Virus record (IMG/VR): IMGVR_UViG_3300009154_000103
Location: 1 to 40,863 of that record
Reading direction: 5' to 3' (one strand)
Source: a virus
DNA: 40,863 bases
The notes under the pieces are model-generated. The model was not told the DNA's origin. It ran no database searches and saw only the letters and a list, made by a program, of their open reading frames with translations. Shown piece by piece: positions 1 through 40,863 of this stretch (position 1 is its first letter; every line of letters starts with the position of its first letter). The translations under genes and the position numbers were made by a program.

Positions 1-25
1 ATACGATGTAGTCTATGCTGACTAG
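1..25 (+). CDS. 3' end of DUF932 paralogue B (continues from right window end)
   Basis: The first 25 bases complete the DUF932 gene that begins at 40208 and runs off the right end. Joining base 40863 to base 1 keeps the frame and reads Q-Q-Y-D-V-V-Y-A-D then TAG at 23-25. The full-length paralogue at 1102-2124 reads Q-Q-Y-E-V-V-A-G-T at the same place. The gene thus ends after about 226 residues, against 340 in copy A, and lacks the C-terminal third. Its stop lies 8 bases inside the next gene, whose ATG is at 15. This is inferred from homology across the seam, not from reads. Confidence 0.72.
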
Positions 26-449
26 TATCGTTAAGAAATACTACGCAAGTATAAGCGTAGCCATACTTACATTGGCTAGCCTTATAGGTATACCTATCAA
101 GGCACTGACTAAACATGTTGACTACGACCCACGCTGTATAGATGTAAGCGGCAACTACTGGAGCAAGTACAAAGCCAAGGCTTATGCCCTTGCTTATATG
201 AAAGAACACTATCCAGAATGGAATCGCAGCGAGTGGGTTGCACTCAACAAACTATGGGGTAAAGAATCTAAGTGGGATATGTATGCAGATAACCCTGAGT
301 CTACTGCATATGGTATAGCACAGATACTAAACACTAGCCCCAAGACTCCAGCCCCTCTCCAAATTGAGAAGGGGCTGTCGTACATAGTCCATAGATACGA
401 GCGACCATCAATCGCTTGGGCACATCACAGAAAGCATGGATGGTATTGA
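15..449 (+). CDS. Membrane-anchored lysozyme-like protein, copy A
   Basis: 144 aa. Residues 9-31 form one hydrophobic segment (signal anchor), then a linker, then a lysozyme/SLT-like domain at about 75-144. The domain shows W-G-K-E-S-K-W with candidate catalytic Glu84, A-D-N-P-x-S-T-A-Y-G-I-A-Q (92-103), and a closing I-V-H-R-Y...W-A-H motif. This is the pattern of transglycosylase/Rpf-like peptidoglycan-cleaving folds. A diverged paralogue lies at 39624-40061. The start has no Shine-Dalgarno but overlaps the stop of DUF932 copy B, so coupling is likely. It is encoded in the early block, far from the CHAP endolysin, so a role other than late lysis (wall remodelling, superinfection control) is possible but unproven. 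Confidence 0.75.
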   Translation: MLTSIVKKYYASISVAILTLASLIGIPIKALTKHVDYDPRCIDVSGNYWSKYKAKAYALAYMKEHYPEWNRSEWVALNKLWGKESKWDMYADNPESTAYGIAQILNTSPKTPAPLQIEKGLSYIVHRYERPSIAWAHHRKHGWY

Positions 450-627
450 CATGAAATCATATTACATTATACAATCAGAAATAGAAATCGAAGCACACAA
501 TGATGATGATGCATTGTGGTTACTACAAGACACCATAGGATTCAGCGGATTCAAAATGATTCGCTGGATAGATACACAACTATCAGAAAAAGAGAGCACA
601 AATGGAACAGACACTAACAATGAATGA
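436..627 (+). CDS. Small acidic protein, paralogue of 40048-40221
   Basis: 63 aa with no recognised family. It begins M-D-G-x-x-x-K-S-Y-Y and has an acidic D-D-D-A stretch, then a hydrophobic/Trp-containing half and a polar tail. The start overlaps the 3' end of the lysozyme-like gene by 14 bases. The same arrangement occurs in the second cassette, where the homologue (57 aa, M-D-G-T-K-S-Y-Y) also overlaps the lysozyme-like gene by 14 bases. The 3' end overlaps the DUF4192-like gene by 26 bases. Conservation of position and N-terminal motif supports a real gene. Confidence 0.7.
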   Translation: MDGIDMKSYYIIQSEIEIEAHNDDDALWLLQDTIGFSGFKMIRWIDTQLSEKESTNGTDTNNE

Positions 628-1102
628 CCAACTCGTAGAGTTGGGTATATTAGTAGACAATGACAACACAGCAGTCCAGCGTGTAGGTGCAAACCTAATT
701 GATGGATACTTCATGTCGTTCAATGCATCAGATGTAGAGATGGAGACAACAGCATTAGTTCTGTATTATCTAACAGACATTCAAGTGCGTGACTTTGCAT
801 TAGGTATCTTAGATAAGTATGATGCTAAGCGTACTGAACTAGCACTATGTCATCTAGTAAACAAAGCACCAACAGATAGTATTTATATCAGTGGACCTGC
901 ATCTATCCTTGCTCAGTTGTACTATGAGCAGGGCAACACAGCAGATGCATTCCTTGTGCTATCAAATGCACAAGAGAACTATTCACTAGCACTATTGCTT
1001 GCACGTGTGTTCAGGTCAGGCTGGGAACCAGCAGGATTTGCACGCATGCGTAAAGAACTACACCCAAAAGTAATAAAAAATATCTTCGGAGAGGAAGAGT
1101 AA
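602..1102 (+). CDS. DUF4192-like protein, copy A
   Basis: 166 aa. The C-terminal half (about 95-150) has the helical pattern typical of actinobacterial DUF4192 proteins: a Gly-Pro-Ala-containing helix, a G-N-T-A-D-A-F turn, then Y-S-L-A-L-L-L-A-R-V-F and G-W-x-P-x-G-F. It is shorter than cellular DUF4192 proteins, which have a longer N-terminal part. A paralogue of almost equal length lies at 38089-38586; both start with a T-L-T-M region and then N-D-x-L-V-E-L-G. Function unknown. The stop overlaps the DUF932 start (TAATG). Family assignment is from remembered motifs, moderately sure. Confidence 0.72.
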   Translation: MEQTLTMNDQLVELGILVDNDNTAVQRVGANLIDGYFMSFNASDVEMETTALVLYYLTDIQVRDFALGILDKYDAKRTELALCHLVNKAPTDSIYISGPASILAQLYYEQGNTADAFLVLSNAQENYSLALLLARVFRSGWEPAGFARMRKELHPKVIKNIFGEEE

Positions 1103-2124
1103 TGCTACAAGTTAGCGAGTCATATAATAATCAAGTCGTAGCCAAGATGAACAAGCAGGCTTGGGTACAAGCAGGCACTGCTGTCAATGCTGGCTCTGCA
1201 TCAGAGGCTGCACGACAGGCTGGTCTTGACTGGAACGTACAGTTAGCAGACATGGAAGCAATCGTTCATATTCCAGTTAGTGATTTAGAAACAGTACAAC
1301 TTCACTACCCTGTACCTAAACGACAGGCTGTACTTAAACTTGGCAAAGACAATACCAATGAAGTCATTGGTGTAGTCGGTGACAAGTACAAGATTGTGCA
1401 GAACATGGAAGTATTCAGTGCGTTAGATACACTGGTTGACTCAGGTGATGCACGGTATACAGCAGCAGGTGAGTACAACAATGGTGCTAACATCTGGATG
1501 GTAATGGAATTACCAGCAGGTGTACAAGTAGCCAATGACCCACACGCTGCGTTCCTACTAGTGCAATCATCACATGATGGTTCATGTGCAGTACGTATTC
1601 GCCCTATCATTGAGCGTTTGTTTTGTGCTAATCAAATCAATCGCATCATCAAAGGTAAACATAAAAATGCATACACCTATGTCATGAAACACACAACCAA
1701 CTCGGAGTTGTCAGTCAATGACATCCGTAACATCACACAGTTAACATATGATTCTATTCAACAATATGAAGTAGTAGCAGGTACGTTGCTACAACGTAAG
1801 GTTGATGAACGTCAAGTTAAGAATATCTTCAAGGCTGTATGGGCACTACCATCAGAGATTGAAGAAGCACCTGACCATCTACTATCACAAGGTCAACGCC
1901 GTCAACGTACCATTGCACTCAATGGTCGTGACTCAGCATGGAATATTTACAGCCAGTCACCTACACAAGAGAACATCAGAGGCACAGCCTTTGGTGTATG
2001 GCAAGCAGTCATTGAACATGCTGACCATTATGCTTCTGGTGGCTCTGACCGCCGTGCAATCGCCACCATCAGTGGACGCAATGACCGCATCAAAGATAAA
2101 GCACTAGATTTAGTGCTTGTTTAA
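1102..2124 (+). CDS. DUF932 (phage/plasmid-like) protein, copy A, full length
   Basis: 340 aa, full-length for the DUF932 family of phage and plasmid proteins. Typical signatures are G-V-V-G-D-K-Y-K-I-V-Q-N near residue 90, a central block with S-S-H-D-G-S (about 155-160) and a conserved C-A-N-Q motif (near 175). The family's function is unknown; members are common on phages and plasmids and a role in countering host functions has been suggested without proof. Copy B (40208 onward) is nearly identical in residues 88-222 but lacks the C-terminal third. The preceding stop overlaps the ATG. A GCACTA/TAGTGC hairpin lies in the last codons (2101-2116). Confidence 0.85.
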   Translation: MLQVSESYNNQVVAKMNKQAWVQAGTAVNAGSASEAARQAGLDWNVQLADMEAIVHIPVSDLETVQLHYPVPKRQAVLKLGKDNTNEVIGVVGDKYKIVQNMEVFSALDTLVDSGDARYTAAGEYNNGANIWMVMELPAGVQVANDPHAAFLLVQSSHDGSCAVRIRPIIERLFCANQINRIIKGKHKNAYTYVMKHTTNSELSVNDIRNITQLTYDSIQQYEVVAGTLLQRKVDERQVKNIFKAVWALPSEIEEAPDHLLSQGQRRQRTIALNGRDSAWNIYSQSPTQENIRGTAFGVWQAVIEHADHYASGGSDRRAIATISGRNDRIKDKALDLVLV

Positions 2125-2267
2125 GTTTCCACACACATGGATAGAAATCCATAAACGTGGATACGCATAACTTGTATAGTCGTATCCTTAGACAATACAG
2201 GGGACGTTTCACTGGGTTGCTCCGCCAGTGGCGAACACGGAGCACACACAAACAACGAGAGGGAAAC
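2125..2267 (+). promoter_or_regulatory. Structured untranslated leader with three hairpins
   Basis: This is the only sizeable gap in the first 3 kb. It holds three perfect stems in series: ATGGAT/ATCCAT (2137-2142 with 2147-2152), GGATACG/CGTATCC (2159-2165 with 2181-2187) and CACTGG/CCAGTG (2210-2215 with 2225-2230). A GAGAGGGAAAC Shine-Dalgarno precedes the ATG at 2268. An open frame from 2157 runs into the gene, but the good ribosome site and TAATG-style neighbours favour the start at 2268. No tRNA fold is seen. An RNA regulatory element or processing site is the likely role. Confidence 0.45.
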
Positions 2268-2648
2268 ATGAACACAATAGCAATTACAACAGAAGAAAAT
2301 GTAGTAACCTATACCGAGTCAGAAGTAACACGTTTCATCAAAAGAGCAGAGGAACTAAGTGACACTAAATATAAAGTACGTGACTTCTTCAGTGAACTTG
2401 AATGGGATAGCGGAGAAGCAACAATTACTCGTAGTGAAGTCAACGAGTTACTCAAGTCAATTCAGTGCGACCTTATCAGAGCAGAGTATAAAGCAACTGT
2501 TACAATTACTGCTTACGTTACAGGATACACAGCCGAAGATGAAGATGATGCAAACAACTGCATTGGAGACGACATCACCATTGACATTGGTTCAGGCGCA
2601 AGTATAGAAATAGATAACATTGACATCTCTGACGTAGAGGAAGAGTAA
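2268..2648 (+). CDS. Acidic hypothetical protein
   Basis: 126 aa, strongly acidic, ending in D-V-E-E-E. N-terminal helix with S-E-V-T-R-F-I-K-R-A; the C-terminal half is beta-like with V-T-I-T-A-Y-V-T-G-Y and D-I-T-I-D-I-G. No family recognised. Start at 2268 is chosen over the longer frame because of the GAGAGGGA ribosome site 4-11 bases upstream. The stop overlaps the next start (TAATG). The acidity raises the possibility of a DNA-mimic or a single-strand-binding accessory role, but nothing in the sequence shows it. Confidence 0.7.
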   Translation: MNTIAITTEENVVTYTESEVTRFIKRAEELSDTKYKVRDFFSELEWDSGEATITRSEVNELLKSIQCDLIRAEYKATVTITAYVTGYTAEDEDDANNCIGDDITIDIGSGASIEIDNIDISDVEEE

Positions 2649-2890
2649 TGATTTGCGAATGCAAGCAACACATGGTTGAGTATGAAACAAAGAAAGCAAC
2701 CATTAAATTCTTTTGCCCTGATTGCAAAGCATCAGCAGTTAAAATTATGCGAGCACCTTCACGTATACTTAAACTATCTGAACGCTTTGAGAATAGTGAA
2801 ATAGAAGCAGAAGAGTTTATTGTAGAAGTAATTGAAGCGCTAGAAGATAGCAAGTTAGCAACTGCTGGTTGGCACAAGGAGTCTGAATGA
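2648..2890 (+). CDS. Small zinc-ribbon-like protein
   Basis: 80 aa. C-E-C at residues 3-5 and C-P-D-C at about 23-26 look like two halves of a zinc-binding site, followed by an acidic amphipathic helix rich in E and S. Coupled to its neighbours by TAATG upstream and a 4-base ATGA overlap downstream. No named family recognised. It is one of several short Cys-pair proteins in the early block. Confidence 0.65.
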   Translation: MICECKQHMVEYETKKATIKFFCPDCKASAVKIMRAPSRILKLSERFENSEIEAEEFIVEVIEALEDSKLATAGWHKESE

Positions 2891-2988
2891 GCGAACAAGA
2901 ATGTTATAATTGTGGCGACCCAGCCACACATGGTATTGATTCTAAATCAGTATGCTGTAATTGTTGGGGAGATTGCGGACATGACTAA
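2887..2988 (+). CDS. 33-aa cysteine-rich mini-protein
   Basis: 33 aa with C-Y-N-C-G near the start and C-C-N-C-W plus C-G-H near the end, a compact four-or-more-cysteine zinc-finger layout. Begins at ATG 2887 in a 4-base overlap with the preceding stop and ends at TAA 2988. The next gene's start (2981) lies inside it. Short, but Cys spacing and tight coupling on both sides support it. Confidence 0.55.
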   Translation: MSEQECYNCGDPATHGIDSKSVCCNCWGDCGHD

Positions 2989-3358
2989 TGCATACGTACC
3001 TTACAATGGTACTGCTGGCTGGTCAGGTACAGATACATCTCAGCAGAGAGCGCTAGATAATATCTCATCTGGTCGGGAAGAAAACAGACAGCAGTTAGCG
3101 TTACGTATATTAAAAGAAGCAGGAGAAATGGGGCTAACCTGGAAAGAGTTAGCCACTAAAACAGGTTGGCATCACGGTACTACTAGTGGTATCCTGTCAG
3201 TATTGCACCAGTCAGGTGCAATCATACGTTTGTATAGCACACGTAATAGATGCAAGATATATGTGCATCAAAATTACAAAGACGCTTATGCTAAGTACGA
3301 AAAGTATTCGCGTCCAGAAAAACTTTGTCCGCATTGCGGCAATGACATCAACGCATAG
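2981..3358 (+). CDS. Winged helix-turn-helix protein with C-terminal Cys pair
   Basis: 125 aa from ATG 2981. A longer open frame from 2912 exists, but 2981 gives the coupled overlap seen at other junctions. Residues about 45-95 form a winged helix: a first helix L-A-L-R-I-L-K-E-A-G, then L-T-W-K-E-L-A, a recognition helix around G-T-T-S-G-I-L-S-V-L, and a wing I-I-R-L-Y-S...K-I-Y-V. The C-terminus has C-P-H-C-G. Likely a DNA-binding regulator. Downstream lies an imperfect 16-bp hairpin and a new Shine-Dalgarno, so this may end a transcription unit. Confidence 0.7.
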   Translation: MTNAYVPYNGTAGWSGTDTSQQRALDNISSGREENRQQLALRILKEAGEMGLTWKELATKTGWHHGTTSGILSVLHQSGAIIRLYSTRNRCKIYVHQNYKDAYAKYEKYSRPEKLCPHCGNDINA

Positions 3359-3382
3359 CCGTCACTATGCTATGATGGGGAC

Positions 3383-3432
3383 ACTAGTGGGCGGTAGGTT
3401 TTGGCTCTCTCCTTGTCCTGCCTCCTACTAGT
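3383..3432 (+). promoter_or_regulatory. Long imperfect hairpin before nuclease gene
   Basis: ACTAGTGGGCGGTAGG (3383-3398) can pair with CCTGCCTCCTACTAGT (3417-3432): a 16-bp stem with one mismatch and two G-T wobbles, loop of 18 bases. No U-tract follows, so this is not a classic terminator. A TATGAT sequence lies just upstream (about 3370-3375) but without a convincing -35. AAGGAG for the next gene follows. Could be an attenuator, processing site or operator. Confidence 0.4.
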
Positions 3433-3451
3433 ACTTAATCAAAGGAGAAGC

Positions 3452-4222
3452 ATGTCAGAAGTAGAAGTACCCAGAGATAGATACGGACGACCAATGGTTG
3501 TGCCACCTAAAGGTGGTAAGCCAATACCGTACACACGTACCACTACAATTGCAGGTTCATTAGATGATGGCACTGCACTAGTAGCATGGAAGTTACGTAT
3601 GGCAGCAGCGGGTTTAACGCTGCGTCCTGACTTATTGTTAGCAGCCAGTGCTGTAAGAGATAACAAGTTGGAGATGGACAAGTTAGTTGAAGATGCAATG
3701 GAAGCAGCAGGTGCAACCAAGCAAGCAACTATAGGTACAGCCATTCATACACTTACAGAAAAACATGACAGAGGCATTGACTTAGGTGTAATCCCTGAGG
3801 ATTATATCGCTGACATACAAGCCTATGATGCAGCAACTAAAGACTTTGAGAATGTATTCATTGAACAGTTCTGCGTACTAGATAAGTTTAAGATTGCAGG
3901 TACACCTGACCGTATCGTTAAATACAAAGGTGAGTTGTTTATCTCTGACTTAAAGACTGGTAGTATTTCCTACCCAAATAAAATTGCTATGCAGTTAGCG
4001 GTGTATGCAAACGGCTTGCCGTATGACCCCGTTACGGCAACCCGTTCGTCTTGGGGTGACGTCAATACAGAGAAAGGAATCATTGTCCACCTGCCAGCAG
4101 GTAGTGGTAAATGTGAACTGCACTTTGTTGACATCAAAGAAGGATGGAAAGGTATCCAGTTAGCAATGAAGGTGCGAACCTTCAGAGATACCAAAAAGAA
4201 ATTGGTTACGGATATTCATTAA
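3452..4222 (+). CDS. PD-(D/E)XK (RecB/Cas4-like) nuclease
   Basis: 256 aa. RecB-like motifs in order: G-T-A-I-H (95-99), Glu138, G-T-P-D (150-153, catalytic Asp153), I-S-D-L-K-T-G (164-170, Asp166 and Lys168), and Q-L-A-V-Y-A (181-186, motif QxxxY). This is the phage exonuclease/Cas4-type fold and probably acts on DNA ends in recombination or in processing replication intermediates. Start at ATG 3452 follows a clear AAAGGAGAAG site; an upstream extension to 3401 lacks one. No four-cysteine Fe-S cluster is seen, unlike Cas4. Followed by genes for a RecA-like ATPase and a resolvase, consistent with a recombination set. Confidence 0.85.
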   Translation: MSEVEVPRDRYGRPMVVPPKGGKPIPYTRTTTIAGSLDDGTALVAWKLRMAAAGLTLRPDLLLAASAVRDNKLEMDKLVEDAMEAAGATKQATIGTAIHTLTEKHDRGIDLGVIPEDYIADIQAYDAATKDFENVFIEQFCVLDKFKIAGTPDRIVKYKGELFISDLKTGSISYPNKIAMQLAVYANGLPYDPVTATRSSWGDVNTEKGIIVHLPAGSGKCELHFVDIKEGWKGIQLAMKVRTFRDTKKKLVTDIH

Positions 4223-4371
4223 TGCTATGCATCAACTGCATGAGCAGAGATGTAATGCTGTATCAATTTACAACTAACGGCAAAGAATATATATGCCGTA
4301 GTTGTGGAGTTATAACTACTATCAAGGAGAAACATGTCCTCAACCGAAGCACCTATCAGCATCACAGTTAA
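4222..4371 (+). CDS. Small zinc-ribbon protein
   Basis: 49 aa. C-I-N-C (3-6) and C-R-S-C-G (about 24-28) make a two-knuckle zinc ribbon. ATG 4222 overlaps the nuclease stop (TAATG). The 3' end overlaps the next gene by 38 bases, and the next gene's AAGGAG site lies inside it. Function unknown. Confidence 0.6.
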   Translation: MLCINCMSRDVMLYQFTTNGKEYICRSCGVITTIKEKHVLNRSTYQHHS

Positions 4372-4801
4372 ATCAGCAGCAGGTTCTCTTATCACCTTGC
4401 GTGCTGAGACAGCAGAAGAACTAGACCAAAGAGTTGCGCTATCACTTGCATCTCTTGCATCAGCAACACAAGAACTAGAAGCAGCCATCCGTGGCGTAGC
4501 ACCAGTTAACACAGCAGTACCACCATCACCTGTAGTTGGCATGCTTGCCAACACACTAGGTGCAACTGTAATCAGTGATACACCAGCAGGACCACCAGCG
4601 TTTGTATCTCCAGGTGCAGGCGCACGCAATTGTCCTCACGGTACAATGACACGTATCTATGGTATGACTGGCAAATTTGGTCCATACAAAGGACACTTCT
4701 GTCCAGCCAAGCAAGGCGACCCAACCAAATGCACAACAGTATATGTTAAGGCAGGCTCACCAGAGTTTGCTACATTCGTAGCCGACCAAACAAAGGCATA
4801 A
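4334..4801 (+). CDS. Conserved actinophage-type protein with C-terminal Cys motif
   Basis: 155 aa. N-terminal third is a beta/helix segment (I-S-I-T-V-K, then a helix from E-T-A-E-E-L-D). The middle is Pro/Ala/Val-rich linker. The C-terminal 60 residues are compact with C-P-H-G, G-K-F-G-P-Y-K-G-H-F-C-P and K-C-T-T-V-Y-V-K, a likely zinc-stabilised domain. It sits between a RecB-like nuclease and a RecA-like ATPase, so a single-strand-DNA or recombination accessory role is plausible from context only. Clear AAGGAG ribosome site. Confidence 0.7.
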   Translation: MSSTEAPISITVKSAAGSLITLRAETAEELDQRVALSLASLASATQELEAAIRGVAPVNTAVPPSPVVGMLANTLGATVISDTPAGPPAFVSPGAGARNCPHGTMTRIYGMTGKFGPYKGHFCPAKQGDPTKCTTVYVKAGSPEFATFVADQTKA

Positions 4802-5617
4802 ATGAAAACACTCCGCCGAAGTATCGGTAAGCCAGAGGTGGGGGGAGAACCATTACCCCCACCTTTTCAGGCTTTCCAACGTGAAGGAATTATTCTGCGT
4901 AGAGCAGAAGTCACCGTCATAGCAGGTACTCCAGGCGCAGGTAAGTCATCCATTGCATTGCATATCGCAGCAAGACTAAAACAACCAACCTTATACTTCT
5001 CTGCCGATACCAATGCACACACTATGGCTATGCGTTTGCTTGCTATGAAAGCCAAGATAACTCAGCAAGATGCTGAGTACATGATTAAGACAAAACCCGA
5101 AGCAGCAGAACATTATTTGCGTGAGTTCTCTGGTATGTACTGGTCGTTTGAACCATCACCTACACTCAAAGATTTAGACGAAGAAGTATCAGCATTTGAA
5201 ACTATGTGGGGCAGAAGCCCTACACTTATAGTTGTAGATAACCTTATGGACATAGCCATTGATGGACATGAAGAGTTTGCTGGTATGCGTGCAGTTATGA
5301 AAGAGTTAAAATATCTTGCACGTGATACTAACGCAGCAGTTCTTGTCTTGCATCATACGCAAGAAGGTGCGCCAGGGTATCCATGTCAACCACGTTCTGC
5401 ATTGCAGGGTAAAGTTGCACAGATTCCAGCAATGGTGTTGACTGTAGGACAGATGATGCAAGGTGTAGATTCATATCTATGCGTAGCACCAGTTAAGAAT
5501 AGATACGGTAAGGCTGACCCGACAGGTGCAACTTACATAACACTATCCTTTGACCCAGCAAAAATGCACTTAGAAGATACAATCAAAGACCACACTCAAC
5601 AGGAGATGATGGTATGA
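4802..5617 (+). CDS. RecA/DnaB-like ATPase (Sak4/helicase type)
   Basis: 271 aa. Walker A G-T-P-G-A-G-K-S-S (42-50), Walker B T-L-I-V-V-D-N (141-147), and an H-H-T-Q motif (184-187) typical of DnaB/RadA-like RecA folds. The size fits a single ATPase domain without the N-terminal DnaB domain. Known relatives act as replicative helicase-like or single-strand-annealing/strand-exchange (Sak4) proteins; the sequence does not decide which. It precedes the resolvase and primase, which favours a replication/recombination ATPase. Confidence 0.82.
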   Translation: MKTLRRSIGKPEVGGEPLPPPFQAFQREGIILRRAEVTVIAGTPGAGKSSIALHIAARLKQPTLYFSADTNAHTMAMRLLAMKAKITQQDAEYMIKTKPEAAEHYLREFSGMYWSFEPSPTLKDLDEEVSAFETMWGRSPTLIVVDNLMDIAIDGHEEFAGMRAVMKELKYLARDTNAAVLVLHHTQEGAPGYPCQPRSALQGKVAQIPAMVLTVGQMMQGVDSYLCVAPVKNRYGKADPTGATYITLSFDPAKMHLEDTIKDHTQQEMMV

Positions 5618-5697
5618 TTGAATGTGATGTTTGTGAAACCCCTACTGAAATGCCACATTGTAATTGTGGACAATGTGATTGTAAAGATAACACATGA
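5614..5697 (+). CDS. 27-aa cysteine-rich mini-protein
   Basis: 27 aa with seven Cys in pairs: C-D-V-C near the start and a C-N-C-G-Q-C-D-C run in the second half. ATGA overlaps join it to the ATPase stop and the next start. Probably a tiny zinc-binding protein. The high Cys density makes a chance frame unlikely, but size keeps confidence moderate. Confidence 0.5.
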   Translation: MIECDVCETPTEMPHCNCGQCDCKDNT

Positions 5698-6041
5698 GTA
5701 GTGCAGCCAAAGCCAAAGGCAGTGGAGCAGAACGAGATGTAGTTAAGTATCTTAAAGAATGGTTCCCTTATGTAGACAGGCGTTTGGCTGGTGCAACACT
5801 AGACAAAGGTGACATATCAGGTATACCTGGAGTTACAATTGAAATAAAGAATCATGCCAAGATGAACTTGGCTGGATGGACAGAAGAATTGTTAACCGAA
5901 ATGGCTAACGATAAAGCGTGGACAGGTGTAGTGTGGCACAAACGGGTGGGTAGGGGAAGTCCAGCCGACTGGTACTGCACTATGCCTGGACATGTATGGG
6001 TAGAATTGTTGAGGAAAGCACTTGGAGAAACCAAGCATTGA
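5694..6041 (+). CDS. Holliday-junction-resolvase-like PD-(D/E)XK nuclease
   Basis: 115 aa. A basic N-terminus with K-G-S-G-A-E-R-D (Glu13), then D-K-G-D-I-S-G (Asp40) and V-T-I-E-I-K-N (Glu50, Lys52) match the E...D...ExK layout of archaeal-type Hjc and phage resolvase-like nucleases. Likely cuts branched DNA before packaging or during recombination. ATGA overlap with the upstream mini-protein; 20-base overlap with the primase start. VRR-Nuc-type nucleases would be an alternative within the same superfamily. Confidence 0.78.
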   Translation: MSSAAKAKGSGAERDVVKYLKEWFPYVDRRLAGATLDKGDISGIPGVTIEIKNHAKMNLAGWTEELLTEMANDKAWTGVVWHKRVGRGSPADWYCTMPGHVWVELLRKALGETKH

Positions 6042-6399
6042 GGAATACCTCAATTACATAGGCGCCACCGTGCCTGCAAGGGGCAGCGGTTGGCGCAAGA
6101 TGAAGTGTCCGTTCCATAATGACAGTCATGCATCAGCAGCAGTTAACTATGACAAGAACGCATTTGTATGCCATGGTTGTGGCATCAAAGGTGATACGTA
6201 TTCTTTAATAATGGATAGAGAGAGGATAAATTATCGTGAGGCTGTCCAGTTCGCAGCGTCAGTTCTTACTTCAGGCAACACAGAGGTACGCCAGCAAGAT
6301 AGAACTCGCACAAGATTATCTATTAAGCCGTCAACTCTCGGTAGACGAGGCAAGCATCTTTCACTTGGGAGTGGTAGACGACCCACTTCCAGGACATGA
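6022..6399 (+). CDS. DNA primase, N-terminal zinc-finger part (frame 1 of split gene)
   Basis: TTG start at 6022 with GAGGAAAG upstream. The first 90 residues are a CHC2-type primase zinc domain: C29, H32, C50, C53, followed by G-D-T-Y-S-L and an A-V-Q-F helix. After about residue 88 the reading becomes Arg/Thr-rich and unlike a primase up to the stop at 6399. From about 6290 the primase-like sequence continues in the next frame (6236-6868). One extra base, two missing bases, or a programmed +1 shift near 6275-6295 would join them. I see no obvious slippery heptamer. Confidence 0.75.
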   Translation: MEKPSIEEYLNYIGATVPARGSGWRKMKCPFHNDSHASAAVNYDKNAFVCHGCGIKGDTYSLIMDRERINYREAVQFAASVLTSGNTEVRQQDRTRTRLSIKPSTLGRRGKHLSLGSGRRPTSRT

Positions 6400-6868
6400 G
6401 CCGTACAAAGGACGGCTTGCTATCCCTTACATTACACCGTCAGGTGTAGTTGATATTAGATTCCGTGACTTGACTGGTATACATGATGCCAAGTACATGG
6501 GATTAGTTGGTGCTAAAACTACTATGTTTAATACGCAGGCTTGCTTTGCCGCAGACAAATACATCTGCGTCACCGAAGGTGAGTTTGATTGTATTATGAT
6601 GTCAGTTAAAACTATTCATCCGACTATTGGTATTCCTGGGGCTAACAATTGGAAGCCCCATTATGCCAAGATACTAGATGACTTTGATGTAGTCATTGTT
6701 CTTGCAGATGGTGACTCGGCAGGGTTAGAGTTTGGCAAAAAGATTAGTAGGGAATTAGGTAATGTAAACATTATTTCAATGCCAGATGGCGAAGACGTAA
6801 ACAGCATGATGATAAAGATGGGAAGTGAATGGCTTGACGGACGAATCAAAGAATGCGTTACCCCTTGA
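6236..6868 (+). CDS. DNA primase, TOPRIM part (frame 2 of split gene)
   Basis: Open from a GTG at 6236; the convincing part begins near A-S-K-I-E-L-A-Q-D-Y-L. Features: an R-L-A-I-P-Y-I segment, then the TOPRIM motifs E-G-E-F-D (114-118) and A-D-G-D-S-A-G (157-163), which bind Mg2+ in DnaG-type primases. The GTG has only a distant GAGAGAGGA, so independent starting is possible but weak. Most likely this is the C-terminal part of one primase begun at 6022. Split primase reading frames are also annotated in some other actinobacteriophages. Confidence 0.78.
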   Translation: MRLSSSQRQFLLQATQRYASKIELAQDYLLSRQLSVDEASIFHLGVVDDPLPGHEPYKGRLAIPYITPSGVVDIRFRDLTGIHDAKYMGLVGAKTTMFNTQACFAADKYICVTEGEFDCIMMSVKTIHPTIGIPGANNWKPHYAKILDDFDVVIVLADGDSAGLEFGKKISRELGNVNIISMPDGEDVNSMMIKMGSEWLDGRIKECVTP

Positions 6869-7145
6869 TGAAAAGTTTTGGGACTATGCACGTAACAACG
6901 AAGCATATATTGGTATCCCAGTATCGGACAAAAAGATGCTTAACATTATAGGTGCGCTTGAAGATATATACATGACCATAGATGCTGACCCAGCCGAGGC
7001 TAAAGAGTGTTTGATTATGTTGAGTGCTATATTTGTGGCATCAAGCCACGGTAAAGCAGATGAAGTATGGGAAGAGTTTGCTGTACGTGAATCAATGAAG
7101 TCATTTGATACAGACCTAAAGGAGATACTCAATGAAAAACCTTGA
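6825..7145 (+). CDS. Hypothetical helical protein
   Basis: 106 aa from GTG 6825, overlapping the primase end by 44 bases. Mostly helical and acidic: a F-W-D-Y-A-R-N-N motif, then long helices M-L-N-I-I-G-A-L-E-D-I and E-C-L-I-M-L-S-A-I-F. No family recognised. The start is uncertain because no good ribosome site is visible. It overlaps the next gene by 14 bases. Context is between primase and the Nmad-like gene. Confidence 0.6.
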   Translation: MNGLTDESKNALPLDEKFWDYARNNEAYIGIPVSDKKMLNIIGALEDIYMTIDADPAEAKECLIMLSAIFVASSHGKADEVWEEFAVRESMKSFDTDLKEILNEKP

Positions 7146-7449
7146 AGATGCTAAAGGAATTACAATAGAATTACTTACAATCCTATACAAAAAACATGAA
7201 GATTACGGTCCAATGAATATAGCAGGTGCACCTGGTGGTGCTATGAATGGGCTGCGTGTACGCATGTATGATAAGTTGGCACGGCTATCCCACCTTGGGG
7301 ATAACGACACGCCGAACTATGAAAGCGTAGAAGATACCCTAATTGACCTTGCAAACTATGCCATAATTGGATTGCTTGTCCAACGTGGACAGTGGGAAGG
7401 TTTACCCAATTCAAATGGCAAATCAAAAAAGAGTAGTAGTACTCAGTGA
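7132..7449 (+). CDS. DUF1599 / nucleotide-modification-associated domain 1-like protein
   Basis: 105 aa. The pattern K-K-H-x-D-Y-G-x-x-N, R-M-Y-D-K-L-A-R-L, E-S-V-E-D-T-L-I-D-L-A-N-Y-A, and a C-terminal G-Q-W matches the small DUF1599 family, which comparative genomics has linked to phage nucleotide or base modification (called Nmad1). The fold resembles all-alpha NTP pyrophosphohydrolases, with acidic residues that could hold Mg2+. GGAG-like sequence precedes the ATG. The 3' end overlaps the phosphoesterase start by 35 bases. Family name is from memory. Confidence 0.7.
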   Translation: MKNLEDAKGITIELLTILYKKHEDYGPMNIAGAPGGAMNGLRVRMYDKLARLSHLGDNDTPNYESVEDTLIDLANYAIIGLLVQRGQWEGLPNSNGKSKKSSSTQ

Positions 7450-8161
7450 TTTACAGATACCATATCAACATGACAAGACTGTAGATGCTACGCTAGAGTT
7501 TATTCAGGATTATAAACCTGACGAACTCTGGTGCGTAGGAGACGAACTAGATGCACCCGAACCTAGTCGTTGGAACAAAGGTATGGCAGGGGAATATGCA
7601 GAGACGCTACAAGATAGCATTGATTTAACGCACAACATCATGGCTCGTTACCGTAAGGCTCTTGGTAACAAGCCATTTTACATTCAACGAAGTAATCATA
7701 CTGACCGCATTGATACTTACATGCGCAAGTATGCGCCAGCATTTATGTCACTCAAGTCATTAGAGATTGAACAACTACTTGGCTATGAGAAGTTAAAAAT
7801 TAATTACTTACATAAAATGCATGAACTATTGCCTGGCTGGGTAATGGCACACGGAGATGAAGGCGCACTCAACCGTGCACCAGGGGCTACCGCTTTAAAT
7901 CTAGCCAAGCGTTTAGGTAAATCAGTAGTGTGTGGACACACACATAGGATTGGTTTACAACATGAAACTACTGGTTTTTATGGCAAGACTTCTACTTTAT
8001 ATGGATTAGAAGTTGGGCATATGATGGATGTCAAACAGGCTAGTTACCTCACATCAGGCAGTGCTAACTGGCAACACGGCATTGGAATCTTAGTAGAACA
8101 TAATCGTAAAGTCACACCATTTGCAGTACCCATTGTTAATGGTGAGGTAATTATTCCATAA
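7415..8161 (+). CDS. Metallophosphoesterase
   Basis: 248 aa from ATG 7415. Calcineurin-like motifs in order: S-D-L-Q (11-14, Gln where many have His), G-D-E-L-D (42-46), S-N-H-T-D (93-97), H-G-D (146-148) and G-H-T-H (174-177). It binds two metal ions and cleaves phosphoesters; substrate unknown (nucleotide, nucleic acid or protein phosphate). The DxQ variant at the first motif is unusual but known in phage members. An open extension to 7367 exists, but 7415 gives the usual start distance to the first motif. The stop overlaps the next ATG. Confidence 0.85.
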   Translation: MANQKRVVVLSDLQIPYQHDKTVDATLEFIQDYKPDELWCVGDELDAPEPSRWNKGMAGEYAETLQDSIDLTHNIMARYRKALGNKPFYIQRSNHTDRIDTYMRKYAPAFMSLKSLEIEQLLGYEKLKINYLHKMHELLPGWVMAHGDEGALNRAPGATALNLAKRLGKSVVCGHTHRIGLQHETTGFYGKTSTLYGLEVGHMMDVKQASYLTSGSANWQHGIGILVEHNRKVTPFAVPIVNGEVIIP

Positions 8162-8823
8162 TGAATTACATTGAAGAGTACAACGATTTAGTACAGACTC
8201 TTGCATCTGAATACGCACGTAAATATAACATGATTGAACGTGATGATATAGGACAAGAGTTGTGGGTGTGGTTCGTGGGACATCCACGTAAGTACAAAGA
8301 GTGGTCAGCATTAGAACAAAAAGACAGGAACAAGTTAATAGCCAAATCACTGCGTAATGCTGCACTTAAATACTGCGAAAAAGAAAAAGCCAAGAAGGTT
8401 GGTTATGATACTGGAGACCTGTATTACTATGACGTCTCGGTAGTTGAAGCCTTCTTACCTACAATCATTTCAGAATCATATGAAATGCCATCTAAGATTA
8501 AAGACTTAGGTAACTCTGTTAAAGGTGGAGATATAAGTGATGGTATGAATTGGCTAGTACTTCGCTCTGATATTGCAGCCGCTTACTACAAACTATCAGA
8601 AGCCAAACAAAACATACTCCGCCTACGCTTTAGCGTAGAGCAACCTGATTGGGCAACACTTGCCAAAGAAATGGACAGCACACCAGACGGAGCACGCATG
8701 AAAGTGCAACGCTCACTCAACTCACTCGTAAAAAACTTAGGCGGTTGGAGACCACACCATGACCAAGACTCACAAGAAAATAAATCAGATACCACAGAAA
8801 CAACAAGTTCAGCCGAAAGATAA
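8161..8823 (+). CDS. Sigma-70-like / sigma-fold DNA-binding protein
   Basis: 220 aa. Residues about 18-40 (A-R-K-Y-N...D-D-I-G-Q-E-L-W-V-W-F) resemble the sigma region 2 core helix. Residues about 143-192 (N-I-L-R-L-R-F, then W-A-T-L-A-K-E-M, then G-A-R-M-K-V-Q-R-S-L) resemble a region 4 helix-turn-helix. Middle is divergent and the tail is polar. This fits an alternative sigma-like factor that could steer host RNA polymerase to phage promoters. TAATG overlap upstream; 65-base overlap with the glycosyltransferase downstream. The -35-binding half is more convincing than the -10 half. Confidence 0.68.
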   Translation: MNYIEEYNDLVQTLASEYARKYNMIERDDIGQELWVWFVGHPRKYKEWSALEQKDRNKLIAKSLRNAALKYCEKEKAKKVGYDTGDLYYYDVSVVEAFLPTIISESYEMPSKIKDLGNSVKGGDISDGMNWLVLRSDIAAAYYKLSEAKQNILRLRFSVEQPDWATLAKEMDSTPDGARMKVQRSLNSLVKNLGGWRPHHDQDSQENKSDTTETTSSAER

Positions 8824-9496
8824 AATTATTGTATGTTGGTGCGACAACGGCACAACAGACGGTAAGTTTACTGAAGGTTTAGTTTATAGCATCATCTCAT
8901 CTGGTCTACCTATTACATCAGCCATGCGTGTGCAAGGCAATCAAATAGGACGACAGCGCCAAGAAGCACTGGAGTTCTGGTATGAGAAGACAGACTTTGA
9001 TTGGGTGCTATGGGTAGATAGCGACATTGTTCTTACCAATGACGCACTACATAAGGTATGGCAAGCAGCAGATGCAATAGAGCGACCAGTAGTTACAGGT
9101 ACTTACTTTATCTCAAAAGAAAATGAACGTGCAATGATGGCGCCATATCCAGCCATATTTAATTGGGTTGACGGAGAAGAGTACAAGATTCAATATGTTC
9201 ATCCTTTGCCAGCAAATGCGCTTATCAAAGTTGGTTCAGCAGGATTTGGATTTGTGCTTATGCACCGCAGTGCAATCACCAAGATGCGCAAGGTGCATGG
9301 TGCTATCCCATACTTTAATGAAACTGGAGTAGGAGAAAAGTTTGTATCAGAAGACATCAACTTCTTCCGACTCATGAATAAAGCAGATGTCCCACTCTAC
9401 TCTCATACAGGAGCCGTTGTTCAACATATGAAACGGTTCTCTGTTGACGTAGAATATTACAAGTTCTTCTGGAACAATGAACGACCTGAGGGGTGA
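8759..9496 (+). CDS. GT-A fold glycosyltransferase-like protein
   Basis: 245 aa. After a basic, Gln/Lys-rich first 20 residues comes a GT-A-like domain: I-I-V-C-W-C, R-x-R-Q-E-A-L-E, and V-L-W-V-D-S-D-I with the DxD metal/nucleotide-sugar motif at 87-89. Further on G-S-A-G-F-G-F and S-E-D-I-N-F-F match acceptor/catalytic regions of family-2-type enzymes. Substrate is unknown: DNA bases, host surface sugars or phage proteins are options. Position beside a DUF1599-like gene makes DNA modification worth considering (inference). Confidence 0.75.
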   Translation: MTKTHKKINQIPQKQQVQPKDKIIVCWCDNGTTDGKFTEGLVYSIISSGLPITSAMRVQGNQIGRQRQEALEFWYEKTDFDWVLWVDSDIVLTNDALHKVWQAADAIERPVVTGTYFISKENERAMMAPYPAIFNWVDGEEYKIQYVHPLPANALIKVGSAGFGFVLMHRSAITKMRKVHGAIPYFNETGVGEKFVSEDINFFRLMNKADVPLYSHTGAVVQHMKRFSVDVEYYKFFWNNERPEG

Positions 9497-9659
9497 GCCA
9501 GCCTTCGCTTGCATCTGTGGCTGCATGATGTTTGAGATAACAGTTATGTGGGATATAGAGTCAAGAGAAGTAAGTTGGTATGACCTTGCTCAGAAGTGTA
9601 AAGATTGTGGAACAATTACAACGGCACCAACGCCTATGGATTGGAGAGACTGCGAGTAA
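9477..9659 (+). CDS. Small zinc-ribbon protein
   Basis: 60 aa. C-I-C-G-C (12-16) and C-K-D-C-G (about 41-45) flank a beta-rich middle (F-E-I-T-V-M-W). A two-knuckle zinc ribbon of unknown role. Overlaps the glycosyltransferase end by 20 bases and the FmdB-like start by TAATG. Confidence 0.62.
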   Translation: MNDLRGEPAFACICGCMMFEITVMWDIESREVSWYDLAQKCKDCGTITTAPTPMDWRDCE

Positions 9660-9820
9660 TGCCTTTATATGATTTTAAATGCGAAACATGTGGCAGCGTG
9701 GTAGAGTTATCGGACTCGGCACCTATCCCCTGCACAACTTGTGGAAACACAATGGTTAGAATATGGTCAGCCCCAGCCGTTAAGTTTAACGGTAGTGGTT
9801 TCTATTCAACAGGAGGATGA
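9659..9820 (+). CDS. FmdB-family zinc ribbon protein
   Basis: 53 aa from ATG 9659 (TAATG overlap). Classic FmdB layout: M-P-L-Y-D-F-K-C-E-T-C-G at the start, a second pair C-T-T-C-G, and the ending V-K-F-N-G-S-G-F-Y-S-T-G-G, which is the hallmark of actinobacterial and phage FmdB-like regulators. Length is normal for the short form. Sits directly before WhiB, hinting at a small regulatory pair. DNA or protein partner unknown. Confidence 0.85.
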   Translation: MPLYDFKCETCGSVVELSDSAPIPCTTCGNTMVRIWSAPAVKFNGSGFYSTGG

Positions 9821-10086
9821 TGTATAACTTCACCAACCAAGCAAACTGTATAGGCATAGATGTTAATATGTTCTTTACAGAAGAAGGCAGTGGTACATTT
9901 AAAGAAGAAAACCTTCTTAAACGTACATGTGATGCATGCTTAGTTAAAATTGAATGTCTTGACTATGCATTGAATCATAATGTGTTAGGTTGGTGGGGCG
10001 GTAAATCAGAATGGCAACGCAAGCAATTGCGTAAACAATTTAATATCACACCAATACCAGTTATAGTTGAAAGGTACACAGCATGA
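9817..10086 (+). CDS. WhiB-family Fe-S transcriptional regulator
   Basis: 89 aa. The four cluster cysteines are present (C11, C38, C41, C47 in C...CxxC5C spacing), followed by the L-G-W-W-G-G turn (57-62) and a basic W-Q-R-K-Q-L-R-K helix. WhiB proteins bind a [4Fe-4S] cluster and the host sigma factor region 4 to adjust transcription; they are confined to actinobacteria and their phages. AGGAGG abuts the first ATG, so the second ATG (9820) may be the one used. Overlaps FmdB and the next gene by 4 bases. Confidence 0.92.
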   Translation: MMYNFTNQANCIGIDVNMFFTEEGSGTFKEENLLKRTCDACLVKIECLDYALNHNVLGWWGGKSEWQRKQLRKQFNITPIPVIVERYTA

Positions 10087-10241
10087 CAACATGGAATGTA
10101 TTTATTGCAGTAGCAAGCGCACTAGTAGTGCGAGATGTTATTGCTCGTATCATAAGTGAAGTATCTTATTATCTTCATGTTAAGAAACATGGTTCAATTC
10201 TTGACCGTCTTGATTGGGATGAAGACAAAGACATAGATTAA
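10083..10241 (+). CDS. Small membrane-associated protein
   Basis: 52 aa, starting in an ATGA overlap with WhiB. One hydrophobic N-terminal helix (W-N-V-F-I-A-V-A-S-A-L-V-V), a middle with I-A-R-I-I-S-E-V-S-Y-Y-L, and a strongly acidic tail (D-W-D-E-D-K-D-I-D). Last gene of the rightward block. Function unknown. Confidence 0.6.
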   Translation: MTTWNVFIAVASALVVRDVIARIISEVSYYLHVKKHGSILDRLDWDEDKDID

Positions 10242-10253
10242 AAATAAAAAAGA

Positions 10254-10288
10254 CCCCCGCCTGGTAGGTTAAAGTACCAGAGCGGGGG
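10254..10288. terminator. Convergent hairpin terminator between the two blocks
   Basis: CCCCCGCCTGGTA (10254-10266) pairs with TACCAG-A-GCGGGGG (10275-10288): a 13-bp stem with one bulged A and an 8-base loop. Read leftward it is followed by TCTTTTTTATTTTTA, a good U-tract, so it terminates the late transcript after the holin gene. Read rightward it is followed by CTTCTTAATTG, a weaker tail that may still serve the early block. Confidence 0.88.
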
Positions 10289-10307
10289 CTTCTTAATTGT
10301 GTAGGTG

Positions 10308-10502
10308 TTATCCCTTCTTAGGGAACGCATCCTTAGGGTTAGCCCAACGCATAACGATTGGGATAATCGCTGCTATACCAGCAGTAAGAAAATCTTTAGG
10401 GTCAGTCTTGCCTAATGTAAAGGCAGTAACTGCACCAGTAATAAAAGCACGGAGGTATGTACCACCAATGCTTGTTAGTTGTTCTTTAGTTTTTGCATTC
10501 AT
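10308..10502 (-). CDS. Holin
   Basis: 64 aa. Two hydrophobic segments (about 16-32 and 38-54) separated by a short polar turn T-D-P-K-D-F, a charged N-terminus and a basic C-terminus ending P-K-K-G. This is the usual size and topology for actinophage class II-type holins with the W-A-N-P-K-D ending. It lies directly after the endolysin with a TAATG overlap, forming a lysis pair at the very end of the late operon. Confidence 0.8.
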   Translation of the reverse strand: MNAKTKEQLTSIGGTYLRAFITGAVTAFTLGKTDPKDFLTAGIAAIIPIVMRWANPKDAFPKKG

Positions 10503-11002
10503 TACTTACTCCATTTCGGCGTACCAAACCCAACAATAAATGCTGGGAGTTTACGCTTGTTGTCTTTTTTATAAGCACGAATACGCTGTGCCACTTCGCC
10601 ACCATTTGCTTGCGAGCCTTTAGCCTTATGCTCAGGTGATGTGTTGCCTTCAATAGTAGTTATTGTCCCGTCAAGATTGTCTTTAACCACAATTCCAACG
10701 TGCTCCACAGGAGCACCGCCTTCTACAAAATCAAAAAAAACTATGTCTCCAGCCTTAGGCTTGGCTGTAGCAGCATTAGACCAGCCACCTATGCCTTGAA
10801 ACGCGGCAACACCGCCAGGTGTCCAGACCACATTAGGCATCTTTTGTTTGACTTCATTAGCACACCACATGACAAACGACCCGCACCATGGTTGACCGTT
10901 GTGCTTAGTAAAAGCACCATACTTTGTAAGGTTATTGCCTTCTTCTGCTGTGCCTATTTCTTTTGTGGCTACTGCTATAAAGTCATCAATCTTCGTCATC
11001 AT
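10502..11002 (-). CDS. CHAP-domain endolysin
   Basis: About 166 aa. Taking M-T-K as residue 1, the catalytic triad region is Q-P-W-C-G-S (Cys39), P-V-E-H-V-G-I (His100) and T-I-E-G-N-T (Glu117/Asn119), the arrangement of CHAP amidase/endopeptidases that cut peptidoglycan peptide bonds. No separate wall-binding domain is visible, so it is a compact single-domain lysin; the tail is basic (K-K-D-N-K-R-K). Starts at 11014, 11002 and 10999 are all possible; no clear ribosome site, so coupling to the overlapping 28-aa frame is likely. Confidence 0.87.
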   Translation of the reverse strand: MMTKIDDFIAVATKEIGTAEEGNNLTKYGAFTKHNGQPWCGSFVMWCANEVKQKMPNVVWTPGGVAAFQGIGGWSNAATAKPKAGDIVFFDFVEGGAPVEHVGIVVKDNLDGTITTIEGNTSPEHKAKGSQANGGEVAQRIRAYKKDNKRKLPAFIVGFGTPKWSK

Positions 11003-11072
11003 CAATCCATTCATCTGGGTCTACATTTGGAAATGGATTACCCCAGTCTGGCTCAGGCAATATAAATCCCAT
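10986..11072 (-). CDS. 28-aa acidic mini-protein overlapping endolysin start
   Basis: 28 aa with P-E-P-D-W and a terminal W-I-D-D-D-E-D. ATG at 11072 overlaps the upstream stop (TAATG), and its 3' end covers the endolysin start in another frame. Tight coupling on both sides supports translation. It may serve mainly to pass ribosomes on to the lysin gene. Function unknown. Confidence 0.45.
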   Translation of the reverse strand: MGFILPEPDWGNPFPNVDPDEWIDDDED

Positions 11073-11371
11073 TACTGTTGCGCCTTAACTTTTAATACTT
11101 CTACATCTACACGTATGTGTTGCTGATTCTCAATTAACTGGTCTACTTTATTAATCAATCCAGTATGCCCATCATTGTAAAGTGCATATTCAATTCTATT
11201 TAATTTATCTTTTAATTCTTCGGTGTGTTTTGCAATTGTGTGTTTGGCTACAAGCCCAACCCCAGCAATAACTGCTGCTGTTACAAAGAAATAAGAATAA
11301 ATAATAGTGGCTACATCTGGAGACATGTCGGACTTATACCGTTCTAATAGTGAGTGTAATGATTCCGCCAT
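11072..11371 (-). CDS. Membrane protein with coiled coil (lysis-region)
   Basis: 99 aa. One transmembrane helix (about 20-42), then a charged helix with heptad character (E-E-L-K-D-K-L-N-R-I-E-Y-A-L) and a second helix I-N-K-V-D-Q-L-I-E-N-Q. The layout recalls DUF2746-like actinophage lysis-region proteins, which may be a second holin-type or spanin-like component; identification is tentative. Overlaps the preceding structural gene by 38 bases; a later start at residue 16 is possible. Confidence 0.6.
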   Translation of the reverse strand: MAESLHSLLERYKSDMSPDVATIIYSYFFVTAAVIAGVGLVAKHTIAKHTEELKDKLNRIEYALYNDGHTGLINKVDQLIENQQHIRVDVEVLKVKAQQ

Positions 11372-13304
11372 AACCAGTCAGTCTTTTATCTGGTGGTGTA
11401 ATGTCGGTAAACTTAACCTCTTCAATGAGGCACTGTGATAGTTCACCTGTACGGAAATCTTGCCAAGTGACTACGTCACCCGCTGATTCCGCGTTTTCCA
11501 ACGCGGCTAATCGTTCAATTGCTCTGCCTTCATATCCAATTGTTGAGTTGTACTTGTCTGTTTCAGTATCAAAATTCATCAATGGAATAGTAATTAATCG
11601 GCTACGTGGAGTAGCAGGTACAGCCTTTAACTGATACCCATGGAATGTAGGACCAGATGAAATAGTTGTACTATCCCGATATAAAGTAAAGCGCAAGCCA
11701 AGAGAATCTTGTGCGCCAGATGGTTGCGTAATTGTAACTTCAGGTGAACCTACAACAGAGTCATAGTTAATTAAATCATACTGGTGGTTAGTACTATCTA
11801 TTGTACTAATAGACATAGAACCACTAGTAAACTCACCACGCGCAACAACGCGCTTAAAGTTTTTAGGTTCTAAAGTATTGTATCTAATTTGTCCAGTTTC
11901 AATATACCCTGAAGTGTATAATTCTGTAGCAGATTGTACATATATACCTAAATCACCAGTAGGTAAAACGTTATCGCTTATAGTTGCACAAAGAAAAGCA
12001 AGTTGGTCACTCTTGCCAAGCCAACATACATCAACTGCTTCTCCAGTATTAATATCTTCTGGGTATATATCTGCTTGGTAAGCAAAACGCAAGTTGTCAA
12101 CTTCGGTAGATAAATCAATACGGTAAATACCAGGAATGTTTGTGTTAGTTACTTCATCATAGAATGATGAACATGCATATACATATGCATTGTGCGCATC
12201 AAATGCACGGATGGGACGCTCAGTATTAATTATAAGCGGACCGTAAGTTATGTTGCCATTGTTAGAGTCAATGCTTCCTACACGTACACCTTTATTAGTT
12301 CCTATTAATATATAAGACATAAGATGTACATATATACTGTAAATAATCTCACCATCTGGAACTACTGCAGCAGTAATTGCAGATGTAAGTACTGGCATAG
12401 CACCAGTTGAATCAAGATTAAACTTATAAATAGCAGAACTTGCACCTGCATAACCAGCAGCATAAATAGCAGTGCCGCTTTCTGCAATAGATACCCAACG
12501 CCAAGAAGTATTAGGATGTGTATACACAGCGCTAACCATTGTTGTACTTGTTGAGGCTGTTGGCATTTCATAAATTGCATTATTAATGCCAACAACAATA
12601 CGTTGTTTAACGTATCCCATGGCAGCAGATGTAACTGTCTTGCCATGCACACGTACAATAGAAGTAGATGCACCAGTTAATGGTGTCTTTATGATGTTAG
12701 TTCCATCTATATAATAAGCATTAAGCCCATCATTGCATGATGAATAAATGTTTGTAACAACACCCGCAGAAATAGTAGTCATAGCACTAGTTGTGCCATC
12801 AGTAATTTTTAATGCAGCCCCATCTTGTACAAGTATACGGTCAACCCCTGACACAGATACAGTTTCAAGACTAACAGCCGTAGTTGTAGTCTGTGTTTTA
12901 GTAGGACGGCGTAACAAAGTTACGTTCCCCTGTACATCCATTACCTCTACACCACGTGATACTTTGTAACGATATGAGTTAGATGCAATAGTAGTTGAGT
13001 ATGGGTTAGCCAATGGGTCATAAAACTTAATGCCTTCACCAGTATGAAATGAAGACTGGCTACGTAACCACCAAGCGGAAAGCGATTGCTCTCCTGGGTC
13101 ACGTTGTGAGTCAAACTGTTGCTTGCGAAACGGTGCAGTAGCACGTTCATAAGGACGGTCATCTTTAATAGCAATAAGAAAAGGAATACCAGCAATAGCA
13201 ACATCATATGAGTTGCTAGTATTTTGCCAGATAGTTTGTGCATTAAGACCAATATCCACAGCAATAGCACGGGTACTACGACCTTCGGTTATGTCTCTTG
13301 TCAC
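11334..13304 (-). CDS. Tail-tube B / DNA-stabilisation-like structural protein
   Basis: 656 aa, GTG start at 13304 with AAGGAGA upstream. Beta-rich throughout with repeated blade-like segments (for example G-I-Y-R-I-D-L, A-I-Y-K-F-N-L, I-Y-E-M-P), suggesting a beta-propeller-like body. N-terminus E-G-R-S-T-R-A-I-A-V-D-I-G-L-N-A-Q resembles podoviral nozzle (T7 gp12-like) or P22 gp10-like packaged-DNA stabilisation proteins. The position downstream of fibre genes and before lysis genes fits a tail component. Assigned by pattern and context. Confidence 0.62.
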   Translation of the reverse strand: MTRDITEGRSTRAIAVDIGLNAQTIWQNTSNSYDVAIAGIPFLIAIKDDRPYERATAPFRKQQFDSQRDPGEQSLSAWWLRSQSSFHTGEGIKFYDPLANPYSTTIASNSYRYKVSRGVEVMDVQGNVTLLRRPTKTQTTTTAVSLETVSVSGVDRILVQDGAALKITDGTTSAMTTISAGVVTNIYSSCNDGLNAYYIDGTNIIKTPLTGASTSIVRVHGKTVTSAAMGYVKQRIVVGINNAIYEMPTASTSTTMVSAVYTHPNTSWRWVSIAESGTAIYAAGYAGASSAIYKFNLDSTGAMPVLTSAITAAVVPDGEIIYSIYVHLMSYILIGTNKGVRVGSIDSNNGNITYGPLIINTERPIRAFDAHNAYVYACSSFYDEVTNTNIPGIYRIDLSTEVDNLRFAYQADIYPEDINTGEAVDVCWLGKSDQLAFLCATISDNVLPTGDLGIYVQSATELYTSGYIETGQIRYNTLEPKNFKRVVARGEFTSGSMSISTIDSTNHQYDLINYDSVVGSPEVTITQPSGAQDSLGLRFTLYRDSTTISSGPTFHGYQLKAVPATPRSRLITIPLMNFDTETDKYNSTIGYEGRAIERLAALENAESAGDVVTWQDFRTGELSQCLIEEVKFTDITPPDKRLTGYGGIITLTIRTV

Positions 13305-13313
13305 TGTATCTCC

Positions 13314-13400
13314 TTATAAATTAGATGCTTCTGCTTCGTCTACTGCGTCATCAATTGAACGCCCATGTTCTTGAGAACAGTTACCACATTGTTTACACAT
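13314..13400 (-). CDS. 28-aa CxxCxxC mini-protein
   Basis: 28 aa. M-C-K-Q-C-G-N-C-S-Q-E-H-G-R-S at the start gives a CxxCxxC plus His motif, then an acidic D-D-A-V-D-E-A-E-A tail. It lies in the otherwise empty space between two late genes. A similar C-T-Q-C-G-C start occurs in the late protein at 19602-19787, so the two may be related metal-binding virion or assembly factors. Confidence 0.5.
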   Translation of the reverse strand: MCKQCGNCSQEHGRSIDDAVDEAEASNL

Positions 13401-13402
13401 TA

Positions 13403-14095
13403 TTAATTATATTCTACTTTAGTCCATGCATTTTTTTTATACCAATGGTTAAAAGTTCTGCGTGCTTCATAATTATTTTTTTCACCAATTTCAACTAAAC
13501 CAGAAGTTAATTGAGAATCCCAACTTTCTTTTTTAAAAGGGATAACTTGAGCAATTGGTGTTCCTGCTTTAATAATTCCTTCAAAATCTTTTTTTACAAA
13601 AAATGGAATTGAACCTTTATGTAGCGTTTTGCTGCAATCAGCAATGCCAGTTGTAGTATGAAATGGAAGGTCATGTCTATTAAATGGATGAGTTAATAAA
13701 ATGCTATAGTTCTTAGGTGTTCTAATATAATATGGATTTTCCCATATAAATTGCGCTGGACTAAAACCTTCTGGAACTAAATCAGAACTATCTACTGGAC
13801 GATTCCTAAAGTTGACTGGGTCTGGACTTGCTAACCATGTTAAAATAGGTTGACCATCAACAATGGTTACTTGAACATCTGTCCACAATGTAATAAAATA
13901 TCCAGCAGTCATTGCTTCTAAAAACGGTAAACATTGCTTAACTGTAGAGTTAACATTAAAATCTTTTATTGCCATCTTTTTGTCTTTACCATAAAAAGGT
14001 GGTATTTTTTTATACCACTCAGGTACTTGCGTACTTGCTGGTACAAAATCATTTAACCTTTTATCTGCTGGTTCATATTCTAATTTGTTGTTCAT
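13403..14095 (-). CDS. Conserved phage protein, DUF6065-like
   Basis: 230 aa. Motifs: P-E-W-Y-K-K-I-P-P, T-V-K-Q-C-L-P-F, G-Y-F-I-T-L-W-T-D, Y-S-I-L-L-T-H-P-F-N-R-x-D-L-P-F, G-T-P-I-A-Q-V-I-P-F-K-K-E-S-W. This is a family common near tail genes in cyanophages and other environmental phages (DUF6065 by memory). Function unknown; the single-domain fold with conserved H-P-x-N-R suggests an enzyme or cupin-like binding protein. AAAGGAG precedes the ATG by 6 bases. Base composition appears somewhat more AT-rich than its neighbours. Confidence 0.65.
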   Translation of the reverse strand: MNNKLEYEPADKRLNDFVPASTQVPEWYKKIPPFYGKDKKMAIKDFNVNSTVKQCLPFLEAMTAGYFITLWTDVQVTIVDGQPILTWLASPDPVNFRNRPVDSSDLVPEGFSPAQFIWENPYYIRTPKNYSILLTHPFNRHDLPFHTTTGIADCSKTLHKGSIPFFVKKDFEGIIKAGTPIAQVIPFKKESWDSQLTSGLVEIGEKNNYEARRTFNHWYKKNAWTKVEYN

Positions 14096-14118
14096 TGCAT
14101 ACTCCTTTAACTATTAAG

Positions 14119-14487
14119 TTATGCAGGATTGCCTGGATGTAACAACCAATCTTCTGCATCATTATCCCAATAGTACACTTTTCCGTCATTAGGCGGTGCG
14201 TATGGAGGTCTGTATTGACAAAGTGTTTCATTAAATACCCAGCCTGTGTGACGGTTAGGCTCAATAAAGGCATCATATTCTTCTGAATATAAAAACCCAG
14301 TTCCTGCAAAATTTTTACGCAAGTTACCATTATAGGATGTTTGTTTCCATCTAGTAGATTGACCTAACAAAGATTGCAAAAATGCAATGCCAGATTCTTC
14401 TTCATTGTTAGAATCAATAGAATCATTGTTAACTACAATTACTTGTAGCACTATATTGTTATCATCTAGTTCTGCAAAGTGTGCCAT
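14119..14487 (-). CDS. Conserved tail-region protein (MAHFAELD family)
   Basis: 122 aa from ATG 14487 (TAATG overlap). M-A-H-F-A-E-L-D-D-N-N-I-V at the start and later W-K-Q-T-S-Y-N-G and F-A-G-T-G-F-L-Y are signatures of a small protein widespread in marine and freshwater phage tail modules. An accessory fibre or chaperone role is suspected for the family; none is proven. The neighbouring glycine-rich adhesin supports a host-recognition module. Confidence 0.68.
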   Translation of the reverse strand: MAHFAELDDNNIVLQVIVVNNDSIDSNNEEESGIAFLQSLLGQSTRWKQTSYNGNLRKNFAGTGFLYSEEYDAFIEPNRHTGWVFNETLCQYRPPYAPPNDGKVYYWDNDAEDWLLHPGNPA

Positions 14488-15251
14488 TAGAAAGTGATAC
14501 TCCCTGTTCCAGTCCAAGTGTAATACCGATATGGACTATCAGGTGTTACTGTTGGGCTTCCTGTTGTAGATACTGCGGTATTAGCAATAGGTACACGAAG
14601 TTTAACTATTCCTGAACCACCGCTTGCTGTTGAAACATAACCAGAAGGAGCGCCATTTCCGCCATTACCAGTGCTTCCTCCTGCATCAGATTGTCCACCA
14701 CCATTAAACGGTGCACCTGCTCCACCTGCTGCGTATGTTGTACCAAAGTATGTTGCTCCACTACCCGCAGTAGGGCGTGCTCCAGCGCTGCCTATACCAC
14801 CACCACCACCAGTATAGGATGCTGCATCAGCCAAACCACCATTGTTACCTTCTGACGGGCTGTAACTTCCAGCGTTACCTGTTGCTGCTGAACCAGATTC
14901 AGCCCAACCTTTACCGCCACCTGAGCCACCATTTTGAGCAGTTCCGCCGTAACCAGCACCTGCTCCACCGCCCGTTGCATAGTAAGAACCAAAACGAGAT
15001 TGTGAACCACTCTGTGAAGAATTGCTAGACCAAGAATCATTTGCTGGCTTTGGTCCACCAGCGCCTACTAAAATGTTATATGTAGTTCCAAATGCAATAT
15101 CAAAAGACATGTAACGCACACCACCCGCGCCTCCGCCACCGCCAACATTAGAGCCTCCCGCTCCACCGCCAGCAACAACAAGAACTTGAGCAGGTATAGC
15201 AAGGTGTCCTGAGATTCCAGATGAAATTATACCTTTAAGTATATGAGCCAT
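14487..15251 (-). CDS. Glycine-rich tail adhesin
   Basis: 254 aa. The middle is dominated by G-G-G-A-G-G and G-G-S-G-G-G runs interrupted by aromatic and polar residues, as in polyglycine-helix adhesins (T-even gp38-like distal domains) and similar fibre tips. It begins M-A-H-I-L-K-G, and a G-G-S-G-I-V-K-L-R-V-P strand marks the end of the Gly-rich domain before a small beta C-terminus. Probably a receptor-binding protein. The Gly codon repeats are a likely site of rapid variation. Confidence 0.72.
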   Translation of the reverse strand: MAHILKGIISSGISGHLAIPAQVLVVAGGGAGGSNVGGGGGAGGVRYMSFDIAFGTTYNILVGAGGPKPANDSWSSNSSQSGSQSRFGSYYATGGGAGAGYGGTAQNGGSGGGKGWAESGSAATGNAGSYSPSEGNNGGLADAASYTGGGGGIGSAGARPTAGSGATYFGTTYAAGGAGAPFNGGGQSDAGGSTGNGGNGAPSGYVSTASGGSGIVKLRVPIANTAVSTTGSPTVTPDSPYRYYTWTGTGSITF

Positions 15252-15718
15252 TATGCTAAATCTCCCACAATAGTAACCGTAGGTGTGCTGCCTCCTGTTT
15301 TAAAATAGACAGTAGCAGCAGCATAGGCTGCACGAATCTTAGGAGCAGCAGTAGTTGCACCAGTTGAAACAATAGTTACTCCAGAACCTGCTGCAAATGT
15401 AACTTGACCAGCGGCATCTTGTACAACAGTAACGGAATCACCAGCAGTAAATACGCTAGGAGGCACTGTAACCGTAATACCTGTAGCATTGGTTGTAGTT
15501 ACAATTCCATCTGCATCTGTTAAAGCAAGTGTGTATGTTGTGCCAGAAGTTGTTGCAGGTGCTTGACGTTGTTTTGACAATGGGAATCCACCTGCTGTTG
15601 AACCATTATGGACTACTACTGTGTTCTTTGTTGTGTCTACTGTTAATTCTCCAGCAAGACCTGTAAAGGATGTGTGTGCAGCGGTAGTACCTCTGCGGCG
15701 TTGAAAGGCAAATGCCAT
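15251..15718 (-). CDS. Fibre protein with Mtd-N-like domain
   Basis: 155 aa from ATG 15718 (the upstream in-frame extension to 15733 lies inside the fibre gene). Residues 4-45 (F-Q-R-R-R-G-T-T-A-A-H then G-L-A-G-E-L-T-V-D-T-T-K-N-T-V-V-V-H-N-G) match the N-terminal domain of Mtd-like and hyaluronidase-like fibre proteins, which trimerise and dock on the tail. The rest is a beta-rich S/T/V sequence with A-A-G-Q-V-T-F. Coupled to both neighbours by TAATG. Confidence 0.75.
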   Translation of the reverse strand: MAFAFQRRRGTTAAHTSFTGLAGELTVDTTKNTVVVHNGSTAGGFPLSKQRQAPATTSGTTYTLALTDADGIVTTTNATGITVTVPPSVFTAGDSVTVVQDAAGQVTFAAGSGVTIVSTGATTAAPKIRAAYAAATVYFKTGGSTPTVTIVGDLA

Positions 15719-17328
15719 TATACTGTTCCCCAATCTGAGAGGCTAGTCCATGAAGCGGATGTTCCATTGTTTGTTAAGAAATACCCATTAACACCAGAGG
15801 TGATACTGGGAATATAAGAGGCTGCTGTTGTAGCAGATGACGCTGCAGCCGTAGCAGAGTTTGCTGCGGATGTAGCAGATGTGGCTGCACTGCTAGCATT
15901 TGTGGCTGCAGATGAGGCAGAAGTAGAAGCGCTAGATGCTGAAGTAGCAGCAGCACTTTGAGATGTCAACGCACTTGACGCTGAGGTAGAGGCAGAAGAC
16001 GCTGACGTAGCAGCGGCTGACTGTGAGGTTGCAGCGGATGAGGCTGAGGTAGCCGCACTAGAGGCTGAAGTACTTGCACTAGAGGCTGAAGTTAAGGCTG
16101 CAGACTGGCTTGTAAGAGCGCTAGAAGCGCTTGTAGAGGCGCTAGAGGCACTTGTAGCAGCCGAGGATGCTGACGTGGCTGCTGCGGTCTGAGAAGTCAA
16201 AGCACTAGAAGCACTGGTTGACGCAGAGGATGCAGAGGTAGATGCAGCAGTGGCTGAGTTAACAGCAGATGTAGCGCTAGTAGCAGCCGAACTAGCCGAA
16301 GTAGATGCTGAGGCTGCGCTTGTAGCAGCAGCATCTGCAACTGTAGATATATTTATATATGTGGCTGTAGTTGTATCTGAATCAGTAATTAAACCCATGT
16401 CTCTGACTAGACCAGAACCAGTAAGTCCTGTTATACTAGTTAAACTATTAGATGCAGATGTAGCAGAACTGCCAGCAGCGGTGGCAGAAGCCGCCGCAGA
16501 TGTAGCACTAGTAGCAGCAGCAGTCGCTGACGCGGCTGCTGATGTAGCAGATGTACCAGCAGATGAAGCAGATGTAGATGCAGAACTAGCAGATGTAGAA
16601 GCAGCAGCAGCCTGAGTGGTTGCAGTTGCAGCACTATTAGTTGCAGTGGTTGCAGATGCAGCAGCAGATGTTGCTGATGTACTTGCTGCAGATGCTGATG
16701 TTCCTGCAGAACTTGCTGATGTTGCTGCACTAGAAGCAGACGTACTTGCTGATGATGCACTGGTTGCAGCGTTTGATGCGCTGGTTGCTGCTGAAGAAGC
16801 AGAAGTTGATGCAGCAGTTGCTGAACCAAGAATGCTATCTACATAAGTTTTATTAGCAGCATCTCCACCATTTGTAGGATTAGACAATCCTGTAATAGTT
16901 GGTGCTGTAAGAGTTTTGTTTGTAAGTGTTTGAGTAGCAGCCGTACCTACAACTACACCTGATGTAGCAACAAGTCCGTGTACAGATGATGATGCTTCTG
17001 TGTGGTTATTTGCTTCTTGAAGGTCACGACCAATAATCATATGTCGTACTACTGCACCAGCAGAGTGAGACTGTGCCGTACCAGTAGCATCAATACTTCG
17101 GGTAATACTAAATGTATTACTTGAAGCAGAAGTAATATCTACAATTTCTTCAAGGGCTGTATCTGGGTCAAGTACTACAGTAAATGTAACGCCACCAGTA
17201 ATGTCTGCTCCTGCAATTGTACCTAAAAGATTTGTAGCAGATGCAACAGTCATTGACGTTGCACCAGATGTGACGGCAGCAGTTAATGTTGTTTGCTGTG
17301 AACGGGATGTATATTTTCTGACTGTCAT
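15718..17328 (-). CDS. Ala/Ser/Thr heptad-repeat tail fibre
   Basis: 536 aa. Residues 1-165 form the attachment region (N-terminal beta domain with V-R-K-Y-T-S-R-S and a T-L-T-N-K-T-L-T-A-P-T-I motif common in fibres). Residues about 170-300 and 340-505 are continuous seven-residue repeats of the type T-S-A-S-S-A-x, separated by a non-repetitive segment (T-G-L-T-G-S-G-L...). This is a long trimeric coiled-coil shaft as in lambdoid side-tail fibres. The C-terminus is short and ends S-W-T-S-L-S-D-W-G. Spurious Ala-rich frames appear on the opposite strand because of the repeats. Confidence 0.82.
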   Translation of the reverse strand: MTVRKYTSRSQQTTLTAAVTSGATSMTVASATNLLGTIAGADITGGVTFTVVLDPDTALEEIVDITSASSNTFSITRSIDATGTAQSHSAGAVVRHMIIGRDLQEANNHTEASSSVHGLVATSGVVVGTAATQTLTNKTLTAPTITGLSNPTNGGDAANKTYVDSILGSATAASTSASSAATSASNAATSASSASTSASSAATSASSAGTSASAASTSATSAAASATTATNSAATATTQAAAASTSASSASTSASSAGTSATSAAASATAAATSATSAAASATAAGSSATSASNSLTSITGLTGSGLVRDMGLITDSDTTTATYINISTVADAAATSAASASTSASSAATSATSAVNSATAASTSASSASTSASSALTSQTAAATSASSAATSASSASTSASSALTSQSAALTSASSASTSASSAATSASSAATSQSAAATSASSASTSASSALTSQSAAATSASSASTSASSAATNASSAATSATSAANSATAAASSATTAASYIPSITSGVNGYFLTNNGTSASWTSLSDWGTV

Positions 17329-17336
17329 CTATTTAC

Positions 17337-18233
17337 CTATCGGCTGTAGTGGACGCGGGTTGGGTACTGAAGTTTTTGCTTTAATGATTCTTCTTCAAGA
17401 CGCATCATGTAAAGCGTTTGCAATTGCTTTGTTACATTTGAGCCAGTTCCATATGGACGCTTGGCATCAATCTCATCCGATTGTGGTGATGAAATAGAGA
17501 TACGCGCTGGGTCTACATAAGAAGATAGACGCCATGCTGCACCATAAACAAGAACATCTCGCATAGATGAAGGCAACAACGTAGTTGTTTCCATATCATC
17601 TGTAAGGTTTGTAAGGTTTACAGGTAAGGCTGCATATACAATTTGAATGGTACGTCCTGGAAGGACATTGTCATAAATTGATACGGTTTTGCCAGTAGTA
17701 AAAGCGGTTGTGTTAGCAATAGGGTCCCAACGCCATTGGCGGATAGGTAGCCATTCTTTTGTTGGTCCAACTGATTGCCAAGCCATTGAAAGAATTTGAA
17801 TAGCATTTGATGGCAATGAATATGTAGTACGGCTTGCAAGGAATGAAGCGGTAGTAGAACCAATACCAAATACCTTTGGGTATACAGCATTGATTGTATC
17901 GTTAATTGCACGCTTAACAGCCTGACGTGGATATGTAGGTGCAATAGTCATCTTTGCGTTTACTGCATGTATTGCTGCAGTAGTGGCGTTATAGCCACGA
18001 CCAAATGGTGCAATAGTAATTGTGTTTGATTGACGGTCATATGAGTCTACCCACATCATTTCGTCATCAATTTCAACAATACCTTTACCAATGTTCTCAG
18101 TAGATGAGACTTTAATTGTAAGGTCAGTTGCTGTAATAGCAGCAGTAATATATGTAACGCGGTCTTGACGGTACGTAAAACCTGAAAGGTCTAACTGTAC
18201 GTCATCAATAAGATTTTGAAATGTAGTTGCCAT
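17337..18233 (-). CDS. Head-tail adaptor / connector protein (tail tube A-like)
   Basis: 298 aa. Begins T-F-Q-N-L-I-D-D-V-Q-L-D-L, a helix typical of connector-ring proteins. A beta insertion with A-T-D-L-T-I-K-V-S-S and E-I-D-D-E-M-M-W-V-D follows, then R-Q-A-V-K-R-A-I-N-D-T-I-N-A-V-Y-P. A late Y-G-A-A-W-R-L-S segment and a C-terminal helix with M-R-L-E-E-E-S complete it. The order fits the ring below the portal (T7 gp11/P22 gp4 position). Identification by pattern and location before the fibres. Confidence 0.68.
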   Translation of the reverse strand: MATTFQNLIDDVQLDLSGFTYRQDRVTYITAAITATDLTIKVSSTENIGKGIVEIDDEMMWVDSYDRQSNTITIAPFGRGYNATTAAIHAVNAKMTIAPTYPRQAVKRAINDTINAVYPKVFGIGSTTASFLASRTTYSLPSNAIQILSMAWQSVGPTKEWLPIRQWRWDPIANTTAFTTGKTVSIYDNVLPGRTIQIVYAALPVNLTNLTDDMETTTLLPSSMRDVLVYGAAWRLSSYVDPARISISSPQSDEIDAKRPYGTGSNVTKQLQTLYMMRLEEESLKQKLQYPTRVHYSR

Positions 18234-18565
18234 TAGGATGCAATCAATCTGAGAGCAGTAACAATCTCTAGGTATTTGGCTGGGTCTGTAATCCCAGCAA
18301 GTTCGGAGGCAACAGCATTGAAGCCTTTATAATCAGGATACTTACGAGATGCACTGGCTTTAAGATTTAAAGCAGAAAGCATTGGTGTACCGTTAGGCGT
18401 ACCAGCCCAGTCATTAACTGCACCATCTTCATCTTGGTATGCTGTGTATGCTGGGTACTCCCCGCCATTAGCAAGACGATTAATCTCATCACGAAGAGTA
18501 GAACCTGGAAAACCATACAATGTGTATGTAGTGCCGTTATATCTAGCCGTGCCGTATGTGGTCAT
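18233..18565 (-). CDS. Hypothetical small structural protein
   Basis: 110 aa. Beta-hairpin start (Y-N-G-T-T-Y-T-L-Y-G-F-P-G), a Gly/Asn-rich middle with A-Y-T-A-Y-Q-D-E-D-G-A-V-N-D-W-A-G and G-T-P, and a C-terminal helix G-F-N-A-V-A-S-E-L-A-G-I. TAATG overlaps on both sides. It lies just before the adaptor gene, so a small neck or virion part is likely. Not recognised. Confidence 0.6.
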   Translation of the reverse strand: MTTYGTARYNGTTYTLYGFPGSTLRDEINRLANGGEYPAYTAYQDEDGAVNDWAGTPNGTPMLSALNLKASASRKYPDYKGFNAVASELAGITDPAKYLEIVTALRLIAS

Positions 18566-18726
18566 TACTTACCCTTCTTTTGCGCTGCTCTCATATTGTC
18601 TACAAGATTAGGATATTTTCTGCCAGCCTTTTTAGCAGCAGCCTTGGCTGATGCTTTAGCAGCAGGTGTTAGTGGTGTTGATTTCTTTTTTGGATTAGGT
18701 GTATCCCAAACTTTTTTTGCAGGCAT
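18565..18726 (-). CDS. Small basic Lys-rich protein
   Basis: 53 aa. Begins M-P-A-K-K-V-W-D-T-P-N-P-K-K-K, followed by an Ala/Lys helix (A-A-K-A-S-A-K-A-A-A-K-K-A-G) and ends Q-K-K-G-K. Very basic with little acidity. Overlaps both neighbours by one base (TAATG). Part of a run of small basic late genes; DNA condensation or scaffold-exchange roles are guesses. Confidence 0.6.
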   Translation of the reverse strand: MPAKKVWDTPNPKKKSTPLTPAAKASAKAAAKKAGRKYPNLVDNMRAAQKKGK

Positions 18727-18989
18727 TAGCAATCCCAAGCCCTTCTTGCTTTATTTAATCTACTGTTAGGGTCTTTAGCAGCCTTAGGAAACATCTTTGC
18801 TTGACCTGCCGACCTAGCGCAATATGATTTTCTACGTGCTGCAGCCTTAGGAGATTTCTTTGCCTCCGCTAATTTTACTGGTGGCTTGAGATTACTGCCT
18901 TGGGCTTTGGCACTAGCACGACCTTTTGCATTAAGACCGCCGTTAGGGTTCTGTCCTTCTTTACGTTGCCATGCTGGTGATTTAGCCAT
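18726..18989 (-). CDS. Conserved small basic phage protein (WQRKEG..GGLNAKGR)
   Basis: 87 aa. P-A-W-Q-R-K-E-G-Q-N-P-N-G-G-L-N-A-K-G-R and N-L-K-P-P-V-K are a widely distributed phage motif (I believe filed as DUF6321). The rest is Lys/Ala/Arg-rich with a C-A-R-S and P-N-S-R-L-N-K-A-R-R-A-W end. Seen in many tailed phages among virion genes; function unknown. Confidence 0.68.
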   Translation of the reverse strand: MAKSPAWQRKEGQNPNGGLNAKGRASAKAQGSNLKPPVKLAEAKKSPKAAARRKSYCARSAGQAKMFPKAAKDPNSRLNKARRAWDC

Positions 18990-19151
18990 TTACTTTCCTT
19001 TAACCTTTTTTAAATTAGGGTTTGCTTTTTTTGCTGCTGGGCTTGCCTTGCGTGTAGATGATGCAAGGATTGCTCCAGCAGACTTCATAGATACGCCTGA
19101 CTTTTTAGCAATAGATTTTTGGGCGGCTTTAAAGCCCATACCTTTAGCCAT
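18990..19151 (-). CDS. Small basic protein
   Basis: 53 aa. Begins M-A-K-G-M-G-F-K-A-A-Q-K-S-I-A-K-K-S-G and looks helix-turn-helix-sized (two short helices, S-G-V-S-M-K-S-A-G-A-I-L), followed by a Lys/Ala/Pro-rich tail ending V-K-G-K. Could be a small DNA-binding protein. No internal stop; tight packing against both neighbours. Confidence 0.58.
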   Translation of the reverse strand: MAKGMGFKAAQKSIAKKSGVSMKSAGAILASSTRKASPAAKKANPNLKKVKGK

Positions 19152-19366
19152 TACTTTTTAATCTGCTTTCCAGTTTTGTCGTCATAACGGCGACCCTGAA
19201 GTAATGCACCATAGAATTGTCCTGTGGCTGGACCACGGGCAGGAGCATTAATTTGGTTGTTCCATTGGCGGTATTCTTTAACTACGTTACCAACGTAACC
19301 AGCAATAGGCTTGTAAATCTTGTTCATGTTTGAACGGTCTTCAGCCGAGTTGCGTGTGTTAATCAT
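19151..19366 (-). CDS. Hypothetical late protein
   Basis: 71 aa. A polar N-terminus (N-T-R-N-S-A-E-D-R), a middle helix with I-A-G-Y-V-G-N-V-V-K-E-Y-R-Q-W, then P-A-R-G-P-A-T-G-Q-F-Y-G-A-L-L-Q-G-R-R-Y and a Lys-rich end. No family recognised. Overlaps the neighbour at 19151 by one base. Confidence 0.58.
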   Translation of the reverse strand: MINTRNSAEDRSNMNKIYKPIAGYVGNVVKEYRQWNNQINAPARGPATGQFYGALLQGRRYDDKTGKQIKK

Positions 19367-19368
19367 AA

Positions 19369-19599
19369 TTAAATCTTACGTCCACCAGAAGGCTGTGTGT
19401 AAATGCCCTGGATGACTGTTGCTGGTCCACTAGCAGTTCCTCCGCCTGAGCGTGGTGCTGACATAGGTGCTTGTCCTGGTCCAACTCCGCCACCAAAATC
19501 TTTGTTGACAGATGACTTGTCTGTTGCAGCCTTACGAACCTTTGCAGGAACAGTGAGTCCTGCACCAGTTACGTTGCTATTCATATATTCGTTAGCCAT
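19369..19599 (-). CDS. Hypothetical late protein, Gly-rich
   Basis: 76 aa. N-terminal helix-prone half with V-P-A-K-V-R-K-A-A-T-D-K, then a G-G-G-V-G-P-G-Q-A-P and S-G-G-G-T-A-S-G-P linker, ending P-S-G-G-R-K-I. Likely disordered in part. AAGGAAA precedes the ATG. Confidence 0.58.
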   Translation of the reverse strand: MANEYMNSNVTGAGLTVPAKVRKAATDKSSVNKDFGGGVGPGQAPMSAPRSGGGTASGPATVIQGIYTQPSGGRKI

Positions 19600-19601
19600 T
19601 G

Positions 19602-19787
19602 TTATTTTCCTTTTCCGTATGGTGCTGGGATGTTCCAGCCTTTGATTACTGAGGCATCAGAGTTATGTAACTCCTGCCCACCAACCTTTGATGCACCTGT
19701 GTAAGAAGGAGCAACATGCTTGGTGTTTGTACGCACTGGTGCGTCAATTGTTACTGGACGGTCCATGCATCCACATTGTGTACACAT
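19602..19787 (-). CDS. Late protein with N-terminal CxxCxC motif
   Basis: 61 aa. M-C-T-Q-C-G-C-M-D-R-P at the start is a three-Cys metal-binding motif with no second Cys pair, so metal might be bound between subunits. The remainder is polar with H-V-A-P-S-Y-T-G-A and a Pro/Gly-Lys end. The other late mini-protein at 13314-13400 begins in a similar way. Confidence 0.58.
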   Translation of the reverse strand: MCTQCGCMDRPVTIDAPVRTNTKHVAPSYTGASKVGGQELHNSDASVIKGWNIPAPYGKGK

Positions 19788-19789
19788 AA

Positions 19790-19987
19790 TTACTTACCTT
19801 TTTTCTTCATAATACGATTGCGAAGAGCCATATCCATCTTCATGTCAGCCTTAGCCGTTGGCTTTTTCTTATCCATCTTTACATCAGCCTTTTTAAATGC
19901 AGACTTCTGAGCAGGCTTCATGCCCTTCATTATCTTTGCATCCTGCTTCATGTCCGCTTTACTAGACATTGGTTTCATTGCAGCCAT
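19790..19987 (-). CDS. Lys/Met-rich basic protein
   Basis: 65 aa in which Lys and Met make up about half the residues (repeats such as K-A-D-M-K, K-I-M-K-G-M-K, M-D-K-K-K). It ends I-M-K-K-K-G-K. Strongly basic and amphipathic; histone-like DNA binding is a reasonable guess, not shown. TAATG overlap with the upstream gene. Confidence 0.6.
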   Translation of the reverse strand: MAAMKPMSSKADMKQDAKIMKGMKPAQKSAFKKADVKMDKKKPTAKADMKMDMALRNRIMKKKGK

Positions 19988-20430
19988 TATATTTTCCCTA
20001 TCTCTTTCATTACGGACACTATTTCTTTGTTTAGATGTTCTGCCTTTGGCATCTTGTTACCGTCATAAGGTTTATTCATGACCTCTGATGCTTCTAGGGC
20101 TTTCTCTACAGCCTTGCGTGAAGTGCCCTCAGGTTGTACACCTTGTGAACGCGCATCTCTGTAGAATGCTAACTCGCTATCCCATTTTTTCTGAGTTGTA
20201 CCACTAGCAATAATGTTACCTGAGGCATCACCAGTTGCTAGTTGTAAACCTTTAGCCTTGCAGCCAAAGCAATCTTCATCACACTGTGTGTGGTCAATTG
20301 AAATATCTTCATACTCAAATGGTTTATCGGCTGTAATATCACATAACGCACAACCCCAAAGAGTTGCTATAAAGTTATGGTCTGCGCTGAATCCCCATTC
20401 AAGCACCTTACTTATATGTTGGTGCTCCAT
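19987..20430 (-). CDS. Conserved Cys-containing late protein
   Basis: 147 aa. N-terminal part with W-G-F-S-A-D-H-N-F-I-A-T-L-W-G-C-A-L-C and, after an acidic stretch, C-D-E-D-C-F-G-C-K: a likely zinc site of five Cys plus His. Then T-G-D-A-S-G and a helical C-terminus. Similar proteins occur next to capsid genes of environmental phages, from memory. Function unknown; head completion or capsid-associated are options. Confidence 0.6.
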   Translation of the reverse strand: MEHQHISKVLEWGFSADHNFIATLWGCALCDITADKPFEYEDISIDHTQCDEDCFGCKAKGLQLATGDASGNIIASGTTQKKWDSELAFYRDARSQGVQPEGTSRKAVEKALEASEVMNKPYDGNKMPKAEHLNKEIVSVMKEIGKI

Positions 20431-20690
20431 TACTCCGCCCTTACGTTTGCCCCGAACCCTTGGTCAGTTAATTCTTTATAAACCCCTGAGGTAATTTCAT
20501 ATTCTCTTCCGCCTAGATAAAATAACTCAGCGGCTTTTATTACATCTTCTGTTGGAAATGCTGTTTGAGTCCAGACTCCGTTATTACGCATTAGGCTCTC
20601 GCCACGGTTTAAGCGATAGCGAATAAACAAACGTCCTCCGCCTGCTGGTCCGTATTCCACCACTGGTGGTGTTAGGTAATACTTAGTCAT
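20430..20690 (-). CDS. Hypothetical head-region protein
   Basis: 86 aa. Beta-rich start (Y-Y-L-T-P-P-V-V-E-Y-G-P, R-L-F-I-R-Y-R-L), a W-T-Q-T-A-F-P-T segment and helix D-V-I-K-A-A-E-L-F-Y-L-G-G. First gene after the capsid, preceded by AAGGAG. Size and place fit a head-completion or decoration protein, but no family is recognised. Confidence 0.6.
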   Translation of the reverse strand: MTKYYLTPPVVEYGPAGGGRLFIRYRLNRGESLMRNNGVWTQTAFPTEDVIKAAELFYLGGREYEITSGVYKELTDQGFGANVRAE

Positions 20691-20714
20691 TAGTCTCCTT
20701 AGTTGACTTACTCC

Positions 20715-20746
20715 GCAGCAGGGAGCACGTGAGCGACCCCTGCTGC
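20715..20746 (-). promoter_or_regulatory. Hairpin just downstream of the capsid gene
   Basis: GCAGCAGGG (20715-20723) pairs perfectly with CCCTGCTGC (20738-20746), loop 14 bases. It lies between the capsid stop and the next start with no U-tract in the direction of transcription. Likely a partial attenuator, or a barrier that protects the capsid message from 3' decay. Confidence 0.55.
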
Positions 20747-20761
20747 AGCGTCAATTAACTA

Positions 20762-21928
20762 TTAGTAGTTGATTGAAGATGAAGTCTCAACGCGGTAAAG
20801 CGCCTCTTCACGGTAACGTGAGAAGCCAAGTACGCCGTACCAACCAAGTGGACGGTGACGCATTAACTTGTCAACAACTGGTCCAATAACTACGTGTGGC
20901 TCTTCGGCAACGGCTTCAGCCAATGCTTGCTGTCCAGCAAAGTATGTATTGAATACATTTGTTTCGTGTGTGAAGGTGATAGATGCACCTGATGTAACCT
21001 GTGTGGTGATAGCAATATCAATTGTTACTGTTCCAGTTCCAATTGCTGTTACGTTTGCACCTGTTGGTACGTTAGTACCAGCAACAAGGTCACCAATAAC
21101 AATGCCTGATGTAGAAGTAAGAGACAGTGATGTCGCTCCGACTGCACCTGAAGCAGTTGTTGTTGTTGTAGATGTTGTCTTACCAGCACCCTTTAGGTCG
21201 TTGTAGATACGTGGTGATTCAACATAGAATGCACCTTCGTATGTACCAATTTCGCCAGCCCAAATTGAGTCATTTGACTGGTATTCGTGTGGCTGACGCC
21301 ATGAACCTACACCAGTCTCAGCACGAAGGTCGTGTGATACTTCAGGGTGGATACCAGCCCAGTAAAGTGAACCCTTACGTGGGATAGCCTTGTTAGCACG
21401 CAACTTAGCAGTTGTCTTACGAGCAAGTGCTGAAGTAAATGTGTCTGATGATGTAAGTGTTGCTGTAGATGTACGTCCACCAGCATAAAGAACGTTGTCT
21501 CCTTGGCGAAGTACTGTCTGAGCAACATCATCAATTGAGTCTGCCATGTTGAACGCAATTACGTTAGCAACTGCTGGGTCTACGTCAGCAAGGCTGAAGA
21601 GTTCCAAAGCACGTGTAACGAGTACTGCGTTACCATACTCAGCAAGAGTGATGGTTGTGTATGTTGGTGTAGCCATTGCTACAGCATCTGGGTCAGTTGT
21701 TTCTGTAAGAGTTGAAGTAACCTTTGTAAGGTCTACGTAACGCTGCAAGACAACAGATGAACCAGGGATGCTTTGACGCGCAGGAGTCTTATCGGCTACT
21801 GAGCGAATGAGTGGTTGTGCACGGAGTGCGAACTCGATTAGACGGTCATACGCCTTTTGTACGAGACCAGCACTACCAACTGTACCGCCTAGAGAAGCGG
21901 AACCTGTGGTTGTATATGCATTAGCCAT
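20762..21928 (-). CDS. Major capsid protein, N4-gp56 type
   Basis: 388 aa. N-terminal arm followed by A-Y-D-R-L-I-E-F-A-L-R-A-Q-P, then A-E-Y-G-N-A-V-L-V-T, D-V-A-Q-T-V-L-R-Q-G, I-H-P-E-V-S-H-D-L-R and near the C-terminus Y-F-A-G-Q-Q-A-L-A-E-A-V and W-Y-G-V-L-G. These are the hallmarks of N4-gp56-family HK97-fold capsid proteins. An inserted Thr/Ser/Val-rich domain (about 253-328, after a poly-Thr linker) looks Ig-like and may face outward. AAGGAGG precedes the start by 7 bases, the strongest ribosome site in the late block. Confidence 0.88.
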   Translation of the reverse strand: MANAYTTTGSASLGGTVGSAGLVQKAYDRLIEFALRAQPLIRSVADKTPARQSIPGSSVVLQRYVDLTKVTSTLTETTDPDAVAMATPTYTTITLAEYGNAVLVTRALELFSLADVDPAVANVIAFNMADSIDDVAQTVLRQGDNVLYAGGRTSTATLTSSDTFTSALARKTTAKLRANKAIPRKGSLYWAGIHPEVSHDLRAETGVGSWRQPHEYQSNDSIWAGEIGTYEGAFYVESPRIYNDLKGAGKTTSTTTTTASGAVGATSLSLTSTSGIVIGDLVAGTNVPTGANVTAIGTGTVTIDIAITTQVTSGASITFTHETNVFNTYFAGQQALAEAVAEEPHVVIGPVVDKLMRHRPLGWYGVLGFSRYREEALYRVETSSSINY

Positions 21929-21968
21929 TTTTGCACCTCCTTATGAGGATGTTAGATTCGGTTGGTTG

Positions 21969-22451
21969 TTAGTTAAAATCGCCCGATTGAATCATTGCAA
22001 TAATCTCTTCTGCACTAGCAGCATTATTAAGTTTAAGCAATGTATCTTGTGAGCGGTCAGGCGTAATAGCAGCCTGAGTTACAATGTCCTGCTGACGCAA
22101 TGCAGCACGGTCCAGTGTTTGTTCAGGCGTTTGCTGTTCCTGCACCTGAAGTCCAAACATGTCAGCGTTATCATCAACCCAATTAGAAACTGAGTCTTCT
22201 GTTATATCGCCTTCTAGTTCACGGACAATCAGACGTGCAGCCTTTGGACTTACGCCTTTATTTTCTAGGACTTTCTTGATGACAGTTTCACGTTGAGCCT
22301 TATCAAAGGCTTCTAGTTTTTCAGATAGTTCTTTAATGCGCTTTTCATCTGCTCGCTTTGCTTTACGCAATTGCTTCATTGCATCTGAATCGTTGCCCAT
22401 TGAAGTGTTATCTACTTCATCTTCTTCTTCGTCCCAGTATTGGTTGGTCAT
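21969..22451 (-). CDS. Scaffolding protein
   Basis: 160 aa from ATG 22451 with GGGAGG upstream. Acidic N-terminus (W-D-E-E-E-D-E-V-D), a long charged coiled coil (K-Q-L-R-K-A-K-R-A-D-E-K-R-I-K-E-L-S-E-K-L), a helical middle, and a C-terminal helix A-E-E-I-I-A-M-I-Q-S-G-D-F. Composition, length and position directly before the capsid gene are those of an assembly scaffold. A longer open frame to 22547 has no ribosome site and crosses the hairpin leader. Confidence 0.75.
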   Translation of the reverse strand: MTNQYWDEEEDEVDNTSMGNDSDAMKQLRKAKRADEKRIKELSEKLEAFDKAQRETVIKKVLENKGVSPKAARLIVRELEGDITEDSVSNWVDDNADMFGLQVQEQQTPEQTLDRAALRQQDIVTQAAITPDRSQDTLLKLNNAASAEEIIAMIQSGDFN

Positions 22452-22582
22452 AGCAACCGTCCTCCCATATTTCATTAGTTGAATCGCAGACCACAGTTCT
22501 AGTTTGGGGAAACTAGGCTGGCTTCTACTCCCAGTCTTATACACCACATGGGGCTGGTAGGTCCATGTAGGAATCTATTAAT
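22452..22582 (-). promoter_or_regulatory. Leader before the scaffold-capsid genes with perfect hairpin
   Basis: A 131-base gap, large for this tightly packed block. It contains CTAGTTT (22499-22505) and AAACTAG (22510-22516), a 7-bp stem with a 4-base loop, and repeated GCTGG segments around. No clear U-tract follows. It separates the ejection-protein genes from scaffold and capsid, where expression must rise sharply, so an internal promoter or RNA processing site is likely; I cannot point to a firm -10/-35. Confidence 0.42.
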
Positions 22583-23836
22583 TTAGAACTGACCCTGTTG
22601 GGTTCTGCTCAAGTTTGCTGATGTAGCACCAGTAAATGATGCACGTTCCATTGACTTCAAACGTCTACGCTTTTCAGCAGCATCTTGGTTCTGTTTAAAG
22701 AACTCAGACTCAGCCGCTGTCTGGTCATACTTAATACCTGCTTCACCATAAATGTCACTAAGTTTTCCAGATGTAGGCAATACGCTTTTAATATCTGAAT
22801 AACCAGCAATTGCAGTTGCGCGGTCAACACCATAGTTAGCCAAGTCAAGTGCATTAGTTGTAGCAAGATTTTGCCCAACAGCAGCAGCACCAATCTCAGA
22901 TGCAGTAACTTTCTTCTGCAATTCTGGAAGTACTTGCTCTGGCTTTAGGAAGTATGTAACTAAATCAGCATCAGTAAGTGTTGGGTAATATGTCTTTAAC
23001 TGTGCCATAACCTGAGGGTCAGAGTTCTTAACACGGTCAACTGCTAACCCAATACGAGTCTTAGCCTCAGTTGGTGCTATATCGTTACCAATCATAGTAG
23101 CCATTTGCGCACGCGTTGCGAGATTTGCAACACCATACTGCTGGAAGTACTGACCGTAATCTTTTTCTTGCTGAAGATAATCAGCCTCAGATAGCGCATT
23201 AAGTCCTTTATCTAAACGAGTTTTATTACCAGCAAATCTGCCTTGATAAACTGCAAGGTTTCTCATATTAAGAATTGCTTGGTTTGGACCCACGTTTGGG
23301 TCAATGATTGACTTCTCAATAAAACCAGATAGTTCTGATAACTCAGTATCAGTGAATCCATAAGCACGCATAGTGTCTTGGATAAGCGCAAACGCATCAC
23401 GCTTTTCGTTCTGGTCTTGAGTAATTTTAGCGGCTGCTGCTTGAGCAGCATCATAATCATTTTTTGCATTTGCTGCATTGAGAGCATCAATTTGTGCTTG
23501 TAACTCTGCAAGGTTTTTATCTGCTGCTGCTTTATCTGCGGCAGCCTTATCTGCTGCTGCTTTATCTTTGTTTGCAGCAGCGGTCTTAGCATCTGCTGCT
23601 GCTTTATCTGCTGCCGCTTTAGCGGCTGCTGCAGCGGCTGCTGCAGCGGTTGCTGTTTGTGCTGCAGTAGGACTTGTAGGTGTGGGTACATAACCAGTAG
23701 CAGTACGAGTAGTTCCAGTAGGAATAGGACCTACAAAAGAAGTGGCTGTTGTTGTGGGTTTTACCGTAACAATAGGAGTAACTGGTGCTTTGACTGGTGT
23801 AGCCTTGGGCGTTGCCACTGGTTTAGGTGCTGCCAT
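22583..23836 (-). CDS. Presumed ejection (internal virion) protein, 417 aa
   Basis: Start ATG 23836 (TAATG overlap). Residues 1-55 are Pro/Thr/Val-rich, about 60-115 an Ala/Lys/Asp repeat (A-A-A-D-K-A-A-A-D-K) likely to form a long helix, and the rest helical with N-Y-G-V and Y-Y-P-T-L-T-D-A-D-L-V. The C-terminus is basic (A-A-E-K-R-R-R-L-K-S). It follows the two other large helical proteins, as gp14-16-type cores do in podoviruses. Identification by composition and place. Confidence 0.6.
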   Translation of the reverse strand: MAAPKPVATPKATPVKAPVTPIVTVKPTTTATSFVGPIPTGTTRTATGYVPTPTSPTAAQTATAAAAAAAAAKAAADKAAADAKTAAANKDKAAADKAAADKAAADKNLAELQAQIDALNAANAKNDYDAAQAAAAKITQDQNEKRDAFALIQDTMRAYGFTDTELSELSGFIEKSIIDPNVGPNQAILNMRNLAVYQGRFAGNKTRLDKGLNALSEADYLQQEKDYGQYFQQYGVANLATRAQMATMIGNDIAPTEAKTRIGLAVDRVKNSDPQVMAQLKTYYPTLTDADLVTYFLKPEQVLPELQKKVTASEIGAAAVGQNLATTNALDLANYGVDRATAIAGYSDIKSVLPTSGKLSDIYGEAGIKYDQTAAESEFFKQNQDAAEKRRRLKSMERASFTGATSANLSRTQQGQF

Positions 23837-25380
23837 TATCCTACCTTGCCCCAACTCTTGAGTAACGTATTAACAAATGTTGCAGCCATTTCATTAGCCT
23901 TTGGTGTCTTACGCCATGCAGGATTAGAACGAATGCCTAGAATAAAATCATTATTAGATGCAATCTTGTCGCCACTAAGAGCCTTCTGTACATCATTGTC
24001 ATAGATGTTTACTGAGTTATTAACAAGACCATACTCAGATTCTTTAAGGCGCTGATAGTTAGATGCAATATCAGATACCTTTAAGCCTTGGTCAATATAA
24101 CTAGCAAGGTTTGCAAATTTAATTTTGGCTGCCTGTTTAATGCTATTGGCTTCTTGTGTAATACCAGTGTCCATAGTTGCTGTACTAATACCAGTAGCAA
24201 CTCCACCAGGAAGCAACGCTTTGCGAGCGCGGTTAAGCAAATCAGTATGCGTTAGTTCAATACCATAATCAGCAGCAGTAGACTGCAACTTAGAATAAGT
24301 TTGACCAATAAGACCGCCTGTGCGTTCTAGGTCATCATATGTAGTCTGACTGATACCAGTACTAATAACAGTCTTAGCCTTAGTTTTAGGGTCAGTAACA
24401 GTGGCGCCATTAACAATAAGCCCAAGACGAAGGTCTTGGCGGTCTTGTTCAGACATCTGAGCATAGGCTGTTGTATTAGTTGTACGGTTGCCTAGTGGGT
24501 CAGTTGTACTTACGCTTGTTGATTGACGAGCAAGTTCTTGATTGTGAAGACGTGTCCAGTATTCTTCACGAAGTTTAGCAACTTCATTAACAAGTGTTGG
24601 GTCTCCAACATACTGCTTTACTGTACGGTCAAACTCAGCATATGCGTCAGCCTTAACTGTAAGTCCGCTGCTGCGGTCTGATGCACTAGTAGCCTGTGGT
24701 GTTTGAAGACGTGTTTGTACAAACTGTTCAAACCCATACATCTTTGCAGTGGCTGTACCACCCTTAGCAACTTGTTCTGCTATCTGCTTACCTGTATTGT
24801 AGTTATCTACAGATGCAGCCATCAATGCTTTTTTAATTGCCTGTTGAAAACCAAGGTCTTTGTCGGTCATAGGACCAGCAGTTAAAGAAGTTTTATATGC
24901 AGCAGCATTCGGGTAGTAAGCACGCAATTGCTGTTTGTAATACTCAATGTTTGCACGTGGAAGTGCGCCAAGAATTTTATCTACTTCTGAATCAATATCA
25001 GTTACAGTAAAGCCAGTTTGTGTACCACCCGCATCAAAATGCGGTAGGACTACAAGAGCCTTAGGTTGTGTATTGCTAGCAGTTGGTACCGCAGATACAT
25101 AAGGTTCTGTTTGAACTCCACCTGAACTGCCACCACTATTAAGAACAATAGCGCCATTAGTAAATGCACTGTAGTCTGATTGAATACCTTTAGGGATTTC
25201 AGCAATAGGGTTTGTATTACCTGTTCCTGGAGCCTTTACTGTTGGTGTTGGTTTAGGAGCAGCAGATGCAGATGGTTTTGGGGCAGGTGCAGTTGGTTTA
25301 GGTGTAGGTTGAATAGCATTATTGCCAGCAACGGCTGGACCATATGATGTTGATGGTGCTGGTGTTGGTTTCTTTGCCAT
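23836..25380 (-). CDS. Presumed ejection protein, 514 aa
   Basis: N-terminal Pro/Ala/Lys-rich linker (P-T-P-K-P-T-A-P-A-P-K-P), similar in style to the next gene. Then a helical body with Y-Y-K-Q-Q-L-R-A-Y-Y-P-N-A-A-A-Y and E-Y-W-T-R-L-H-N-Q-E-L-A, and a C-terminal helix set ending L-L-K-S-W-G-K-V. No enzyme motif seen. The repeated Y-Y-P phrase in both small ejection genes suggests they share a domain. TAATG overlaps at both ends. Confidence 0.6.
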   Translation of the reverse strand: MAKKPTPAPSTSYGPAVAGNNAIQPTPKPTAPAPKPSASAAPKPTPTVKAPGTGNTNPIAEIPKGIQSDYSAFTNGAIVLNSGGSSGGVQTEPYVSAVPTASNTQPKALVVLPHFDAGGTQTGFTVTDIDSEVDKILGALPRANIEYYKQQLRAYYPNAAAYKTSLTAGPMTDKDLGFQQAIKKALMAASVDNYNTGKQIAEQVAKGGTATAKMYGFEQFVQTRLQTPQATSASDRSSGLTVKADAYAEFDRTVKQYVGDPTLVNEVAKLREEYWTRLHNQELARQSTSVSTTDPLGNRTTNTTAYAQMSEQDRQDLRLGLIVNGATVTDPKTKAKTVISTGISQTTYDDLERTGGLIGQTYSKLQSTAADYGIELTHTDLLNRARKALLPGGVATGISTATMDTGITQEANSIKQAAKIKFANLASYIDQGLKVSDIASNYQRLKESEYGLVNNSVNIYDNDVQKALSGDKIASNNDFILGIRSNPAWRKTPKANEMAATFVNTLLKSWGKVG

Positions 25381-28300
25381 TATCCCTTACCCATTGCTAA
25401 AGTCGGAGTGGTATATACATCATCAATAAGTGGTTTGATAATGCTTTGGTATGCTTCTACAAGCGGAGCATTACCCGCTGCAAAGTTTTTTAAGTAATCA
25501 AGTCCTTCTTGACGGACTTTATCTACAGTTTCTGCACCATTAAACTGTGAACGCACGTTGGTATCTTCAAGAACCATAAGCATTCTGTTTGTTAACGCTG
25601 TCATCTGTGCCATCTGTAGGCGCTGACCCTTAGGTAACTTGTCAAAGTACTTAGGATTATTAACCATCTGGTCTAAGTGATTAAAACGAGTAATCAATTC
25701 TTGACGTGGAATAACTGGATTAGTACCTAGTTGTAGCGCCAATGCAGGGTTAGCCTGCTTCATTGCAAACTTAATATCACGTGCTTGACGCAGAATCTCT
25801 GCACGGTATGTAGCGCGATTGCGGTCAGGGTTGTTAGGGTCATTAAACAACTCTTGAACTTGTTTATCTACATTGTAGTAGTCATTGCGTGCACGCACAG
25901 TTGCTATGTCAAGAAGATACTTCTTCAATACACCAGCGTTGTCGTTAAACGGATTAGTCTTGCCTGGAATAATGTCTGTTGCTTCTAAATACTTGACTAC
26001 AGATGGGTCATACTTGCCAATGTTAGGAGCAAATACCCATGCTACGTCATTGTAATCTGTAAGCAAATCATTGTTCTTCATGGTCCACAACTTAGTCTCC
26101 TTGGTATAGGAGATGGCTGCCTTAGCAGCCTTGTTGTTAGCACCAACGGTATAAATAAGTTTATCTGGGTTAGATGCTGTAAACATAGATACTGCTGTAC
26201 CAATTGGGTCATCCATGTAGTAGCCATATTTAGAGTTCACATCAATAACAGCACGAAGGATGTCGCTAAACTCTTGACGGAAACTAAGCACGCCAACTCT
26301 ACGCAGTTCATTAGGGAAATCAGCATCATTTGTGCTTAGTGTTGTAGGCACAATAGTGTTAAATCCAACCTTAACTGCAATAAGATTATGTACTGCAATA
26401 CCTAAACGGTCATAGTATTGCTGTGTTTTCTCTGCATTTAACCAATCTTCTGGCTTCATCTTTGTATTACCAGCAGCCTCAATGTTAGCCGCAGCCTGCA
26501 TAAGAGTAGATGCTTGTATAGCAGTCTTATGTTGTGGGTCAAATTGATTCCACAAAGCCATCAAGTCTTGAGGAAAAGATGCACGAATCCAGTTTGTGTT
26601 ATCAGAACCAGGTCCAAGCACAATGTTATCAATGTTATCGGCAATCTTTAAAGTGCCTTCGCTATTAATAGTACGTCCAACAAGGTTAAGTAATGACTGC
26701 GCTGCAAGCGCAGGGATAGCAATAGTTGGTCCAGTAAGTGATGGAACACCAGCAGCATCATTGTATGATGGGTTAAGTAACGATAGTTTCATGCTGAATT
26801 GATTCCACTGTGGCTGCTTAAAGAAGTCCCAGTTACCTTGTGCTATGTTAACTGCAGCCTTAACAGGGTCAGCAAGCGCAGTAAGCGCAGGTGCTACCAT
26901 GTTCCAGATGATGCCATCATTAGGAAGCATTACATACTGATTACCTTTATCATCTGTGTACATAACACCAGAACCAGATGTTGCTTGACTTAGGTGTGCA
27001 GTACGATAGATAACTTTGTCTGGGTGTGCAATAAGATAACGTGTATAACGGCGAACATAGTCTTCAGATGCACGATAGAAACGCCCAACACCACGTAAGT
27101 TCCATGCCATCTGTGAACGTACATTTGGGTTATCAGCGTACTTCAGTAGTTCATCAACAGCATTATGTGTAGCACGGCTATCAAAGAAGAAGTCAGCCTG
27201 CAAACGAGCAGCATCTGGGTCTACATCACGGGCAATAAGGTCTCTAACCATTTGCTCTTCATCAGCAGCCATTTTTGTGCGCTGTTCCATAACTTTAATA
27301 CCAAATGCATCAGCACGGTATAGGTCAGTAATCTGCCTATCCATCATCTTCCATGGAATCTCAGTAAACTTTTGATATGCGCTTTGCGCACTATCAATAA
27401 GACCAGGAAAATCGTATTGAGTCTTTAACATACCTTGAATAGGGTTATCTTTAACCAATACTTCAAAGTCAGCATATGGAGTTTGACGTACATGGTGTGC
27501 TGGAGACATTATGCGTGATTCATACTCACGGCGGAACTTTGCAGTTTGCTCAGTTGTTGGCAATTCTTTGCCAGCATATGCACGCATGTATTCATCTGAC
27601 TTCTCAAATGCTTTGCGGTTTTTAATTTTAACAGCAGCATCATCTAATTGCTTGCGAATGTAGTTAAGCAGCGTATCATTAAATTGTTCTGCTCCACCAT
27701 GGAATACGTTGTACAATTCACCCATGCTCTTGCGTACAATTGCATCTGTAATCTGTGAAGCAGATTTACCTGCTGCACGCAAACCAAATGTCTGCCCAAA
27801 TCGTCCATTAAAACGCTTGATAGATGTAAGTAATTGTTCTTGAGAGATGGTTTTTTCAAACTCAGTACCCTCATTAAACACCTTAGGCTTTACAGCCCAT
27901 GAACCGTCACTAAGTTTAGTCCATCCAATAGTTTCCATTACTTCATCAACGTAAGCAGCACCATCTTCTGCTGTCTTTAGACCGTTGTGCTTAATAAATA
28001 GAGAACCAAAATCAACTACACGACCATATGATGTCTTAAATACGTTTTTACCAAAGTAACGGTAGAAAGCATCAAAGTGTACGGCTGTACGCTCTGAGTT
28101 TGTAAGCATCATCTTTTCATCTGAAAGGAATGTTCCCATATCCTTGCGACCCCAAGACTCAACAGCCTCAGTAAGGGTAGACTTGCCATACATTTCGGCA
28201 GCAATGCTGCCATCAACCATTGTGTTACCAAAAGAACGTGCTATTTGTGATTGCACCATGCCTTCTACAGCATGTGAATTGTTTATAAGATGCGTTGCTA

Positions 28301-30875
28301 GGTATTGTTTTTCTTTTTCAGATAACTTACCTGCATATTTTGCAATAACTCTAGCGGCTAGGCGCTCTTCAAAAGGCGCATTCCAGTATTCATCAGCAGA
28401 AACCAACTGGTTACGTGGAATATACTTGCCATTAGGCAATGTATAACTAACATCAACCATCTGTGGAGCCTGCATAGCGCGGCGTTCTGCTGCAGATACG
28501 TACTCTGCTGGGTTTTTACCAGCCTTAGATAGTAACTTGCTCTTAACAAGACCATAAGTTGCATCACTGCCACGGTATGCTGCAACTGTATTAGCAATTG
28601 CGCTACCCTTACCAGTAAAGAAATCTAAAATAGCACGGGGATGTTGAACCATCAACCCAATTGTGCCTTCGTCAACTGCAGACTTTAAACCTAATTTAGG
28701 GAAAAGAGTTCCAATTGTCCATCCACCCATAATGTTCTTAGCCCAAGATTCATTGGTAAGACCACTGATGCCAAAGTGACGGCGGAACCCTGCATTAAGA
28801 CCAGTGTTGCTGTGTACCCATTCAGAGATAAGGTCAAACTTAGGCATAGAGATGCCTTCAGTTGTATGTAAAATTTGACTTGGACCAGCAGGCAAATCAA
28901 TCATGCCATCTGAAATCAAATGCGCTGGCATTTGTACATCAGCAATTGGACCCATACCCTTAATTGGACCAAAGATTGATTCAAGCCAAGCACGTTGAAC
29001 GTCAAGTCCACGTACAGTTGAAGACAACCCTAGTTTATCTGTATAAAGTTTAAACATTGTAAAGAGCATATTGATACGCTCTTCTGGACTAACACGCAAG
29101 AAACGCTCAGTCAATGCATTAGCACGGAACTTATCTCCAACAAGTACGCGTGAGAAATCACGAAATGCGTTTGCAGATTTTACAACCATGTTGTCTTCTG
29201 TATAAAGCATTACGTTCTCTGGATGCTTAGACATCATCTTGTTATAGAACTGTTGTAAGTTATTACCACTCTTGGTAAGAGACTGTATAACTTCATCTTG
29301 CTTAGGGTCAATAAGTTTAAACTCAGGACGGTTAGCAAAGTAACGGTCAAATGCTTTTGCGTTATCTAGTACTTCTTCTGGAATAGGTTCTTTACCTGCT
29401 GCTATACGGCGGTCTATACCATTAAATATCTGGTCAAATGCTTCTTTAATACCAGTTGTAATCTTACGAGTAGAACGCTCAATTGCTACATGGTTCTCAG
29501 TATAGTAACGTGTGCCTTCAACACGACCAGAAAGAATATGGTTCATGTTTTCGCCTTGTTCAAAGAACTTAACCATTGTAGGTAGGTCAGTAATTGGAAC
29601 TAATTTTTCTTCATCATTAAGAACTTTAGTCTTAGTAAGAAGGTCAAGCACGCCTTCATTGTCATACTTTGTATAATCACGGGCAATTCGCATACGCGCT
29701 AATGCAGCCTCAGCATCATTACCAGCCTCACGTGCTGTACGAAGTGCATTAACTTCAACAGCCAAACCTGCATGCAGTTTAGCAACTGCTGGGTCTGCAA
29801 ACAAATCTGCTACGCGAGTAGCACTGTTGTTTTTACCAGCCTGTGTAAATATCTCAGCAAGTTTTTCTGATTTAGTAATAGCCTTAGAAGAACCGCCAGT
29901 AAGCCACGTTAATGGGTCAGCAACAATTTGATAGGCAAAGTTAATTGTGCCAGATGGAGAAACAAACTTTTCTTTTGAAAAAGGATTAGGGTTAGCAATA
30001 ACCCATTTATCTTTTTCTTTAGATTCTTTATATGCTTCTGGTAATTTAACAAGAGTTCCACCCATGCTGCCAAGCGTTGCTTGTTCACCAAGCATAAACC
30101 ATGACCATGGACCACCTTCTGAAGGTGGATGGTTACGGTTCATCCAGTTTGTAAAATCATTTCCTGGGTTAATCTGTGCAGCCTTGTACTCACCAAACAT
30201 GTTTTTCCATGTTGATTCATTTGCTGACATTTGACGTACAGCATCAACCATTGCAGTATCTAGTTGACCGTACTCACGAATAATATCTCCAGGCTTTTTA
30301 CCATCAATAAGTCCGCGTACTAAAAAGTCTTGTGCCTTGCCATACTTCTGTGACAGTGCAGCAGTAGCACCAGTGTCCCACTGGTTATGTCCATCCCATG
30401 CATCTGACCAAGTTTTTTTGGAAAGAAGTTCTTTAAGAGCCTGTCCGCTGCCTTCTCCACCAGTATCAATAACATTTCTTGCAACTTTGTACGGTGTATT
30501 AAAAGCCTTACCCCAAGTTTGTCCCGCTTTAAAAACCATACGAAATGGGTCAGTAATACCAGCAAGTACAGCACCACCAATCATGCCAAGCACTGATGGT
30601 GGTGCAATCTGATACTGAGCACCTTCATTAATAAACTTTAAACCCTGTTTAATTTCAGGGTCTAATTTATCAAAAGCCTTGTATGCCTGAGTCTTGTCAG
30701 TAATGCGCGTAAGTTCACGGTCTTTATTTAGAAGACGTTGAATGTTTTCCTGAATAGCACGTTCTTCTTGCGTTGGTTGTCCCGCAAGGGAGGCAGCATA
30801 CAGCGTTGGGTTTTGTGTTGCTAGTATGTTGTTAGTCGGCTGCTGAAATGGTTGATTAGGATTTATCAGAGACAT
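25380..30875 (-). CDS. Giant internal virion/ejection protein, 1831 aa
   Basis: The largest gene, 13 % of the genome. Mostly helical with clustered charge; N-terminus Q-Q-P-T-N-N-I-L, then an apolar stretch G-M-I-G-G-A-V-L-A-G-I (about 95-105) that could insert in a membrane. Central motifs include D-F-F-F-D-S-R-A-T-H-N-A-V and W-N-L-R-G-V-G-R-F-Y-R-A-S-E-D-Y. No lysozyme or polymerase signature found by eye. Size and place between portal and scaffold match the long core proteins (T7 gp16-like) that enter the host with DNA. Confidence 0.65.
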   Translation of the reverse strand: MSLINPNQPFQQPTNNILATQNPTLYAASLAGQPTQEERAIQENIQRLLNKDRELTRITDKTQAYKAFDKLDPEIKQGLKFINEGAQYQIAPPSVLGMIGGAVLAGITDPFRMVFKAGQTWGKAFNTPYKVARNVIDTGGEGSGQALKELLSKKTWSDAWDGHNQWDTGATAALSQKYGKAQDFLVRGLIDGKKPGDIIREYGQLDTAMVDAVRQMSANESTWKNMFGEYKAAQINPGNDFTNWMNRNHPPSEGGPWSWFMLGEQATLGSMGGTLVKLPEAYKESKEKDKWVIANPNPFSKEKFVSPSGTINFAYQIVADPLTWLTGGSSKAITKSEKLAEIFTQAGKNNSATRVADLFADPAVAKLHAGLAVEVNALRTAREAGNDAEAALARMRIARDYTKYDNEGVLDLLTKTKVLNDEEKLVPITDLPTMVKFFEQGENMNHILSGRVEGTRYYTENHVAIERSTRKITTGIKEAFDQIFNGIDRRIAAGKEPIPEEVLDNAKAFDRYFANRPEFKLIDPKQDEVIQSLTKSGNNLQQFYNKMMSKHPENVMLYTEDNMVVKSANAFRDFSRVLVGDKFRANALTERFLRVSPEERINMLFTMFKLYTDKLGLSSTVRGLDVQRAWLESIFGPIKGMGPIADVQMPAHLISDGMIDLPAGPSQILHTTEGISMPKFDLISEWVHSNTGLNAGFRRHFGISGLTNESWAKNIMGGWTIGTLFPKLGLKSAVDEGTIGLMVQHPRAILDFFTGKGSAIANTVAAYRGSDATYGLVKSKLLSKAGKNPAEYVSAAERRAMQAPQMVDVSYTLPNGKYIPRNQLVSADEYWNAPFEERLAARVIAKYAGKLSEKEKQYLATHLINNSHAVEGMVQSQIARSFGNTMVDGSIAAEMYGKSTLTEAVESWGRKDMGTFLSDEKMMLTNSERTAVHFDAFYRYFGKNVFKTSYGRVVDFGSLFIKHNGLKTAEDGAAYVDEVMETIGWTKLSDGSWAVKPKVFNEGTEFEKTISQEQLLTSIKRFNGRFGQTFGLRAAGKSASQITDAIVRKSMGELYNVFHGGAEQFNDTLLNYIRKQLDDAAVKIKNRKAFEKSDEYMRAYAGKELPTTEQTAKFRREYESRIMSPAHHVRQTPYADFEVLVKDNPIQGMLKTQYDFPGLIDSAQSAYQKFTEIPWKMMDRQITDLYRADAFGIKVMEQRTKMAADEEQMVRDLIARDVDPDAARLQADFFFDSRATHNAVDELLKYADNPNVRSQMAWNLRGVGRFYRASEDYVRRYTRYLIAHPDKVIYRTAHLSQATSGSGVMYTDDKGNQYVMLPNDGIIWNMVAPALTALADPVKAAVNIAQGNWDFFKQPQWNQFSMKLSLLNPSYNDAAGVPSLTGPTIAIPALAAQSLLNLVGRTINSEGTLKIADNIDNIVLGPGSDNTNWIRASFPQDLMALWNQFDPQHKTAIQASTLMQAAANIEAAGNTKMKPEDWLNAEKTQQYYDRLGIAVHNLIAVKVGFNTIVPTTLSTNDADFPNELRRVGVLSFRQEFSDILRAVIDVNSKYGYYMDDPIGTAVSMFTASNPDKLIYTVGANNKAAKAAISYTKETKLWTMKNNDLLTDYNDVAWVFAPNIGKYDPSVVKYLEATDIIPGKTNPFNDNAGVLKKYLLDIATVRARNDYYNVDKQVQELFNDPNNPDRNRATYRAEILRQARDIKFAMKQANPALALQLGTNPVIPRQELITRFNHLDQMVNNPKYFDKLPKGQRLQMAQMTALTNRMLMVLEDTNVRSQFNGAETVDKVRQEGLDYLKNFAAGNAPLVEAYQSIIKPLIDDVYTTPTLAMGKG

Positions 30876-31282
30876 TACGCCAAATTAATTCTATTGTAAA
30901 GTGATTCTAATTGTCCTGATGGGTCGTTTCTCATCATGTTATAAATAACAGATGATGGGTCTGGTTGAGATGACAGAGTACGAATACCTGATAAATCTAC
31001 GCCTGGTCCTTCTCCCCAGTCAGCACCATGTGAAATTGGTTGGTCTGGTAAAGCAGTAGGAGCATCAAGTGTCAACATATCTGGTACTGGCGTTGCAGCC
31101 ATAGGCGCACCAGCCTGTTGTTCATTTAATGATTTATTTTCACCGTATTGAAAACCAGTGTATGTCTGCATTGGTTGCTGCATTCCATCAATTGCTCCGC
31201 CATCAGTGCGCTGTGAAAGCGCACCAGGTCCTGATACAGGTGCTGGATTATTAGGTTGACGATAACCACCATGTTGTGCCAT
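30875..31282 (-). CDS. Hypothetical virion-region protein
   Basis: 135 aa. Pro/Gln/Gly-rich, mostly disordered: G-G-Y-R-Q-P-N-N-P-A-P-V-S-G-P-G-A-L-S and R-T-D-G-G near the start are a recurring motif in actinophage structural regions (from memory). Ends with a helix Q-L-E-S-L-Y-N-R-I-N-L. It may help assemble the core complex. TAATG overlap with the giant gene. Confidence 0.6.
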   Translation of the reverse strand: MAQHGGYRQPNNPAPVSGPGALSQRTDGGAIDGMQQPMQTYTGFQYGENKSLNEQQAGAPMAATPVPDMLTLDAPTALPDQPISHGADWGEGPGVDLSGIRTLSSQPDPSSVIYNMMRNDPSGQLESLYNRINLA

Positions 31283-31521
31283 TAGTCTTCGTCCTCCTCA
31301 TCAATGTGTTTTCTAATATCATCTAACGTAGGTTCTTGTACCCAATCTGGAAATGATTCTTTAGTTGCAACCATCCAGAGTGCATTGTCATTATTAAAAC
31401 CTGAGCGGCGTAATGCCTTATAGTATTCATTTAACCAAATACAATACTCATCTAATTTTGTATATTCATTTTCTTTTACAGTACGCTTACGAGTAACTGG
31501 CTTCTTCTTAGGGGTTGCCAT
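31282..31521 (-). CDS. Small protein with basic start and acidic end
   Basis: 79 aa. K-K-K-P-V-T-R-K-R-T-V at the N-terminus, helix Y-C-I-W-L-N-E-Y-Y-K-A-L-R-R-S, then N-A-L-W-M-V-A-T and an acidic tail ending E-E-D-E-D. AGGAGT precedes the ATG. Located after portal; function unknown. Confidence 0.6.
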   Translation of the reverse strand: MATPKKKPVTRKRTVKENEYTKLDEYCIWLNEYYKALRRSGFNNDNALWMVATKESFPDWVQEPTLDDIRKHIDEEDED

Positions 31522-31529
31522 TTTTACTC

Positions 31530-33302
31530 CTATACTGCGCGCTTGTTACTTATCCGAGCGCTGGAACGTGCCGCTCCATTGCCTGTCATTGTGCTTAATA
31601 GTGTTTGTAATTCTGGTTTTGCTGGAGGTAATTGTGGAGCCGCACCTTGAGCGCCTCCTACTGGTGGTTCACCAGGAGCAGAGGGGACAGGTTGCTCAAC
31701 TGACTCTTCAGCACCAGCAGGAGGATTCTCAGGTTTGAACACATTCTCAATAGCATCTTCAATAGACATACCCTTTTTACGTGCAGTAATTACATCTGCA
31801 ATTTGTCGTACTAATGCAGATGGGTCTTGTCCTTGCATAGCCATTTGAGGAATTGCCTGACTCATCTGTTGAAGTGAACCAACAAGAGCCTCACGCATTT
31901 TTTCAATTTCAATCTTTTCTTGTTCTAGTGTTACGTTAACTCCAAATGGAAGTTCACGCATAGCCATATCTTTAGAGATAAGACCGCCACCTAACGCCTG
32001 AAGCATGAAAATAAGTCCCTGTGCTGGGTTAAGTCCTGCAAGCATTCCATATCGGACGTCTGCAGAATAATCACTCTTGATGTCTTTGCTTGGTAAGTAT
32101 GTAAGAACATACGGTGAACCAGCATCTACACCACGAATAGTCTTTTCAATATTATAAATCTGCTCATCAGTTTTAAAGCAGAGCGTGATTACATCACGTA
32201 GTGCTGCAGTAAGGATAGCCTGTGCTGATTTAATTTGAGTATCAAATGCACCAAGCAGCGCTTGTACACCCTGTCCAGTGACAATGCTTGCATTAACGTT
32301 ACCCGTACGAGATTCAGGATAACGAGCACCAACACGAAGTTCTTCATTAAGAATGTTCTGTTCAGTGAATGCACCTTGTGGCAGTGTAAGTTCAACTCGG
32401 CGTACTCCTGCTGGATTGTTTGTGCGGATAACCGCGTCTCCACCAAGTTGAAGTTCTTGTACATCTTGTGGCAAGACAATTGGTGCTTGTACTGACTTCT
32501 CTGCTGCTTCCATTGCAAGTAATGCAAATCGGTTGCGAAGCAACTGAATACCAAGTACATCATCAAACTGTCCACGCAACTCGCCATCTACAGATGGTCG
32601 CTTTGCAATAACAACATTCATTACACCAAGCGGATTAGACGCATGAGATAACAACATGTTGTTGCGGGATGGTAAATAAAGCACAGATTGGTCTTTGTCA
32701 TAGTAGCGAATCATCTCTACCATGCCATTGAGTTCTTGCTTATAGCCCATCTTGCCTAACAACTCATACTCATGTTCTGGGAACATAGCCACTAGTTCAC
32801 CTAGTGTCATTGAGTATCGTTTAGCAAAAGCAACGCAGCGTCCATAGCGGTCAAATTCGGGATAAGCCCCAACAGGATTTTCTAAGCGAATACGTGGCAA
32901 TTGCGCTTCATCATCCAGTTCAATAATAAACGGGAGGAAACCATATGTAATGTATGCATCTGCACCATTGTACATTTGTACTTGCAAATCAGAATGAATA
33001 AAGTAATTGGCTGCAATACGAGTACGTTTGTCAGCAAAGTTACGAGCACGGTCATTAGTCTGATTAGCAGCAGAACAATTGATAGCAGGCAGTGGAGCAA
33101 TAACTTCAGATAAATCGCGTGCAACAATGTCAATAAAGTTTGCTACTACGTTTTGGTCAATACCATCTGGAAAGAAGTTAGGATAGACCTGAGAGATTTT
33201 ACCCTGACGTACCATCTGTACATCACCATTGCGCTGGTCACGACCATGCGCTCGGTAGCGTAGCGTTTGAACGCGTGCGCCAATCTGGTCCATTGATAAC
33301 AT
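31530..33302 (-). CDS. Portal protein
   Basis: 590 aa. Helical and mixed segments in the order of phage portals: an N-terminal clip/wing with Y-P-N-F-F-P-D-G-I-D and Y-I-T-Y-G-F-L-P-F, the N-P-V-G-A-Y-P-E-F-D motif, a long stem helix around Q-L-L-R-N-R-F-A-L-L-A-M-E-A-A, and V-T-G-Q-G-V-Q-A-L-L-G-A. A Pro/Gly-rich tail follows (P-S-A-P-G-E-P-P-V-G-G). Size and place next to terminase fit. It forms the dodecameric ring through which DNA is packed. Confidence 0.82.
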   Translation of the reverse strand: MLSMDQIGARVQTLRYRAHGRDQRNGDVQMVRQGKISQVYPNFFPDGIDQNVVANFIDIVARDLSEVIAPLPAINCSAANQTNDRARNFADKRTRIAANYFIHSDLQVQMYNGADAYITYGFLPFIIELDDEAQLPRIRLENPVGAYPEFDRYGRCVAFAKRYSMTLGELVAMFPEHEYELLGKMGYKQELNGMVEMIRYYDKDQSVLYLPSRNNMLLSHASNPLGVMNVVIAKRPSVDGELRGQFDDVLGIQLLRNRFALLAMEAAEKSVQAPIVLPQDVQELQLGGDAVIRTNNPAGVRRVELTLPQGAFTEQNILNEELRVGARYPESRTGNVNASIVTGQGVQALLGAFDTQIKSAQAILTAALRDVITLCFKTDEQIYNIEKTIRGVDAGSPYVLTYLPSKDIKSDYSADVRYGMLAGLNPAQGLIFMLQALGGGLISKDMAMRELPFGVNVTLEQEKIEIEKMREALVGSLQQMSQAIPQMAMQGQDPSALVRQIADVITARKKGMSIEDAIENVFKPENPPAGAEESVEQPVPSAPGEPPVGGAQGAAPQLPPAKPELQTLLSTMTGNGAARSSARISNKRAV

Positions 33303-33333
33303 TATTGTCCTAACGAGTTAAAGGGAAAAATAT

Positions 33334-33582
33334 TTATTTAGCGTATTTTGAATTATGTTTTAAATCAGTATAGGTTTGCATTGAACCTTTGTAACTTGGT
33401 GCTTTAACGGTTACATTTGGGCTTACCTTTACGCTTCTGTTCAACCCAGTAAGAGGTGGAACTGATTCTTTGTACATTGAATTAACACTTGCTCCGTTTT
33501 TACCAGTAATTCCAGCACCAGTACGAACAATACCTTTTGCTGAAAAACCGCCACTTGCTGCTGTTGGGTTTTCTTTTGCCAT
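33334..33582 (-). CDS. Small basic protein between portal and terminase
   Basis: 82 aa. Gly/Ser/Lys-rich: G-G-F-S-A-K-G-I-V-R-T-G-A-G-I-T-G-K-N-G-A, later V-K-V-S-P-N-V-T-V-K-A-P-S-Y-K-G-S, ending H-N-S-K-Y-A-K. Preceded by AGGAAAA. Unrecognised; possibly disordered packaging or virion cofactor. Confidence 0.58.
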   Translation of the reverse strand: MAKENPTAASGGFSAKGIVRTGAGITGKNGASVNSMYKESVPPLTGLNRSVKVSPNVTVKAPSYKGSMQTYTDLKHNSKYAK

Positions 33583-33591
33583 TTTATTTTC

Positions 33592-35484
33592 CTATCCATA
33601 TTGTTCTTGCCATTGCTCTGCAAAGGCATCATCAAGGTTGACTGCGTATCTATTATCCATTTGTGCTCTAGTAGCCCAACGGTTAGTAAGGTACTGAGAT
33701 GTTCTGCTTGCTTGTTGCATTAGTTCGCGTATGCGAATAACTGCAAACCATAAAGCCATAACGGTATCTGTCTTGCCTCTAGTCTGAGGTTTCCAAGTTA
33801 ATAGTTGCTGAGTTAGAGCCTTTAGTCCTTCGCCACCTTCTGATGAGGGTAGTTCAATGACGTTATTGTTTTGGAACTTTCCATCACGCTCCGTACCAAA
33901 GAGGTTTGACATGGAGGCAACGCCGAAAGATGTGTCCCATTTGTTCTTGCCTGTAAAGTGAGCATCAAGTCGTACGCCGTGGACAGAGAGCCAGTTGCGT
34001 AGTTCGTCATCAAGGGCATAGGCTTTTTGGTGGGCATTAATTTCAACGCGAAACTCTTGCGGCTTATATTTAAGAACCAGTTCTTCAATTGTTGCTCTAA
34101 TCTTTTGTGGTGTTGGCTCCTCCATGTTGATAGAGTCCAACACATAAATCTTTCCATCAGCACGGTTGTAAGAACAAACCACAAATGCTGAGTTACCAGT
34201 CATAGCAGGGTCAAACCCAACTACAGTAAACGCTTCTACTTGTGGTGGGTGTCCCACTGCCCCTGCCCGTAGCGGACCTCTTTTTCGCATCCCGTTGGTG
34301 CTTCCCTGTAAGAGAACTGGTGGGAAGATTGAGTCTTCCATGATGTCTTCTTGTTGGTAGACGAGCGCCCAGGTTGAGGGTGTAACTTCGCTTCTTCGTC
34401 TGTTGAGGGTCTTGCCGTCCCACTTGGGGTAGTAGCCGTTTTCCTGAGGAGTCTCATTATCCCCATCCCACGGGACATCCGACTCTTTCCAAAGCGTAAC
34501 CCAGTCTTCTGGTTTTTCGCTATACTCCAGTACAGCAGGCATACCCATATAAGTAAATGGAGTTTTACCACCAGACCAGTGCTTCGGGTTACGAAGTTCT
34601 TTATATAAATCATTGGCTGCAATTCGTGTCCCTACGACTAGCAATTTACCGTTCTTACCCAAACGAGTAATAACTTCTTTCTGTAACCAGTCCAACTGCT
34701 TTTCCCACTCATGCGCGTTAGCGGTGGTAATACAGTCGTCCAGAATAATCAAGTCTGCGCGAGCGCCGTAAATCTGACCACCCATACCTAGTGCTTGAAT
34801 AGTTGGGTCTTTTTCAGATGAGTTACGCGCATCACCCCCAAGGTAGACTGTATCGGTACGCCAAGTATCTGCGTCCTGTTTCCAGCCGCCTTCTGGACCA
34901 TAAGCGGTCTGCAGTTTAAGCCAGCGTGGGTGGGACAATCGTTGCTTGATAGCGTATACGAACTCGCGTGCCTTAGTGATAGTCTTAGAAACCACAATGA
35001 TGCGGATATTAGGATTGAGGGCAATGCGGTAAGTTGGATAGTTCACCGTTACAACGGTGGACTTAGCGTGCTCAGGTGGCACGTTGATTAGGAGGCGGTT
35101 TCCTTCTCCTGGCTCATATATAATATTCTTGTGTTGCCATGATGGGTCGCGTCCCTCCAGAAGGTCAATCCAGTTCTGGTGGTGAGGGAAGACCGTCTGG
35201 TCAAAAAACATCTTGGAAAAATCCGCAAAGGGGATACTCTCCTTTTGGACACCCAGGGCATCAAAGGATTGTTTACTTCCTTCTTCCTTTGCCTCTTCTA
35301 GTGCCGCCGCAAAAAGTGGGTCTCTAACCATCCATTGTCGGATTGTGTCTGGCTTCTTGCCTATAGCAATCATAGCCGCCTGAGGGGAGACGCCCACCCT
35401 CACCTTATCTAAAACTTCAACCTTAGCCTTTGCCACACCCTTGGAGAGGTGGTGCTCATCCCCTGATTTAAAGCCTGACATCAT
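33592..35484 (-). CDS. Terminase large subunit with N-terminal HTH extension
   Basis: 630 aa. ATPase: Walker A-like V-P-P-E-H-A-K-S-T (135-143), Walker B D-L-I-I-L-D-D (244-250), and a coupling motif L-L-V-V-G-T-R. Nuclease: V-V-G-F-D-P-A-M-T (421-429) with later acidic residues. Residues 28-62 (V-R-V-G-V-S-P-Q-A-A-M then K-K-P-D-T-I-R-Q-W-M) resemble the helix-turn-helix of small terminases, and no separate small subunit is visible nearby, so recognition and motor may be one chain. ATG at 35484 or 35481 after AAGGGG. First gene of the late block. Confidence 0.88.
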   Translation of the reverse strand: MMSGFKSGDEHHLSKGVAKAKVEVLDKVRVGVSPQAAMIAIGKKPDTIRQWMVRDPLFAAALEEAKEEGSKQSFDALGVQKESIPFADFSKMFFDQTVFPHHQNWIDLLEGRDPSWQHKNIIYEPGEGNRLLINVPPEHAKSTVVTVNYPTYRIALNPNIRIIVVSKTITKAREFVYAIKQRLSHPRWLKLQTAYGPEGGWKQDADTWRTDTVYLGGDARNSSEKDPTIQALGMGGQIYGARADLIILDDCITTANAHEWEKQLDWLQKEVITRLGKNGKLLVVGTRIAANDLYKELRNPKHWSGGKTPFTYMGMPAVLEYSEKPEDWVTLWKESDVPWDGDNETPQENGYYPKWDGKTLNRRRSEVTPSTWALVYQQEDIMEDSIFPPVLLQGSTNGMRKRGPLRAGAVGHPPQVEAFTVVGFDPAMTGNSAFVVCSYNRADGKIYVLDSINMEEPTPQKIRATIEELVLKYKPQEFRVEINAHQKAYALDDELRNWLSVHGVRLDAHFTGKNKWDTSFGVASMSNLFGTERDGKFQNNNVIELPSSEGGEGLKALTQQLLTWKPQTRGKTDTVMALWFAVIRIRELMQQASRTSQYLTNRWATRAQMDNRYAVNLDDAFAEQWQEQYG

Positions 35485-35529
35485 TCATCCCCTTGCTGAA
35501 GGCAGACTTGTCCCGCCGTATAGAAGTAT

Positions 35530-35875
35530 ATCTGTACAACAGTCTGTCACAGTATGAGGAAGGCTATAAAAAGACTTCCGAATATATTTTACTGTACATA
35601 TATATTAATCCGTTCAAACTGCTAAAACGAACTATTGGGTTCTAAATAGATATAAAAGTCCTGTTCAGACTGTATCCCCAGTCACTATATACAGAAATAT
35701 TTATAGACAGAGATACCAACAGTATCAGGCAGACAGATTAAAACAGTCTGGGTCAAGCCCAGACATGTTCTAATCTGTACAGACTGTCACTACTGGACGT
35801 AGTCTGCGTAGAGATACTGTCTGTCGGGCTGTCGCCCACTATAGGATTTATGTCAGACTGAAGGGCAGTCTGTTT
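35530..35875. repeat. Repeat-rich AT-rich control region (candidate origin/operators)
   Basis: Gene-free. CAGTCTG occurs at 35540-35546, 35744-35750 and 35866-35872; its reverse complement CAGACTG at 35666-35672, 35780-35786 and 35854-35860. TGTACA palindromes lie at 35533-35538, 35593-35598 and 35776-35781. A longer element, TCTGTACA then CTGTCAC, appears at 35531-35550 and 35774-35790. Perfect hairpins: GTCTGGG/CCCAGAC (35746-35764) and CAGACTG/CAGTCTG (35854-35872). An A/T-rich stretch (about 35570-35700) lies between. Iterons of an origin or operators for the divergent promoters would fit. Confidence 0.55.
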
Positions 35876-35889
35876 AAATCTATTTACTG

Positions 35890-36570
35890 ATGCCGAACAG
35901 GTTCTTCATTCGGCTTCCTATGAACAGCGTCTGCAAGCAGTTCTGTTCAGCCTCGGCGTCTGCATCTCACAATGTCGGGCGTCTGCCCGCATCGCTAAGC
36001 AGGTCCTCGCTACGCTCGGCGTCTGCACGCGTATGCTCAGCAGGTCCCTCATTGTTCGCTAGCAGGTCCTCGGTCCGCTGGCTGGCGGAAGGAAGCCTCA
36101 TTCATAACCAAGCAGTTCTTTGCCGACCTTGCAAGCAAGGAGCAAAGCGTCTGCTGTTCTCTGCATTTGACTATCCCATATCACATGGGAAAGACAAAGC
36201 GTCAGTGGCTAATGTGTATGTTATTCCGCTTAGCCAATACACAGCAGTCGCTCGTCTTTGGGACTCGCGCCTGCCTGTCTAAGCGGGTTGTGTTCGCTCC
36301 AAGCGTTACGGTGCACAGCCCCTCCACGCAATGCGCTCACCTAACACCACACACAGTCGGACGCACGCCACGGCTTTCGCTGGCTATCGCCACTATTGCT
36401 CAAGCCTACACTCGTAGCCTACCTCGCTCTGGCTCGGCTTAACGGCTACTCGCAAGCGTGCTGAACCTTACACCGCGCTGTCAAATCGGCATCAGCCGAT
36501 TGTCGCCCTAGACGTCTGGCTTTTCGCCAGACAGGGCAAGAGTGACAGCGGGATGTCGCGGTATCCCGAC
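35890..36570. ncRNA. GC-rich structured non-coding island (candidate large RNA or DNA structure)
   Basis: About 680 bases without a credible gene, visibly richer in G+C than the genes. It holds many perfect inverted repeats: GCCGAA/TTCGGC (35892-35914), TGAACAG/CTGTTCA (35921-35949), CGGGC/GCCCG (35976-35989), TCCCAT/ATGGGA (36174-36190), TGGCTAA/TTAGCCA (36206-36236), TGTGTAT/ATACACA (36213-36243), CCGCTTAG/CTAAGCGG (36226-36286), GTAGCC/GGCTAC (36414-36449), and a branched 3' domain closed by CGCTGTCA/TGACAGCG (36476-36550). AGCAGGTCC repeats three times (35998, 36039, 36061) and GCGTCTGC five times. RNA class and strand are undecided. Confidence 0.5.
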
Positions 36571-36608
36571 AGTATGTGCTGTTGATTTAACTACTGAAAG
36601 GCTTAAAG

Positions 36609-37010
36609 ATGAACGAAGTAACATACACACAGGAAGACTCACTCACAATCAGCAACGTCTGTCCTGAGTGCATAGCACAAGAGCAACTCTGCACAGAGTG
36701 CGTAGAGTTGGCAGACGCCCGCCTCACTGACTCCGTGTATGAGTCGGCGTCTGAAGGGAACCTTATGTACAAGTCCCAATGGCTTGTAGATACAGAGCCA
36801 AGCGGACACGACTGGACAGATAGAGAAGGTGAGTTCAAACTCCCTATCGTACTACTACAGGACGGCGGTGAACTTGATAACATCTGGTCGCTTGATGACT
36901 ATACACAGTCACAGCGTGAAGTTATATGCCCAAGTTGCCACCTTACTACACCTAAGATGTTCAACCAGTGTCAATCATGCGACACAGTACTAGAACATAA
37001 CGTTCGGTAA
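36609..37010 (+). CDS. Zinc-ribbon protein with four CxxC pairs
   Basis: 133 aa. C-P-E-C (18-21) and C-T-E-C (28-31) near the start, C-P-S-C and C-Q-S-C near the end: two zinc sites flanking an acidic middle with W-L-V-D-T-E-P-S-G-H-D-W. First gene of the rightward block, right after the structured island; GAAAGG precedes the ATG. An early regulator or RNA/DNA-binding role is plausible. No family recognised. Confidence 0.68.
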   Translation: MNEVTYTQEDSLTISNVCPECIAQEQLCTECVELADARLTDSVYESASEGNLMYKSQWLVDTEPSGHDWTDREGEFKLPIVLLQDGGELDNIWSLDDYTQSQREVICPSCHLTTPKMFNQCQSCDTVLEHNVR

Positions 37011-37024
37011 GTAAGAACGTTACA

Positions 37025-37054
37025 GGTAGCCCTGTTGCCTACGGCAGGGCTACC
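37025..37054 (+). terminator. Strong hairpin after the zinc-ribbon gene
   Basis: GGTAGCCCTG (37025-37034) pairs perfectly with CAGGGCTACC (37045-37054), a 10-bp stem with a 10-base loop. Only TTCC follows, so termination may be partial; it may instead stabilise the upstream message 3' end. Confidence 0.55.
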
Positions 37055-37092
37055 TTCCACATAAAAACTAACTAATAAACAAGGAGAAACAA

Positions 37093-37440
37093 ATGGAAAT
37101 ACAGAACACAGTAACGATTACAGGTACACTAAAGAACATCCGTACATTCACAGGTTCTAGAGGTACACTCGCAACAGGTTGGCTTGACCAACGTAACATC
37201 TCACGTATATCAGATGGAACAATGGACAGAATGGTATACGTAGCAGGTATCAATATCGTAGCGTTAGATGACTCTACAGTTGGTGACCTAGTAGACCTTG
37301 ACAAAGCACGTCAAGGTAATGAACATACCCAACACGTGACTCTTAAGGGTCGCTTGATTACTCGCTTTGACCGCCGTGACATTCCAGAAAAGCGTGCACC
37401 ACAATTGCAGTTAGAAGTACTTGAGGTAAGCACAAACTAA
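37093..37440 (+). CDS. OB-fold, single-stranded-DNA-binding-like protein
   Basis: 115 aa. Strand pattern of an OB fold: N-T-V-T-I-T-G-T-L-K-N-I-R-T-F, T-L-A-T-G-W-L, R-M-V-Y-V-A-G-I-N-I-V-A-L, then H-V-T-L-K-G-R-L-I-T-R-F and Q-L-Q-L-E-V-L-E-V. The G-x-L...Y-V-A-G...G-R-L order matches short phage SSB-like proteins, without the acidic tail of bacterial SSB. AAGGAG precedes the start and a terminator follows, so it may be expressed as a unit of its own. OB fold fairly sure, SSB role inferred. Confidence 0.6.
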   Translation: MEIQNTVTITGTLKNIRTFTGSRGTLATGWLDQRNISRISDGTMDRMVYVAGINIVALDDSTVGDLVDLDKARQGNEHTQHVTLKGRLITRFDRRDIPEKRAPQLQLEVLEVSTN

Positions 37441-37446
37441 AAAACA

Positions 37447-37488
37447 GGAGGGTGGGTGGCTAAGACAGCACTCACTCTCCCTTTTTTT
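37447..37488 (+). terminator. Rho-independent terminator after the SSB-like gene
   Basis: GGAGGGTGGGTG (37447-37458) pairs with CACTCACTCTCC (37469-37480) using two G-U pairs, loop of ten bases, followed by C and seven T (37482-37488). A classic intrinsic terminator on the rightward strand. Confidence 0.85.
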
Positions 37489-37564
37489 ATTGTGCGGGGG
37501 CTTAAGGTAATCAAAAGCAACGGACAAGTCATCAACAATTTATCTACTACACAAGGAGAGCCAC

Positions 37565-37744
37565 ATGTTTTTATCTATGTTTGATATACTCAGCATCAGT
37601 ATCGCACTAGTTGCCAGTATATTACTAATCAGTATCACAATCTATGCCAACCATACACTGCTCCATGAAAACAGAATATTACGGAGCAGAATCAGGCGTC
37701 AGTCTGAGCAGTGCCGCAACTACCACAGTCCACGTCCTTTCTAA
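37565..37744 (+). CDS. Small single-pass membrane protein
   Basis: 59 aa. One long hydrophobic helix (about 5-28: I-L-S-I-S-I-A-L-V-A-S-I-L-L-I-S-I-T-I-Y) followed by a basic cytoplasmic tail (R-I-L-R-S-R-I-R-R-Q). AAGGAGAGCC precedes the ATG. The stop overlaps the next start (TAATG). Function unknown. Confidence 0.6.
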   Translation: MFLSMFDILSISIALVASILLISITIYANHTLLHENRILRSRIRRQSEQCRNYHSPRPF

Positions 37745-37902
37745 TGGACGGGTATAAGTTCAGAACAAAACTTGCACGTATAGCACCAGACTATGCTATA
37801 GATGTAGATAATAGTGGACAACTAATTATCTACACTAACCTAATGGAAACAGATGATGACCAATACATACCATGGAAAGAAAAGGGAGAGAGTAATGAGT
37901 AA
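37744..37902 (+). CDS. Small hypothetical protein
   Basis: 52 aa from ATG 37744 (TAATG). An open extension to 37711 has no ribosome site. Short basic start (Y-K-F-R-T-K-L-A-R-I), then acidic/beta (I-D-V-D-N-S-G-Q-L-I-I-Y) and an acidic, Lys-containing tail. Unrecognised. Confidence 0.58.
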   Translation: MDGYKFRTKLARIAPDYAIDVDNSGQLIIYTNLMETDDDQYIPWKEKGESNE

Positions 37903-38089
37903 GTATCAAATAGAAGTACAACTAGTAGGACATGATGGCAATGCGTTTGCCATTATGAGCAGAGTATCAAACGCACTTAAAGAAGCAGGCGCAAGCAAAG
38001 AAGAACTAGACCAGTACATGAAAGAGTCCATGTCTGGTGACTATGACAATCTAATCCGAGTAGCAACTGAATGGGTAGAGGTAGCATAA
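37895..38089 (+). CDS. Conserved small phage protein (GHDGNAFAI family)
   Basis: 64 aa from ATG 37895 with GGGAGAG upstream. V-Q-L-V-G-H-D-G-N-A-F-A-I-M, then A-L-K-E-A-G-A-S-K-E-E-L-D, then S-G-D-Y-D-N-L and a C-terminal W-V-E-V. The same small family is frequent in phage and plasmid genomes; its function is unknown. Single alpha/beta domain. TAATG overlap with the DUF4192-like gene. Confidence 0.7.
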   Translation: MSKYQIEVQLVGHDGNAFAIMSRVSNALKEAGASKEELDQYMKESMSGDYDNLIRVATEWVEVA

Positions 38090-38586
38090 TGACACTAACA
38101 ATGACAATAAACGACCATCTCGTAGAGTTGGGTTCGCTAGTAGACAATCAAGAACAATCTGTCCAACGTGTAGGCGCAAGACTAGTTGATGAATACTTTG
38201 CATCAAACTCAGCCGAGCAAAGTGATGAAGTACTAGTCAACGTACTGTACTATCTAACAGATATACAAGTACGTGACTATGCATTAGGCTTACTTAATCC
38301 AACAGACCCAGTCCCATTTATAACTGGACTTAACCGTTTAATTGAAGTAGCGCCTACTGATACAGTATATATCAGCGGACCAGCCGCACTACTAGCAGCA
38401 CTGCAATATGAGATGGGTGATACAGCAGATGCATTCCTTACACTAAGCAATGCACAAAACGGTTACTCACTAGCCATGTTGTTGTATCGTGTGTTTAAAG
38501 CAGGCTGGACACCATCAGGGTTTGCTAAGTTGCGTGCTGAACTACACCCTAAGGTAGTAGCAGGTATTTATGGAGAAGAAAAATAA
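38089..38586 (+). CDS. DUF4192-like protein, copy B
   Basis: 165 aa, aligned end to end with copy A (602-1102): both have N-D-x-L-V-E-L-G, V-Q-R-V-G-A-x-L-x-D, Y-Y-L-T-D-I-Q-V-R-D, I-S-G-P-A, G-x-T-A-D-A-F-L-x-L-S-N-A-Q and L-H-P-K-V. Diverged at many non-synonymous places, so the duplication is old or both copies are selected apart. The ATG at 38089 matches the copy A start. Confidence 0.72.
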   Translation: MTLTMTINDHLVELGSLVDNQEQSVQRVGARLVDEYFASNSAEQSDEVLVNVLYYLTDIQVRDYALGLLNPTDPVPFITGLNRLIEVAPTDTVYISGPAALLAALQYEMGDTADAFLTLSNAQNGYSLAMLLYRVFKAGWTPSGFAKLRAELHPKVVAGIYGEEK

Positions 38587-38588
38587 AC

Positions 38589-38822
38589 ATGCACAGCAGA
38601 CTAACTAAACCCAAAGTATCAGAAGTAAAAGCATGGATATATGCTTCAGACTTAGGCAATAAAATTGTAGAAATATATTATGCTGATATTGATGATGCAT
38701 TCATGAAGGCTATACCTTTAGTCAAAGGTTATAGAACTAAATACTTTTATGGTGAAACAGCATGGTCGGATAGCCAAATGTATGCCCGTGATATCTATAC
38801 TGCAGTAGTATACAAATCATGA
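38589..38822 (+). CDS. Hypothetical protein
   Basis: 77 aa. Basic start (H-S-R-L-T-K-P-K-V), then K-I-V-E-I-Y-Y-A-D-I-D-D-A-F and a C-terminal Y-A-R-D-I-Y-T-A-V-V-Y. Alternating strand/helix pattern, perhaps a small alpha/beta fold. Four-base overlap with the next gene. Unrecognised. Confidence 0.6.
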   Translation: MHSRLTKPKVSEVKAWIYASDLGNKIVEIYYADIDDAFMKAIPLVKGYRTKYFYGETAWSDSQMYARDIYTAVVYKS

Positions 38823-39079
38823 CTACTAGCAAAGACATACTTAATGTATGTGGAGTGGAAGTAACAAACGAAGAAACTTTAGGGTGGAAACGCACCATGA
38901 TAATTAGAGATGCAAATGGCACAGAATACAAAGCATTACTTATCTGGGATACCTATGATGGCTATGAGTTCATACCATTAAACATTGTACCAATATCTAA
39001 TGGTATGATTGACCTTATGCAACAGGATGACTTTGAACCTATGCTAGATGAACTAACTTTTGAATGGAACAAATCATGA
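38819..39079 (+). CDS. Hypothetical protein
   Basis: 86 aa, acidic, beta-rich: I-L-N-V-C-G-V-E-V, R-T-M-I-I-R-D-A-N-G-T-E-Y-K-A-L-L-I-W-D and an acidic C-terminus. Starts inside the previous stop (ATGA) and ends in a 4-base overlap with the next gene. Unrecognised. Confidence 0.6.
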   Translation: MTTSKDILNVCGVEVTNEETLGWKRTMIIRDANGTEYKALLIWDTYDGYEFIPLNIVPISNGMIDLMQQDDFEPMLDELTFEWNKS

Positions 39080-39240
39080 CAAAAGTAAAGTACAAGCCGT
39101 ATACTATATCTGAACTTGTAGACACCATCTATGAGGACAACCTTAATCACTTTGAGTTCCACGAAAACATAGATGGTACTGATTGTGACTGTCATATACA
39201 CACGACAATAAAAACTATTGTCCAATATTGGGGAGAGTAA
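39076..39240 (+). CDS. Small Cys/His-containing protein
   Basis: 54 aa. Y-K-P-Y-T-I-S-E-L-V-D-T-I-Y, then F-E-F-H-E-N-I-D-G-T-D-C-D-C-H-I-H; C-x-C-H-x-H could bind metal. Ends with T-I-V-Q-Y-W-G-E. Coupled on both sides (ATGA, TAATG). Unrecognised. Confidence 0.58.
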   Translation: MTKVKYKPYTISELVDTIYEDNLNHFEFHENIDGTDCDCHIHTTIKTIVQYWGE

Positions 39241-39491
39241 TGCCAAAGATAAGCACAGACGTATTGTTTATGGCTGACCATTTTGTAATGGTAACTACAG
39301 TTATAACAGACTACAGCCCTGACTCACGTGATGTAGAAAATGCAGCATGGAAACGATTGGCTGATGAATATGGTGATGAATGGGTAAGCATGACCAATCG
39401 GTTCATCAAACAAGTATCTATTGAAGTCATTGAAGAGTCAGGTATACCTGCACCTGGTGACCCAGAAGATGCAGGTATTGACCGTGACTGA
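39240..39491 (+). CDS. Hypothetical protein
   Basis: 83 aa from ATG 39240 (TAATG). Beta start (D-V-L-F-M-A-D-H-F-V-M-V-T-T-V-I-T), a helix A-A-W-K-R-L-A-D-E-Y-G-D-E-W, and an acidic end. A small alpha/beta protein. Unrecognised. An extension to 39228 lies inside the previous gene. Confidence 0.6.
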   Translation: MPKISTDVLFMADHFVMVTTVITDYSPDSRDVENAAWKRLADEYGDEWVSMTNRFIKQVSIEVIEESGIPAPGDPEDAGIDRD

Positions 39492-39615
39492 GCCAAGATT
39501 AGAAGATGATGTAGCATTCCATGATGAGTGTGATGAATGCGGTAACTTTATACATACATGTGTATGTGAATCAGAAGACCCAGACAGAATGCATGATGAA
39601 ATGCACGAAGAATAA
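39484..39615 (+). CDS. Acidic zinc-knuckle mini-protein (GTG start)
   Basis: 43 aa from GTG 39484, overlapping the previous stop by 8 bases. C-D-E-C-G-N-F-I-H-T-C-V-C gives two Cys pairs with a His between; both flanks are acidic, the end rich in D, E, M and H. GTG is chosen because it lies at the coupled junction and just before the domain. Confidence 0.52.
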   Translation: MTEPRLEDDVAFHDECDECGNFIHTCVCESEDPDRMHDEMHEE

Positions 39616-39623
39616 GGAGTAAT

Positions 39624-40061
39624 ATGCAACAGCGAATAGCAAAGTATATATCCGTAGGCAGTACGATTATGTTATCAGTTGCTTCCCTGATTGGTATCCC
39701 TATCAAGGCTGCTGCACTTAGTATCAAGCAACCAATTGAACCCAAAAAAGAAGTAAGGTTGGTCCAAGTATGGAACAAGTTTACTATCAAAGCATACGCT
39801 AAAGCGTACATCAATGAAACGTACCCTAAATGGGGACGTGGTGAATGGCGAGCATTGCTTAATCTATGGGGCAAAGAGTCAGCATGGAATCACAAAGCAG
39901 ACAACCCTAACTCAACAGCGTATGGTGTGGCACAAGTATTAGGTACAAGTCCTGAGACCCCAGCCCCCCTGCAAGTTGCGAAGGGGCTGGAGTATATCGT
40001 TCACCGATACGACAAGCCTTCAGTAGCATGGGCACATTGGAGGAAATATGGATGGTACTAA
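39624..40061 (+). CDS. Membrane-anchored lysozyme-like protein, copy B
   Basis: 145 aa with AAGGAG five bases before the ATG. One N-terminal hydrophobic helix (10-31) whose core S-L-I-G-I-P-I-K-A is identical in copy A, a charged linker (P-I-E-P-K-K-E-V), then the lysozyme-like domain: W-G-K-E-S-A-W (candidate Glu85), A-D-N-P-N-S-T-A-Y-G-V-A-Q and I-V-H-R-Y-D-K-P-S. Catalytic-region residues are shared with copy A while the linker differs. Likely acts at the outer face of the membrane on peptidoglycan. Confidence 0.76.
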   Translation: MQQRIAKYISVGSTIMLSVASLIGIPIKAAALSIKQPIEPKKEVRLVQVWNKFTIKAYAKAYINETYPKWGRGEWRALLNLWGKESAWNHKADNPNSTAYGVAQVLGTSPETPAPLQVAKGLEYIVHRYDKPSVAWAHWRKYGWY

Positions 40062-40221
40062 ATCATATTATGCTGTAGAGTGTACCGTTACAGCCAACTG
40101 TAAGTCAGATGATGAGGCAATTGCAATGGTTGCAGATGCCTGCAAGTTGTATGGTCTTGAGTTCAAGTGGCATACAACTTGGTTAGATGAACAAGAGAGA
40201 GAAACTAATGCAACTAAGTGA
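40048..40221 (+). CDS. Small protein, paralogue of 436-627
   Basis: 57 aa. M-D-G-T-K-S-Y-Y start shared with the copy A gene, followed by a Cys-containing middle (V-E-C-T-V-T-A-N-C-K) and D-D-E-A-I-A-M, then L-E-F-K-W-H-T-T-W-L. Overlaps the lysozyme-like gene by 14 bases and DUF932 copy B by 14 bases. Conserved gene order with copy A supports it. Confidence 0.65.
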   Translation: MDGTKSYYAVECTVTANCKSDDEAIAMVADACKLYGLEFKWHTTWLDEQERETNATK

Positions 40222-40863
40222 AGCATACCTAAGCAAGTCAGTAGAAAAAACACGCAAGCAAGCGTGGGTACAAGCAGGCACTGCGGTTAACGCAGGGTCT
40301 GCATCAGAAGCAGCACGACAGGCTGGTCTTGACTGGACTGTTGAACTATCAGATATGTTTGTTGAACGCAAAACAATCGTATCTCCATATGAAACTCTAA
40401 CAGATAAGTTAGATGTACCTAAGCGTCAAGCAGTCATCAAGCGTACTGAAGAAAGCGAGTCAGTCATTGGTGTAGTCGGTGACAAGTACAAGATTGTGCA
40501 GAACATGGAAGTGTTCTCAGCCCTTGATACATTGGTTGACTCAGGTGATGCACGCTATACAGCAGCAGGTGAATACAACAATGGCGCTAACATCTGGATG
40601 GTAATGGAATTACCAGTCGGAGTACAAGTAGCCAATGACCCACATGCTGCGTTCTTATTGGTGCAGTCATCACATGATGGTTCATGTGCAGTACGTATTC
40701 GCCCTATTATTGAGCGTTTATTCTGTGCTAATCAAATCAATCGCATCATCAAAGGTAAGCATAAGAACGCTTACACCTATGTTATGAAGCACACTACAAA
40801 CTCTGAGTTATCAGTGCAAGACATTCGCAACATCACTCAATTAACTTATGATTCTATTCAACA
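40208..40863 (+). CDS. DUF932 paralogue B, runs off the right end (truncated family member)
   Basis: 218 codons visible; with bases 1-25 it makes about 226 aa. Residues 20-43 (K-Q-A-W-V-Q-A-G-T-A-V-N-A-G-S-A-S-E) match copy A, residues 44-82 differ, and from about residue 85 on the two proteins differ at only a few places, while the DNA carries dozens of mostly third-base changes. The C-terminal 110 residues of copy A are missing. Selection is clearly holding the protein, so it is likely functional rather than decayed; it might act as a partner or decoy of the full-length copy. Confidence 0.8.
   Translation, partial: MQLSEAYLSKSVEKTRKQAWVQAGTAVNAGSASEAARQAGLDWTVELSDMFVERKTIVSPYETLTDKLDVPKRQAVIKRTEESESVIGVVGDKYKIVQNMEVFSALDTLVDSGDARYTAAGEYNNGANIWMVMELPVGVQVANDPHAAFLLVQSSHDGSCAVRIRPIIERLFCANQINRIIKGKHKNAYTYVMKHTTNSELSVQDIRNITQLTYDSIQ

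Follow-up and report, generated by a model that had tools for sequence, protein, structure and literature searches.

The phage genome analyzed here (the complete 40,863-base virus record, hereafter the window) contains, at the point where its late and early genes part, a stretch of 681 nt (35890–36570) that stands out from the surrounding DNA, and the question is what this island encodes or does. The original prediction regarded it as a candidate large structured RNA, possibly of the GOLLD or ROOL type, possibly new, or possibly acting as DNA. Based on a comparison with related phages, we read the island as a new, modular, and accessory structured phage RNA outside the known Rfam families.

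Genomic setting and relatives

From terL, the late genes extend to the left and include those for the portal and major head proteins; from 36609, the early genes extend to the right and encode a helicase, a primase, an exonuclease, and a RusA-like resolvase, as well as a sigma-factor-like protein (a weak assignment). The gap between terL and the first early gene spans 1,124 nt, of which the island forms the right half (Table 1). The island is therefore indeed placed at a divergence point, with terL (minus strand) on its left and an early gene (plus strand) on its right. Its extent requires an adjustment: the gene-free gap (35485–36608) is wider than claimed, and the left border holds, as it coincides with a sharp exchange edge at about 35885. 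Elsewhere in the window, the contig ends carry the same gene types as variant copies (15–449 versus 39624–40061, 57% identical, and 1102–2124 versus 40187–40861, 82% identical); in the latter pair, the second halves are almost the same. The assembly may have continued past a full turn of a circular genome into the copy of another strain, or the duplication may be real. For the 1831-residue protein encoded at 25380–30875, neither Pfam nor PHROG gave a match at E 0.01; from its size and position, it is presumably the tape measure protein. Two DUF4192 proteins (602–1102 and 38071–38586) occur in this one phage.

At least 592 relatives of TerL occur in viral contigs, and 80 of them were retained for comparison; the gap position is syntenic across a large family of contigs from uncultivated phages. 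A scan for the conserved motif described below gave at least 120 stretches. Among the loci compared, 124 regions are distinct, and 82 of these have gaps with both ends (terL and the early gene). The nearest named TerL proteins are those of OX376640 and OX376641 (62%), which correspond by name to the Planktophila phages E7 and F5 (PMC10202952). The host of the studied phage is likely to lie within ‘Ca. Nanopelagicales’, and the phages of the group probably infect abundant freshwater actinobacteria. Neither the gap of the studied phage (searched in named phages and plasmids) nor those of two relatives (searched in named phages) had a DNA match; when the gaps of OX376640 and OX376641 were compared with the other gaps, the best 20 DNA matches lay nearly all around the conserved motif, with one 24-nt stretch elsewhere. 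A TerL scan of host genomes confirmed no relative, and a 20-base pattern of the three-way junction described below matched one Sphingomonas metagenome-assembled genome, but no junction surrounded the match. Several contigs end within the gap; rather than physical DNA ends, these are taken as points where the assembly broke off in a region that is shared but variable.

Table 1. Features of the terL–early gene gap and its flanking genes
Feature	Position	Strand	Basis
terL, terminase large subunit, first leftward late gene	33592–35484	−	phrog_38, E 5e-73; at least 592 relatives, 80 kept
AT-rich left part of gap, common to many relatives; contains S1, conserved motif, and S2	35485–35884	.	blastn of relatives; 395/400 identical in L086
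Hairpin S1, stem sequence varying among relatives with pairing kept	35558–35579	.	23 distinct hairpins in the interval
Conserved single-copy motif, candidate promoter or operator of the late genes	35605–35632	−	recurrence beside terL starts; one match in the window
Hairpin S2, weak T-run on minus strand	35734–35777	−	possible 3′ end of RNA
Domain E, hairpin array with recurring internal loop, exchangeable module	35885–36204	−	fold; present/absent pair L101/L071
Domain D, branched structure with covariation	36205–36475	−	consensus fold, covariation in six sequences
Compact three-way junction	36476–36550	−	pattern scan, 21-copy alignment, covariation
Junction P1	36476–36483/36543–36550		
Junction P2	36484–36490/36495–36501		
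Junction P3	36505–36509/36533–36537 with 36514–36520/36526–36532		
Right gap end, small hairpins ahead of early gene	36551–36608	.	direct reading; folded as part of the 681-nt fold
First early gene, 133 aa	36609–37010	+	weak zinc-ribbon similarity, below cut-off

Composition and coding capacity

The island is GC-rich (GC fraction, 0.568, versus 0.428 in the whole window), as predicted, and contains an excess of perfect inverted repeats: with loops of 3–30 nt, ten repeats of ≥6 bp and five of ≥7 bp were found, versus means of 3.9 and 0.9, respectively, in 200 dinucleotide shuffles, none of which reached the observed numbers. The predicted size of 6–8 bp is slightly generous, because no repeat of ≥8 bp exists in 35890–36570 under this loop limit, and the excess stands for repeats of 6–7 bp.

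The description of the island as gene-free is borne out. The longest open reading frame (130 residues; 35890–36282, plus strand) had no PHROG match at E 0.01, and the longest frames (≥60 residues) of the 82 gaps share no conserved frame, cargo genes apart, so that a conserved protein frame in homologs, which would have spoken for a coding island, was sought and not found in this set. Matches between the frames of different gaps comprised near-identical pairs, a set of three short frames on the minus strand (L153, L154, and L163), a 16-residue match (L151 and L209), and one real cargo family, which is present in five long gaps.

Conserved elements in the left part of the gap

The interval of S1 holds, among the relatives, 23 distinct hairpins (a few of which are not S1) with 173 Watson–Crick pairs, one G·T, and no A·C; unusually free of wobble, S1 could act as a DNA-level element. 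No other non-coding motif is as widespread in the family as the conserved motif, which can also be recognized in OX376640 and OX376641. Among the matches listed, which include repeat counts of some contigs, 177 of its 183 occurrences lie beside a terL start, and the other six are no more than 400 nt from the end of a contig. Several relatives possess an extra hairpin immediately beside the motif.

The number of terminators in the window was at the level expected by chance, and the closest approach to a strong leftward terminator was a hairpin followed by TGTTT in 21 of 125 regions; the sequence TGTTT(T)AAT occurs on the minus strand in 50 of the 125 regions and on the plus strand in eight. The promoter search located no site: across 50 gaps, no position stood out clearly, and matches in the window were at chance level.

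Three-way junction and domains D, E, and C

At the right end of the island, a compact three-way junction was identified, and it was found in 32 of 35 pattern-matching stretches, representing 21 distinct copies; the other three (L087, L097, and L103) were dropped by eye as chance matches. In the 21 copies, both sides have changed in 9 of 26 pairs, and the cells with such double-sided changes number 47 versus 14.7 in shuffles (0/500 reaching the observed value, with shuffles that take no account of relatedness). Shifting the partner strand lowered the pairing from 98% to 29–39%. The number of pair types is not in excess (reached by 325/500 shuffles). Immediately beyond the modeled P1, the outer P1 also changes on both arms, reading TAATGC/GCATTA, GTATCGC/GCGATAC, ATACTC/GAGTAT, or AATCGC/GCGATT. 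The junction varies almost wholly between Watson–Crick pairs, with hardly any wobble of either sense; the commonest, TG at the end of P1 (columns 20/97) in 6 of the 21 copies, is of plus sense. Across the 124 regions, the compact form is all-or-none, being present in 17, with five more having sequence suggestive of a larger form and neither form occurring in 61 complete and 41 truncated regions. A covariance model run on 160 sources returned the studied sequence and two further weak matches.

Domain D, adjoining the junction, was aligned in six sequences (alignment A2, leaving out L068) and shows double-sided changes in 11 of 77 pairs (0/500 shuffles, relatedness uncorrected), with no excess of pair types (93/500 shuffles reaching the observed number). 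In module C, found in relatives and aligned in 9 of 17 sequences (alignment A3, omitting divergent or shorter ones), 6 of 27 pairs changed on both sides (14/500 shuffles reaching that number), cells and score were unmatched in shuffles (0/500, relatedness uncorrected), and pair types were again not in excess (499/500); one of its helices keeps a G·A mismatch on the minus strand, which is A·G in L086. The covariation across relatives that the original prediction asked for is thus present, as double-sided changes beyond shuffles in the junction, domain D, and module C, and it is also upheld by slide controls. Domain E gave a strong fold in five sequences but only two covarying pairs, and its proposed structure rests on energy and a repeated internal loop. 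On the minus strand of 35899–36160, GCAG-ACG-C repeatedly faces G-A(A/C)-CUGC, forming a recurring asymmetric internal loop; here the studied phage is longer by ~41 nt, a duplicated unit, than four relatives.

Folding strength

The 681-nt island folds with z-scores of −3.9 (plus) and −4.2 (minus) (20 shuffles each), and the folding signal is uneven along it. Among 119 segments of 340 nt on both strands, the lowest z-score (−8.2, from 14 shuffles and hence noisy) belongs to the minus strand of 36471–36810, whose right 200 nt lie inside the early gene; the fold of 35791–36130 is modest (−2.4/−3.4), and 36131–36470 is outside the 14 lowest segments. From the 82 gaps, those of ≥1350 nt and near-duplicates were dropped, leaving 47 for fold tests and 50 for the wobble tests described below. 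The 47 non-redundant gaps have mean z-scores of −5.46 (plus) and −6.50 (minus), versus −0.65 and −0.57, respectively, for coding controls from terL of the same phages (45 pieces, 30 of them folded). Distinct strong hairpins in the 50 gaps number 213, versus 57 in shuffles and 31 in terL of about equal length.

Strand preference

Mismatches in the hairpins of the 50 gaps are biased toward one strand, with 108 being G·U on the minus strand versus 55 on the plus strand; minus-sense G·U is in the majority in 29 gaps and in the minority in 13. A stricter hairpin score gave 80 versus 38 (24 versus 8 gaps). The corresponding ratio in eight dinucleotide shuffles was 0.82–1.5 (0.56–1.33 with the stricter score), and terL showed no minus-sense excess (17 versus 28). 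An rRNA control lacked the asymmetry expected of it, as few of its hairpins were eligible. Initial strand tests over the full set of stems leaned weakly to minus, and hairpins around S2 showed no asymmetry (49 G·T versus 46 A·C). Folding points in the same direction: the minus strand has the lower z-score in 33 and the lower energy in 38 of 47 gaps, and the lower consensus-fold energy in all six alignments, which overlap in content. The difference is clear for domain D (−131 versus −107 kcal/mol, with 18 versus 12 covarying pairs) and slight for the junction (−74.3 versus −71.7) and domain E. Owing to the G-U tolerance and the fold energies, a minus-strand RNA, read toward terL, is favored and likely. 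Altogether, compensatory changes are present and one-strand G-U tolerance holds overall, with the junction and S1 nearly free of wobble and neither strand favored near S2; RNA rather than DNA, on the minus strand, is supported indirectly.

Exchange of the cassette among related phages

In relative L086, whose TerL is 98.4% identical, 395 of 400 bases match up to 35884, followed by 8/40 and 14/40; because identity collapses at this position, the left border of the island is an exchange border. Conversely, L101 shares 35892–36601 at 80% DNA identity, with TerL only 74% and the early protein 29% identical, and in L117 and L116 the right half is 91–94% identical. On their left sides, L101 and L071 agree in 425 of 451 bases; what separates the two is a 278-nt insert, which carries the hairpin array and is flanked by repeated ATAGTTTCAGCC.

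The space available also varies, with <300 nt left for an island in 6 of the 82 gaps and >1190 nt present in 12. Related frames are carried by five of these twelve, one being a NADAR protein (Pfam E 2e-25), and a DUF4326 frame lies in the gap of L200; the gene-bearing gaps are those of L147, L218, L204, L178, L157, and L200. The island thus sits at an address that appears to take up variable cargo, which is our main reason for preferring an accessory, trans-acting RNA to an essential cis element.

Comparison with known RNA families

With Rfam 15, no match reached the gathering scores or curated thresholds in the window or in 16 relatives, and none was found at E ≤ 1 in six relatives. Extending the search of the gap to E ≤ 10 gave five matches (E 5.5–9.5), all far below the gathering scores and none of them GOLLD, ROOL, OLE, or HEARO; OLE and HEARO, for which the window, the 16 relatives, and the gap were covered, were rejected on the same grounds. 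No tRNA gene was found in the window, and a single one was present among 40 relative loci, all partial genomes. Because of the missing Rfam match and the near absence of tRNAs, the island is not filed under GOLLD or ROOL, and the suggested membership in these families is not upheld; the structural part of the original prediction stands, through covariation, fold z-scores, wobble asymmetry, and the lack of a conserved frame. A full-text literature search, read at the level of titles and abstract openings and with subscription journals mostly outside its coverage, found no paper describing the island RNA.

Possible functions of the island

Conserved pairing, an excess of hairpins over coding DNA, abrupt exchange, and no conserved frame have been found at this locus. 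We consider it about an even chance (probability, ~0.5) that the island (about 35885–36608, probably with some of the AT-rich stretch) is a large, modular, structured minus-strand RNA, an exchanged accessory cassette that functions in the way of GOLLD and ROOL, and probably trans-acting. The strand on which it would be made is, however, also the strand of terL, and the gap lies directly upstream of that gene (177 of the 183 motif sites listed), with no strong terminator between the two. A cis-acting 5′ leader of the late mRNA, acting on RNA polymerase or translation over ~25 kb of late genes in the manner of HK022 put, would by analogy explain these features, but the conserved motif, a possible late promoter, sits between the island and terL, little room is left for an island in 6 of 82 gaps, and phages with 98% identical TerL have wholly different modules; we regard such a leader as unlikely, though it is the leading rival. 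The plus-strand counterpart, a 5′ leader of the early operon regulating the gene at 36609, draws on the end of the junction ~60 nt ahead of that gene, and is very improbable, as wobble and energies favor the opposite strand and the type of island is not inherited together with the early gene (island 80% and early protein 29% identical in L101).

Hairpins or cruciforms might also operate in the DNA itself, as a replication origin or a packaging or recombination site. The wobble-poor covariation of the junction and S1 would suit such a role, as would the position between early and late genes next to terL and the fact that TerL of Streptomyces Beephvirinae begins 624–679 bases from the record start. 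The option that the island acts as DNA, left open by the original prediction, is nevertheless weakened by the strand asymmetry in wobble and folding, by the small or absent island in 6 of 82 gaps, and by near-identical phages with whole modules replaced; it is still a rival, albeit a rather improbable one.

According to the preferred reading of an accessory RNA, the island would be a candidate RNA gene on the minus strand, presumably transcribed toward terL, with putative ends of which the 3′ end is perhaps formed by hairpin S2. Related phages would exchange the cassette by recombination at a fixed address, and the RNA may act in trans during infection, for example against host defense or in host takeover. 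More tentatively, and with some doubt, it is conceivable that the island represents a new class of large phage RNA, exchangeable at one address beside the terminase, in which whole domains are swapped around conserved junctions like anti-defense genes, so that the RNA itself would serve as a weapon in an arms race or as a scaffold that changes, possibly in an RNA-only assembly.

To our knowledge, few large ornate phage RNAs have been described, and their functions are open. If correct, the present reading would add an RNA family outside Rfam, in phages probably infecting abundant freshwater actinobacteria, and would imply that the modular cargo that phages trade, such as anti-defense genes, can also consist of non-coding RNA. 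The locus also provides a natural experiment, in that phages that are almost the same to the left of the cassette differ in the cassette itself and others have little or none; its function is therefore testable by comparing natural variants with and without it.

Relation to known phage RNAs

The pRNA of phage phi29 contains a three-way junction and is encoded beside packaging genes, and the island resembles it in both respects; pRNA is, however, much smaller, and the island has no family match. The put antiterminator RNA of HK022 is likewise a structured RNA upstream of an operon and on the same strand as its genes, as the putative island RNA would be, but is far smaller. Two families are described as phage RNAs with unknown functions and often located near tRNA islands (PMC12286853): ROOL, which is large and complex, and GOLLD, which is large (many members >800 nt), elaborate, borne by phages or prophages, and composed of one conserved and one less conserved region. 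Assembly into a homo-oligomeric nanocage is a further characteristic of GOLLD. The island differs from ROOL in having no Rfam match at threshold, in the near absence of tRNAs in 40 loci, and in its setting, and from GOLLD in having neither an Rfam match nor a tRNA island, in its location upstream of terL, and in the exchange of whole modules. The putative island RNA shares with ROOL the character of a large complex phage RNA and with GOLLD the large size, elaborate structure, carriage by phages, and combination of a conserved with a less conserved region.
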